Assembly (NCBI GenBank): GCA_037833965.1
Contig: AP031357.1
Location: 19,550,001 to 19,614,000, forward strand
Direction of reading: 5' to 3'
Length of the DNA: 64,000 nucleotides
Source: Marchantia polymorpha subsp. ruderalis
Lineage: Eukaryota > Streptophyta > Marchantiopsida > Marchantiales > Marchantiaceae
The notes under the pieces are model-generated. The model searched no databases and was not told the DNA's origin. It saw only the letters and a list, made by a program, of their open reading frames with translations. Both the position numbers and the translations under genes were made by a program. Of this stretch, positions 1-64,000 are shown one piece after another (the stretch's first letter is position 1; each line of letters starts with the position of its first letter).

Positions 1-651
1 ATCGGTATCAATGGGTCGAAGTCCTCTTATCACCCGATGAACTTTCAAGGAATCTTAGTATTATCGAACCAATCACAGTATTATAAAGTGGCAGATGGAT
101 CATTAATAATGTGGATATCTGCTTTGATATCCCATCCATTAATTTTCAACATGTTTGTTATTCCGTGAGTCACGAACATTCCGATGGAAAATATGAGAAG
201 AATTCTCGCTCGATCGAGTCGGTTGGAATGGACAGACGGAATTCCCACGTGGAGTCATGAGCAGCGACCATCTGGACCCTGCGGTGACGGCGGCAACCGG
301 AGCTCAACTTCCGGCAGTTCCGACCGAGTCCACGCCGCACGAGAAGGTGGGCGTGAACCTCGTGGAGGGCGGCGCGCGCGCGCGGGGGAGCGCGACTCCA
401 CCACGTAAACCACAACGGAGTCACGAAGTCAGCCGGACGGACGTGGTTCGGTTTCCCGCTTCCGCTCTCGGAGAGGGACCGCCAACGTTCGAACACCACG
501 AGAATAGAAAAGTCAAGAACGTCGTGGTCCAGCGAGGGAACGGAGCGTTCTCCGAGGGGACAGGCTGTACTGTCGGGGAACACGGCGGCCTGAAGGGAAG
601 AAGAAGGAGAAGACGAGAGAAGGAGGATCGAGGAGCAGAGCAGTGGCGCCC
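1..651 (+). promoter_or_regulatory. Upstream region and 5' leader of the citrate synthase gene
   Basis: The first 180 bases are AT-rich. GC content then rises sharply, with a run of alternating GC near 370-385 and a purine-rich GA tract at about 595-640 just before the ATG. This looks like promoter plus 5' leader. Several open frames cross it on both strands, but they have no recognisable product and come from the high GC. No clear TATA box was identified. Confidence 0.5.
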
Positions 652-2106
652 ATGGCCTCGACGACGAGGCTCGCGATGCTGTCGCGGCATTTTGCGGTGC
701 ACGACGATGAATGTGGGGCGACCGATGGCGAGGGCAAGTTGAAGGTGGTCGATGGGAGGACGGGAAAGGAGTACGAGCTGGAAATTGGCGCCTCGAGGAC
801 TGTGAGGGCGACGGATTTGAAGAAGATCGGGGTTAGACTGTACGATCCGGGGTACGCGAACACAGCGGCCGTGAGGTCGGCAATTTCGTACATCGATGGG
901 GATCGAGGGATTTTGCGCTACCGAGGGTACCCGATCGAAGAGCTGGCAGAGAGGAGTAGCTTTGAAGAAGTGAGTTATTTGCTCGTGTATGGAGAATTGC
1001 CGACGAGCGCGCAGCTGGCGAGGTGGGAGTTGGCTGTGTCGCAGCACTCTGCGGTGCCCGAGGGCGTGCTGAAGATCATTGCGTCGCTGCCTCACGATGC
1101 GCACCCCATGGGCATGCTCATGGTCGGGATCTGTACGCTCTCCTCTTTCCATAACGATTCCAATCCGGCCTTGCGCGGGCACGATTTGTACGGGTCGGCT
1201 TCTGTTCGAGACAAGCAGATGGTGCGACTGCTCGGCAAGGTGCCGACGATTGCTGCGGCCGTGTATCAGCGGATGGCGGGCAGGGCGCCCGTCGCGCCTC
1301 GCTGCGGGCTGTCGTACGCGGAGAATTTTCTCTACATGCTCGATTCTCTGGGCGACAGGAGCTACCGGCCCAACCCTCGCCTCGCGAGAGCGATGGACAT
1401 TCTCTTCGTCTTGCACGCTGAGCACGAGATGAACTGTTCGACTGCTGCCGCTCGGCATTTGGCCTCGAGCGGGGTCGATGTCTACACGGCGATGGCGGGC
1501 GCGACGGGAGCCCTCTATGGACCTCTGCACGGGGGCGCCAACGAGGCGGTGTTGAAAATGTTGAGTGAGATCGGGACGGTGCAGAGCATTCCGGAGTTTC
1601 TCGAGGGTGTCAAGAGCAGGAAACGCAAGATGTCAGGATTCGGGCACCGTGTGTACAAGAACTATGATCCTCGGGCGAAGATCATCAGAGGGCTTGCTGA
1701 CGAGGTGTTTTCGATTGTGGGACGCGACCCTCTCATCGAGGTTGCGGTCGCTCTGGAACAAGCAGCACTCTCCGACGAGTACTTCGTCAGCCGCAAGCTG
1801 TACCCGAATGTGGACTTTTACTCGGGATTGATCTACCGAGCGCTGGGCTTCCCCACCGAATTCTTCCCGGTTCTGTTTGCCATTCCGCGCATGGCTGGCT
1901 ACTTAGCACACTGGAAGGAGTCGCTGGCGGACCCCGACACAAAGATCATGCGACCCCAGCAGTGGTACACGGGGGAAGGGCTTCGCTCTTACTCGAATGC
2001 TCACGCTCGTACAGCCACACACGAGGCAGAAGAGCTTGCTCAGATTCCCCATTCAAATGCCTACAGACGGCGATTGGCTGGAGTCAATGCGGGGAAGTGC
2101 AGTTAA
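652..2106 (+). CDS. CSY: Citrate synthase, peroxisomal/glyoxysomal type (single exon)
   Basis: Condenses acetyl-CoA and oxaloacetate to citrate; the peroxisomal isoform exports carbon from fatty-acid beta-oxidation and feeds the glyoxylate cycle. The frame stays open from ATG 652 to TAA 2106 (484 residues, near the usual length of about 500). The open frame extends to a GTG at 643, but 652 is the first ATG. Residues 6-14 (RLAMLSRHF) fit the PTS2 peroxisomal signal R-L-x5-H-[LF]. Catalytic residues are all present: His293 in GPLHGGAN, His332 in GFGHRVYK and Asp388 in [16 protein letters not shown] lies at 255-261. There is no PTS1 at the C-terminus (GKCS), so targeting should depend on PTS2. 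The gene is intronless and much richer in GC than its neighbours, unlike the intron-bearing Arabidopsis CSY genes I know of; a retrocopy origin is possible. The function call is firm; peroxisomal location is inferred from the motif. Confidence 0.95.
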
Positions 2107-2699
2107 GACGGTTTTGCACAAGTGTACAGATGGTTGATGTGACGAATCACAAGATGTGAGACCCTTTCAAAACTCCCAACTAGAAAGCAACGGAAATTAT
2201 CCAAACCCCAGAGTCCCACTGCGAGAGACCAGAAATTCTGGAACATGTGAATTTACAAAAATTATGTATAAATGAGTAATATATTACATTCGGAATCAAA
2301 CAACTATTGCAGCTGTGTAATCCTTCCGGAGGCATTCGGCGAACTGCATCTTGCTACAGCTACATTCATTCAACTAGGCCCGTGGAGTGTACTCGAGGCA
2401 ACAATTCCATCTCTGTGATGACAGACCCGCCGTTCCGTGCGTGTCCTTGTACCGGCATGCACATGACAATTGTTACATATAAAGGGCCTGTCCACTTTTA
2501 TCGTATTGCCTCTGGACCGAAGGCGAGGTTGCCGCTAGAGTTCCCTCGATGACTCTACTGCAACACACATCTTGTGATGCCCGAACAAGCCTGGGGTTTC
2601 TGGAGCACATCAATGTGATGTATTATGGCTGACTTACCCACCTTACTATCTTCAAAAAATGGTATGTTCAAATGCCACCAAATTTAATGGTGGCTCGTG
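2107..2699. other. Convergent 3' flanks between citrate synthase and golgin
   Basis: The 3' untranslated region of the citrate synthase probably ends near the AT-rich stretch at 2255-2290, and that of the golgin gene enters from the right. The stretch holds no convincing open frame, repeat or RNA gene. Confidence 0.4.
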
Positions 2700-5600
2700 C
2701 TATTGGATGCGTTTAGTGCGTCTTTGAACCTGAGCACAATGTGAGCAGAACAAGCAGATCCGATAACCATTTGGCCATTTCTCTGGGTCAACCTGCACAA
2801 GATGCAGAGGCCATTGATCCTGTAAGCTTCGGCGGCAGTAGTATGTCTCGTTCTCTACGGCAAACTTGAAGTAAGTGAAACAGGATAACACGCATCAAGC
2901 TCCCAGGACTCGCAATCTAATCTCAGAACTATCTCACTAACTTGAATACTATCAAACTACTTGCAACTTGATGTTTAACTCTCTCAATACTACAAGTATG
3001 AATTTGAAATGTTGGGCACTAATGACCGTTGTATGGGGATGGAAAACTTGTAGGGTACACCAACCTGCGAAATCAGAAGATTCATCTGCTCGCGGTAGAG
3101 AGCCTTTACGTCGGCCATATCTGCCTCCAGCTCGTCTGCCTACAGTCATAGTTTGCCCACATTGCTCTTATGAGATTTAGGCTGTGGGAATTGTCTTTGA
3201 CATTAAGGACTGTCATGCCTTCTGGATTGGGTGAAGTGTCCATTCGTAACTTTCAAGTGTTGTACACCTTCCTCCTTGTATGTCAAATGGCCAACTAAGT
3301 GTCATGGACTCACAGCATTAGACTTATTGTAAAAAACAATGAGGCTTTTTCTTACCTTCTCGTTCTGCTCACCAATGATGACAAGAGCCATATCATGCCT
3401 TCTCTTGAGCTCTTCCAGTTCTTTGCGAACTTTCACTGCAGCTGCAATCTCCTGCACATGATTCAGAATCACAGCTGTTATTCCACAGAAATGGCTGATG
3501 CTTGGAAGAATAATGCAATACACAAAGCACTCATCACACGAAATTTTCAAGGAGTGAGATTTACCTTCTCCATCTTGTTCAATCTTTCTGTTGCTTTGAG
3601 GAGATCCTCACTTGCGTGATCACGAGCAAGCAGAGCAGCTTTGAGATCTTTGTGAAGTTGTTGTACCTCACCTTGGAACCGTCTACATATATACAAACGA
3701 TGGTCAGAGAAGAGTATCAACGCAGCGTAACGAGGCATTTTAGTTAACTTGTTATAGAACAATGCGAACGATTTCCGAGGTTTCTTTCCTGTTTACACTT
3801 TCCTTCTATCTACATTTCTGGGAAAGTACGTTGAAGCCATTTTGTTCTTTCGTTAAAATGATCTTACACAGACCTCAAGTACAAGTACTCGAAGGCACGG
3901 TCTAATGCTTTGCAAATGATTTAAGGCTTGAACATAGATCCTCTGATCCAGTATCCTCTTAACTCTTGGAATTAGTATCAACTGATAAGAATTGCGAGAG
4001 AGCATGAGGTATTGGGTTTGATTGTAAGGTACCTGACTTGAGACAGAAGACGTTCCGTAGCAACATGATTTAAACCTTGTCCACCTCTAGCAGGGTCGAG
4101 ATCCATGATACCAGCCATGATGTCCGATGAGGACCCTAACCTCCTAACTGGGGTGTCTTTCGTATTGAAAAAATGCCTCTCTGTGGAAGTTGTGCTACCA
4201 CTGCTAGCTGTGTCGCCATTTTCTTCAGCAGGCACTGCTGGTGTCATGGCTTCCATGCGTGTGGCAAAATCCTTCTGCTGTGCTTCCATTGCTGCCTGTG
4301 GCCGCAGTGAAAGTATTGGAAGTAAGACTCTTTGAAAATTCCACTGACAAGTACTCTGGTAAGAGCGATTGAAAATGACTTGAATGTTACATCCTCCCAC
4401 GAACTGCAAACTTGCTTCTTTTACAAGAAAGAGTGTAGTTAGAGCTTTATATTATACATTTAGCTAATAGCATTGCCTGGTTCTAAGGCTGATTATTTAT
4501 TACCTTCATGACCTTGAGCTGCTTCTTCAAAGCTTCAGTCTCAGCCGTGAACTCCAGCTTGGACATTTTCAAGGTCCGTTGGGCTTCCTGTGGAATCAAA
4601 CGGGGAATTATTAACTGGTTCAAACCTTAATGAAGCCAGGTTGAGGGTTTTGACCGTGTAATACAGGAGAGATTGAACATCTGGATGTGCAACTAGATCG
4701 GAAGACGAACCTCTCTCAATTTCCTTTCGCTGAGAAGCTTTAACTCAGCCTCCTCTCTAGCTTTCTCAGCTCTTGCTTCAGCTTCGAGACACATCTCTTT
4801 GACTTCCTGACAGCACACCAGAAAATATGACATTCTCTTAGGCTCCTCCTAAGAATCAGTGTAAAAGTGATCAGATGACGTTTACGCCTATTGAGTCTAT
4901 TATAGCTCCGTGAAGAGGGAGCGACACCATGTCCATAGTTCACAAAGACTTACATATACTGGAATTTATATCTTAGGGGTGATAGCGAAAGATGAGATGC
5001 TCACCAGAAGCTCTGATTCCACCTCCTGCAACTTGGATTCAGCGCTTCGTGCCTTTGCTCTTACATCAAATACGGAAGTTTCTGCAATGTACGCGCGTCT
5101 ATCGGCAGCCTGGGCTGCAGATTCAGCTTTCTTCATTGCTTCCATATGGTTTTTGACAACAGTCTCCATCTCTTGCAGCTGATAGCTATGTTGTCGTTCC
5201 CTTTCTTCCATGATAGCCTCTCGCTGGGAGCACTGCATCGACAAGCTTTCCATCTAGCAGAACATGTTGCAATGAAACTAGACTCAGTCATCAAGAAAAT
5301 CACATTCTCAAATTTTTTGACACCAAAAGTGTCATGACAGAAGTGGACACTTGTCAAGCGTTGAAGCTGAGTTTTCAAGGTACAAATTCGTGGAAGAGTT
5401 GAGTAATTTCGTATATTGTTTCACAGCAAGGATCACCAACATACCAATCAATGCCAACAATCCTTACTAGTTTTAAGGACCAAGGCAATACAAATATACC
5501 TTGAGTCTGAAATGATCTCGATAAACAAGATTTGAACTCTTCAGAATGGCTAGACAAGAATGTTCCCCTATACTAAGAGGTGGTCTCCTTCAACTGAAAA

Positions 5601-8600
5601 TTTCACCATCGGAGGAGAAAAAATAGTCGGAATCCAAAAGGTAAACATCATTCTTGTCGTATTACTCGTTAATAAAAAAACTAACCTGGCGTACTAGTGG
5701 CATAGTTGATTCCGTCAGACGAGCAGTTGCTTCCTCTTGCGACGCTTCTGCTGTCCTACATCTTACCTCCAGTCTCTTAATCTGAGCATCCATCAAGAAT
5801 GAACTTCGTAAATACTTTTGATAGATAAGTGAGAGATTGTGGTGTCCAACAGAGGGTCAAAGGAGAACCTGGTCAACAAATTCAGAGCTTGCAGTGAAAA
5901 TAAGCCCAGTTATTTGAACCAGTTTCTCATGAAGACTGCTGTGAAGTTTTGCGATCATGAACCCATTAATCTGGTCAAAATTACCTCTTCTCTAAGTGAA
6001 TCTTCGCGCTCTGATGCCGCTTGTGTGGATTTTGTCAAACTCTGCAAGTCCAAAGCTGAGGGTAAGATCTTAAGAATAAGGTCATACTTAGGTGATTACG
6101 AAAGATTTTGGATGGAACCTTTGTCTTGCAATCCGAATGTCTTCTGAAGGGTGTTATAATGGTACCTTTTACTTCCAAAAAAACGTATGAGCGATTCTCT
6201 TCTATCCAACTATGAAAGTTGTAACCTTAGATCCCTTCGCCTCTTGAGGCCCATGCATACACTCAGTCCGTCAAACATTTCCAACTCCCATTCTTTAATA
6301 AAACTTACAGTGCGAAGGGCATCCATATTAGCAGACCAGATTCTTTCTCGCTCTTCCATCTTGCGTGCCATACTTGACAGTTGAGAGGAGGTCTCTTCTT
6401 GTGTATACCGCAAATCGTCTTCGGCCTGCTTCTTTGCTTCTTCCAAAAGCTGACATGAGGAGCCGTCATTAGTTATCAGTTGTCAATGTATCGTATTTCA
6501 AAGTCAACCAGTATTAGCAGACTTCTAAGATGAATATGAGAGATCACATGAAGCCTTAATAACTCAGATAAATGCTTGAAGTATCTTCAAGTTCCTACAA
6601 TGCGATCTGATACACCTTGTGCAGGAGCCATGCTAATTATCTGTAACTTTCCAATTATATTGGATGTCTCTGAATGGATGAAGCTACTACGCTATGCAGT
6701 GGTCACTTGTAAGCAAACCTGGGTATAGTGCTCTTTCTGATCCGCCAGTAGCTGTCGAGTGTGCTGAAGATCCAGATTTATTTCCTCGTAGTCCATCGAC
6801 CTTCATTACCAGCAAAGAATTTGTTAACTCCTTGTAATGAGCAACTACGCTCCTGCATGCAAATATGTATCGGTGCCGCTATTTGGGATAGATGGGAAGG
6901 TTCGTAAATCTACATTCAATCTATATTTCAACTGACGCCAAAGATGAGATCTTACCGCCCAAACAGTAACAAGACAGAAACGTCGTGCTGAAATTATATG
7001 GAAGTTTTCCAATTTTCCTTAAACAGACAGCACTCGTGTATTTGAAACACCGATATCCTAAATTAAGTCTAGGTACAAAGGCAGAAGAACTCATTCCCAA
7101 CATCAAGCTTTCCAAGCAAGCCGCTGGAAAGCTTAAGACGGAAGCATGGTCTGGCAAGTAAACTTCTATATTGCTAGATATCCAAAAGCCTCACCTAGTT
7201 TTGTCAGCTTGTCTTGCTGCAGCTTCTAGGATCTGTATTCAAGCAATAAAAACGTCAAAGGATGAAGGTCACAAATTCCTAGCTAGAGTCAATACTAATG
7301 AGCATACAGTTTTCATGGAGAAATCCCGTCTCCAGATCATGATGTTATAGTAGCTAATTTTGCAGACATAAATTTCTAGTGAACTTCTGGATGAAGGAAA
7401 AAAACAGACCTGAACTTGCGTGGACAATTTCTCCTTCTCTTGATCTGATTTTGCCAAGTCAGACCGGCATCTCTTCAAGATGCTCTCTAGCTCTCCCATT
7501 TTCTTTGAAAGCTTCTCCCCCTCCATGATATACTGCACACGCATTAATGTGAATTATTTCAGAAATTCAGTTGTCTGATAATTAAAAATAAGTTACTTCT
7601 CCTACCAAACAGCCCGAACACTAAAGAAGTATATCTAAAAACAGCAGAGCCATCAAGATTCTAGTGCCTGGCTGTGAAAGTCTCTGACCTGATCGTCATT
7701 ACCTGTTCAATTGAACTTTGCTTCTCGTTTAGTTCCTTAGTAACAAGATCTTTGCCCTTCTTCAGCTCCTCGACCTGTTGTCTCAGAGTGAAACATTCTT
7801 CCTTCATGGTGGCTGCCTGAGAAGTTGCTGAGAAGAGTTAATAACGGGGATCTCTGACAATGCCAATATATTTGACGGGTTGCAATTCCTGTACTTTTCC
7901 TTAAAAGAACAGTATCCGTAAAAAATCAGCAAATAAACTACCCACATCATGTTCAGGACCTCTGAGGCAGTCTTTCTCGAGAAAGATTGCCTATGCATTT
8001 AGACCATACTAAAAAGCACAGTGGAATTGATCCTGATGTGTTAGAAGGCTTGATTTATCATTATTAATCTACCCACCAAAGAGGAGCAAAGCATCACTGA
8101 TATGTTCGACATACTACGAATTGCATCTACAATGTGGGGACAAGGTAGCATGTCATCGAAATAAGTGCTAGGATGTGATAAGGACTTTGGAGATAACTTG
8201 AGCGCAGCAGAACTGAACTTACTGTTCTTTCAGCCACTCCCAGTCGTTTAGTGAACTCCTCTTGCAGCTCCGTCATTTCTTGAGATGAGGCATCTGGGTC
8301 AAGAAACTTGGCAGCTTCTTCCTTCAACTTCTCGTTCTCATTCTGCTCATGTCCAGATGGAGAGGGTTTTAGTAGTGAAAACATGGGTGCAAACTTCTTC
8401 TAAACAGACTCTTCTCAAGCAACATATAACTCCAAATGCTAGCGTGGTTTCATTTTCTTGCTTCCAGCATTGAAATTTGCATGTTTCGGTTCAGCATCAA
8501 GAATCTGTACCGTGAGTGCGCTATTAATGACCGTCATTGTTATGAGTTTACTCTCATAATGCTTCACCCTGCACATCATCCAATTCCAGCTTAACTCATT

Positions 8601-9832
8601 CAGTAGCTTTTAGCGTAACTGATCTCCTCAAAGGCTACCAGACCATCACTGACCGTTCTTCAGACATATCACTTTGCAGGGCGAAGGAGTTTTAACGATC
8701 GTGATCCAATCAGCAAATCCTTATTCACCCTAATCCATGGCTTCTCCCATGATCTTCCTAGAAGAAAGACTACGTAAAGAAGATTTAGTTGGGCCCACCC
8801 TGCAGAGTAGGGGAAGAGTAAGAACCTCATAGCAAGTTCCTTCTTCGCAGCACTCAGAGCAGTTTCCAATTCCTCGACTTTAGCCCGAGGATCGTCGTCA
8901 CCTGCATGATCCGTTTGTAATGGTCAGTCAACTGGCTGTAGCAGAGATAGCTCTCTTCACGTGATTGACGCATTTCTCTTGCCTTCAGGCTCCACTGGTA
9001 CCGAACAATACGAGCAGCGAGAACCAACTCTTTAGATAAGAATGTAAGCAATCCGGAACAGAACATAGCATGCATTAGGTTCTGTGGATCAAAGAAAATG
9101 AATGCTGTAGGCTGACTCCTTCCCTGGGCACTCAGTGCCTCTCAATTGCTTCCCCGTTGCTCGCACTCAGTCTATGAAGGACATGGATAAAGAAACTGAT
9201 TTCTACTTACTTGTGTGACTTCCAGAATAGGAACTGAAGGCTTAAGTAGAAAATACTTCCAGAGTTGAGACTATACTCTAAACAATAGAACCACTAACGC
9301 CATACAGACGATGAAGTACGATGAGAGTTCCTCTAAATACAACATCATCAGATTGATGCATGCCAATTGCCGAACCCAGGATGCTCTTATGCACTACAGC
9401 AAGATCAAGCTTGATTCAGCTGGTCACCGTGTACACCACAAAGGGGGCGAGGAGAGGTCACAGAATGCTGGGAGGAACATACAAGCTTCTGCAGAAAACC
9501 TTGGGAGAACAAGTTGTCGACCGAGTTGTGGTTCTTCTGGGTACTGGGTTGGTCAGATCCGTTCCTTGACTATGGGTTCTGAGGTTTAAAGAACCTACGA
9601 AGGCCAAAAGAGCCTCTCTCTCTCTTCTCTCTCTCTAGTCTCCTACACCGTCCTCTGCTGCTGCTCCTTGTGAAAAGTCACAGTGAGTGGAAATCCTCCT
9701 CCTCCCAGCAATAATCACACAGGCATTTGTACACAGATGGTCAATCGGCCAATGTACTTGCAAAGAAATGGACCTGGGGTCGTGATCGACCCATTTCGAG
9801 ATCGTACCTTCAGGCTGCGTATCCGAAGCCAT
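2700..9832 (-). CDS. GC5: Golgin of the TMF / golgin-candidate-5 type, multi-exon
   Basis: Long coiled-coil Golgi tether; TMF golgins capture vesicles and bind Rab6-type GTPases through their C-terminal domain. Exons, 5' to 3': 9832-9758, 9240-9211, 9081-8902, 8901-8826, 8671-8650, 8342-8223, 7816-7703, 7532-7410, 7232-7195, 6800-6719, 6449-6309, 6041-5985, 5781-5686, 5253-5005, 4806-4711, 4587-4504, 4295-4033, 3682-3565, 3451-3356, 3139-3065, 2864-2700. From 8342 leftward the frame, phases and heptad character follow plant GC5: NENEKLKEEA, then ESTMPLVRQ, then KVRKELEELKRRHDMAL, then ADMADVKALYREQMNLL. Total is about 766 residues against roughly 950 in Arabidopsis; the usual N-terminal MAWFSGK block was not found. 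The first five exons are tentative: the 9081-8902 and 8901-8826 blocks abut in different frames and need one extra base. The last exon (Cys-rich, 54 residues) is also tentative. Core assignment is firm, both ends are not. Confidence 0.85.
9592..9640. repeat. CT-rich low-complexity tract inside the golgin gene
   Basis: A short pyrimidine tract (CT units) lies on + between the proposed first and second golgin exons. It is a simple repeat with no evident function. Confidence 0.6.
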
Positions 9833-10070
9833 CGCAGGTGGGAAGCTGATCAAATCCAAATGTGCGTGGGCTTTCTTTCTGTCTCAATTTGCGTGTCTCT
9901 GATGATTCGCTGCTGAGCGAGGAAGAGAGACAGAGAGAAAGAGAGGGAGAGGGAGAAATAGAGATAGATAGATGGATCCAGAGAGGGGGAGAGAGTCAGA
10001 GCTCGTCGCTTCAGTGCTGCTCTTGTTTTCTTTCCCTGTTCTCTGTCACAGATCAAGTAAATCAATGACC
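9833..10070 (-). promoter_or_regulatory. Golgin 5' leader/promoter with GA/CT tract
   Basis: The purine-rich tract at 9916-9975 on + reads as a CT-rich stretch on -, directly upstream of the proposed golgin ATG at 9832. Such CT tracts are common in plant 5' leaders and core promoters. It is not protein-coding. Confidence 0.4.
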
Positions 10071-11053
10071 CGACTCTAATCCCAAATTACTTTCTTCTTT
10101 AATTAATCCCGCCCGCGTTTTAAGAAATCCCAGATTCCTTCTTTTCGGCCACTGGCCAGCAGCACCTCGCTCGCTATCACAGCACTCACTCACTACCTTG
10201 TTAGCACCGTCCTCTGCAAGGCGCTGCTGCTGCTGCTGCAGCACAAGGCCGTGGCCGTGGCGTACAAGGCGAGAGGAAAAGTGCCACCCGGAGGCAAGAG
10301 CGGGATGCGGCTGATGCAGTAGTCTTCGCCCGCTACAATTCTGTGCTGCATTTGCCGCCGGGCCTTCTTGGGCCACGTTTCCCTGCGATCTGTTTATTAG
10401 TCCGCAGCAGCAGCAGTTTAACTGTAAGCTGCTGCTCCGGAAGTAAAAACAATGATCTCCAAAGCTCCTCTCATTAATTCGCTTTCCGTCTCCGTATCAT
10501 CAGCAATCTCGTGACAACCGCATTCGGGTAGCCCGTTCCCCATCGCTGAGCGTGCGTGCGTGCTTCCGCTCACAGACGGCCATGACTCCCTGTCATGGGT
10601 ACCGGGCTGCGCATAAATATTCCGTAGGTCGAGGAGAATGTCAAAAGGCGGAAGGTCAAAAGACAGCATTGCTTCTTGGTTCCGGAGTTTTCAGTTCCTT
10701 GCCCTCCCTCCCTCCCTCCCTCCATGGACATCGATACCGTAATCTCACTTCTGCGCAAGAAAAGGCTTCCGTTTGTGCGGACACGGCTTTTCTTTTCTTT
10801 CCTTTTTTCTTTTCAAGAAGCCGAGATTTGCAGATTATTCGAGGGTCGGGAAATCGGTCAACGAGATCAGAAAATCTGGAAAATTGTAACGCAGGACTGA
10901 CTGGAAAATTCCAAAAGCGCCCAGAAAAGCGCCCGAGGACGAAGGGACGGGCTGAGACTGTGGAGGCGGGTTAGAGCACAAGGCCGCACTGAGTGGCTCT
11001 CTCGGCGAGCGTAGCCACAATGTGCAATGGGATCGGCGGCGACAGGAAGGGAG
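10071..11053. other. Intergenic GC-rich sequence, no gene recognised
   Basis: This stretch holds several triplet and simple repeats, including CTG units near 10220-10240, CAG units near 10405-10416 and CCCTC units near 10703-10720, plus overlapping frames on both strands with low-complexity translations. Nothing resembles a known protein. It probably belongs to upstream regulatory DNA of the golgin gene or to an unassigned transcript. Confidence 0.3.
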
Positions 11054-12305
11054 TTAAAAATAGTTGGGCTGGTCGCACGATGTCCCACGAACGCCTCGAG
11101 GATTTCCGCCCCGGGGTTTTAATAAGCAGCGTCGTCGTCGTCGTGGTGCTCGACAGGGATAGGAGCGAGCGGAGTGGAAACTGGAATGGAAGAAAGGGAG
11201 CATGGCGTCGATTAGATTATGATCTGCATGCTCGGATTTCGAGGGTAAAGATTCCGGGGGTCGACGGATGGCGTCGGCGTCGTCGTTGCTGGTTGATGGG
11301 GCACGGGACTCGGTCTTCGGAATGCTCGATAGGCGGGCACTCGAGCTTCGTTCTCGACGTCGCCACTGTGCCCGGGCTGGGCTGAGGCCGAGCCCTGGGA
11401 CTGCTGATTCCTTGGACTGGAGCACTTGAGCCGGCGACAGATTGCACCTCGGGAAGCTTGAGTGGCTCGGAAGGAAGGACCTGTAGAGTATGTGAATCAA
11501 CGTCGGTACAGGCATCGCTCAGCGCCATGAACTTGCCGAAAATACAAAATCGCGCGTGAGTTTGGGCCTCCATGGCATGATTGGGAGTTCGGGGCGAAGT
11601 CGCCATTCTCGCAGCCTAATGCGGGGAGTGTTCACCATGATGGTAGAAACAGTGCTTGCTTTTTGTGGCATCTTCGTTGCCGGGTCACGGCGTTGTAGGT
11701 CGTGGGCTGACATGGAACTCAAACATCATGGTGGCTGCGCTGCGTACTTGCCTGGTCCGGCCATCATGTTGTCGTTGTGGGGCACCTCGAATCATGTAGG
11801 GGTCCGATTCAATCGTCGATCCTGAGCAGCACTCGCCTTCTACAAGAAGCTTTTGGCAGGAATGGCGACCGTCTTCTGCCGTGTTGATAGGCTTCAGTGC
11901 ACGAGCATCGGCAAAATCAGAATCAGGTGACGACGTGGAGGCAAAACTGTCCAGCATTGGATGTCTGGAGGGTTCCGTTCGCCCATTCCTCATCAAACCA
12001 TGGAGCCCTTGAGTTGACAGAGAATGATGAGAAGTGCGAGCATCGACGCTGGGATTTTCGATCAAACATGTCAGGCGTTCCAGGACGACTCCTACACGAG
12101 AACGCTTTCTGATGATGAAATGTACAAGACATCCATAGGTAAAGTATATTGACTTTTGAGGAGTGCGTACAATAAAATAAACTGTCTGGAACGACTTGCA
12201 ATGGTTCCGATAATGATGATGAGAGTGAATGGAAGGCCTGGCTGGTACACTCGGATCGTCAGAACTTCTTGGGTACCACCGACCAAGTCCGGCAATGATC
12301 TTCAA
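11054..12305 (-). other. Possible orphan transcript region with long open frames on -
   Basis: Three overlapping minus-strand frames stay open here: 12305-11685 (206 codons), 11606-11217 (129 codons, real ATG at 11606) and 11515-11054 (153 codons). A candidate donor follows the GRTRQ segment near 11750, and a good acceptor precedes a Pro/Ser/Arg-rich segment near 11480. The translations are basic and Pro/Ser/Arg-rich and match no family I know. Moderately high GC makes long chance frames likely. It could be an orphan gene, a non-coding transcript or distant leader exons of the golgin gene. No product is proposed. Confidence 0.2.
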
Positions 12306-12783
12306 CTAAATCAGCTGCCTTCGTACAAGCAGTTCCACAAAGTGGACTCAAGACCAAACACTGAGATTTTTGTGAACTGAAAGAGCAAAACTCTCCGTAG
12401 AGTCTGAGCTCTGGAGCTAACTGCATTCAGAGCAGGGCCCTTGCTTGCTTTAAGTTTCAAGGACGCCGGAACTGTACAATGATATAAGAACTAGTTGTCA
12501 CCAAATATCTGCTACCTGTACCTTACAACGTGTTGAACAAATTCTACTTGAACTTGACATCATTTCATGTCAAGCTGGATCTCACTACACCCTCCCTACA
12601 ACTGGGGTGCATAATACCACTTATTTCCATAATCAAACAAAGAATGGCGTAATATTTTTTTCGAGTCATTCAAATGAACGACTGTTCTCTGCAAACTATT
12701 AAAATACACCCCGGATAAATGTCGACTGATATAGTGCTATTCTTTACAGAACTGCGAACCTGCAAAATTCCGAGAAGTCTCGT
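12306..12783. other. 3' flank of the CRT-like transporter gene
   Basis: AT-rich sequence follows the transporter stop codon at 12784-12786 on the minus strand. It probably holds the 3' untranslated region. No open frame or repeat of note was seen. Confidence 0.4.
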
Positions 12784-15700
12784 CTAATCAACCTTCGCTG
12801 GCACTTTCGGCGCCAAGTTGTATGCAGCCAGCCCGACCACCAGGATCATTGATCCGTAGAAAAGTCCAGGTGGCATGGGAGGAGGAATGCCGAGATAAGG
12901 GAGCGGTAAGGTGAAGGCATAGATTGCAAGAGGCACTGCACAACAATCATAAACCTAATCAAGTTATTACTCGGATGAAAAAGGTACGGAATGTGACTTT
13001 CAACTAAGACTTGTGCATCTTCAAAGAGCACTAGAGAATATGTTTAGCGACAAATCCAACCAGATAACTCAAACCTTAAAACGCAAGTGACGTTCCCTCA
13101 ACAACTGCATTGGACTCTAAGTTCACCCTGTCAAAAGAGACTGAACGGCACCTGATGCGGTGGTTGCAAGAGAAGAAACTATTGCAGAAGATGATTTCAT
13201 CAAGGCGAGGGCTGATATGTTGAAGCTCATGTTGGCAGCCACGTATAAGAGTGGTACCAGAGGTGCTCCTTGACATCCTGAAACAATAATCGAAACAAAT
13301 CAGCAAAGTAAACTTGTACTTACAAACAGATAGAGTTAATTCTCCACCAAATCTATTTCTTGGCAAATTTGAGCCTGCCTCCGAATCACAGGGAATCAAA
13401 CTTCAAGATTTTAACAGCCCGCATGATGTAGTTTCAGCTCTCGGAAGGATAATCGAAGCAATTTTGCACAAAGTTTAGGAAAAGTGATTCACTATACATG
13501 AAGTGCTTCTCCAGTATCTATAGCAAAGAGCCACTGAACTTTTACTTTCGAACAAAATCTGCTCGGGCTTAAAAAATCTCCAATTTGTACGATGAGAAGT
13601 GTTGGAATGGTTATATAGCTAGACGGAAAAATCCCGCAGACTAACCAGTATTCATCACATTCAAAATCTAGCTGAGTACCTGGTACAAGCGAGCCAGCAT
13701 TTACAAAGCAAGCTGCTCCCTCCTTGAAATAGCCGACAAGCTCACCGAACGGAATACCTCTTGTCTTCGATAAGAATGGTAACAGGAGGAGCACAAACAA
13801 TGCCTGATGAACACAATACCATTTCATTAACCCCATTCTGTTAACTTTGGGCGAAAACAGTTAACTGTCTGAAGGAAACTAAGTAAACGCACCACTTTCG
13901 GATATAAAACCAGTTTTCTTGTGTCCATGCACGTGAAAATTTTAGAACTATCCATCTCACGATGCCACAGAAATTTATCATTAACAACGAATACTTGAAC
14001 CAAGTGTCACCTGAAAACCTGAGCCGAATGAGTTCACCACAAATATGTCAACCGATCCGCCCTGCATGGTAAATCCAATGACAGGCATGTCAACAACGCT
14101 TGAGACAGTAATCAGACACCACAGAAAGGCACACTCGTATCACGACATGATGCCCTAAAATTTGTCAAAACGTGATAGAGCTGACCCTCGGATAACATAA
14201 TACATCAAGACTGTGAAAGGAGGGAATATGAAACTCTGATGTAGAACCAACATGCACCGTGTTAAAGAAATGTGAACAGTATATCTAGCTAACACTTTGC
14301 TGCAACCTTAAAGGATGAACTTTGAAATGTTCTGGTAGTACCTTCAGTTGGCTGTTGGCTTTCCTGAAAGCTGATTCCTGCTTCCCAAGAAGTACAAAGT
14401 CAGTAGCTAGGCTGAGTATCCTTCGATCAGTAATTTGGAAGATTACCGCTCCAACGTGTCTGGAGCAATATTGGAGCAACTCGTGACTAAACACTGGTCA
14501 ATTCAAAATCTTCATACGCTATACAAATTATCTTCTCTTCACACTAACGATTGCTTCAACACTGGATATTGCCATAACAGTCGATCACTGGTTGTCATAT
14601 TCAGTAATTAGACAAAGAATGTTTGTTTCTAAATATAAAATTGCCGGGGGGTAAACTGGATACATGACAAATTATGAAGAGCGAAAAAGCGAATCGTTTG
14701 AACCATCAGCTACCTTCAAGATTGAAGCTGACGCACTGAAGAAGGCAGAAAGCATCATCACAAACGGCCAGAGAAGTCCTCTTTCAAGAGTAGACCCCGC
14801 TCCACCACCACTGCATGAGTTTGGAGAAGTTATATGTTAGGCTGAGAGTAGTCGAGAGTCTCGAAACTTGTACAAGTGATTAAGAAACAGGAAATAAAGA
14901 GAGGGAAAGCAAACATGTATATCAAAACTTCCATTATAGAGACGAATTTTGTTATTAACATCAAGGCAGGACCATACCTGGAAACAACCAAAATAACTCC
15001 CGTGACAACAAGCAGGCAGCCCACAATCTGCTCCTTCGTGTATTTTTTTCGGAGTAAAACGGCAGATAGAATCAGCTGCCATACCAAAAATGTCTGCAGA
15101 AGACAAATATACTACCACGTGAGCTCTACAAAGCTTAAGATTGAGAGTCCAGATGGAGCCTAGCGATAATCAATTGTGTATTATCTAAGTACCGAATCCT
15201 TCAGCCACGATTGCATATTTGTGTTCTATTGACTAGTTACCGTAGCCCAAAAGTTGGAAATCAATCAGAATAATCTCGACCGAAAGTAGGTAAAATTAGA
15301 GGAATCATATATATACCTGCAATAGGACAGGGATAGAAGCTGCAGGAAGAACAGCTGCGCAGACAATACGAACTCCCAATACGAACATGAGCACAAAGTT
15401 CTCACAATTCTAGAGTTTAGATGTACAAAAACAACACACACCAGATTTCAGAAAGTAGATTTTGAAGCTGCTTGGGAATTCAGGCGATGCTGATTCCCAT
15501 TGCTCTCTAAACAGTAAATTAGTATCAACTTTGGATGGGATGGACAAAGTCGCAATGTCTGTTTTTGCTGAGAACGGCGATGAGTCTATCAAAGTAGAAA
15601 GTTTCCGTTTCAAAAAATCGTTTGCAATCCATCTCCTGCAACTGTAAAATTGCACATCTATGCAATCTGGGAAAATCGCTAAACGCTGATTACAAAGTGG

Positions 15701-16760
15701 GAAATGTGGGCCAAGAACGATTAACTAACTAACGAGTACCTGCTGCTGACATATTAGTGGCAATCCCAAGAGCTTCGAGAGCTCCCATAGCAACAAACTG
15801 CCCCTTTGGCAAATTCAGCATCTCCTTCGTCACAATTCCAGCTCTAAATCGGAAGTACAGGATTGAGAAGTACACCAGCACATACCTATGAGCAGGAAAT
15901 ACACCAGCGTGGTAATAGAATTTTAGAGTTGTGTTCATCGCTACCAAGAAATGAGACAATACCAGCCAGCTTTGAAACAATCGACATTCAGTCGTCTTTT
16001 GGCGTCTGTAAATTATCCCAATCGCGAATTGAGCTCGTAGAGCTCTCAAACACAAATTTCGCAATCAGTGAAACACTCTAACTCTCCAGTCAATAGCATG
16101 CTCTGTAACTCCCATATTGGAGGCCTTTCGTTTCTTCCTAAGGTGCTGACGTTCCAATTCACATGAGAAATCTGTCAGAAGATTATAATTTGATTAGATA
16201 TCAATATCAATCTAAGATTCCAATTCACACGTATTCAAAAGAAAAAAAATTTAAGGAAGGAGAAAGTACCCGAACGTGGTAAATTGTGCCAGAAAAAATG
16301 GATACTGATTCATGGGAACCAAAGCCATTTTAAAGAGGACCTTATTGCACGTGGCAAGAAGGACAGTGCAGACTGCGATGCCGAAAACTTTCAAACTTTC
16401 TTTTCCGACGGATCTGCCAGCAATCGTCACAGTGTCCTCATGCACAAGACTCTCGGATGAACTGCATGATGTGATGATTCGCTTCCTTTCCGCTTTCAGT
16501 CTTCGAATCGGATGATACACTGCGCATCTCTCTCTAACAGAAAAGCCCAAGAATGTATCATGGCTTTTGCCTGCAGCACTTTCGAATGGACTGAATTGTA
16601 CCCGTGCAGTGCTTGAAGGATGAAATGGCCTCGGATGCTGAGCGACAAGCCTTCGTAAAGAGTTCCTGTTCGCTAATTCCCCAAACCTGTTCGCACCTAC
16701 GGCTTCCAAGTTGTAGCTAAGCTCAGGGGCAAACACATAAATTTGTGCCAACCCTGGCAT
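12784..16760 (-). CDS. CLT1: CRT-like (chloroquine-resistance-transporter-like) plastid thiol transporter
   Basis: Drug/metabolite-transporter family protein; in Arabidopsis the CLT proteins export gamma-glutamylcysteine and glutathione from plastids. Exons: 16760-16270, 15885-15740, 15354-15317, 15093-14978, 14810-14714, 14377-14342, 14061-14011, 13803-13680, 13277-13152, 12935-12784. All phases agree and sum to 459 codons (458 residues; Arabidopsis CLT1 is of similar length). The first 110 or so residues are Ser/Arg-rich and look like a transit peptide. Family landmarks follow in order: KMALVPMNQYPFFLAQFTTFG, YFSILYFRFRAGIVTKEM, TFLVWQLILSAVLL, DIFVVNSFGSGFQ, LLLPFLSKTRGIPFGEL, SSSAIVSSLATTAS and VPLAIYAFTLPLPYL. 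About ten membrane segments are expected. An in-frame TAA lies nine bases before the ATG at 16760, fixing the start. Function is inferred from family. Confidence 0.95.
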
Positions 16761-17984
16761 GGCTGATTACTTACTCAAGCTCTAACCAATTCCTCAAACC
16801 TTCGAAAATCTCCCCAACACTCAGACGTTGGAAGCTTCGAAAGGAAAAGCTTCAGAATTACTCGCGAAATCAACGCGGAACAAAAGTATCTGCATGAGCG
16901 CATTGAGAATCGGGGGCTTAACCGTTTGAATTCAGAAACATCCACTCTAACCACAAATAAGATCAATCCATATGCCAAAACTCTTGATTATCTGTCAACG
17001 CGGCAATCAGCAATCAGCATCTCTATCAGCCTTCTGAAAGGCTTTCAAGGAGAATTCCAACGTTTTTGTGTACTTTTCAAAATACAAGTCTCCGAAATCT
17101 ACTTCCGATCCGCGATCCTTTGGAAACAGCACTAGTACAAATTTCAAAACACTAGCTTTAATCGATTTACATAGAAAAACCGCGGATCGAGGATTGGCAT
17201 CTCGATCCCAGACACAGACACTAACCGAACCCTCTCTAAGTCGACTGCTTTGCACCAGCAGAGATTTAAATGCACGATCATCGATGTCCGATGGTCAAAT
17301 GGACAATAGTCTGCATGAGTAGACCTTCAAAGTTGGGAACAGCAGGAGCGGCCCCACACAAAATGAAGGTGGGAAACTCTTTGTCTCTTTCTCCTCTTAT
17401 GTGAATTCCAGCGTTCCCATTCAGGCAAAGACGAGAGAGAATAAAAGGTGAGTCAATTAAAATTTGGATGATGACATCGGAAATGGAGAGGGTACCGGAA
17501 GTGAGAAGAGAAGAGAAGAGCTGGAGTCAACCCACATGACGAAGTAAAACAATTTTCAATTTCCAGCCTATAAGGAAATCACACGTTATATGTACAAGAA
17601 TCAATTCGGATCAAAATGCAAACAGTGAAGATCCAACAGTACCATTGCTTTCCTGAATCTCCAAACTGGACATGACGAACGACACTGCTGCAGCCTGTCG
17701 CACCTCACCTCCACACCTCGTTCTAAACTCCTTGTGGAATATCCCAATTCACATACAGGTGACTGAAAGAAGGATATCTCATATCTAAACCATAATTGCA
17801 AAAGACGAATTGGACCTGGGCGTATGAAAAGTGGAAAAGAATGCCCAATACGATCGATCACGATCTCCCACAATGTCCAAACGGGAGAAAGAAAAAATCT
17901 AACGGTGGAATTAGAGAGAGAAGATTAGGGGAGAGCCAAACTCCGGACGATCCATGAGGAATGCAATCAAATCAAGGAGCCTAC
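16761..17984 (-). promoter_or_regulatory. Upstream region / possible 5' leader of the CRT-like gene
   Basis: Sequence upstream of the transporter start. Small open frames occur on both strands without recognisable products. A purine-rich patch lies at 17490-17525. A candidate short coding exon sits just beyond, at 17985-18076, and could belong to an upstream leader or to a separate small gene. Confidence 0.3.
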
Positions 17985-18076
17985 CTGAAGTAGGAATAGG
18001 AGACCAGACCAAAAGCCAAAAGCGCAGCCGTTGTAGACTTCGAGCAGCCAGTAGCTTCTGTCCAGGAGAAGTCCAT
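17816..18076 (-). CDS. Possible small two-exon gene with a membrane anchor (tentative)
   Basis: An ATG at 18076 opens a 92-base segment ending at a fair donor (CTTCAG/gtagg) at 17985. Its translation starts MDFSWTEATG and contains the hydrophobic run LLAFGLVSYSYF. A good acceptor after a pyrimidine tract allows a second segment, 17898-17816, in matching phase (WTLWEIVIDRIGH). No later exon was resolved, and a stop follows soon at the next plausible acceptor. I do not recognise the product. It could equally be a 5' untranslated exon of the transporter gene or chance. Confidence 0.2.
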
Positions 18077-18150
18077 GGTTATGAAAATAAAGCAACTAGG
18101 GCCATCAGTTATTGGTTATGAGAATAAAGCAACAAGAGCCATCAGTTACT
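18077..18150. repeat. Tandem duplication of a 37-bp unit
   Basis: Two adjacent 37-base copies, 18077-18113 and 18114-18150, start with GGTTATGA and end near CATCAGTTA. They differ at only a few positions, indicating a recent local duplication. Confidence 0.85.
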
Positions 18151-21100
18151 ACTGTGCGATCCTTCCTTTTCTCATGAACTTCACCAGGAACCGACCGAAT
18201 TCTCATTGCCCTGTATTAGAACAGAAGAAGCCTTCATCTGGCCTCTGTATTTGTTACTGAGGTGGGTCCTACTGAGCCCTGGCATCTGAGACTTTGCTGA
18301 TTTCAAGTTTGAACACCAAAAATAGAAGTCCTCGTGATCCTGCAAACCAAGGTCAGATCTGGGACCACGCCGCAAATTAGTTCCACATCTGACTTGGCAA
18401 CGGCGAGACATATATCTGGACAGGAGCAAGTTTGCCACGGAGTGTGTTGGACAACACCGAGTACATGCCAGCAGTTTTATACGTAATCCATCGAACATAG
18501 TCCAAGAGTATTACGACGGTATCGAAGGGTGTCTTGCTTTAGGCATAGTCAGACTTTCAGTTTCATATTCTTCTTGTGGGGAAAGGCCTCTTTTCCGTAT
18601 CGTATCTGATGGCAGTTCCGTGAGAAGTATATTGAAATGGAAATTACAACGTAGGGACACAAATACTTCTTACTCTAAATTTCTACCATCCATCCACATA
18701 AATGCTTAGTTAGGGAGGGAGAAAGGGAGAAAGAGAAGGATAACTAACAAGAAGAATATACATTCTCAACATAACCGGAACAGGATAATAAGGAAGTTTC
18801 TCTTTTTATCTTAAAAAATAAAGCAGTGTAAATGGTATTGAAATCATAGGAAAAGATCAGCGGGGATTTCATCCCCGAGATTAAGCTTCAAAGTAACGCA
18901 AGAAAGGAGAAGTGAACATGCATGTGGCTAAGTAGTATACACTTTAACCCAAAACCCAACTCGGTGTACTCAATTGACCAATCGCTGATTCTGGACGTAT
19001 ACAAATTTTAGACAACTTCTATTCCCCTGAGGTGGCACTAGTTTCCTCGAGGGTTATGAGAGGAGAACCTACAAACACAGAGAGAACTCACGGTGAAGAG
19101 ACAAAACATGTCCAAGATCGTCGTCAATATCTCACTAATGCTTCGAAAGAGGAGAAAGTAGCAACTCGAAGGCGGCGACCGGAGGAAGACCACATTTGAT
19201 CAAAACAACGTTTCCTTGCATCATATTAAAAGATGAGATCTCGACCTCCAATCGAAGCAGGACTCCTTTGATCGAAAAGCGAGGGCGATGTCACGAGGTA
19301 GTCAGATTGCCTCGATTCTTACAGAACCATGCTTGCGTTTGTGCTAGTTTGGGGATCTAGGGCCAGACTTTCTGGTTCGCTAGTTCACATTCGTCGTTTA
19401 AGAGCCATGATCGTCGCAGTTCGACGACGAGGGAGGGAGTGAGTGAGGCTGTGGAGGGACCCACCCCCCGCAGCAAGCCCGCGGCGCCTCTCTATCCGTT
19501 ATGCCCAGAAGAGACAATCCAGGAACTTGCGCCAGCATCTTCCTACTCTCGGGGTAGATTCCCGCGCCCGTGCTCACGGGTCCAGGTACCATGCACGCCT
19601 TCGTTCGGCTGATTGGACACTCCATGGGTTCCATTCGGGAACTAGTGCGCCTGTGGACCGCCTGTCCCCCGACTTCCTTCCTTCCTGCTGCTCATTTGAC
19701 CCTCGCGTCGGACCCTTTTGACGTCCTCGGAGGTGGGTCCCGCAGACAAGGATGTTTCCCACTGAACTACTATCGAGTCTCTCCCTCTCGTCTGCGACTG
19801 TCAGTCAGCCGAACGAGAGGAACTGTTTCCTCTCGTCATTTTTGTCGTTTAATCGAATGACTAAAATAGGCCACACAAACCATTTCTCTTCCTATTGCTC
19901 TCGAATTGAGGGACGCAGCTCAGCTTATTACACGGTCAGGACAAAAGTGACTTTTTCGGGACATTTCTTTTTCTGGACCGGATGCATTGCACCATTTAAG
20001 CGAGCACTGCAACTGCATGCAGATTATTGTTATTCTATAATATTGTCACTCTAAATATTCAAGACTCTGAAGCTTACAGCGCAGGAACAGCCTGCGGGGC
20101 TTTTGCGGAAAATATTGACGAGGGTTACATTAACAAATACAATATGTAGGAAACAGACTTAGCAACAGAATACATCACGACATCATCATCAACGAAAAAA
20201 AGAGCATCTCATCAAAACAACTTGCAGATAATGAGAGCTTCGATATAGGCCGAGGATAAATTGCATTAAGGGCCGAAGAAAGCCGGGAGACAAAAGCACA
20301 TCACTACTACAGTACCTTGGTGTACACGGGAGAATTACTTGATGGGACCCATTTGAATGCAGAAGTTTTGATGGGACCCAATACGTTCTATTTTATCCCA
20401 TGGGATTCTTCTAACGGCAATTCAGATGTTCTACTACCGGTTCTTGTAACTGCTTTGAGTCGGGTTGGGATAAGCACTGCGGCTCTTTGTTGAAAAGTGA
20501 ATTCTCCCCAAAGTTCCCTAGTTATTCACTAGTTTTCAAAGAGGCACCTTAATGTACTCAAGGCAGGGACTTCAAGGACCAAAATACGCAGGTGACATGA
20601 CTCCGGCCAAGAGTTTTAGAAAAAAAGTAGAGAAGTGTAAGTAAATAACGCCCATACATTCTAACTCTAAACTCATTCTCGACCGTGAGAAATTAGCCTC
20701 TCGCATGATGAAGATTGACAGCCATGGGAACTTTGACTAATTGAACTTCACGGAGAATTTACTTTTTTCATTGAAGTGGAAACAAAACAGTTCCAAGAAC
20801 TATTAGGAGAACATAAGTGACGGTGAACTGAATTGCCGTACCAAAAGGGGGTCCCAAAAGGAAGGTATTGGGTCACATCAAACATTATGAGTTTGATGAG
20901 GTACCATAAAGTAATCTTCTCTAGTGTAGAGTTCCAGTACCTGGATGTTGCACAATTTTGAAAATAATTGTGCATCTGATGATGAAATTTAAGTTTCTCT
21001 CGGTCTTGCTATTAGGATGATCATTCAAGTATCTTTTTTATTTTTAAAATTCTGAGTTGAAACTATTTAGCCAAATTTATCTAAACTGAACAATGCTTAT

Positions 21101-21361
21101 TCGATGTATTCAAAAAAAAATACTGAAACTACAATTAGAATCTATGAGAGAGCCATTGCAGTTATGCAACATAGTAAAAAAGCTATGAACATAGTTTTAA
21201 ATCCTCCTGTTTTCTTCACTTGATCTTTGCTGTATCATCTGCATTTTTTTTAACTTTCAAAATTGTACATGAGTTATGGAAAGCAGAACTTTTGTTGTCA
21301 AAAATTGTAATATATGAAAATTTGACTTCTTATTATTTCCTTCAAGCAAACAAAAACGAGT
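18151..21361. other. Gene-poor intergenic stretch with a GC-rich island
   Basis: Mostly AT-rich. A GC-rich island at about 19430-19750 has frames open on both strands but no recognisable product; it may be a promoter or CpG-rich remnant. The sequence from about 20050 becomes increasingly AT-rich toward the retroelement at 21.36 kb, and the element's left end may lie here. No tRNA or rRNA was seen. Confidence 0.35.
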
Positions 21362-23690
21362 ATGCTTTTGACTTTCAGTAATTTTCTAACAATAAAAGAA
21401 AAATCTACTCTCGTATCTAAGAAATCTGGTCCGGATGGAAAACCAAAAATCCAAATTTCTCAAGACTTCAAGAAGTTAAATGACGCCACTAAGAAGGACC
21501 ATTATCATATCCCATTCACCGATATGATTTTTGATATAGTAGCAAGTCAAAAGCTCTGTAGTTTTATGGATGGTTACTCAGGTTATAATCAGATTTTGAT
21601 CAGAGGATCAATTGAAGACGGGGTTTACAACAGAAAGTGGAGTATTTGCCTTTCAACAAACGGTGCAAGGAGGTTGGTCTAAAGTTACATCCAGGAAAAT
21701 GCTATTTTGTTGTGACAGAGTAATTTCTTTCGATCACAAAGTATACAAGAGAAGTATTGAGGTGGATTGGGATAAGATTGCAGTATGGTTAGCCATTTTG
21801 TTTCCTACCAATGCTACTAAAGTCAAGCAATTTTTTGGCTACGGGAGCTACTACATGCGATTCAATGAGCACTTTGCTAATTTAGCATTTTCATTGATTT
21901 GCATGTTCAGGATTGATGTTGATTTTGAATCAATACCTACTAGTATGCAAAGCTTCAATGATTTAAAGCAACGGCTAGTAGAAGCTCATGTTTTTATGGT
22001 GCCATATTGGAGTAAGGATTTTCACTTTTTTGTACATGTGTCTTGCTTTTGCATGGATGTGGTTCTGAGCCAAGTTGATGAGAACAACAAAGATCATTGT
22101 ATTTACTTTGTCAGTATGCTGTTGCCTGCAGCGGAGAAAAACTACTCTTCTATTGATAGAGAAGCTTTTGGCATCATTTACTTTTGCAAGAACTTCATGC
22201 ATTATTTGCTAGGGTCTAAGGTGATGTTTCATACATATGATAATACATTTAAATACATGATGAAAAGCTTGATCTTATAGAGAGAGTGGCTAGATGTATG
22301 CTTCTTCTTCAAGAGATCATCTATGAAATCAAGGTGAGGCATGGTAAACAACATATCAATGGTGATTATTTTTCAAGGATTGATGGAGGAGAAGATGACA
22401 AAAAGATTGATGATGTTTCTAATGAAGATTTATTTCAAGTGAAGTTAGTTCAGTCCACATGGCATGGAGATATCATAGGATTCTTGCACAATGTGATCAT
22501 ATATAAAAAGATGAATCAAAAGGTGGCAACAGTTTGCATGAGAAAAATTTGAACTTATTTGTTGATGAAGGAAGTTTTGCACAAGGAAGTAGTAGATGGC
22601 AGATTGAAAAGGTGCTTAGAGAAAAGAGAAGTAGTAGTGGTAATGAGGGCATTACATGAAGAGGATGTTGGTGAACATTTGCTTTAGCAAACACAACTAA
22701 AAAGACATTGGATGTGGCGTGATGATGGCTCACAATTCACAAAGATGTTCATCAATTTGTTACAAGTTGTGATGCTTGTCAAAGGTTGGTTAAACCACTT
22801 CATTCATGTCATCATCCGTTGACTTCACATCTGCTCTTGGCCCTTTTTGAAAATTGGAGGATTGATTTTATTGGATCTATTACTCATGTCACCGAGTAAA
22901 GAAGAAATAGGTATATTCTTCTAAATTCACAACTATGGATGATGCAAAACAGCAACCAAGTTTCTATATGAACAGTTTTTTTGCAGGTTTGGCCCACCTT
23001 TAGAATTTGTGAGTGATAGGAAAAAGCATATTTTTGAATCAAACTATGCAAGAAATGACCACATTGTATCAGATCAAGCATTGCAAGACTACTCCGTATC
23101 ATCTCAAGGCAAATGGGCTCGCTGAACGAGCTAATGGCATCATTGATAAGATAGTCAACAAGACAATTACGGTGCACAAGACAGATTTGAATGTGAAGTT
23201 ATTTGCTGTTGTGTATGCCTATAATTTGGTTTACAAAGTCACTATTGGTCACACCCCTTATTACTTGATTTGTGGACAACATTATTCTGTTCCAGTCGAA
23301 TTTGAGGCATCTTCTTCAAAGATCAGTGTGGAAAAAAGAATTTTTACCGATCAGAGTTTAAGCTTGACGGAAATATGCTCTTGAAAAGTTAGAAAAAATG
23401 AGGATGCAATCAATTGTTTGTTTGGAATAACAACAAGCAATCACCAAGAAGTCTCATGACAAAAAATTCAAGTTTTACTCCATGAATACAAGTTTGTTCA
23501 TTTACTAGGTAAGCTCCACACTTGTTGGCTAGTACTGTATGTGATGCAAGTTATTTTTGCAAATATCCCGGTTCAAGTTACAGGTGTAGAGGAAGAAATT
23601 TTACCAGTGAGAGTGCATTTTGATAGACTATAAAAATACTATAGTATGTAGTGTCCGCAAGGACGCTTCACATTTTAGAAGAGGGCTATG
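21362..23690 (+). mobile_element. Degenerate Ty3/gypsy-type LTR retrotransposon (pol remnant)
   Basis: Reading + in order, with stops and frame changes: a reverse-transcriptase start at 21362-21682 (DFKKLNDATKKDHYHIPF, then FMDGYSGYNQI); then, after a jump, the thumb and RNase H region at 21700-22280 (VISFDHKVYKRSIEVD, LLPAAEKNYSSIDREAFG, FMHYLLGSKVMFHTYDN); then LLLQEIIYEIKVRHGKQH at about 22300; an integrase zinc-binding trace near 22770 (SCDACQR, ENWRIDFIGSI); and integrase core traces at 22990-23380 (FGPPLEFVSDRKKH, TPYHLKANGLAERANG). The polymerase YxDD core is missing between the first two blocks. A purine-rich patch near 23675-23690 may be the polypurine tract. No LTR pair was recognised. 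The element is dead but its family is clear. Confidence 0.9.
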
Positions 23691-25260
23691 TGAGATGGTT
23701 GTTTTTTAGATAAAAAAAATATTTTCGATTTTTCTCCAAAGAGTACCTATTAGATTAACAAAGATTAGATTTATGGTAGAAATTCTAAATTTGTATTGTT
23801 TATTCACGTTATATTAGCGAGGTTTTGCATATGATGATCATCCGGCCAAAAGAGATCATACAATGAGAAGAAGAGTGATGGTTGCAAACACAAATTACAA
23901 ATAAATGAGGATCGACATCAGATACATAGGTGTCAGTGATGGAAAAATTTGTGTTCTTGTCAATGGGATATTAGCTTGGCTTAAAACAAATTTATGGTCC
24001 TCAGTAAGTTCCGCCTTATTCCAAATATGGAGGAGTTTTTCTCCAAAGTACATCTTGAAAGTCCATGAAACCCAGTTGATGAGCAATGCAGCAAATGCTC
24101 AAAGTCACATGAAGGTCAAGTTAATTGCTCATTCTTTCTTCATCATACTACCGTAGAGGATCATCAATGCTGATACACTGTCAGCAAACGTGGATGCAGT
24201 GAGCTACCAGACATTGTCCCCTTTGTTGAGCCAATAAGGTGCTGAAGTGTCATCTCTGGTAGTTTGGTCAATGAGAGTCACTAAATTATATGTAGCTCGT
24301 CAAGTGCGCAAAAATTTGACAACAATGGACACATCTCACTCTGTTATTCTAGTGAGGTTTGATAGTGATCAAACATCATTCAAAGAAGAAAATACATCTT
24401 CATCAACTGAGTGCATATTCCTACTTGCAAAGGATCAACAATTGTATTCGAGGGTGAAATAGTCTTGATTGATGATCTAGCTCTCATGTACTCAAAGATG
24501 CCGGTCCTATCTTGAAGTTGGACTCCTATATAAGATGTGAATTAAGCTTTATTCCTTAAGTTCTGAAGAAGTAGAGAGGTAAAGCTTGGTCCTTCAAAGT
24601 GCTAAAGCAAGACTTGTAGTCCAATATCTTTTGGATTTTCTAGTCCTATTACTTATAAGTTTCTTAGAAGTGAATTGTTGGAGTACAAAAAGTGTATAGC
24701 ACTGGCTGCTTTTGGCTTGCACACATCAAACGACTCACTTTTCACTCATACTATCATCGTTTAGATTAAATAAAATATTAATTTTGGGTTTAAACCTTAA
24801 TGAAACTACTGTGCATACTAGAGTATAGCTTGGACGTAGATTCATGTTGCATTCTATATCGCTCGGAATTGCAATCTTCGGGCTGATTCATGTTTACCTC
24901 AGATGGTTTTTTGGTAGCTAAGCATGGTTCTTAAAGACTAGGATTTCTCTTCATACTCATAGTCCAAACATCATTTCATACAATCCCTCAATGTATCATT
25001 CTAACTCACACACTCATCGACACTCTAAGGTGCAAAAAATCGTCATTTATTCATATATGAAACAAGTCTCTACATATGAATTTGCTTGAGAGTTTCTTCA
25101 CTACCTCCCCATATATATTGCTTAAGAATTTACCATAGTAACTAATGATAAATCCTATCTAACTTACTTTTACAAAAATAAATCATAGTAAGGTTGATTA
25201 ATTATCAATATGTAACAACATGCCATTTGGCTCCTAAAACATTCTAGATGTTTACCAATG
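23691..25260. other. AT-rich repeat-derived stretch, no gene recognised
   Basis: Continues from the retroelement and is probably its 3' LTR region plus older repeat debris. Open frames at 23905-24156 and 24247-24462 are short and match nothing I know. No RNA gene was seen. Confidence 0.4.
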
Positions 25261-25262
25261 CT

Positions 25263-25301
25263 TAGCATGTCACCATCTCATATTGAGGTGGTGACATGCT
25301 A
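25263..25301. repeat. 13-bp perfect inverted repeat (hairpin)
   Basis: Left arm TAGCATGTCACCA at 25263-25275, a 13-base spacer, then its exact reverse complement at 25289-25301. It sits in repeat-rich DNA and may be a remnant of a small inverted-repeat element. Function is unknown. Confidence 0.8.
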
Positions 25302-25669
25302 TTTGTGACTTTCCAACTTCTAGAACCTTCACTTGCCACTAAGTCTAGATTAGATTAAGTCTAACCAATGGAGTACTATTTACTTAGTGAAACCAATCAA
25401 AACTAAACATAAAATCAAAAGTTTTTTCTCTTGGAATCTAGACTTTTGTACAAGACAAAATAGAAGTGCTCACTCAAATCTTCTAAAACTTCTCTAGTTA
25501 TTCCGCCAAGTATAGACATTATAGCTAAACATAGTTATAACTTGACAAACTTAGTTGGAACTAACTAGACTTAGTCATAACTAGCTAAACTTAATCATAA
25601 CTATTATAAACATGATTAACTCTAGTTTTTATCACACATACAAACATCTAGTCTTACAAAACAACCTTG

Positions 25670-26160
25670 ATGTATGCGAACCGAGAGTTGCATGGATCTT
25701 TGGTGCAACTATAACTGTGCTTGTCTCCTGCACAGCTTGTGTTTCAGGAGTATACATCAATCCCGTGGTTAATTTGAGACTAGTTCTGGTTGGAAGCTTT
25801 CCATTACTTGGGCTTTCATCTAGATGATTTGACTAGATAGAGTAGTATATCTATGAAGCAGGTTTTGTGAAGAGATTGCAGAAAACTCCATTCTAGGTGT
25901 TGGGTGGCGCAATGAATACCATTAGTGCAGATTTTGACATGGGTACATGTTTGGCAGCAAAAATCATCTTTTTTCTTGGTTTATGTGGCTACTTTGCTAC
26001 TGATGCTAAGCGTATGGCCAAGAACTTTCATGTGACGATGCTCACTCCATTGCCCATTGAGCTTGCAATTTTTTATGTCCATTCATATCTGATATTCATT
26101 CATATCATTGGCTGTGGAATCAACCCTGCACATAGATTCAAGCGCTACTCTTTGAAACCA
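25670..26160 (+). pseudogene. PIP-type aquaporin pseudogene
   Basis: One continuous + frame, interrupted by stops at 25825, 25834, 25843 and 25894, still reads as the middle and end of a plasma-membrane aquaporin: VAWIFGATITVLV, then YINPVVN (first NPA box changed to NPV, 25759-25767), EAGFVKRLQKTPF, DMGTCLAAKIIFFLG, ATDAKRMAKNFHV, LTPLPIELAIFYVH and GINPAHRF (second NPA box, 26122-26130). The extracellular N-terminal third is missing. No intron interrupts the retained part, so a processed copy or a fragment of one exon are both possible. It lies in transposon-rich DNA and is certainly non-functional. Confidence 0.85.
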
Positions 26161-28548
26161 CTAGCAAACTAAGGATTGAAGCTGCCCGACACCTTGAAGA
26201 ATCAATCTACAAATTGAAGATGCCACTTGCAATAAGTGGATAAAAAAATACGGGAGAAGTAGGCGACTTTATTAAGATAAGATTAGATAGCCAAGGAAAA
26301 GTATCTTCGATCCTTGAAGACGGGCCAAGGATATCTCAATACGGTTCAATCAAATTTGACATCTTCATGATAGTACGATTGATCATCTTGAAACAAACAA
26401 ACATGTAGTTCACACTCGACCAACGTGAAGCTGAATAGAAGACCATTTAGTAGGACTTGCAAAGCATTTACTCACAAATTGGAAAAAATATCTAATTAAG
26501 TAAGCCTTGATTCTTGATGCATTTTGAAACGATTATGACCATCTTGAGTAATGATTTGAAGTTTGGCAACTTGGTCAAATTTTTGCAAACATTATTCAAT
26601 GAATGAGTTTCACATCCATATGTGCGTAATTGACATGCTCAAAGACAACATATTCAAAGCACCATTCATGACAATCATAACTGCCGCAACAAAAATTCAA
26701 TTCCTTGCCCACATGAATCTCTTGGTGTGAATAACAATATGAAAGCAATAGATTACTTAGCATATCAGATGATGAAATGATGTTACTTAAAAACAATTTT
26801 TTTGAATATTTTTTTCCAGGTTGAATGATCAGATATATGAAAGCTTAAAGCGATTTGATGCATGGTAGAATCCTACAAAGGAATGAAATCCAACTTTAAA
26901 GATGAAATATACATAGAATGATTCTATTTTTGTTTATATAGATCTTATCAACAAGTATAAAGAGATAAGATTTTTGCTTCATTATTCATTTCACTACCAA
27001 TGTATTGATGGCATGGCGAATAACTTTAACAAGTACACAAATTGTTGATGTGTCATTGTAAACTTAGACAGTTAATCTCCATCTATTAAATACACGGATC
27101 GTTGACTTAGCAACTATCATAGTGCACTATAAAATAACATAATTTCATCTTAAGTAATTTTTATTTTTATTAGCTAAAGATAATTACACATAACTAGTCA
27201 TGCGTAAATCAGTAGACCCTAACCTGCGAAACCTATATTATCTAAATGTCCATCCGCTTTAATGTCTAAATTAATGAGGAGGGCCAAATAGCCATTAATT
27301 GGCTTAGAACTACTTGCATTTACATTACATTATGGAACCTAATGATTTAGCCTCCGAGTTGCACTTTTTCGCTCGTTGCTCTTACTAGAATATTTTTTGA
27401 AATACATGCATTCTTTTCCTTTTTGCGTATAGAATTTAGACCAAAAATAGTTTTGGAAATAGAGCAAGACCACTTGAAACTCTTGATCGGATTTCAAAGC
27501 AATCTACGAGGAAAAAAAGAGGTTATGAAGTCTAGTCAAATCCATTTACTCTCACGAGAATGATTGCGATCATATTTGAATTGTAAATCATGATAAACCC
27601 TAGCGGTAAGATCTCAACTTTAGAATATACTATATTCATGCCATGCTACATGACAGCTCTACCCTTACTAGCAAGATGAATCTTACATAAGTTCATTTGA
27701 AGAAAACATTGGCAAGATGTTTGACTTTTGCATGTAATCAATGTATTTTAGTATGACTGAAAAAGCTTGTTAATTCAATTTGGAATATGAGATTTTTCCT
27801 CATACAAAGACAAGAGTATGCTACTGGTATATTAAATCTAGTAAAATTCAAGCGAAAACATAATCAAGTCAAATGATATCCAAAAGCAAAAAGCTAATAT
27901 TATGCTATTGTTGAGATTTTCATAAACTTCCATAAATCAAGATAATGAAACGTATGCTTTTCTCTACATTGGCTTTGGAACCGGCTCTAGTATGTATGAG
28001 AGGCATATTCTTACATGGAGCTCAAATTAAGAGTGAATAGTCGGCTATTGAGATTGACATGACACTTTGGATGTTAGTACATCATGCTACATAGGCTGTT
28101 TAGTATGCTTCAATAAAATTGTGCATTTATTGATTATCCAAAATCAAGCTAATTTCAATGACCACCTGATATAACATGATTGAAGAAATTGTTAGAATTA
28201 ATTTTTAAATGAATAATCATGATGTATTCCTTGCAATTAATTATGCAAGCTAAATTATGATGGAGAGCATCCGCCTCGTCTTACACCAAACGCCCCAGAA
28301 CACGTGCAAGGAGTAAAATGGTGAAGGAATGAATACGAGGAGAGACCAAAGACATGATGAGGACAAAAGGCCCCGATGACATGGAAGCAAGCTCAAATCC
28401 TACAGGAGCAAAGAAGAGACCCCCGGTTACATTCTTACACGTGGACAAGATACAAAGAGAGAAGAGGCTGAACCAATAGAAGGCGAAGCGGACATCCAGG
28501 AGGCTTCGATAAGGCCACGAAGCGAAGGGAAGGGAACGAAGGAAGAGC
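26161..28548. other. AT-rich intergenic DNA up to the peptidase gene leader
   Basis: Strongly AT-rich with no open frame of note; probably decayed repeats. From about 28260 base composition becomes more balanced, and a TTCTTT-rich tract at 28558-28602 lies in the leader of the next gene. Confidence 0.4.
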
Positions 28549-28614
28549 ATGAGGAGCGCGTTTCTTTCTTTTCCGTTCTTTTCTTTTCTTTTCTTTCCCT
28601 TCGCTTGCTTGGCA

Positions 28615-31600
28615 ATGGAAGTTGTCAAGTGCGGAGCGTGCGCGGGGGCCGGCAGCGGCAGCGGGGGAAGGGGAGGGATCGGGATCGGGGGCGCGTGCGT
28701 GGGTCGGAATCTGGTTCGGGCCTATTCACCTCGAAGGCTGTCGGGGCCGGGGCCTGCTTCTGCTCCTGCGCTTGGGGTCTCGTCATCATCGTCATCATCA
28801 TCATCCCCTTCGCGCTCGTGCCGTCGCCTCTTTTCAGAAGCGAGACCTCTTCTGTCTCGCCGCGCCTTCTCGAGGACCTTGTGGTAATGTGATCTTCTTC
28901 TGTGCGTTTTGCGATTTGAATAGCTGGAGTAATTGGAATGTTGCGCTCTCGTCTAAATGTGAGCAATTGTATTTTTTTTTAAAAGAATGTTGGATTGGTT
29001 CAGATTTCAAGGATTTGGCGCTTCTGAACCATTTGCATTTATATCGGTTTGAGTAGTTGGAAGTCATTCAGCTACCGCTACCTCTTCTAAATTTTTGAAG
29101 CCACGTTTCCTATGAACACAAGTTTTTTTCTCTTTCTGATGGCATTGTTGTAATTTGGGATGTTGAGACCAGTGCTTTTTCCGATGCTTTTACCTCGTGT
29201 TTGTCTAGTTGGTTCGTCCTTGAAAGAGCATTCGGTTGCACACTTTTGTGGGAATCATCGCATTTTATAGAGGTCATGGATCTGAATTACTTTTCTTCAA
29301 GCAATTTCACAGCAAGCGTCTCTTCGTACGTCCGCATGCGCTGTGCCATTCATCCGCCGCAATGAGAATCTGAACATTTTTCTTTGGACCATGTAATCGG
29401 GGTTTCTTTTGTACTATCATTTTCATTGCCGATGAATTATTCGGTAATGTCGAAGGTCTAGTCTTGCCCTGCACATTATTGCGCTGGCTGAATTCCTGTC
29501 TCGTAGGAAATGCAGCAGAAAGCGAGTGGTTAGTGCAATGGATCAATCCAGTGAGAAAAGTGCTGCATCTGGTACGACAGCGACGACCGAAGTCACAGGA
29601 GCGAAAGAAGCCGAATTGCTTCAGGCGTTTTGTGGCATCCCGAGTATTGACAAAGCTTGGACAAGCTCCTCGCGAAGAGGTCAGTCAGTCACGCAAATGA
29701 AGAGCTGTCGGAGCATGCATGTTTGCGGCTCACTGGTTTCGGGCTCGAGTAGTAATTCAAGGAGGCGTTTTTTTTTAAGAATACACTGAGCTGTCTAAAA
29801 CTTCACGGAATCCTTTACTACGGAACATCAAGAGCCTCTTGATTGTAGTGAATTAGGTTTTGAAGCAAATTAATTTTCTCATCCGATCGCTGACTCTTCT
29901 ACGGAAATGTTGGGTTGTTACAGGAAGTGGTGGTGTGGATGTGGTGGTTGCAATGAGCTCGGTGAACCTTCAAGCAAACGCCAAGAGAACTTTCATTTCT
30001 ACTGTTTACATCCCAGATCCTAGTGGGAATGCGGAAGACTACCACTGGTCGCCTTTTCCATTTGAGCTGGGTGGAGCTCTGTTGATTGTGCCTTCTCCAT
30101 CGGGCACGAAGCTCTTGATCGTACGAAAAGCAGACCCCATTGCAAAAGAGGGTCCTGCGGCAATCAAGCTTGAAATATGGGGCCCTGGACAGCTGTTGAA
30201 GGAGCTATTTGTGGCCCCTTCCGTTCATGGTTCTCTTTATGCAGATGGATGGTGCGTACAGAGACAAGTATCTTGATGAAATCTCTTTCTTCTCTCGAAG
30301 TGTCAAGTCTGAGTGCAAACTGAATGGTCTCCACTTCTGCAATGCTCACTACAAGTTTCTGCCCATCATCCAGGTTTGAAGGTGTATCGTGGAGTAATGA
30401 TGAGGAAAGTATTGCATATGTGGCAGAAGAGCCATCTGCACCATTACCAGTATATGGCCAGTCTCTCTTCGCAACAGGCCAGAGTAGTAGCAGGTCGGAG
30501 GCCGAATCGGATGCTAGCTCATGGAAGGGCCAAGGAGAGTGGATGGAAGACTGGGGTGAATCTTACACAGGCAAAAGAAGGCCTATGCTTTTTGTAGCGA
30601 GCATCAACAGGTAAGGTTTTGTAAAGCTATAATTTGGGTGCGACAAAATTCTGAATTCGGTTGATTCTTAGTTGTGATTCTTTTTGAGCTAAGTTCGTTG
30701 AGGTTGAAGTTTGAGCTGAGCTGAGGGTTGTACATGAGTCAACGTTTTCTGCTGATGTACTTTGGAGAAACCTTAAACCATTGTTCGTGGTCTCAGTGGT
30801 TGTGTGCAGCGTGTCGAAGGTATCCCGAAAGATATTAGTGTCGGCCAAGTTGTTTGGGCACCCGCACCTCCGCCCGGTGAGCCAGCTCAGCAGTTGATTT
30901 TCGTCGGATGGCCATCATATGCAACCAACTTCAGCACGGCAAGAAAGCTGGGGATGAAGTACTGCTACAACAGGCCTTGCGCTCTTTATGCAATCGAAGC
31001 TCCTTCTGAATCCAGGTATGCCACCAGCAACCTCTGTTTGTACCTAGTACCAAATTTCTTTTAACTTGTGATGCCTCCTTGCAAGATTGAAATTTCAAGT
31101 GCCAGAAACCCGTGGAACTTGTCTTTTGTTATATCTGTTAGCTATGTTTGCAAAAGATGACAAATCTGGGATTGCGCATTTTGCATCAGATTGGTTTTGT
31201 TGGAGGCGCCTGTCATCACTTTGATAGTACCTAAAGAACCGTAAGAATACAAATTAGCAGGGCGAGATTCAGTTCTTAGGGTTTTATTGTCTTTCTGCAG
31301 GGTTGTGGCGCAAGCTGCAGTACATCCTGTGAAGCTGACGGGAGAAGTCAGCAGTGCCGTTATTCCTCGTTTCAGGTTGTTATATGAACAAATATACTAC
31401 TTTGCTGTTCAACGTTCTATATTCTGTGGAAATTGAAAAGATAGGTTGGGACGGACATACGTCCAAAGAAGCATGGTAGAGAACACGGCCTAAACTAAAA
31501 GATGGGCAACTTTCAAATCATTTAACTCTAGATTCCATGTTGAAGGTAACCTCCTCCGTGTTCGAACTTTAGCAAGCATACCTGATTGTCCTCTTGATGC

Positions 31601-34600
31601 TTTTGGTCAATATTGTTGTTAATACGACAGAGCAATAATTTTATCGATCATGTGCAGTCCAGATGGAACGCAGCTGGTGTTCCTGTCTGCGAAAGCTGCT
31701 GTCGATAGTGGTGCTCATTGTGCAACAAATTCCCTCAATGCTATTGATTGGCCCACTGATGGTGTCGTGTCTGCAAATTTACCAATGAGAGAAGTCGTAA
31801 GTGTTCCTTTGAGAGATTTCAGGATATTGTCGTGAGCTAGTAGATAGGAGCCGCGGATCTCGCTGCGGCTTGTGGATGTACGAACTGTAAAAATATTTCC
31901 ATCGGCTCACTTCTTGTGAGGTCAGATCTGATGATTGCAGTGACAGCCTTCGTCCTCTTCACATCTACTTTTATGAGCTGCTGACCAACATGATGATTTA
32001 CATCACAGGTGCCAGTAGTGATGAATCCACGTGAAGATGGATTTCCAGGCCTCTATGTGTCAAATATCATCGCACAACCCTGGCTGTCGGATGGTTCAAC
32101 TCTCCTTTTCACTTCGGCATGGCGAAGTATGCAGGTCATTCTTGCTGTCAATATTGAAAGGTTTGTATGTTTCCGCCATTGATCAGAGTTACTATGAGTT
32201 GCCAATTTCCTTTGTCGTTGCCATTGCACTAATTCTGCTGTTTCATATGCAGTGGCGCTATAACGAGGATCACTCCTCACGACACTATCGCTTCGTGGAG
32301 CCTTCTTGGAGTGCAAGATGATGTGGTACTGGCAGGTAGGTTTCGATTTGGAAAGCATCATTCCCTAAACGGCAGGACAAATCTATGAGTTGTAAATTGT
32401 AATATTTCAGCGCCTTGATTGTGTCGCTTGGTTGGTAAAATGTGTGTAGTAAGCAGCTCTCCAACCAGTCCTCCGTGCCTGAAGCTGGGCAACAACTTGA
32501 GTAGCTCCACCAATACTGGTTCGGGGAAGAAATGGGACTGGTCAAATATCAATATTCCATCTCTCAAGTTTCCTTCGAAGGTGAGTTTTTTAGAGGTCAG
32601 AAGGGTCGAGAAATATCAGTTGCATGGATATTTGATCGTGTGATTCAATGGCTCGAAGTAACAGCCACGCTTTCTTTGCAGGTGGAGACTGCTCTAGCAA
32701 CAATGACTTATGAAGTACTTCAAGTACCCCTTGAGCGTGCCGAGCCAACGAATTCCGAATCTGGAGGTCTGAGTTTACTAGCTTACGAAGATCTAAAGTG
32801 ACCATGTCTAGCCTTCACTGGGAACCTTGTTCAGTTTCTGTAGCGCAACATCGATGTGCTAAGATTTGTGTCCTCTAAATAATGAAGGGTACGGAGGCAT
32901 GGGAGGAACAGCAGAGGAACAAGAGTTCTGTGAACAGCGTAGATTGTTATGAATCATGTTGGAACCTAAAGAATAGACGAGCGCTCTGAGCTAGCTGTGC
33001 GTACTTCTTCTCTCTTTTGTCTTTGTTCTCCGTGTGCTCTCCACAGGGACTGTGAGTGCATGTTTTCGAAGCGAGATGTTGTCTCAAGACTCAAACACAT
33101 CTTATTTCACTTCCTCTATGTGTCGAAAGGGCAGCTTCAAGCTGCTAAGCTAGTCGTCTAAACACTCGCTGTTTGCAAGCGTTTGCGGATGATTACCACT
33201 GCTGTACACATGTTTTGTATTGGTCTGGATAGTAATGAAGAGCCTTAAACGTCAGTTGATTCGAGTTGATTTTAATATTGCAGGTCCTAAGCCATCCATT
33301 GAAGTCATATATGTTTCCCCAAGGATTTTTCACAGCAAACAACCTCAAGGAGCCAAGAAGTCGGACGTTCCACCTCTCATCGTTGTTCTCCACGGAGGAC
33401 CGCATTCTGTGTCTCAAACGACCTACTCAAGACCCTTGGTCTTTCTTTCCGCCTTGGGTTTCAGTCTACTTCATGTGAATTACAGGTTTTTTCCTTTTCC
33501 TCTGTCAGCATCCTCCTCGCTGGAAACTCTCCAAAAGAAACTTGCAACATTTGAATATTGAACAGGAGTCCCTCTTCTTTCTCTCTCATCGTTCGCACGT
33601 TCCAAGGTGTACTTAGGTTTGCCGATCTTGAATTTTTCTTTAGATTTGGACTTTCAGTGACGTTCATGTTAACAAAATCAACATCGTTGACAGAGGCTCT
33701 ACTGGATTTGGAGAGGAAGCGCTGCAATCTCTTCGGGGCAATGTGGGTCGTCAGGTAAAAAGAATTCGTCCAGACCAGAAGTGCCTTAAGAGGAGCGGCT
33801 TGAGAAACCGTGGTGGATTTTAGGTTACGGAACTGAAGTAGACAATGTGATTGCACACCAGCCTTAGAGACGTCTTGCTTCCACGTATAATGCTCTTTTA
33901 CTACTCAGGGATCCCATTAGTAACTCGGCTTCCAATTGAGGATGTGCATAGAGCCGGGTGCCATGATCAGATAAGCAAGACTTCGCTGCCGAGACTTCCG
34001 TCTTCTTACATTACTTGTTTGTGGTATTTACTTCTTAAGGATGTGGATGATGTGCTTCTTGCCGTGGAGCATGTCATATCAGAAGGTCTAGCCGAACGCC
34101 AGAGAATAGGTGTTCTGGGTGGTTCTCATGGTGGTTTTCTCACGTCTCATTTGATAGGCCAGGTAAAGATCAATCCCATCCTTGAGCTTCGTTTGTTCTC
34201 TCGTTTTCTCCATCGATTTCTAGAAGCGATCAAGATTGACTTCAATAAAAAATGAAAGTCTATCTTTCAGGAATTTGTTTCTAAGAACGTGGTTTCGTCG
34301 CATTTGCAGGCTCCCGATGCTTTTGTGACCGGCGTCCTCAGAAATCCTGTATGCAATTTATCGTCGATGATAGGGGTCACCGACATTCCGGACTGGTGTT
34401 ACGTGGAGACTTTTGGAAAAGACGCTCTTAGTGCTTACTCTGATGCTCCTTCCATATCTGACCTAAGTATGTTTTACAAGGCGTCGCCAATTGCGCACTT
34501 ATCAAAGGTGTGCACATCATTAATTCACGAACTGGTCCGGTCGGGTTTTGATTCGATCACATAGATTCAGCCTCCGTATCGCCCGATAGCTTTCCTCGCA

Positions 34601-35299
34601 ACTTTTCACCGGTTATCACTTAGTGTCAGATGAGAGTAGTTACGGTATACAATGTTCAGTAGCTGCAAGCAGCACGCAGTCCAGACGTACAGACATGGGT
34701 GCGAACCAGGGGACCCAGATAATTGCTTGAGCGCTTGCAGTGGATGGTCATCTGCGTGCTTGGTGTAAATGAGTTGTTTTCTCAAAGCTGTCTGCCAAAT
34801 TCCACGTGGTCGAGCAGGTGAAAGTGCCAACTCTTTTTCTATTGGGAGCGCAAGATCGGAGGGTTCCAGCGTCGAATGGATTGCAGGTTCAATCCCTTCT
34901 ATCCTTTCATGGTCGAACTGCCTTTCATTTGTCTCTGTGTAGAACTTGGATTCGGTAAGCTCTTCGCCGGTGCTCGGCGAGTCTCACTCTCGAGGATGTA
35001 CCAATTTTATCGTGCGTGTGTTGGCAGTATGTGCAAGCATTACGTGCTCGAGGTCTTGAAGTGAAAGTTATCATCTTCCCCGAAGACATGCATGCCATCG
35101 ACAGGTACGGTCCTTCCCCTTCACTCTTTTGCCACCTTAGGGTGCCAATTACGAATGTAGCAGTCTTGGGACTTTCTTGATCTCAGCCACGCTTCTCACA
35201 TGTGCTGTGTCGTGTGTATCCAGACCTCAGTCGGAGTTCGAGAGTTTCTTGAACATAGGCACTTGGTTCAAGCGTTTTCTTCTGAACAGCGGAGCTTAG
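28615..35299 (+). CDS. AARE: Acylamino-acid-releasing enzyme (acylaminoacyl-peptidase, S9 family)
   Basis: Removes N-acetylated residues from peptides and clears oxidised or glycated proteins. Exons: 28615-28883, 29507-29679, 29924-30251, 30374-30610, 30797-31015, 31301-31375, 31658-31796, 32009-32160, 32253-32335, 32450-32580, 32682-32766, 33284-33485, 33694-33754, 34040-34162, 34310-34507, 34818-34886, 35028-35104, 35224-35299. All phases agree: 898 residues from ATG 28615, or 798 from the internal ATG 29538, which matches the roughly 764-residue Arabidopsis enzyme. Numbering from 29538: the beta-propeller half covers most of residues 1-550, then the hydrolase domain with VVLHGGPHSVS; nucleophile Ser647 in GGSHGGF, Asp738 in GAQDRRVP, His770 in PEDMHAIDRP. 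The first exon supplies a Ser/Arg/Gly-rich, acid-poor extension resembling a transit peptide. ATG 28549 is in the same frame but would translate a pyrimidine-rich leader. Identity is firm; targeting is inferred. Confidence 0.96.
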
Positions 35300-35690
35300 T
35301 GTTAGTATCCTTCGCTGTCGTATGTTATACTGTGGCTCGCACTCGTTTGTAGATTACATCGTTTTTGACGTCTTACGGCTCTAGTCTTTTCGTGAGTGGT
35401 GTTACTGTTGTTTCTCATGATGGAAAGAAAGCAGTTCATAGTTTTGAAGCCTTCGCACGTTCCTAGACATGGTCTGGTTGGCCAACTTGAAACGCACCCA
35501 CTGCCTTGGCTACATATGTCCACCATGGGCGTATGTATGTATGTGGCGGAGGAACCGAGGTATCTCTCTGGGGGAAAGCTATGGATGATGTTGGTAGTGG
35601 CTGTCAGATACTCAGAGTTTTTATTTCAATTTTTCACGGCCCGTGGAAGAAGGATTAGTTGTGCGCAAACTTCAATCATCTGGTTCGACA
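35300..35690. other. 3' flank of the peptidase gene
   Basis: Probable 3' untranslated region and downstream sequence. Short open frames on both strands have no recognisable product. Confidence 0.4.
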
Positions 35691-35750
35691 ATTTAAACGT
35701 CGACGTGTCATTAGGAATCGATTTAAACGTCGACTTTTCATTAGGAATCT
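35691..35750. repeat. Tandem duplication of a 30-bp unit
   Basis: Two adjacent copies starting ATTTAAACGTCGAC, at 35691-35720 and 35721-35750, nearly identical. A local duplication in intergenic DNA; no function is evident. Confidence 0.85.
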
Positions 35751-35979
35751 TCGTGGAAAGTTTCAAGTTGATGTAACTTTGCCGGTACGCAACTTGACAT
35801 TTGAGATTGTAGAGGTTGTACGTAAAATTGTCTACGTAAAAGTGTGTTGACATTTAATAAATGTAATTATAATCACAGTTTACAGTCACAGTGTGGCATG
35901 TATTCAAATAAAATCATCATGAAATTTTAACTCGTTTTGTGAATTTCAATCTGAATAAATAGTGAAGTTTGAGGCGTCT

Positions 35980-36187
35980 TCGGTACATTCAAATTTACGA
36001 AATTACTTTCCTATTATGTACGTGAATAAATGTAGACACGAAATTCTTGCCATGTGATGAAGTTTTGTGAGTAAGTACAGACATGAAATTCTTGCCATGT
36101 AATGAAGTTCTAAGGTGTTTTCGGTACATTCAATTTTACGAAATTCACTTTCCTATCATGTACGTGAATAAGTATAGACATGAAATT
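35980..36187. repeat. Diverged direct repeat, two copies about 141 bp apart
   Basis: A unit of about 67 bases beginning CGGTACATTCAA and ending GACA(C/T)GAAATTC occurs at 35980-36046 and again at 36121-36187 with a few differences. A shorter piece (GACATGAAATTCTTGCCATG) is also repeated between them. It looks like a small satellite or nested local duplication. Confidence 0.75.
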
Positions 36188-37621
36188 CACTCTGTTGTAT
36201 TGCACGATAACCAATTACCCGGTTTAAACCAAGCGTAGTCCTTTCGACATATTTAGTGTCTAAAACCTTTGAGTTTGCAAAGGTTTTAAGTTTGCTTTAT
36301 ATCTGAGCTGAATAGGAATTGAACTGGCTGAAGTCAGTACATATACAGTCTTCCGCACACCAGGTTTATTTGCAAACGGTCATCCAATCATTCTCCAACC
36401 ACTTGAACAACTCGGCAATCTCAGAAGACACTGCCAGCTACGCGCATGAAAGCCCATGAGTTGTTTTTTCAAAGTCATGATGTATTTCCCAAAATTTTGT
36501 TACATGCAACTGATGAAGTAGCGAAATCTCTAATGCTGTCGCATTCCATCAAAGCCAGTCCTAAAGGCATAGTTATATTAGGGAGGACATATAAAAGGGT
36601 TGAAAGTGCTACCTCATATTCATCAACCCCCGGCGGTGTACCAGTCCAAGATACTCAATATAAACCGGTTCTCTCAATTCTCAGTATAAACTTGAGGCAT
36701 CCATTTGCTCCTCCTTCACAGTGAGTTAGATTGCAGACAAGAGGAGCAAGGTTATGTTCATGATAACACTGTGTGCGTGTAGTTCACTTGACGACTCTCT
36801 TAAGGCTGATCTTGCTTACAAGATCACGGTTGCCCGAATGACATTCACGATTTAGTAGAAGATCTTAGTTCCTGTAGATAGTAAAGGTTTTGGTCAGTAC
36901 CCCACAGCCAATATAGAACCTCACTTCGTCCACAATTGAAACCACACACGCGCACTGCATCAGCAAAAGAAAATTCGACATCGGCTGACTGACAAACCGT
37001 GATTGTTGACCTTCGAACCATACCCTTACGTCCTCGATCATCGCGCGAGCAAGATGAGAAATTTCAAACATTGATATGAGATTCAGACCCCAAATGCCGC
37101 ACTAGCGTGGTCAAGTCACAAAAACCTTCAGCTTTTAATTTGCAAGATGTGACGCTGGACATTAACATAGAAAAAGATCTTTCTAATGCATGTCTAACTT
37201 TCCAAGATATACATCCGACTTCGTCCTTGCATCATCTTCATTTCTAGAAACTTAGGCATCAAAGCTAATGGCCATGTACTGTTTAAAGACAATTAAAATA
37301 ACAATCAGCAGGTTCGTGGGACATATTGTATATTAGCGATGAGACATGTCCAGGAAAGAAACAGTTATAACTGTACTCTAGCACTCAAAACATCATAAAA
37401 CAGAAGCTTTGTACCAGGACAACTTTCAAGAAACCAAAGACTGCAAAGAATTGTCATCTGCCCTAAAATTCACAGGGTAAATCAACCGTAAGTGTTGCTG
37501 CTCACAAAACTGAGCAGCACCAGGAACTGATCTCTCCATATTCGGTGTTTAAATAAAATTAGCGTGGTTGACTAGATTCCAAGAGGCAGAAGACAGTGAG
37601 CGAGATTACGAGTTTGTAATG
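36188..37621. other. Intergenic stretch and 3' flank of the CCCH zinc-finger gene
   Basis: No gene recognised. An open frame at 36446-36724 on + has no known relative. The part from about 37250 to 37621 is likely the 3' untranslated region of the minus-strand gene. Confidence 0.4.
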
Positions 37622-40600
37622 TTAAGCTTCAGAGATTACTTCCTCGTCATCATCCGATTTAGAGATAAGGTTCAGATCGACATACTGCATTGATTTCGCT
37701 GGTTTTGCTGGTTGATTGCATATTTGTTTGGTCTCCTGAATCTCAGGCGTATCGGTTGCATCGGAGTCAACTGTATCCAGCTTTGCAGCTTCCGCGGGTT
37801 CAGCAGCCAGCTTAGCTGCAGCTTCTCCAGGTGGAGGGTGATCAAATCTGCAAGTCGATCCATACTTGCAAGCCCCTGTCTTCAAGTAGTAGGCACACAT
37901 GGTTTCCCCCTGCAGAGCATAAAAACCATGGATGTTACAATCCCAATCCAAAGTATCAACATACTGAAGAGTTATGTGGGAGTAAGACCTGCATTGAAAA
38001 AACTGCATACAAATGACCAAGAATAGTAGATTCAACTCGAGCGGTTTGAATAGGGGTAGCAGAGCGCAGAGCCATGAACCCTCAATGTAAAAAGCAGCGA
38101 ACGGCAGTAGAAGAAATTAAGATTATAAGCATATGACACCAAGAGCATCACTGAAAAAAAAATGTTTGATAAATAGAGGAATAAGGGATGAACGTGAAGC
38201 CGTATCTGGAAATATGTACTATATTGTATTGTATTTTATGGTATGTGCGTACCACAGCCCGCGCCGTGGCCGAGCAGTGCTAATATGAAAAGATCAGTTG
38301 TAGAAAATATTATGTGAAATGCGAACTGCGCAATAACACCACAACATTCTACAAGTATATAGCATTGCCTGATGAGGTGATCGACACAAGACTGCGTTTG
38401 GTGTCTCTCAATCAGATATGAGAAGCAGCCGAATGAGAAGTACACTCTGAGGTATGAGTGTTGCCGCGGACCACATGATTTGTGCAGTCTGGAAGGGAAC
38501 CACTTAGGAGCAGACATCAATCTGTAAAGCAGGCGCACGGCAGTTTGTAACAGGCGATCAGATTAAGCACATTTTGACGTGAAAATTTTATATTTTAGGC
38601 AGCAGGTGATTGACAGTGTGGGTTCAGCGCCGGAGGTTTATCGCACAAGACAAAGATCGAAGGACTTACAACGAAAATTTCCACAAATATACAACATTGG
38701 AGGGAGCTGGACTCATACCCGACAAAGGCTTCAGAAGAAAACGTCCAATCAAGAGAAAATAAAAGCCCAACATCTACGAATAGTTCTAAAGGTAAGAAAG
38801 ATGAATAATGAAGCCGACGAACTGAACAGTAAAACCTAGTAACAGGTACAGAGACGGAAGGAGAGACGATGATCCGCGGGCATTTTAGGGTAGATCTACC
38901 CTAGAAATGACTGCAGCAGATGAACTGGAGATATTGAATGTGAAGGGGGTTTCTTAATCTGAATAACGAGAGTGAATAGAACTCCAACTAGAAAAACCTG
39001 CCGACGTCAACAAAGCATATGAAACGATCCTTGTTGACGAGCACACTGCAAATGGACCAACAACCAAGTCATGCGATCGGTGAAAATATTCAAACATGCA
39101 AAATAACCAAGCAGGAAACAACTGCAGAATACTCGGCCGTATTTGAGCGGGGTCTGGTAATAAACAGATCCCCTAGTCTCCACAGCAACCGGCTCCATTT
39201 AAATGACACGTTTATATTTACATGATAGCCTCGTGCGCTCAAACCGCTCGTCATGTTCCAAAAAGGGCATGATTGTGAAAACACATTTTGAGAATTTCCA
39301 GAAGTATGGACACGGATAATATGAACTACAGCATGAGTGGTAAAGACAGAAGGTGTGAAATTTTGAAACTCAGAGATCATGAAATGCGATAACATGAGTG
39401 AGCGAGAATACAGGCTATAAACCAAACCAACAATCATTATAGTACACACAAGAGCAAGTACGAGCAAAATGTAGCCACAATTTGGTGTACTCAAAAGACT
39501 TTGACTGCACTATGATCTCCGATTGTTCATAGTACACCGCTCCACTTCAATCAAGAAAGGTATGATCCACAATGATCTAGAGATAATAAAACTGTAGAAA
39601 ATAGGTGTAGACCAAGCACGTACACTCTTGCAAAGAGTCCTCCAATCCAGTTTACAAATGTGAACGTACCCTTCGATTACCAAACCCCGGGATGGGGGAA
39701 GTAATTGAGCTATTTCTGAAAAAATTTAATGCGTACACATATTCTCTTCCGGAAAGAACGTAAGATCTTTGTCGTAAGAAGAAAATCTTTTGTCCTCGTC
39801 CCCATAAATTGGACTGCCTAGATACCCCTGAAATCGGGACAATTCCCCAGTAAAAAAAATACGAAGGTTATAAGCTTGACATACCTCTCGTCTGGGTAGA
39901 CCCGCCAAAGTAAGTTTGGGCGCAACTCTAGGTATAGTAGGCACCCTTCCAGGAGGATGATGAAACTTGCAGGACGCCCCAAAGCTGCATTCTCCAGTTT
40001 TCAGGTAGTACTGTACGTTTTGACAAATAAGTCAAGTTCAAAGAGCATGTTCGTCAATACCTGCTAAAATTGTAAGCAAGATATCTCTCATCTTCAAGCC
40101 ATCAATTTGATGTGAAATTTTGTTTCTCGTATTGACGTATGCATATAGATATATATGATGTATCAGAACAGGTCTCCGCAATGATGGACCGACACAAATG
40201 ACGAACTCAATTACCTTGGAAGTACAAATATAAAACCCAGAGGTTTGACCTCTTTCATAGCACGCATTATCTTATTGACTTGCAACCGAGTAGGACTTCC
40301 AGTAAGATTGAGTTTACTTACAGAACAGTCTGGATCTCCAGGTCTCTGCGGATGTGGAGATACGGGTAATATTGCTCCGCCAGGCTGCGGACAAAGATGA
40401 AGTTAATACACGTAAGTGTAAATCAGAAGTTGAACAGCAAGACATGATAGTGACAGGAAAGATTCAAAATAGATGCATCTGCAATGCACTCTAAAATAAC
40501 CTCGTAAAAGAAGAGCAATCTTTTCTTAGAGCCTATCTGTATCTTGGAATAGAGATACAGCAATCAGAATGTAGCATGAAAAATATACATACAAAAGATA

Positions 40601-43600
40601 GTTAGATGTTGTGAGATGCAATCATACTTCACCAAGAAGTTATCATCAATGATGACTCCTGAATATTTTCAAAGGAGCTTACATAATTGTGATAGTCTCA
40701 AATCATGAGCAAAAGTGGCAAGCTCAAGAGCTTTAGTTTCCTACTTGTCCCTATGTTCCTAATCACGACGGGTATAGAAAGATCCCTAGAGAGATAAAGT
40801 GGGTTCAGGCACGGCTGTAAGGAGGAAGGAGCACAGGAGGTCCCGCATAGTTTATACCACTCACATCTACTTTCACTGGAGGGGACGTTTCTACAGACAG
40901 TGCGTCATTTATGGGAGTTTGCTCTGGCATGTATTTCCACTGTTGCTGGTATTGAGCCATTACAATAGGTGTTCCTTCAGCTACTTTCACATTTGCCTGC
41001 TGTGGCAAATACGACCACTGGTAAGGAGTTGTTCCTGTGGCTTGTCCAGCACTGACTGTAACGTCCGCTTGTGTCTGCGGACATTGCCAGTGTTGCTGAT
41101 ACGGAGAGGATCCTAAGGCGAGTCCAGTAACATCATTGACTCTCGTGTCTGTCTGTCCAAGCGGGCACTGCCACTGCTGCTGATACTGGGATGCTGCTAA
41201 AGTTGATGTCGCATCCCCGTAACTAGCACTGCCATAACCATGCCACTGTTGTTGCATTGCTGTGGTCCCTAGAGCCGATGCATCGTTGACTCTCGCGTCT
41301 GTCTGCGGCGTGCATGACCACTGTTGCTGGTATTGAGTAGTCAAAGTATTGGATGCATCGCTCACTTTCATTTCTGTTTGAACGGGCTGTGGATATTGCC
41401 AGTGCTGAGTATAAGTTGGCAACTTCGATGCCGATGAATCACCCGCTTTTGCATCAGTCTGGGTTGGAGCAGTCTGCCATTGCTGTTGATACGAGGATAT
41501 ATTTACAGCTGACATCTCATTTGGTTTTGTTTCTGCCAGCGCCGTTTGGCATTGCCACTGCTGATAATAAGCAGCAGCTACAGCTTGTGAATCATGCGAC
41601 TTCATGTCCGCCTGCAACGGATTTTTGTTGTCTGAGTTGAAGAGTCTATGGCCAAACTATCAGACACACTTTCTCTATATTCTGTTTCCTGGGTAAGTGT
41701 CAGATTAAAGCAAGCGTTTCGGAAAATAAGACGGTGATTGTTCATGACATTATAAAGTTCTTACAAAGATCAATTCGATGAGCTTCTTCTTATACGAGGA
41801 GGTATGGCTCCGATCTTCATGAGTTTGGACTTTTGGAAACCTAAATCAATGAAATATCTTAGAAATTTTAGATAGATTAGACAACTCAATTTGTTCGTAA
41901 TCCAGAATGATAACTATCGACACCTGTAAAGAGGTTATTAAGCATGAAGAAAACATTACCGTAGCGTATGTCACTTGTTGTCCCATATTAGTGAGTTGAA
42001 TTTGAGATGGATAGCTCCCAGTGGCTGCGTATGGCATCTGGGGCATTACGTTTGGAGACTGATGACTCTGAGTTGGCACAGGCGCTCCTGTTCTCCTACC
42101 TGCGCAATGAGAGATAAGTGTGGAACGATCAACACTGGATTTACCCGATGGGAGTAGCTTCATATTATGCTGTCTAGCAGATTGAGATAACAGCAATGTA
42201 TCCGCAAATTTGATATTGACTGAGACGGATAAGAACAATACACATGAGGAAAAGAATGCTGAGAGTAACAAATGACGGAGACCCAAAGACAATGCAAAGA
42301 AAATGCAAATAATATGCAAATGACAAAACTTGAACAAGTCATCGTTACACCACATTTGCATGCAGATCGTGGGAGGAAATATGCTAAAATGGCAGCGGAC
42401 GGAGACAAAATGATCGGATTCGCAAAGATGGATAATAAATCAGACGTTACTTGTCAAAAGTTCAAATTGAACATAGACAGTGTAAATTTTGTAATGCGTA
42501 CAGCGATAGGTGAACCCAGATGAGAACTGAAATTTACTTACTGGGGATTTCCGGATGATTAAATCTACAAGTAGCTCCATACTTGCAACTGCAACCACAC
42601 AGACAAACGTTAAAATGAGCGTTTGCACACCTCAGACTTAAACCAGCAATGAAACTACAATTCTCTAGATTGAAGGAGCTTCTGCTCGTCAAAAGTATAT
42701 ATGGTGTCTCCATCTAAGGAACTTTTGTCAATGAGTTAGTCCACTTTACCGAAAGGCAGAAACATACCTTCCTGTCTTCAGGTAGAAAGTGCATTCGTTC
42801 TCACCCTGCAAAAATTAGTCCAGACCATCATTAAAGTATGTGCTGTAAATAGTTTAGAAATACTCGAACCTTCTAGTTAAGTATAAATATGTAGACTTTC
42901 GTCAGAGAAGGACAACCTAAAGACCTTACTGTCATACAGAATACGGTAATTAGAGTAATTAAACAATCTATCCTCTATATCTTTATATGAAATACAGAAG
43001 CTAAAAGTTATGTAAAAAGAAACTTCGCATGCCTTGATCTCAAGGCATGCGATCAAGGAATCTTCATACTTGCTAAGCTTGAAGTGATTTTTTACTAGTA
43101 AGATCAAAAACAAGGACTCAATAAGAGCAGCGGGAACTATGTACACATTGGCTACTAGACTGGCGTAATTAACACATTTGTATACCTGTCTCAAAGGTAA
43201 GCCTTTTGAGTTCAGAGGGGCTGATTTTGCAGAACCCCTATCTCCCATTGAATGTCCTTTCATCTGAACTCCTCCTGAGGTCGTTTTGGAAGTACTCGTT
43301 GCCGTAGTCCCATTGTTCGCTGAAGTTCCATTTGCTCCGGCAGTTCCATTTACTCCGCCACCTGTATTTTTAGTAGCTGCCTCGTTTTGTGCACCTTGAG
43401 AACCCTCTTCTTTGCTACTTCCAGCTGAGTCAGCTGATGTTTCACGTCTTTCCTTGGGATGGTTAAACTTACACCTTTGCCCATACTTACACTCACCTCT
43501 CTTCATATAAAACTGCAAATCCGACACAGCAAATCAAGACCAAGTACATCAGTACTTAGCATTCGTTTGCTTTACGGGATGATTCAGATCAGAAAATTTG

Positions 43601-46600
43601 AAAGAATGACTATAAAACAAGCCTATATCTAAAACTTATCGGTAAACAAAAAGTCTTCAAATAAGGTAAAAAGTCTTCAATAGTCTTTATTGGTTGGTTA
43701 CGGCGTCAAAGAGTCAGTTTGAAAAAAAAACTTACTGAACAGTTGGGCTCCCCAGGTCGTTGAGGCAGATTTGCAGGATCCGTGGCCGAGGCGGCATTTC
43801 CTGATGAAGTGACCTGTAACCAGTCATCGGATTGAAACTTTGGTATGTTCATCAACGCTAGACAAGATAATTAATCGAGTCCCTTAGACAGACAAGTAAT
43901 ATGGAAAACTGCTATTGTATATACAATCACAAAATGGTAAACATGAGGGACTGCACAAACAACTGCATTAGTACACCTAAAACGCACAAAACAAAGGCAG
44001 AGAGAAACACACGAACTAATCTACACGGTGGAATTTGAATGCAGTAGCATACCTCTTTCCAATTTGGTATGCCTCCAAAAGGCACCCAAGCAGGGTGATC
44101 AAATTTACAAGTGACTCCAAAGCTGCAAGTACGTGTGGTCATATAGAAAGAACAAAGCTTTTCTCCAGGTCTCTGTGGATAGAAGGCAACAGTGCCAGCA
44201 CTGTCCGGCCGTGGCCGCTTAGAATACAAGTCAACTGATTGCAAGGCTTCACGTTGCAGACAAGTCATTTATGTGAATAGTAACCACGATTATTCAGAAC
44301 GTTTAAATAAGCATAACATTCCAAAAACATTCCAAAAAGAGCAAAGGATAGTAATGTGCATCCCAGTGATAAAACATCCATTTAGTTTCAATAACCAGCG
44401 AGAAAGAAAAGGTGAAATGAACGAATTATTTCAAGTTTTGAAATATAAATATGATACCGTAATATTGCAGAATACCGTTTGGAGAAGAGCGAAATATGAA
44501 ATGAACCAACATGGTATAGATAAACGCAGATACCAAGCAGTGTAGTAGCCATCAATTTCACCAGTAGTAATAGACGTATGTACCAATGCAATCGCAACAA
44601 GACCCATGGTCAGATAGCTGATACATATCAACGTGGATAAGTAGTCCAGTTAGATGAGTGCATATATATAGTTCAAGAACACATAACATACTACCTTCTT
44701 CACCAAGAACGGAATATACATCGGAACAAGTATTACATTGTGTAAAGTTGTATTGTCAAGTGATATAATCTCCAACTCGAGTCATCTGTTATCTTACATC
44801 ACTCAATGACATGCCTAATTTCAAGCGTATAACGCTTACGTGACATACTAACGTTAGAAGTAAGAGAAACGCTTACTAATACTCTTCCAAAAATGTCCTA
44901 GGAACGGCCGGGATACCCGTGTAGTTTTAGTGGGATGGATAAGAAGTCACGAGATTTCTCAAAATGCAGAGTATAAAACATAATGGTACTCTCTGCGTAC
45001 AAGGAACTGCGAGCAATGTTCAGACGCGAAAACGCCGTCCAAACGTCGAGGCCTCACCCATCCTGGCTGAAAAGGTTACAGCCAGTACTGAAAGCAAAAA
45101 TCTAGCCAACATCAATTTTGAGTAAAGGAACATACTGGCTTCAAGACCAAGTCAAGAAAGTAGAACGAGACCAGAAGGAATGGCATCACAAGAAATGAGA
45201 AGCTTTGCAAACCTCGGTCTGGTGGTGTGGGTTTAGGGCTATGTAAAAGAAGACCTTGGTGAAAAGGGAAACTTGACGAAAGCAGTTTGCATCTGTATGT
45301 GTACTCACAAAAATAGTGAGTCGACGTTGTTAATCTAGTCTTACAGTCAAAGCTCGATATAAGGATACGATCGGGACCGTGAGACTATAAGGATATGTCG
45401 AGATATCCTTATATTAAAGATGGCCTATTTAGACGTGAAAAAGCTGTAGAGTGTAGTCTGAATAGTTGTAGAAGTCTTGTTACAATCCATCTCGACCTCA
45501 ATCTCATCTAATGCACGCATATTGCGAATGTTCCCCTTTTGTAACTTCCAAAGCTTGACCTTGTCTAGCCGAGTGGCCAATCTTCTTCGTGAACTGGTAA
45601 GCAACTTCATGTTGTGACTGACTGGTAGTACTCTGAAAGCGCTTCGGGATAGTGCATTTCTCAGAATCGCTCCAGGCTCTATGCCGTTTCTTGTCGTCCA
45701 TTTTGGTGGTTGTGTTGTTGTGGATTTAGACGTAAAAAATACGCGTGAGGTCCAGAAATTGGGACAGTGAATCACTAAGGAAATCCTCACGGACAAGGTA
45801 TCCTTATTCTGGCGCCTAGAATCTACGGGACCGCAAACAATATTCTTATCTACGAGGTTATCCTTATAAGGAGTATCCTTATATCGAGTTTGACTGTAGT
45901 CATAAAATAATGTGAAGCGATGCAGTCCTCTTTCCGGAGCATACATCAGGGTACAAAAACTCTCCAGAGTGGAAAAGAGATGAAGAAAATAGAAAATAAC
46001 CCAGGGTCAAATTCATAAAATACCCTGGGAATCTTGAGCATGAAGAGAGGAAGACTCATGTGGGTGTAGATTTCGAAAATAGATGTAGTAGATATGTACT
46101 GGAGTACTAACGAGTGATGGCGGCGACTCAAGACAACAGATTAGAACACAAGTGACAAAATGTTTGATATTCTTGATAAAGAAATTAATGTGAGAAAAGG
46201 ACTAATTAACAGGTGGACACTGTGAGCGAGCAGACTCCATGAGTATAGCAAGGAGTAAATAGCAGTGAGGATCTATATAATTACTGTGCGTACACAAGGG
46301 AAGCATTGGTTTCCCGCCTGATCTACTCTTCAGCTTACGACTTAAGCAAATAAATCTCCAGAGGGCAAACCATGCTACAAAATGCACAGCCTGTGTCAAG
46401 GCTCCAACCACGAGGAGAATGCATACCAACCTTCATCAGAGGATCTCTTTAATCCGTTAGAAGATGAATCATACGCATAAGAATGCTGCTGCTGCTGTTG
46501 TTGTTGCTGTTGTTGTTGCTGCTGCTGCTGCTGCCCTCCTCCTAAATGCTGGGGCTGAGTGGAAGTTGGAACTTGCCCATAGGCAGGAACAATATGGTTA

Positions 46601-46716
46601 TAACTTGCAGGAGCAGCAGCTTGATACGGATTGGTGTAGCCTAGCTGAGCCTGATATTGCTGTGCCTGCTGCATTTGCTGAGGAGGATACATTTGTGGTG
46701 CTGCCGAGGAAGCCAT
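37622..46716 (-). CDS. HUA1: HUA1-like CCCH zinc-finger RNA-binding protein with Gln/Trp repeat domain
   Basis: Nuclear RNA-binding protein; Arabidopsis HUA1 acts in AGAMOUS pre-mRNA processing. Exons: 46716-46431, 44246-44053, 43813-43736, 43512-43186, 42805-42768, 42588-42542, 42099-41960, 41611-40865, 40384-40322, 40010-39885, 37909-37622; phases agree, 777 residues. Exon 1 encodes a Pro/Gln-rich head with 16 consecutive Gln. Five C-x8-C-x5-C-x3-H fingers: 127/136/142/146, 185/194/200/204, 300/309/315/319, 639/648/654/658 and 687/696/702/706. Order and linkers follow HUA1 ([44 protein letters not shown]), but Arabidopsis has six fingers; the third is absent. Residues 371-619 form a Gln/Trp repeat domain that I do not know from other HUA1 proteins. 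The tail is acidic ([11 protein letters not shown]). Read-through of the splice donor at 40864 would end at TGA 40805-40807, a form lacking fingers 4 and 5. Identity is firm; function is inferred. Confidence 0.94.
43026..43051. repeat. Near-perfect 26-bp palindrome in an intron
   Basis: Arms CGCATGCCTTGA and TCAAGGCATGCG are exact reverse complements separated by two bases. It lies in the intron between exons 4 and 5 of the CCCH gene. Confidence 0.85.
45344..45896 (-). mobile_element. Short Tc1/mariner (pogo/Tigger-like) transposon with TA target duplication
   Basis: The left end starts CAGTCAAAGCTCGATATAAG at 45344 and the right end is its inverse, ending TTTGACTG at 45896. The inverted repeats are about 24 bp and differ by one inserted base. 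Both ends are flanked by TA (45342-45343 and 45897-45898), the target duplication of Tc1/mariner elements. The 553-bp element is too short for a transposase gene, but the minus-strand frame ending at 45425 closes with [13 protein letters not shown] and a Phe-Phe tail, like the C-terminus of pogo/Tigger transposases. So it is an internally deleted, non-autonomous copy. It sits in intron 1 of the HUA1-like gene. Confidence 0.88.
46484..46535 (-). repeat. CAG/CAA triplet repeat coding polyglutamine
   Basis: A mixed CTG/TTG run on + encodes 16 consecutive Gln residues in exon 1 of the HUA1-like gene. CAA interruptions should make it more stable than pure CAG. Length variation between strains is likely. 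Confidence 0.9.
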
Positions 46717-48330
46717 CTCGTCCGCCACGATTATCTTCGAGAAGTAATGTCAAGCTGAAGACTCAGCTATTCGGCATACAGAAGGAGGACCGAACGAATA
46801 ACTTAGTTATACGGATTGCCTGTCAGATCTTTGCGTGCTCCTGAGACCTCACCGAGTGCTGCAAATCGATGCAGAGCTGTGAGAAAGAAAGAAAAAACTG
46901 TCTACTATCGCCCGGTCACAATATACCTCAACTCAGAGGAGGCACTCTTTTGCTGGTGTGCCGCTGCTCTGCTCAACTGCCCTCACGCACCGCTCTTCTC
47001 TCTCTCTCTCTCTCTCTCGGTCTCTCTCCTTCTCTTTCTCTCAACCTTTAGTTCGTTGCCTTGACTCTTCTGTTCCTCCCCCTCACCTTCTACCTCTCTC
47101 TACTCTCTACTCTCTGAGACCGAGTTACTAAGCAATGGTGCAGAGCGAACTCTGTTCCGGGTAGTTACGGTTGCTGAATGAACTACCCCGGTAAGCTGAG
47201 GACTTTGGCCTCGCTTGCTCTCGCCCACTTGCAGTTCTAAAAAACCTCACACTCGCTGAGTGTCAAGCAGATTGCGTTGGCTGATGCTGCCGCAGCACTT
47301 TTTCTCTTTCCTTCTACGGAAAATTCAGAACATGGGACCCTCCTGCTCGCCTCCACTTCCTCTCATGCTTCACTGACACCATTCTTGCCTCGTATATCAC
47401 ACTCTCAGAACCCGGGCATTGCTACTGGCTCTGCTTTAGCGCCAGTTACAAGTCACCCATTCCCCTGTCCCTCCCTCCCTCCTCCTCCTCCTCCTCCTCC
47501 TTATTCCAACCAAAATTGTCCCCAATCCCCGTGTCCAAGGCGAGCCGCGGCCACCATATATTCAAGCACGCATTTTCAAATGACGACGCTGCCGACGACG
47601 CTCAGAGTCCGCACCGCCGAGCAAACTGTCATATCCAATCTTACTTTTGGCTCTGGACATTCTTTCGCCCTCTCGCCTGCATCAACGGCCCGCTCGGCTT
47701 AGCAGCAGCACGCGCAGAGCCCTCCGGCAGCACATCCTTCCCTTTTATCCTCCGCCCTCCCTCCTCGCCATCCGGTCTCCTCTCCTCGCAGCAGCAGCAG
47801 CAGCAGCAGCTCCTGCTCCGCCTCCTGATGGTGATGCTCTGCGCTGCTCTGCTGCAACTCTGCTGCGTTCTGGGGCTCCGGCCTTGCTGCTGCAAGAAAG
47901 GCTCCCAGCTGCGCAAAAATCTGTCTCGGTGCCCGGCACAACTACAGATCCAGCTAATTCTGTTACTAAAGTGCTTCTTTTCTCAAACAAACCCAAACTG
48001 CAAGTCCGCGCTTCTGCTCTCGTCTGCTCGAGAGTCAGTTTCTCTCTAGCCGAGGTCTAACGACCCACCCACGCGCTCCTCCTCCGCCATACTAAGCGGT
48101 CCAACGTCCTGCCCTAACGTTCCTCCTCCTTTTTCACCTGCGACGCTTCTTCTTCACTCTCGCGCTCTTCTTTCTTGTTCCTCCTCCTCCTCCTCCTCCG
48201 CCGAACGAACGGACTTACTTGGCGTTGGCCGTTCTCTCCGCTCGGTCCTTCCTCTCGGCTACAGAACCAGAACCGGAACCGGCGCCGATAGATAGATGGA
48301 TGGATGGATGGATGGATCTACACGAGGTTT
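46717..48330 (-). promoter_or_regulatory. Repeat-rich upstream region / leader of the HUA1-like gene
   Basis: Contains a CT run at 46998-47030, a CCT run near 47480-47502, a CAG run at 47790-47810, a CTC run near 48180-48200 and a GATG/GATA run at 48286-48317. These low-complexity tracts resemble plant 5' leaders and core promoters. Open frames crossing them have low-complexity translations and no recognisable product, and most lack a true ATG. Confidence 0.45.
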
Positions 48331-49060
48331 GTTTTCGACGGTTTCGATCCAGGGCATGCTCCGCGGCCGTGGAAATATATTGCGTTCCGGGAGTATGGGC
48401 CAATCGGACGCCGGGAGTGGGGGAAGGGGACGGGAGGTCCTTCCCTGTCTGACCGATGATGATTTCCACCGGCGGAAATGATTTTTTACCGGCCCGATGT
48501 ACGTGCCCGGAGGAGCGTAAGGCAATCAGACCTCTCCCTGCCCGAAGGAGCGGAGCCCCGCTCCTTCGGTTTGGACTTTCATGTCTCGCGGGGAACTGCT
48601 CGGAGATCTCGCAGACCCGGCTGCCATGCGACGTCCGCCTTGGGCACGGACCGGGCGGATGGGGTCGGTGGACGACGTCCGCGCTGAATTCGGCGCATGA
48701 CCGCCTGACAGACTGACGGGCCTTGGAGGGAAGTGGACTCTGGCTGGAGGACGGCGGGCGAGCGAGCGAGAGAGAGGAGCCTCGCCGTCGGGGCTCTTTG
48801 TACTGTACTGAGATGTACGGGCGGAAATGTGAGCCTACTGTATACGCGAACCGTCTGGATCCAGGTGATGCGGATGACGTCAGCAGAATCGTTCCGTTCG
48901 CAATCTCTATCATTTATTACGTGGGCCGCGACTTTGAATCTTTTCTTTCGCTTTTTCGCGTGTGTGCCATTGCGAAGACGACACAGGATCCAGGGTCTCC
49001 ATTATGGTGGGGGTTCCGAGTAATACAGCCAAAAGAGGGGAAGACCCATCAGGTCGTACG
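48331..49060. other. GC-rich island with open frames but no recognised gene
   Basis: High GC keeps several frames open on both strands, including a 232-codon minus frame at 48913-48215. The translations are Arg/Ser/Pro-rich and do not look like a conserved protein. Could be a distal promoter or an unannotated transcript start. Confidence 0.3.
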
Positions 49061-49662
49061 CGGATGAACCGAAGGGATATGATGGGCCTAGCCCATTACG
49101 GTGGGCTTAGACACTATAATATTGTCCGCAGTGAAAGTAATGCGGTGATTGATAATGATAAACCCGCTAGTGAATTAGACACATGCTCACGTGGTCTAGT
49201 GCAAGCATGCCGTTTACATGTCACCAGAGTTTGGATGCAGACCAGCGAGGTAATTTGGAGGAAAAGGTTCGCTTTCTGAACTGAAAGTACTCATGGATTG
49301 AGATCTGGCTTGGCAGTGAAGCAAAAGAACCGCCTCCATGTCTAATATTTTCAAAGGATTGATTCACCATCGGATCATGAATGAGACAAATCTCATCATT
49401 TCCTCGAAAAGTTTTAGAATGAAACATATATTAAGAGATCATCATTGAAAACTGAATTTCTTGGGAAATAACAGCAATTCAAGAAGACAACCAATTTAAC
49501 AGTGATTCAAGGATTTCATTACATGTTGTTTTAAAATCAACTGTCTACATTATTTGGTGAGTGTGCTTGATATACTATGTATCAGTCCAAAAGACTTTAA
49601 AGCTTCAGAATAATTGGTATGAATTAATAAATAGAAAAAAGTCTTCCTCATATTTGTGAGTC

Positions 49663-49688
49663 AGGGTTTAGGGGTAACCCTAAACCCT
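49663..49688. repeat. Head-to-head telomere-type motif palindrome
   Basis: AGGGTTTAGGG, a four-base spacer, then CCCTAAACCCT; a further partial CCCTAAAC unit follows. These are plant telomere repeats (TTTAGGG) facing each other, in an AT-rich intergenic setting. Confidence 0.85.
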
Positions 49689-52246
49689 CCCTAAACTGCC
49701 TTATATCAAATTTTGCATCGTTACTACAGCCAGAAAAAGTGTGTTGTATTTTTTCTAGATTGAAAATTTTGAAAATTGAATCTTGATGTTTTGCCATTTT
49801 AAAAAAAAGTATAGCACAAGTAATCTATGCATTTTTCAATGCTCTGTACCTCATTTTTCTAAATCAAATTATCAAGTTTTGGTTAGAAATATCACAAAAA
49901 ATATTTATAATCTGACATAAGATACACATTAACTGAATTTTCAATTCATAATTATAGAAATGTCACAAAGACAAATTTTTTTGGAATTTAGTCCTAGATT
50001 AAACTCTAATCAAGTTACTACTGTAGTAAAATGCTAATTAAATTGGTTTTCAGTAGTTAAAAGAGGGCTAGTTGAAACACTGTGATAAACATTATCCTAG
50101 TGGTTTGTCCCTCTGTACATAGCCTCATCGAGCTACCTCAAATGTGTACATATTTTGATGCCTATGTATTCATACCAACAAATACTTCAATTGGTATAAC
50201 TCGATTAAAATCAAATGTGTAGCATCCAATTGACTAACTTATAAAGATGTGAATGCTAAAGAGAAGGCGGAGATTAGTGGACTTGGCCTTGAGGAGAACG
50301 TTGCAGATGGCAGAACTAAGAAGAGATGAAAGCGCGATATTTGTTGTCACATGAGATTACTCCTCATCTCCACTAATAAAAAAAAAGTAAAAAAGGGAGG
50401 AAAATAATGAGAAAAAAGAAATTAATTTGTGTAAGAGTGGGCACGGAATCTCGTCGATCAATCAACTTTATCACATGAGTTTTGTACTCAATCTATCAAC
50501 ATTCAAAGATTAAATAGTTATAAACACAAAGCAAAGTTACTCACGTCACAAATGAGGTCCATAGCCAAGAGAGTAACCTCAACAAACGATTGAGGTTAGC
50601 CTCTTATCTTGATGATGTGATGATGATGTGGAAGGAGAGGTTAGGTATGCACTCTCTCTATAATTGTTGTCTTCTCGCTTTTGATTACAGAAAGACTTAT
50701 ATTTACAATTTACGCAGAAGATATGTTAAAAAAGTTTCATCATATCACAAAATGCATAGAATTTTGTCACATAAAATGTCATAACACCTCATTCATCATG
50801 TGTGTCACTAAGTTTGTGGTAACTTGTTATGCATATCCTTATCAATGCTAATGGTTTTCTTACTTAGTTCGATATCATGAGCTTATGGTCACAAACTTGG
50901 TCGTATCGAAGTTGTGATAATGAGAGTTGCCCATCCTCTTGGATCAAATGAAGAACAATATAAAAGAGATGCAAGTATGAAAAGTTATTCAGAGTTTATC
51001 TCTTAGTTCTTCTAGTTTTAAACTGAGTTTCATCTAATGCTAAAATACGAGGAAACTATGTACTATAAATTTCAAATGCTTGTGAGGTGACGCAATAGAA
51101 TATATTATTATATTTATCAATTTACATTGATTATGGTGTAGAATATTTGTGATAAATACATTTTTATTGCTGTTCGTAAAGCATTAGCTAGTGCAAGTCA
51201 CGATAGAATAGTGTTGTTAGGTCATGCTCATTCGGATGCTCATGTTTAGTGCATATGGGTATGTATTGTGATGCTACGGGATCTAGCTTCACGTTACCCA
51301 CTTGATATTTTTATGCTAGACTAATGGGGTCTTCCTATCCGCTTTGTACTTGTTTATCAGACACTATGAGTTTTCTATGCCGATTACTGACGCAACGTTT
51401 GGAAGTGCACTGAAATCATTGACCGTCCCACCCACCACAGTTGAATTTTCTGGCTGTAAGAAGATTTCATAGTGTTCTGACAAGTGACATGCACAGGAGT
51501 CATGCCTTAGAGGTAGAGGTACGCTGGGGTTCGACTTCCCCCCTGTTGACTTGTGTAAAGATTCTCTACATGTGTAGTAACTCCGAAATTGCGGATAGAT
51601 TGTAATGTCAGGAGAGTATAAAAGTTGACTGGGTACTGTCATCTCAACAACTATGTGAAAGAGAGATGGAAACCGAGGCTGAATGGTTAGCTGGACAGAA
51701 GAGTGAAAGAGAAGAGAACCAGATGTGCTTCATTTTTTGGTTTGACAAGTCAATCTGCTTGAGAGACAAGGGTGTGTATACATCGGAGTATCAACAGCAG
51801 GCCCGGATATCCAATCGGTGCAATCGGTGCATTTTCTCCAGTTTCACTTCTCCATTGTTGTGACAACCCCATATCGTAAAGTCGCCCCCCTTCACTGTCA
51901 GGGGCCAGAAGGTGAAGCCTTACATAGCGTCAGAAATCTGTTGTAGTTTTGTGCAAAGTTGAATTCATCAGAAGATTTTCGAGTCATCTCTTTCGGATTA
52001 AATTGTTCGTCGGTTGGTAATAGACTCTGCCCTACCTGACTACGTAACGTGAATCTTTTAAGGAAAATTTGGGACTATAGTTTTGAGATCACATAAGTTG
52101 ATTGCACGTGACTTGAGTTCAGAGCTGTACTCTGTTCTTACAGGGGCTTCAGTGTAATTTCAGCAACTCCGAAATTAAGCAGCAGAGCGTTCGCCAAATT
52201 TTCATTTGTGCTTTCAACCAACAGGCATTCCACACGGAGCCCACTC

Positions 52247-52612
52247 TCATACTTCGGCAGATTTGCACAATAAGGTTACCTGGTGTAGACATGACTTACA
52301 AGCCTCCTCGTGATACTTGAACACTACACTCTTCACCTCACTCTTACTCGAACCCTTTCGTTCTTCCCCACGACAATCTAACTCAGTAAATACTTCATGC
52401 TTCTTATGGGTAATCGTTGCGTATGAGGTCAGAACTTCATCGTATCCCTGTTGGAGATATATAATTGCCCTTGTTCCTTCATCATGATCGAACGCTAAAT
52501 GCAATCGAGTTGTTTTCATCTGTTTCAAACTTCGGTGAAATTCTTGGGTAAATGACTTCACCAAAGGAAGCAGACAAGTGATCAATTTTAAGGTGACAAA
52601 TTTTCCATACAT
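52247..52612 (-). CDS. Hypothetical open reading frame, 121 residues
   Basis: Opens with a true ATG at 52612 and closes at 52247. The translation is moderately charged with scattered Cys and includes DHDEGTRAIIYLQQGYDEV and GSSKSEVKSVVFKYHEEAC. I recognise no domain. It is the longest frame in AT-rich DNA and lies downstream of the L30 pseudogene on the same strand. It could be an exon of an unknown gene, a repeat fragment or chance. Confidence 0.2.
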   Translation of the reverse strand: MYGKFVTLKLITCLLPLVKSFTQEFHRSLKQMKTTRLHLAFDHDEGTRAIIYLQQGYDEVLTSYATITHKKHEVFTELDCRGEERKGSSKSEVKSVVFKYHEEACKSCLHQVTLLCKSAEV

Positions 52613-53146
52613 GTAAGTTCACGCACACACAAAGGAGGATTTCTCAAGTGAAAAACTCTCTATTCACCTTACGCTAATCGCTGAACCTTTTGCTATCAGG
52701 CATGAAAATATTCACCAATATAGTGAGAACGGATAACAGGAACACTGTGAAACCAAGTAGCTCACAAAGGAGCCAATAGGACACAACACAAGACTTTCCG
52801 AGTGAAAACAAGTTCATCTAAAGATTGCTGTAACTTGTGCAAACTGGTAAGAAAATTTGCAGTCAGATCCAGGAAACTCCTAGGTACCGAAGTCTAGCTC
52901 AAACAGGACCATCGCACTAAAAATAGAACAGAAACCTCTTCACAAGCTTCCGATGGATTCAGTACGGAGTAAGAATTGCTGATTCTATCACACACTATTT
53001 TCAAGATGATCTACCACAAAAAGATCAACACTCTTCTCATTTCATTTTGAGTTCAATTCAGTCATAGAACTTCTTCCCGATATTAACTATACCTTCCACT
53101 TCTTATCTAACAATTCGCATCCTCCAACACATCAAGATGGAAGAAG

Positions 53147-53985
53147 TTAGTCGGTGGGCAATGACATGATGATGTCCGAATCGCCTGTATGAACGTATAA
53201 CAAAATAATAATCACAAACTACAGAACAACTGAGTTCATTGGCAACTCTAGAAACTCTATGCATACTCCAAGACTCCGCAGATACCTCTACATACATTCA
53301 TCCTAAAAAACCTTCCACTTACGATCAATCTTCCACAGATCTTGAGGTCACGAAGGTGAGTTGATTCTTACCAGGGTCTGTGATGCTGAGACAAAAAACT
53401 CGGTAGTACTTTCCGCAGGCAGTTCCCAGGTTGACGCTTTCTACACATTCAAACCAATACAGTACCGCATCATACATATAAAAGTACACCAGCCTCGCTA
53501 GCTGATTTTCCACATGAGGCATCTTGGTAAGACGATAAGCCGAACTGCATAATGATAAAAACCCGGCAGACAAATCTCCTCCGGAAAGTTTAGATATGCC
53601 ATCCACCCGGGATTTCAAAACCTAAATATCAAATGTGACATTCGGAATCATCAACAATTATGTTAAATGTGAACTCTTACTTCCACTGTAGTGGTGCACA
53701 CCGGTCTCGGAGAGCATGACGTGGTATTCAATTTCTCATTTCTTCAAAGGAGGACGTTTTTGATTGTGATGATTATGAGCTTGCCTGCCACCAATCACAA
53801 GGAAATAAGAAATCACATCTCCCTGACCGTCCTAATATATCGGTCAGATAATTCATAGATTTCACCAGGTGATGCTCACCCTTTCCACCGCGCAATGACT
53901 TCAATGTGGTCTTGTATCCGAGAGTAAACTTTCCGCTCTTTACTACCAGGGCCAATCTATTGTTGATGCTCTCCTGAGCTTTTTT
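53147..53985 (-). pseudogene. RPL30: Ribosomal protein L30 (eL30) pseudogene retaining its introns
   Basis: Four pieces with proper splice sites match eL30 in order: 53985-53880 ([20 protein letters not shown]), 53784-53681 (KLIII, then frameshifted PPLKK, EIEYHVML, TGVHHYSG), 53440-53372 ([20 protein letters not shown]) and 53184-53147 (GDSDIIMSLPTD, stop). The second piece carries a two-base excess before PPL and a TGA where Ser is expected in LRKSEIEY, so no full protein can be made. The ATG-bearing first exon was not found upstream. Retained introns show a duplicated gene copy, not a reverse-transcribed one. High remaining similarity suggests recent decay. eL30 is a 60S subunit protein. 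Confidence 0.9.
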
Positions 53986-54760
53986 CTGCGTACATGATGT
54001 GGTTTCAGCCGTGAGATCCCTCGAAATAACGCAGGTACTGCTTAGAGGTACAAAAAATGCGAATCGACACAAATAAGTGGATGCATTTAGACACTAATTA
54101 GACACGAGGCAAACCCATCATATAGTGGATGCAATGAAACGGCAGACCGGAGGTTAAAAGATAAAGCCTAAAGTTAGGTTGGTAACTTGATTGTATAAGT
54201 TATCATGTACGGAATATAATATTTCGATAATAAAGTATAAAGAATGATTAATTATTGAGAAGAATATAAACGTATATTGAGGAACGATAGTAAAATATAA
54301 AATAAAAACTGTACTTTAAAAAAATTTGAAAAAGGGAAGATAAAATATTAGCTTATCATGCGGAGCTTCTGCAACCTCATTTGACTGTTTCCATTGTTGT
54401 TGGACAAAAGGTTGATGAATTGGTCCAACATCCCGTCTGTAATTTGGTAAGATCCGAGTTTTGAATAACTACCTAAATCAGCGAGAGAAGGCAAAATTTG
54501 ACAGCGCAAAGATAGCAGAATGCAAGTCGAAGCATTTGGATTTTCTCAGACTATGTTGACACATTATTGCTGCCAAAAACGGAATGAGTTCAAGCTGACA
54601 TAAAGGATTTTTCACGTCTCTGCAACGAAGAAGTTTGCGTAAGAATCTCTAACGAAGATGGTTATGGCTGTCTTGTCTCCCAAATGTGTTTTGTCGAAAT
54701 AGAGAAGAGAAGTAGATCTTCTCATCGGCAACAAAAGTGACATGAAAGTCAATATTTCCA
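53986..54760. other. AT-rich intergenic sequence
   Basis: Very AT-rich, especially 54170-54350. No gene, RNA or clear repeat was recognised. The missing first exon of the L30 copy would be expected here but was not seen. Confidence 0.4.
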
Positions 54761-55126
54761 TCAAAATGTCATCGAAGGATTATTAGGGCAAAAGAATTGC
54801 GCATAATTGGACCTCGCAGCCTGAATTCGAACTTGGTCTGATCCGACGGCGTCGCGCAAACCCTGCGCATCTGACTCACGAGCACCTCCGACATTCATTA
54901 TCCACCTCACTCGCCCACACGTGCCGCGTTCCGGACGTTGACAACTCAAATCGAGCGCCCAGAGCGTATCAACGTCCAACACAGATGTCCGGAGCGCCAG
55001 GCGCAACGGTCCACGTGTCCTCGCGGTCGACGCCAGGACGACGACGGCGTCGATGTCTTGAAGGCCAGGACGCTCTTCAGGAATGGAAGCCGAGAGAAAA
55101 TCTTTCTCAGTGTCGCTTTCATGCAT
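54761..55126 (-). CDS. Hypothetical open reading frame in a GC-rich island, divergent from the BAH gene
   Basis: The minus frame is open from about 55258 to the stop at 54761; the first ATG inside is at 55126 (121 codons). The translation is acidic at first (EIDLDDQIEVSEV, HESDTEKDF), then mixed (LQDIDAVVVLASTART, RWIMNVGGARESD). Flanking DNA is AT-rich, so the GC island stands out. I recognise no family. It could be the first exon of a divergent gene sharing a promoter with the BAH gene, or simply its CpG-rich promoter. Confidence 0.25.
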   Translation of the reverse strand: MHESDTEKDFLSASIPEERPGLQDIDAVVVLASTARTRGPLRLALRTSVLDVDTLWALDLSCQRPERGTCGRVRWIMNVGGARESDAQGLRDAVGSDQVRIQAARSNYAQFFCPNNPSMTF

Positions 55127-55258
55127 TGGGTTGACTGACTGGCACGAGAATCTGCGAGAGCCCACTTCTGACACTTCAATTTGATCGTCGAGGTCGATTT
55201 CCTGGGCGGCGCTGCCCGTCTGAAGTCTACGGCTACTTGCTTCAGTCCACGAGTGTAG

Positions 55259-55803
55259 TTGCTGTTGCTAATTCGGTTTACCGTTGATCTAGGTGAGGAA
55301 CGTCTCTGTGACGAAAGTTGTTTCTTGAGTTTTCGATAAACGTTCAGATTATCATACGTCATGCTCTACTCTCTTCATTGTGGTTATGACTTAAATGGAT
55401 CTCAGTCGTTCATTTGATCTGTTCTTTGATGCTGTCAGTGAATTGCGTCTGTAAATTACATCTTTTCCTGTGAGTACTAATTCTGGAATAAGAATTGGGC
55501 CTTGAGCTTCTGAGGTTTTTTCTCTTCTGAATCAGAGGAAAGAAAACCTTCAGAATCTTCGGTTCTGTTGTATCTTGGGTACTGGGTAACGAATTTTGGA
55601 CAAATATTTGTTCTTCTGTGTTCGGCTGATCACTTGTTTGTATTTTTTTTTCCTTTTGTAATTGCATTCATATTCATATAGAGCAATTTTGTAAAAGTTG
55701 TGACTGCTAGGGAGGATTTATCATGTGAAGCTTGCCGGTGTTTAAGTTACTTGCTTCTCCATGAGCAATCAACTTACAAGTGTGATTATCGAAGTTTACG
55801 CAG
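55259..55803 (+). promoter_or_regulatory. Promoter/5' leader of the BAH-TFIIS gene
   Basis: Moderately AT-rich sequence leading to the ATG at 55804. Short frames only. Probably contains transcription start and leader. Confidence 0.35.
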
Positions 55804-58800
55804 ATGAAGGAAAGCCCAGGTTCTGGAAGGAGAAAGCTGTCTCAGGCAACAGAGACAGATAGTGGAGGCAAGGACGCTCTGTCACCAAAATCTTTGGAAA
55901 AAGATGTGACAAAAGTGGAAGCTGGAGTGAGCGATGAGGAACCGATAGAAGTGAAGTGTATCGGAGAAGTTATCAAGCGTTCCAACAAAGGAAAGGCTGA
56001 ACGCAAGCATTATGGAGCTTTTGAGGTCGAGAATACTCGTTATGCCCTGGTGCGTCCTCATCTCTGTCTCCAATTTCTCGCAAAACTCTTAAGGTTTAAG
56101 CTTACAGCAAATTCCGAATTCCAAGCATAATATCTGTTTCATATTTTTCATTGACAAAACCTGATGTTGAAGATGTATATTATCATCTAGATGTACTCCT
56201 GAACAATTTCTTGTCAACAAAGGCAACACTGGGTTATAAAATCAGTAGTAGCTAGAAGAAATACAAGAGATCTACTTAAGGTTCACTTAAGAGAAGACAT
56301 GTAGGACTGAGAGCAGCTTCATATTTTGCCGACTACCAAATCAGTGATGAGATTTTTCAAATACCCGTGTCTCACTGCTGGCTTAGAACTTGTGTCGATG
56401 GTCTGGATCAATGGATATGGGGAAATTTTCGAGGCTGCATAACTCGGGGTGCAAATGTTACCTTCTGTGTTTCGACGAATGTATGTAGACCCGCAGGCTA
56501 GATCCGCAGGCTACACAGGCTAGGCATTCTAATACGGCTAGAGCGACTGGGTTCATGGAAACACAAACTGGAAGTTTCTCGATTCAAGATCTGAAAGTAC
56601 ATGCTGTTTTCTTGAAGCTTTGAATTTATTATGAATCAATCGTCCCTTGCATAGTTCTGAATAAGAAAGGCTGAAAGTGTGTTTACTTTATGCTAGATAT
56701 CTGACCTTTCAAGTGCATGGGTTTTCCCACCTGCAAGAAGTTTCACAAACTGCCGTTAAATTTGTTCTTGTTGTATTTTGTTGCTAGTAATGCCGTTGAA
56801 AGTATTGCTTGTAGGAAAGTCAAGCTATCTGTCAGTCCACACCAGATGATGGAATGTTCGACAGTCAGTCAACTTTTATGTAGAGAGTAGAGGAGACATG
56901 TCACAGTTGAAATCGTTGTAAGTTGCTAGCCGAAGTCACTCAAAAGTTCTCAGACAGTTTTCTTCAAGGATATAATTTCTGGTGCTTGAAAGCTTAATCG
57001 AATTGTACTGCAGGAGGAGTCAGTTCTTGTCGCTCCAGCTGAGTCGGGACAAAAGCCATATGTTGCCATCATCAAGGTACTGATTATATTTGAATTCGGC
57101 CTCGTCACCTGTTTTGAGTTCAAAGTGGTTCATGTGTTTGTTACAAGTGCATTGTATTTCGAGTTCGAAAGATACCCGTCCAATTTTTTTGCCTTTCACA
57201 GACAACGAAGATCTTTAAGTTACCATATCAGCTTTGGATGCATGTCGCTCTTCATTCAGTATGGAGTATAATGGAGTTTATGGAGATAGTGCGTACTGAT
57301 CATGAGGGCTTTGCAGACATTATGTAAGCTTAGATAGAATACATTCGTACATTCTCAAGGCATCACCTACGGTGTGAGAGCGTAACAGCAATCTTGGTTG
57401 CAACGTTGAAACTGGAGTGTGAATTGGTGTCCGTTGGGCATATATGCGAACGTAGGGAGAGAGGGTGTGTTTTTGCAACCCAGTTTTTTTACTGGATCTG
57501 AACATGAGCATTCTGTTCCTACATGTCAGGAGATCAAGCAGGCGAAAGACGGAACTGTTGCTGTGACAGGTCAGTGGTTCTATCGACCAGAGGAGGCGGA
57601 AAAAAAAGGTGGAGGCTCATGGACCTCATCTGACTCCCGTGAGCTTTTCTACAGCTTCCACAGAGATGAAGTTCCAGCAGAATCAGTCATGCATAAGTGT
57701 GTTGTTCATTTTATCCCTCCCCAAAAAAAACCTCCAATCCGGACGAAGCACCCTGGGTTCATTGTGCAGCAGGTGTATGATACAGTGGAAAAGAAGTTAT
57801 GGAAGTTGACAGACAAAGATTACGAAGATTCTAAACAAAGAGAAATTGATCTTCTTGTCCAAAAAACAAGAGATGCTCTGGGAGAACTTCCGAACATTGA
57901 CGGTGAAGAGGCTGCGCAAATTATTGACCAAGAAGAAGCAGAGAAGACTAGACGTCACAGTCGTCGGAGGATGGTCCCTCATCTGAGTATCAACAAAGAC
58001 GACTCAGGAGAAATTGTAGCGAAAAGTTCACCTGTTGAAATAACAACCAAGGCTGATGCTCCTCCAAGTGCAAAAATTGATACTCCGTCTAGCTGTAAAA
58101 CTCCAAATGCAGGATTTCCTTCGGATATAGCTGAACTACTTCATGCTAACAATGTACTAACCGGACAGACAGCGCGAGACCGGTGGCTCGAAAAGATTAC
58201 AAGTACCTTGAAGAGCGTGTTTGACGCTTCTGAGCAATCAGATACGCCGATGAAGGTCCCTGAAACAGATAATAGCACCCCCAAAGTAGATACTCCTCTA
58301 GACACAAATGACGTGAAAACCTCAGAACCGACCAACGGCGAGGGAGAGCAGAAGTTGAAAAAGGATATGGTACGTGTCTGTGCTCGAGAAGTTTCTGAAG
58401 AACAATTCAAAGTCTTAACAATGTTGATAAACAATGTCCAGTGTTCAATTTTGTGTTGCTTTCTCAAATATGAAATTATTTCTAGACCGAAACATGTGTT
58501 TTTGACGACATTTGCACTTTCGGTTGAGATTGAATTTTTGTCTTGAATTTTGGCTTTCTAATGAAGTAAGCACTCTCTATTAGCCTCCTATGACAGTCAT
58601 TTACTGACGTAAGTACGGTGGGATACCTAAACATGTCAAGTTCAGTTTTCCATATCGATTCAGCTTGCAACACGAAGTAATCTAGGGCTGGACTCAAGCT
58701 GATTTGCCGCAAATGATTCATCTCTTATTGTCAATGTACATCATAACCTCTACATCGGCTTTAATTATAAGCTTATTGTACAAAGTACACATATGTGGAT

Positions 58801-61107
58801 GGGCAGGTTGACGGCGTCATTGTTTGGCCAGAATCGGCCATCTCTGCAGCGAGTGCTTTGGAAAAATTTGCTCATGAGTTTCATGATACAGATCACCACA
58901 AGTACAACTTGAAAATGCGCCAGCTAGATTTCAATCTTAAGGTACTACTCAACACGATGCAATGGAAGTTATTTGTGTGGATTGAAGTCGAGCACTGGGA
59001 CATATCCCTCGCTTTATGACAGTGTAGACCTGAAGCTAATTCCATTCATCTAGAAACAAACTCTATTCTTTCAGTGAGCGCAACATGCTTGAGAAACTAC
59101 GCTCAATATTAACTTGAAGTTTGACATCAGTACTCTGAGTGACGTTTTTCCTCACGTGTCCATGAAGGAATCGTGATAATTTAACTTGAAGGAATCGTGA
59201 TAATTTAACTTGACGTTTAGTATTCTGAGATACGATTTGAGATAAGATAGGGAACGAAGACTGTATAAGTAGCAGTGAGGGATATGTCTCGAATACTTCA
59301 AGAGATCCGTTTTGTGTGGTTTTTTGCAGATGTGCATGTATTGTATGTTGCGATTTATGAATTAAACGTCAACCTGATTTGTGAACCTGATTTGGAATGT
59401 TGGAAACAGAGGAGTCCATGCTTGGTACGGAGAGTGCTGAATAAAGAACTAGAGCCGGGTATAGTATTTCACATGACTCCTGTCGAGTTGAAGGTAAAAT
59501 CAAGACTACGAGCATTTACACCATTTAGACTGGTTTGGGATATGTTGTCATTTACGAGAGTCTTTTCCTCCTCTAAACGATCGGAATCTTTCTTACAGGT
59601 CATGAAGATGCATTGCTTTTAGTGAGCTATTCATTGCCGTTCTTTCAAGTTTACCGCTTAGGTTTCTGGTTGATGGTATCCTTTTTATGACATGTGCATA
59701 CTAATGAATACATGTTGAAACACCGTAAGAGTTTAGCATGCAGCGCATGCCAGATAGCCAAGTGTGCGTTTGGAGAGATTTTCAGTTACTTTGGTTTCTT
59801 GTCTTAGCGGGCTGTGAAAGATACACATAGGTTCAATTCCATAGTTCTTTCAAAAGATACGGGAATCACTTAGATTTGAGTCATCTTCATTTATGCAGGA
59901 TGGACTTACCGCAGCAGAGAAAAAAGCCAGAGAGCCCGCTGAGCTGCAAACACTGCAGGTGAGTCAAATATTGAGCTCACAATCTGTTCATTGGTGATGA
60001 GCACTATATCTATTCTCGTGTTAACTCATATTTTGAATTTTATTTTTAAAGATGACGGATGCACGCTGTGGTATTTGCGGGGAGCGCGAAGTAGGTGTCA
60101 AGGACATCATACAAGTTGGATACGGTGATAGATATCAGGTCTGCCGTTAAACTCAATTCATTATTTTGCTGCCGTGAAATCTTTCAAAAGACGTCTTGGT
60201 AACTTACACGGACATATATCCGAATAATGTTTTCGGGTTCTTTCATTGGTTTCCTGGGCGTTAAGAAAATTGTACTGTGCACTTGTCAATCAGGTTGTAT
60301 ACATATCAGTAAAATTTACGCGAAGTTACTACTACCGTTGTACAATCTCTCTTCAATACTGCACAAACTCTTCATACTATCCGCGTAATATATATCATAG
60401 CTTACCTAGCTGAACAATTTGCTGGGTCATAGTTGAACAGTCTAAAGGTTGTCTAAAGGTTTGGCCTTCTCAGTAAGCTGGATAGTTCTTAGCCGATATA
60501 ATGTCCGGACAGCCTCCACATTCTGATAATGATTTTGCACCGCTTTGTAATGTAGCTGGAATGTCTCAAGTGCGGACACTCATGGTATGCATCGAGAGAT
60601 TCTGTGTCTTCATTGACAACAGGACCTGCTGATATTGTAAACGCTAGTCCTACAGTTGGCCTAGCACCCTGGGCAACCTTGAAGTTTGAGGAGGTGGAGA
60701 AAGAGTTGATCAGTCCTAAGGGAGAGGCAGAGAAACCTCCAGGAGCACAAGAAGCCCTGTCCACGCTTGATTCAAAGAAAGAGGGAGACGAGACACGGGC
60801 CCCCGTATCACATTACCAGGACGTGGAGAACAGCCTAACAGAACACATAAATTTACCAGCACACATGCCATCTAACGATCATAGCAAAGTGGAGGATCAA
60901 GTAGAGAAGAAAGCAGCATCTGAGACAGAGATCAACCCTACAAAAGAGAAGGTGGACGTGCCAGCAGCGGCCCACACCATGGACGTTGTCAAGTCCAAGG
61001 AAGAACAAAAAGCTGAGATTGATAGTAGTGTTGAACGGACGCCAACTTCAATCACCGCTGACAAAGTTGCAAGCGAAGCAGCAAAAGCTGATGTATTTGC
61101 CAAGTGA
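55804..61107 (+). CDS. AIPP3: BAH and TFIIS-central domain protein (AIPP3/BDT1-like chromatin reader)
   Basis: Plant AIPP3-type BAH proteins read repressive histone marks and affect transcription and RNA processing in the nucleus. Exons: 55804-56049, 57014-57076, 57530-58369, 58807-58941, 59410-59493, 59899-59958, 60052-60138, 60556-61107; every junction is phase 0, giving 688 residues. Acidic head, then BAH domain at about 50-195 (ESVLVAPAESGQKPYVAIIK, GQWFYRPEEAE, ELFYSFHRDEVPAES, KHPGFIVQQVYD). TFIIS central-like region at about 300-475 (VLTGQTARDRWLEKI, HKYNLKMRQLDFNLK, LVRRVLNKELEPG). Then a CxxC pair at 482/485 and another at 508/511 (ARCGICGE, LECLKCGHSWYASRD), a TFIIS-type zinc ribbon. 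The tail of about 170 residues is low-complexity, Lys/Glu/Ala-rich. An alternative ending uses a donor at 61104 and an exon at 61273-61420. Identity is firm; function is inferred. Confidence 0.93.
59163..59210. repeat. Perfect tandem duplication of 24 bp in an intron
   Basis: Two identical 24-base units starting TGAAGGAATCGTG lie head to tail at 59163-59186 and 59187-59210, in the intron after the fourth BAH-gene exon. A recent slippage or duplication event. Confidence 0.9.
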
Positions 61108-61272
61108 TCACGAGCATTAACAGTGGTTACTGGTATATCCGAAGCTGCCGCCACTTTTGGAACAAAGCACTCTTGATACTGTAAAGGTGAAGTAAGGGTG
61201 GAAAGATGTCCGTGTGTGACACTAGACTTTTGACATGATACGAGAAAATTATTTTTCTCTCCTGACATTTAG

Positions 61273-61420
61273 CATGCAGGACCTTCCACTTGGTTTGGAC
61301 TCTGCTCAGTTGTATCAATTTGTACAGCTTATTGTTTATAAGGGTCTTGAAAAAGGACTTCACGCAGCACGTACATCTCGTTCGAAGTCACTTCGGTCTG
61401 CCTCAACGCAAGCTCGTTGA
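61273..61420 (+). CDS. Possible alternative last exon of the BAH-TFIIS gene
   Basis: An excellent acceptor with a long pyrimidine tract ends at 61272. The segment after it is open to a TGA at 61418-61420 and reads MQDLPLGLDSAQLYQF then a basic tail. If the previous exon is cut at 61103 (GCCAA/gtgatc), phase is preserved and the protein ends 49 residues later, at 736 in total. The donor is weak, so the main form may simply stop at 61107. I do not recognise the tail. Confidence 0.35.
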
Positions 61421-63256
61421 CACGGCTTACTAAGGTACATCATTCACAAGAATGCTGGATTGAGTAGATTGCATAGATGATACTGTAAGTAACAGTCGAA
61501 GTTTGTCTTGCTTTCGTAGCTTGTTCGTGATGCATCGTATAGAGACTGAATAATTGATCGACTGGCCATCCAGTTCTGTCAAATTATTCTGGGACTATGT
61601 ATAATGATTCGAACTAGTCGTATCCAGCTTCTATTCACTTATGTTTATTGATTATCGCTTCACATGCAACCCCCAGTCATGTATGCAATCTGCAGGTCAC
61701 ACCCTTCACCTTCAATCCTAGTTTTGCCGATCGAGTAGACGATCTTGGTCTTGCGAAATGACTAATCTTTGACAATCCGGTATTGATGAGTACAATCGTA
61801 CTGTATGTCCTTGCAGGATTGTATTCAGGTATGCTCGTTCCAGGTCCAGCTGTATTTTATCCACAATTCGCACTCCTATGCCTCAGCATGAACATACTTG
61901 TCAAGAAACGTGAGGGGACTACAGCCTGGGAGGATGGGCAGATATGTAAAATGAGAAGTTCTCGATTGAATTTAAAGTGGAAGGCCAAATGCAGTGATTA
62001 AGTTCTGCCAGCGAAACGTAGCGTGAGGAGACGATTTTCGCCTATATCCGTCTTTTGTTAGTCTTTAAAGGAAGAACAATAATGACGTAGTGCGATCATT
62101 ATTTTGTCAGCATCTACGCTAATGGTGAGAACTGTCTAAGCGTATGCGATTATAACAACGAAGATGTCAAGGCAACGAGAGTACACATTTTATGTTTGTT
62201 GTTTTTATGGTGATTATTATGTGTGCAGATTATTGTCGATTGGGCTAAATGAGAAATATTTCATTCTTCTGAGATGAGTGGAAGTGCAAGAGATGTCTGT
62301 TCACAGAATAGGTTCCAGGGTTAGGAGTGGAAGAAGAGACATGAGACGTCTCACTTAACGTGGGAGAGATTGTATTCATGCATACACGCACGAACTATAT
62401 CAAAGATGAGTTGTGCTATTTTTATGAGGAGATCGAGCAGGGAAAAAGATTGTGGACCGAATTCACGAAGAACCTTGAGACAAGAAGGTGGCTAACCACC
62501 ATCTTATTCATGGTTGTTCGTAGCATCGATAATGAAAATTCGCCGGAAAGATGACTGGAAAGATACAGATTTGACTCTACATTGACAATGGAATTTTCAG
62601 TAGAAATTCTGACAGGTGCAACCCAAACGGCAATGCTACGTATCACGCCCAAGCTGCAGTCAGATCTGAAATACACGTCAAACATCGACCTCATCTGATT
62701 GATGTGCAAGTGGCAAGTGCCTTCACTGATGCTAGCTTGTAAAGATCGAAGACAGTGTGTACGCCGAAAGGCATTGCAATTTGATAGACTAGTCCATCCT
62801 TTAGCTCCCAACTACCAGAATGAAAGACCCTTGCCTATGGAAACTTCGTGCCTCTGATGTTTCCCACATCGAAAATTATCAGTAGGCAGCAATAATTTGT
62901 CTAGTAGATAATCATGTAATCTTAGTGAAGTGATAACTGCTCAAAAGTGAAAATTTTCAAGTGATGTGTAAGGCCTCCACTGATCGCTGGTCTAATGCGA
63001 GGAAGGGCAAGTCAAATATATGGTCTGGTTGTCACGGAAGATGGAAAAATCTCGTTAAGAGTACACAACACTCTGTCCTAAAACTGAATGTCAACACATC
63101 AAATTTGTAACAATCTTTCGGTTTCGAGATTCGTACTTAACATTCATATCAGAATGCATGTCCACCCTCCAATGTAAACTTTTTCAAAACTATTTACATT
63201 TCTTGTGCCTTACACATACCTTGCAATCCCAGCTCATCAGGCTACTACTTTCTGCT
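61421..63256. other. Intergenic stretch, no gene recognised
   Basis: Begins with the 3' flank of the BAH gene. Open frames at 61783-62001, 62360-62554 and 62811-62422 have no known relatives, and the last lacks an ATG start. No RNA gene, transposon or large repeat was seen. Confidence 0.4.
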
Positions 63257-63505
63257 TCAAGAGTCCAGTTTCGTGGATGGTGATCGGAGCTTGTTCCCCA
63301 TAAGAATCTTAATTCTGTCTCTGGTCAAAACGCCACGAGCTGCGGATTGGAGTGTTTCGACGTAATACAGCGGCTGCATGTCATGAAAGGCGACAGGTGT
63401 AGGCACCGTGGAGAACACACGTTTGCGGAAAAGCCAGGTGATGCTTGTTCGGCACACCAAACCTCCGAGTGAAACCGTGAGTGCTACCGTTGGAGCTTCT
63501 TGTCA
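63257..63505 (-). CDS. Possible terminal exon of an unidentified gene
   Basis: A minus frame open for about 82 codons to the stop at 63257 reads VALTVSLGGLVCRTS, then LFRKRVFSTVPTPVAFHDM, then ETLQSAARGVLTRDRIK. Composition is coding-like, and a hydrophobic start precedes a basic tail. No upstream exon could be joined to it within the window, and I recognise no family. Chance is possible. Confidence 0.2.
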
Positions 63506-64000
63506 CGATCCCATGGTGGCATGTTCCATGTTTTCCACTCGGGTTGAACAAGGGGCTCATCTCTTAAGATTCATTCTACTGCCGATTGTAGACTCACGAC
63601 GATGCTTAGTTCAGACGAGCATAATCACAATGCACTGTCTCTTGATCCCAGTTGATTTACTGTAACAACTGAAGGCCGATCTCTTCAACTACAACTTTCA
63701 GAATGTGAACACATCAAATGAACATATATCTCTGAGTGATCTCGTAAATGTGGATATAGCTGACTGCAAAGTCGAGACCCTCTGGTTCATAAGCGCATCA
63801 GTAGATCGATTATTTCATTTCTGCTCAGTACTTCACGGCTTCATCTAAAACAAAGTCCTGTCAGCCACCCACTTTCACGAGAGAGCTTGCTGTGGTTGGA
63901 GAATGCACATCCATCTCCACACCATGTAAAAGTCAAAGAAGTTGTGAAGTGCATAAGTGCGACGATAGCAGCATACTTATTGTGTTTCACGACTAATGTA
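63506..64000. other. Window edge, nothing recognised
   Basis: No convincing coding, RNA or repeat feature was seen in the last 500 bases. An unidentified minus-strand gene could extend through here from outside the window. Confidence 0.3.

Follow-up and report, generated by a model that had tools for sequence, protein, structure and literature searches.

A nine-unit Gln/Trp repeat exon in a HUA1-like CCCH gene of Marchantia polymorpha and a processed copy that lacks it

A HUA1-like CCCH zinc-finger gene of the liverwort Marchantia polymorpha subsp. ruderalis contains a single exon, exon 8, that encodes nine units of a Gln/Trp repeat, and a decayed copy of this gene elsewhere in the same genome is without that exon. 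The arrangement of exon 8 and the structure of the copy suggest that exon 8 is a symmetric cassette exon that splicing can omit. We put the chances at about even that exon 8 encodes a disordered multivalent docking linker, which splicing can include or leave out. The gene lies in a stretch of 64,000 nt of contig AP031357.1 (positions 19,550,001 to 19,614,000), which is called the window hereafter; the coordinates of the gene and of its neighbours are those of the window. The forward qPCR primer for M. polymorpha EF1 (PMC9701658) has a single match in the genome, and the reverse primer faces this match at a distance of roughly 90 bases, the 3-kb locus around it being the region examined for the second primer; both agree with M. 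polymorpha or a very near relative.

The HUA1-like gene and its exons

The gene was found on the minus strand, from 46716 to 37622 of the window. Its coding span (37622-46716) comprises 11 exons with GT/AG signals, which are joined in a single frame of 773 aa. The model was built on the splice signals and the reading frame alone, and the join between exon 1 and exon 2 is its least certain part. Exon 1 (46431-46716) contains the start codon and encodes an N terminus that is rich in Gln and Tyr and includes a tract of 16 Gln. CCCH finger 1 is encoded by exon 2 (44053-44234); finger 2 begins in exon 3 (43736-43813) and is completed in exon 4 (43186-43512), which also encodes a Gly/Asn/Thr/Ser-rich spacer; and finger 3 is divided between exon 5 (42768-42805) and exon 6 (42542-42588). 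Exon 7 (41960-42099) encodes the linker 5' of the repeat exon. Downstream of exon 8, the beginning of finger 4 is in exon 9 (40322-40384) and its remainder in exon 10 (39885-40010), while exon 11 (37622-37909) encodes finger 5, the C terminus and the stop codon. All of these exons are on the minus strand.

Exon 8 had been predicted to be an open exon of 249 codons with phase-0 borders, and it was recovered as such at 40865-41611 on the minus strand. Its borders read ttgcag/GCG and GAT/gtgagt. With a length of 747 nt, which is divisible by three, and phase-0 joins to both neighbours, exon 8 has the symmetry of a cassette exon. The distance from finger to finger across the linker is 69 residues without exon 8 and 318 residues with it.

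In the Pfam analysis, the product of the gene matched PF00642 (zf-CCCH; E 2.2e-47) over five stretches, which correspond to five CCCH fingers. Several fingers of this form (C-x8-C-x5-C-x3-H) are what characterizes the plant HUA1/ZFN kind of protein. Arabidopsis HUA1 (AtC3H37) also has several CCCH fingers, but their reported number is six (PMC5575663, PMC2267713). We label the liverwort gene HUA1-like, rather than HUA1 proper, because its model predicts five fingers in place of six. The difference also bears on where the repeat exon lies: the placement between fingers 4 and 5 in the original prediction is right only in the six-finger numbering of Arabidopsis HUA1; among the fingers present here exon 8 lies between the third and the fourth. 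The tail of finger 1 (DHPxWVPxGGIPxWKE) and the PPPGE that follows the C-terminal finger are both present in this gene, as they are in Arabidopsis HUA1. The linker of the Arabidopsis protein is presumably short and is not known to contain a Gln/Trp array.

The nearest relative by score in the same genome is a paralogue on contig C3 (L010), presumably of the ZFN1 type. It has CCCH fingers of the same type, but the linker between its finger groups shows, by eye, no Gln/Trp repeat. Among the papers found to name both Marchantia and HUA1, none deals with this gene according to its title or the start of its abstract.

Other features of the window

Intron 1 of the gene contains an element of 552 nt (45345-45896), whose terminal inverted repeats are 19 nt long and 95% complementary. 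Another 28 pieces of the genome match it, with nearly full-length matches at 76-82% identity in three cases and at 68% in one; the element looks like a member of a non-autonomous DNA-transposon family. On the plus strand, an intronless open frame at 649-2106 encodes a citrate synthase that matches the Pfam profile PF00285 from end to end (E 1.8e-134). Plant genes for peroxisomal citrate synthase are usually rich in introns, so this frame may be a retrogene. Also on the plus strand, an open frame at 57410-58546 contains a BAH domain (PF01426, E 5.4e-14), and the open frame nearby at 60556-61107 had no Pfam match at E 0.001. An open frame at 21600-22280 of the plus strand resembles, by eye, a fragment of a Ty3-type reverse transcriptase.

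Exon 8 encodes nine regularly spaced units

Exon 8 contains nine Trp, which are at residues 19, 45, 71, 98, 123, 147, 175, 199, and 225. The spacings between them are 26, 26, 27, 25, 24, 28, 24, and 26 residues (range 24-28); when nine residues were placed at random 100,000 times, no placement was as regular. Moreover, the best off-diagonal self-alignment of exon 8 scored 103, whereas 300 shuffles of the same residues averaged 36 and did not exceed 56. Trp spacing and self-similarity are thus far beyond those of the shuffles, and the predicted nine-fold repeat inside one exon of a HUA1-type gene is borne out.

The unit had been described as a Y-Q-Q-Q-W core usually followed by the tail Q-T-D-x-R/K-V-x-D. 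The core is indeed present, in its exact form in 4/9 units and as YYQQW, YTQHW, MQQQW, YQQHW, or PYQW in the remainder; for the tail, however, "usually" was too strong a word, as it is exact in 2/9 units (units 4 and 6). Trp is the sole column that is identical across all nine units, which is partly by construction, the units having been cut around each Trp. Gln makes up 17% of the exon 8 residues, Tyr 5.6%, and Trp 3.6%, and the N terminus of the protein is Gln-rich as well. A pure polyQ effect was rejected, because the Trp residues are regularly spaced and their neighbouring residues are constrained.

At the DNA level, identity between the units is low: the share of differing sites is 33% in the closest pair and 49% in the median pair. 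A DNA-level satellite was considered and rejected on this low identity and on the output of Tandem Repeats Finder, which lists no array across exon 8.

The YQQQW core looks constrained

The pN/pS ratio summed over unit pairs was 0.14 for the five core columns (YQQQW) and 0.68 for the rest of the unit. Since the units were anchored on Trp, a second ratio was obtained with the Trp column left out, and the remaining four core columns gave 0.18. These figures are indicative, because the core is short, the unit pairs are non-independent, the summed synonymous sites are just 44, and the core pS exceeds 1, which denotes saturation. In Q-Q codon pairs at the columns -3, -2, -1, and +1 relative to Trp, the third base differed in 36/74 pairs; over all columns and all unit pairs, 147/264 same-residue codon pairs were different. 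Some unit pairs had few synonymous differences, at small counts (0/5 between units 1 and 3 and 1/5 between units 7 and 9). Because pN/pS is low while synonymous change is near saturation, the YQQQ(W) core looks constrained at the protein level.

Search for relatives of the array

No second copy of the exon 8 repeat was found in the genome, where the exon as a query matched itself alone. When the genome was searched with the unit consensus, three matches fell within exon 8 and two elsewhere, with E values of 1.17 and 4.73. The DNA pattern of two QQW codon runs 55-85 nt apart had 18 matches in the genome, three of them in exon 8, compared to five for the reversed control; the 15 matches outside exon 8 were judged by eye and none seemed related. 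Exon 8 was assigned to no Pfam family (best E 0.055, with a bit score of 13.7, below the cut-off of 30), and it had no match among the PDB sequences up to E 10. On viral and prokaryote contigs, 0/2 and 0/10 candidate stretches, respectively, were confirmed as relatives of exon 8. An origin of exon 8 by horizontal gene transfer or from a virus was rejected, since such relatives were missing from the viral and prokaryote contigs and both the introns and the reading frame agree with the rest of the gene.

A processed copy joins exon 7 to exon 9

The exon 7-9 region, used as a DNA query, had two matches on contig C9. Both belong to a decayed, intronless copy of the gene (L024:4655-5257), in which exon 7 is fused directly to exon 9 in 2/2 tandem units. 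The tandem duplication is approximately 200 nt long, and the two units are 86% alike across 174 nt; the second unit then continues into exon 10 and part of exon 11. This copy without exon 8 is new relative to the original prediction. The longer unit aligned to the cDNA without exon 8 with a score of 242 and to the cDNA with exon 8 with a score of 145; for the shorter unit, the scores were 111 and 93, respectively.

When the genome was searched with the cDNA without exon 8, one continuous match on C9 was obtained over query bases 989-1368 (72% identity, E 3.8e-48), and this match spans the junctions 7/9, 9/10, and 10/11. The search gave 75 matches, which consisted of 10 to the gene's own exons, 2 to the C9 copy, and 63 to the CAG/CAA tract of exon 1; since 40 of 67 candidates were scored, the number of processed copies is at least one. 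A search with the C9 copy itself as the query recovered only the copy and its parent gene.

Exon 9 was tested alone since it is short. In strict end-free scoring, the first C9 unit scored above all of the 2,000 shuffles, and the score of the second unit was reached by 289 of 2,000. In end-to-end scoring of the 54 and 55 bases that follow exon 7, both units beat 5,000 of 5,000 exon 9 shuffles, with a score of 16 for the first unit (shuffle maximum 8.5) and 13 for the second (shuffle maximum 7). Against the same bases, the best of 685 exon 8 windows scored 4 in the first unit and 0.5 in the second.

The two stretches of the copy differ from the parent gene at 38/168 and 79/355 sites (22-23%), and 20/38 and 50/79 of these differences, respectively, are C>T or G>A. 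This share is as expected of free decay, and the copy is decaying freely. In both tandem units, the copy is preceded by a stretch (L024:4642-5012) that resembles, by eye, a start-tRNA primer site, presumably of the kind used by plant LTR retrotransposons. A retroelement may have captured the gene; when the 10-kb locus was compared with itself, no flanking direct LTR pair was seen.

Skipping of exon 8 or later gain

The mRNA that was copied into C9 had probably skipped exon 8. The alternative is that exon 8 is constitutive today and was gained, by exonisation or by transfer of a repeat array, after the copy had been made, so that the copy predates it. This would agree with the absence of exon 8 from both tandem units, and the linker of Arabidopsis HUA1 is presumably short as well. 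We nevertheless regard a later gain as unlikely. The copy-parent divergence is smaller than that of even the closest unit pair, let alone the median pair, and the array was therefore probably already present when the copy arose, provided that the units diverged inside this gene; on the same proviso, the copy would have sampled a skipped transcript. Furthermore, the free decay of the copy, rich in C>T and G>A, means that its divergence if anything overstates its age, and a donor of the array was not found in the genome. Another route to an array younger than the copy would be the transfer of units that had already diverged in a gene since lost. A deletion of exon 8 exactly at the junction after copying is unlikely, because the 7/9 join is clean. 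We infer that exon 8 was skipped by splicing rather than gained later. The evidence for skipping is one processed copy, which gives no skipping rate and may record a rare mis-splice.

The acceptor region of exon 8 (41612-41641, minus strand) was compared with other acceptors, 16 in all, 10 of which are from this gene and 6 from the paralogue. Its T content at -30 to -4 was 22%, the lowest of the 16 (30-52% in the others), but its C+T content of 48% was not the lowest, as two other acceptors were equal or lower. The low-T acceptor is at most compatible with a weak recognition of exon 8.

In the original prediction, a transcript that skips exon 8 was to speak against the module. The C9 copy indicates that such a transcript probably existed; since exon 8 is in-frame and its core looks constrained, we read the skipping as pointing to a module that is optional rather than as counting against it.

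Proposed function of the array

According to the docking reading, exon 8 would form a long, mostly disordered linker that connects the N-terminal group of CCCH fingers with the C-terminal one in a HUA1-like RNA-binding protein and carries nine aromatic docking motifs of the Y-Q-Q-Q-W type. A protein made with exon 8 could gather several copies of a partner, or of itself, on the bound RNA. Skipping of this in-frame exon would set the two groups approximately 70 rather than 320 residues apart and would remove the array. The splicing of one symmetric exon would then act as a switch between a multivalent and a plain protein. The FoldIndex of exon 8 was slightly negative (-0.039), which speaks weakly for disorder. 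That the array is disordered, that it docks partners, and that it influences RNA processing in any way is what we infer.

The array may do no more than lengthen the linker between the finger groups by repeat expansion, as a spacer that has no specific partner. Exon 8 does extend the linker from 69 to 318 residues, and the C3 paralogue carries a different long linker. A free spacer, however, would not be expected to retain nine evenly spaced Trp, nor to show a pN/pS of 0.18 in the four columns that precede Trp, and we consider this reading very improbable.

The original prediction suggested for exon 8 a condensate-forming or protein-binding module. As a prion-like or condensate-forming domain, exon 8 would combine Gln with aromatic stickers. 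The Gln, Trp, and Tyr contents of exon 8 and the Gln-rich N terminus are in favour of this idea. However, PAPA-type propensities were negative in every window with a negative FoldIndex, the best being -0.04 in exon 8 and -0.03 in the whole protein, compared to a threshold near +0.05. By these values, exon 8 has no disordered window of positive propensity, as a prion-like domain should have, and the prion-like version of the idea is not borne out. In addition, an evenly repeated unit with a constrained core suits discrete motifs better than bulk composition, and a condensate-forming domain is improbable in our judgement. What stands of the earlier interpretation is a real repeat module whose core looks constrained.

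If the array is made of docking motifs, one candidate partner is the CCR4-NOT complex, with its Trp pockets in NOT9, and the protein form that contains the array would be a deadenylation adaptor like tristetraprolin. Tristetraprolin and Unkempt, both CCCH proteins, are reported to bind effectors via several disordered motifs, Trp included (PMC12350847, PMC11009413). The tristetraprolin-NOT9 interaction is reported to be abolished by mutation of all four Trp (PMC12350847), and for Unkempt a prediction places the only Trp of its disordered region in the pockets of NOT9 (PMC11009413). The motifs of these two proteins are few and non-repeated, whereas exon 8 has nine repeats in register whose docking is putative. 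Moreover, the targeted deadenylation in vitro was reportedly not reduced in the four-Trp mutant of tristetraprolin (PMC12350847), and Arabidopsis HUA1 is described as a nuclear protein with a role in pre-mRNA processing (PMC4450054, PMC2267713). The chance that the array is a CCR4-NOT platform therefore appears slim. KH proteins seem at least as likely as partners of exon 8, because Arabidopsis HUA1 is reported to act on AGAMOUS pre-mRNA and to associate in BiFC with KH proteins, which act on AGAMOUS pre-mRNA too (PMC4450054).

Implications

Alternative splicing of a low-complexity exon has been proposed to control the higher-order assembly of hnRNPDL (PMC9842712). hnRNPDL and other hnRNPs with spliced Y/G-rich exons are like the liverwort gene in that an RNA-binding protein has an aromatic-repeat exon whose splicing is proposed to control assembly. 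The hnRNPs are mammalian proteins with Gly-Tyr motifs, whereas the liverwort CCCH protein has Gln-Trp units and its skipping is deduced from one processed copy. It is possible, and we propose it tentatively, that a plant RNA-processing factor toggles between nine-valent and zero-valent forms via a single exon, whose Gln/Trp docking repeats would be of a new class; this would be an independent counterpart of the alternatively spliced Gly-Tyr exons of mammalian hnRNPs, recorded in a molecular fossil. Reading an ancient splice choice from a processed copy is an inexpensive test, which can be extended to other exons. M. polymorpha is amenable to transformation and knockout. If the proposal is true, animals are not the only lineage in which a single aromatic-repeat exon came to toggle how multivalent an RNA-binding protein is, and the liverwort gene in question has a flowering-plant relative with a role in pre-mRNA processing.
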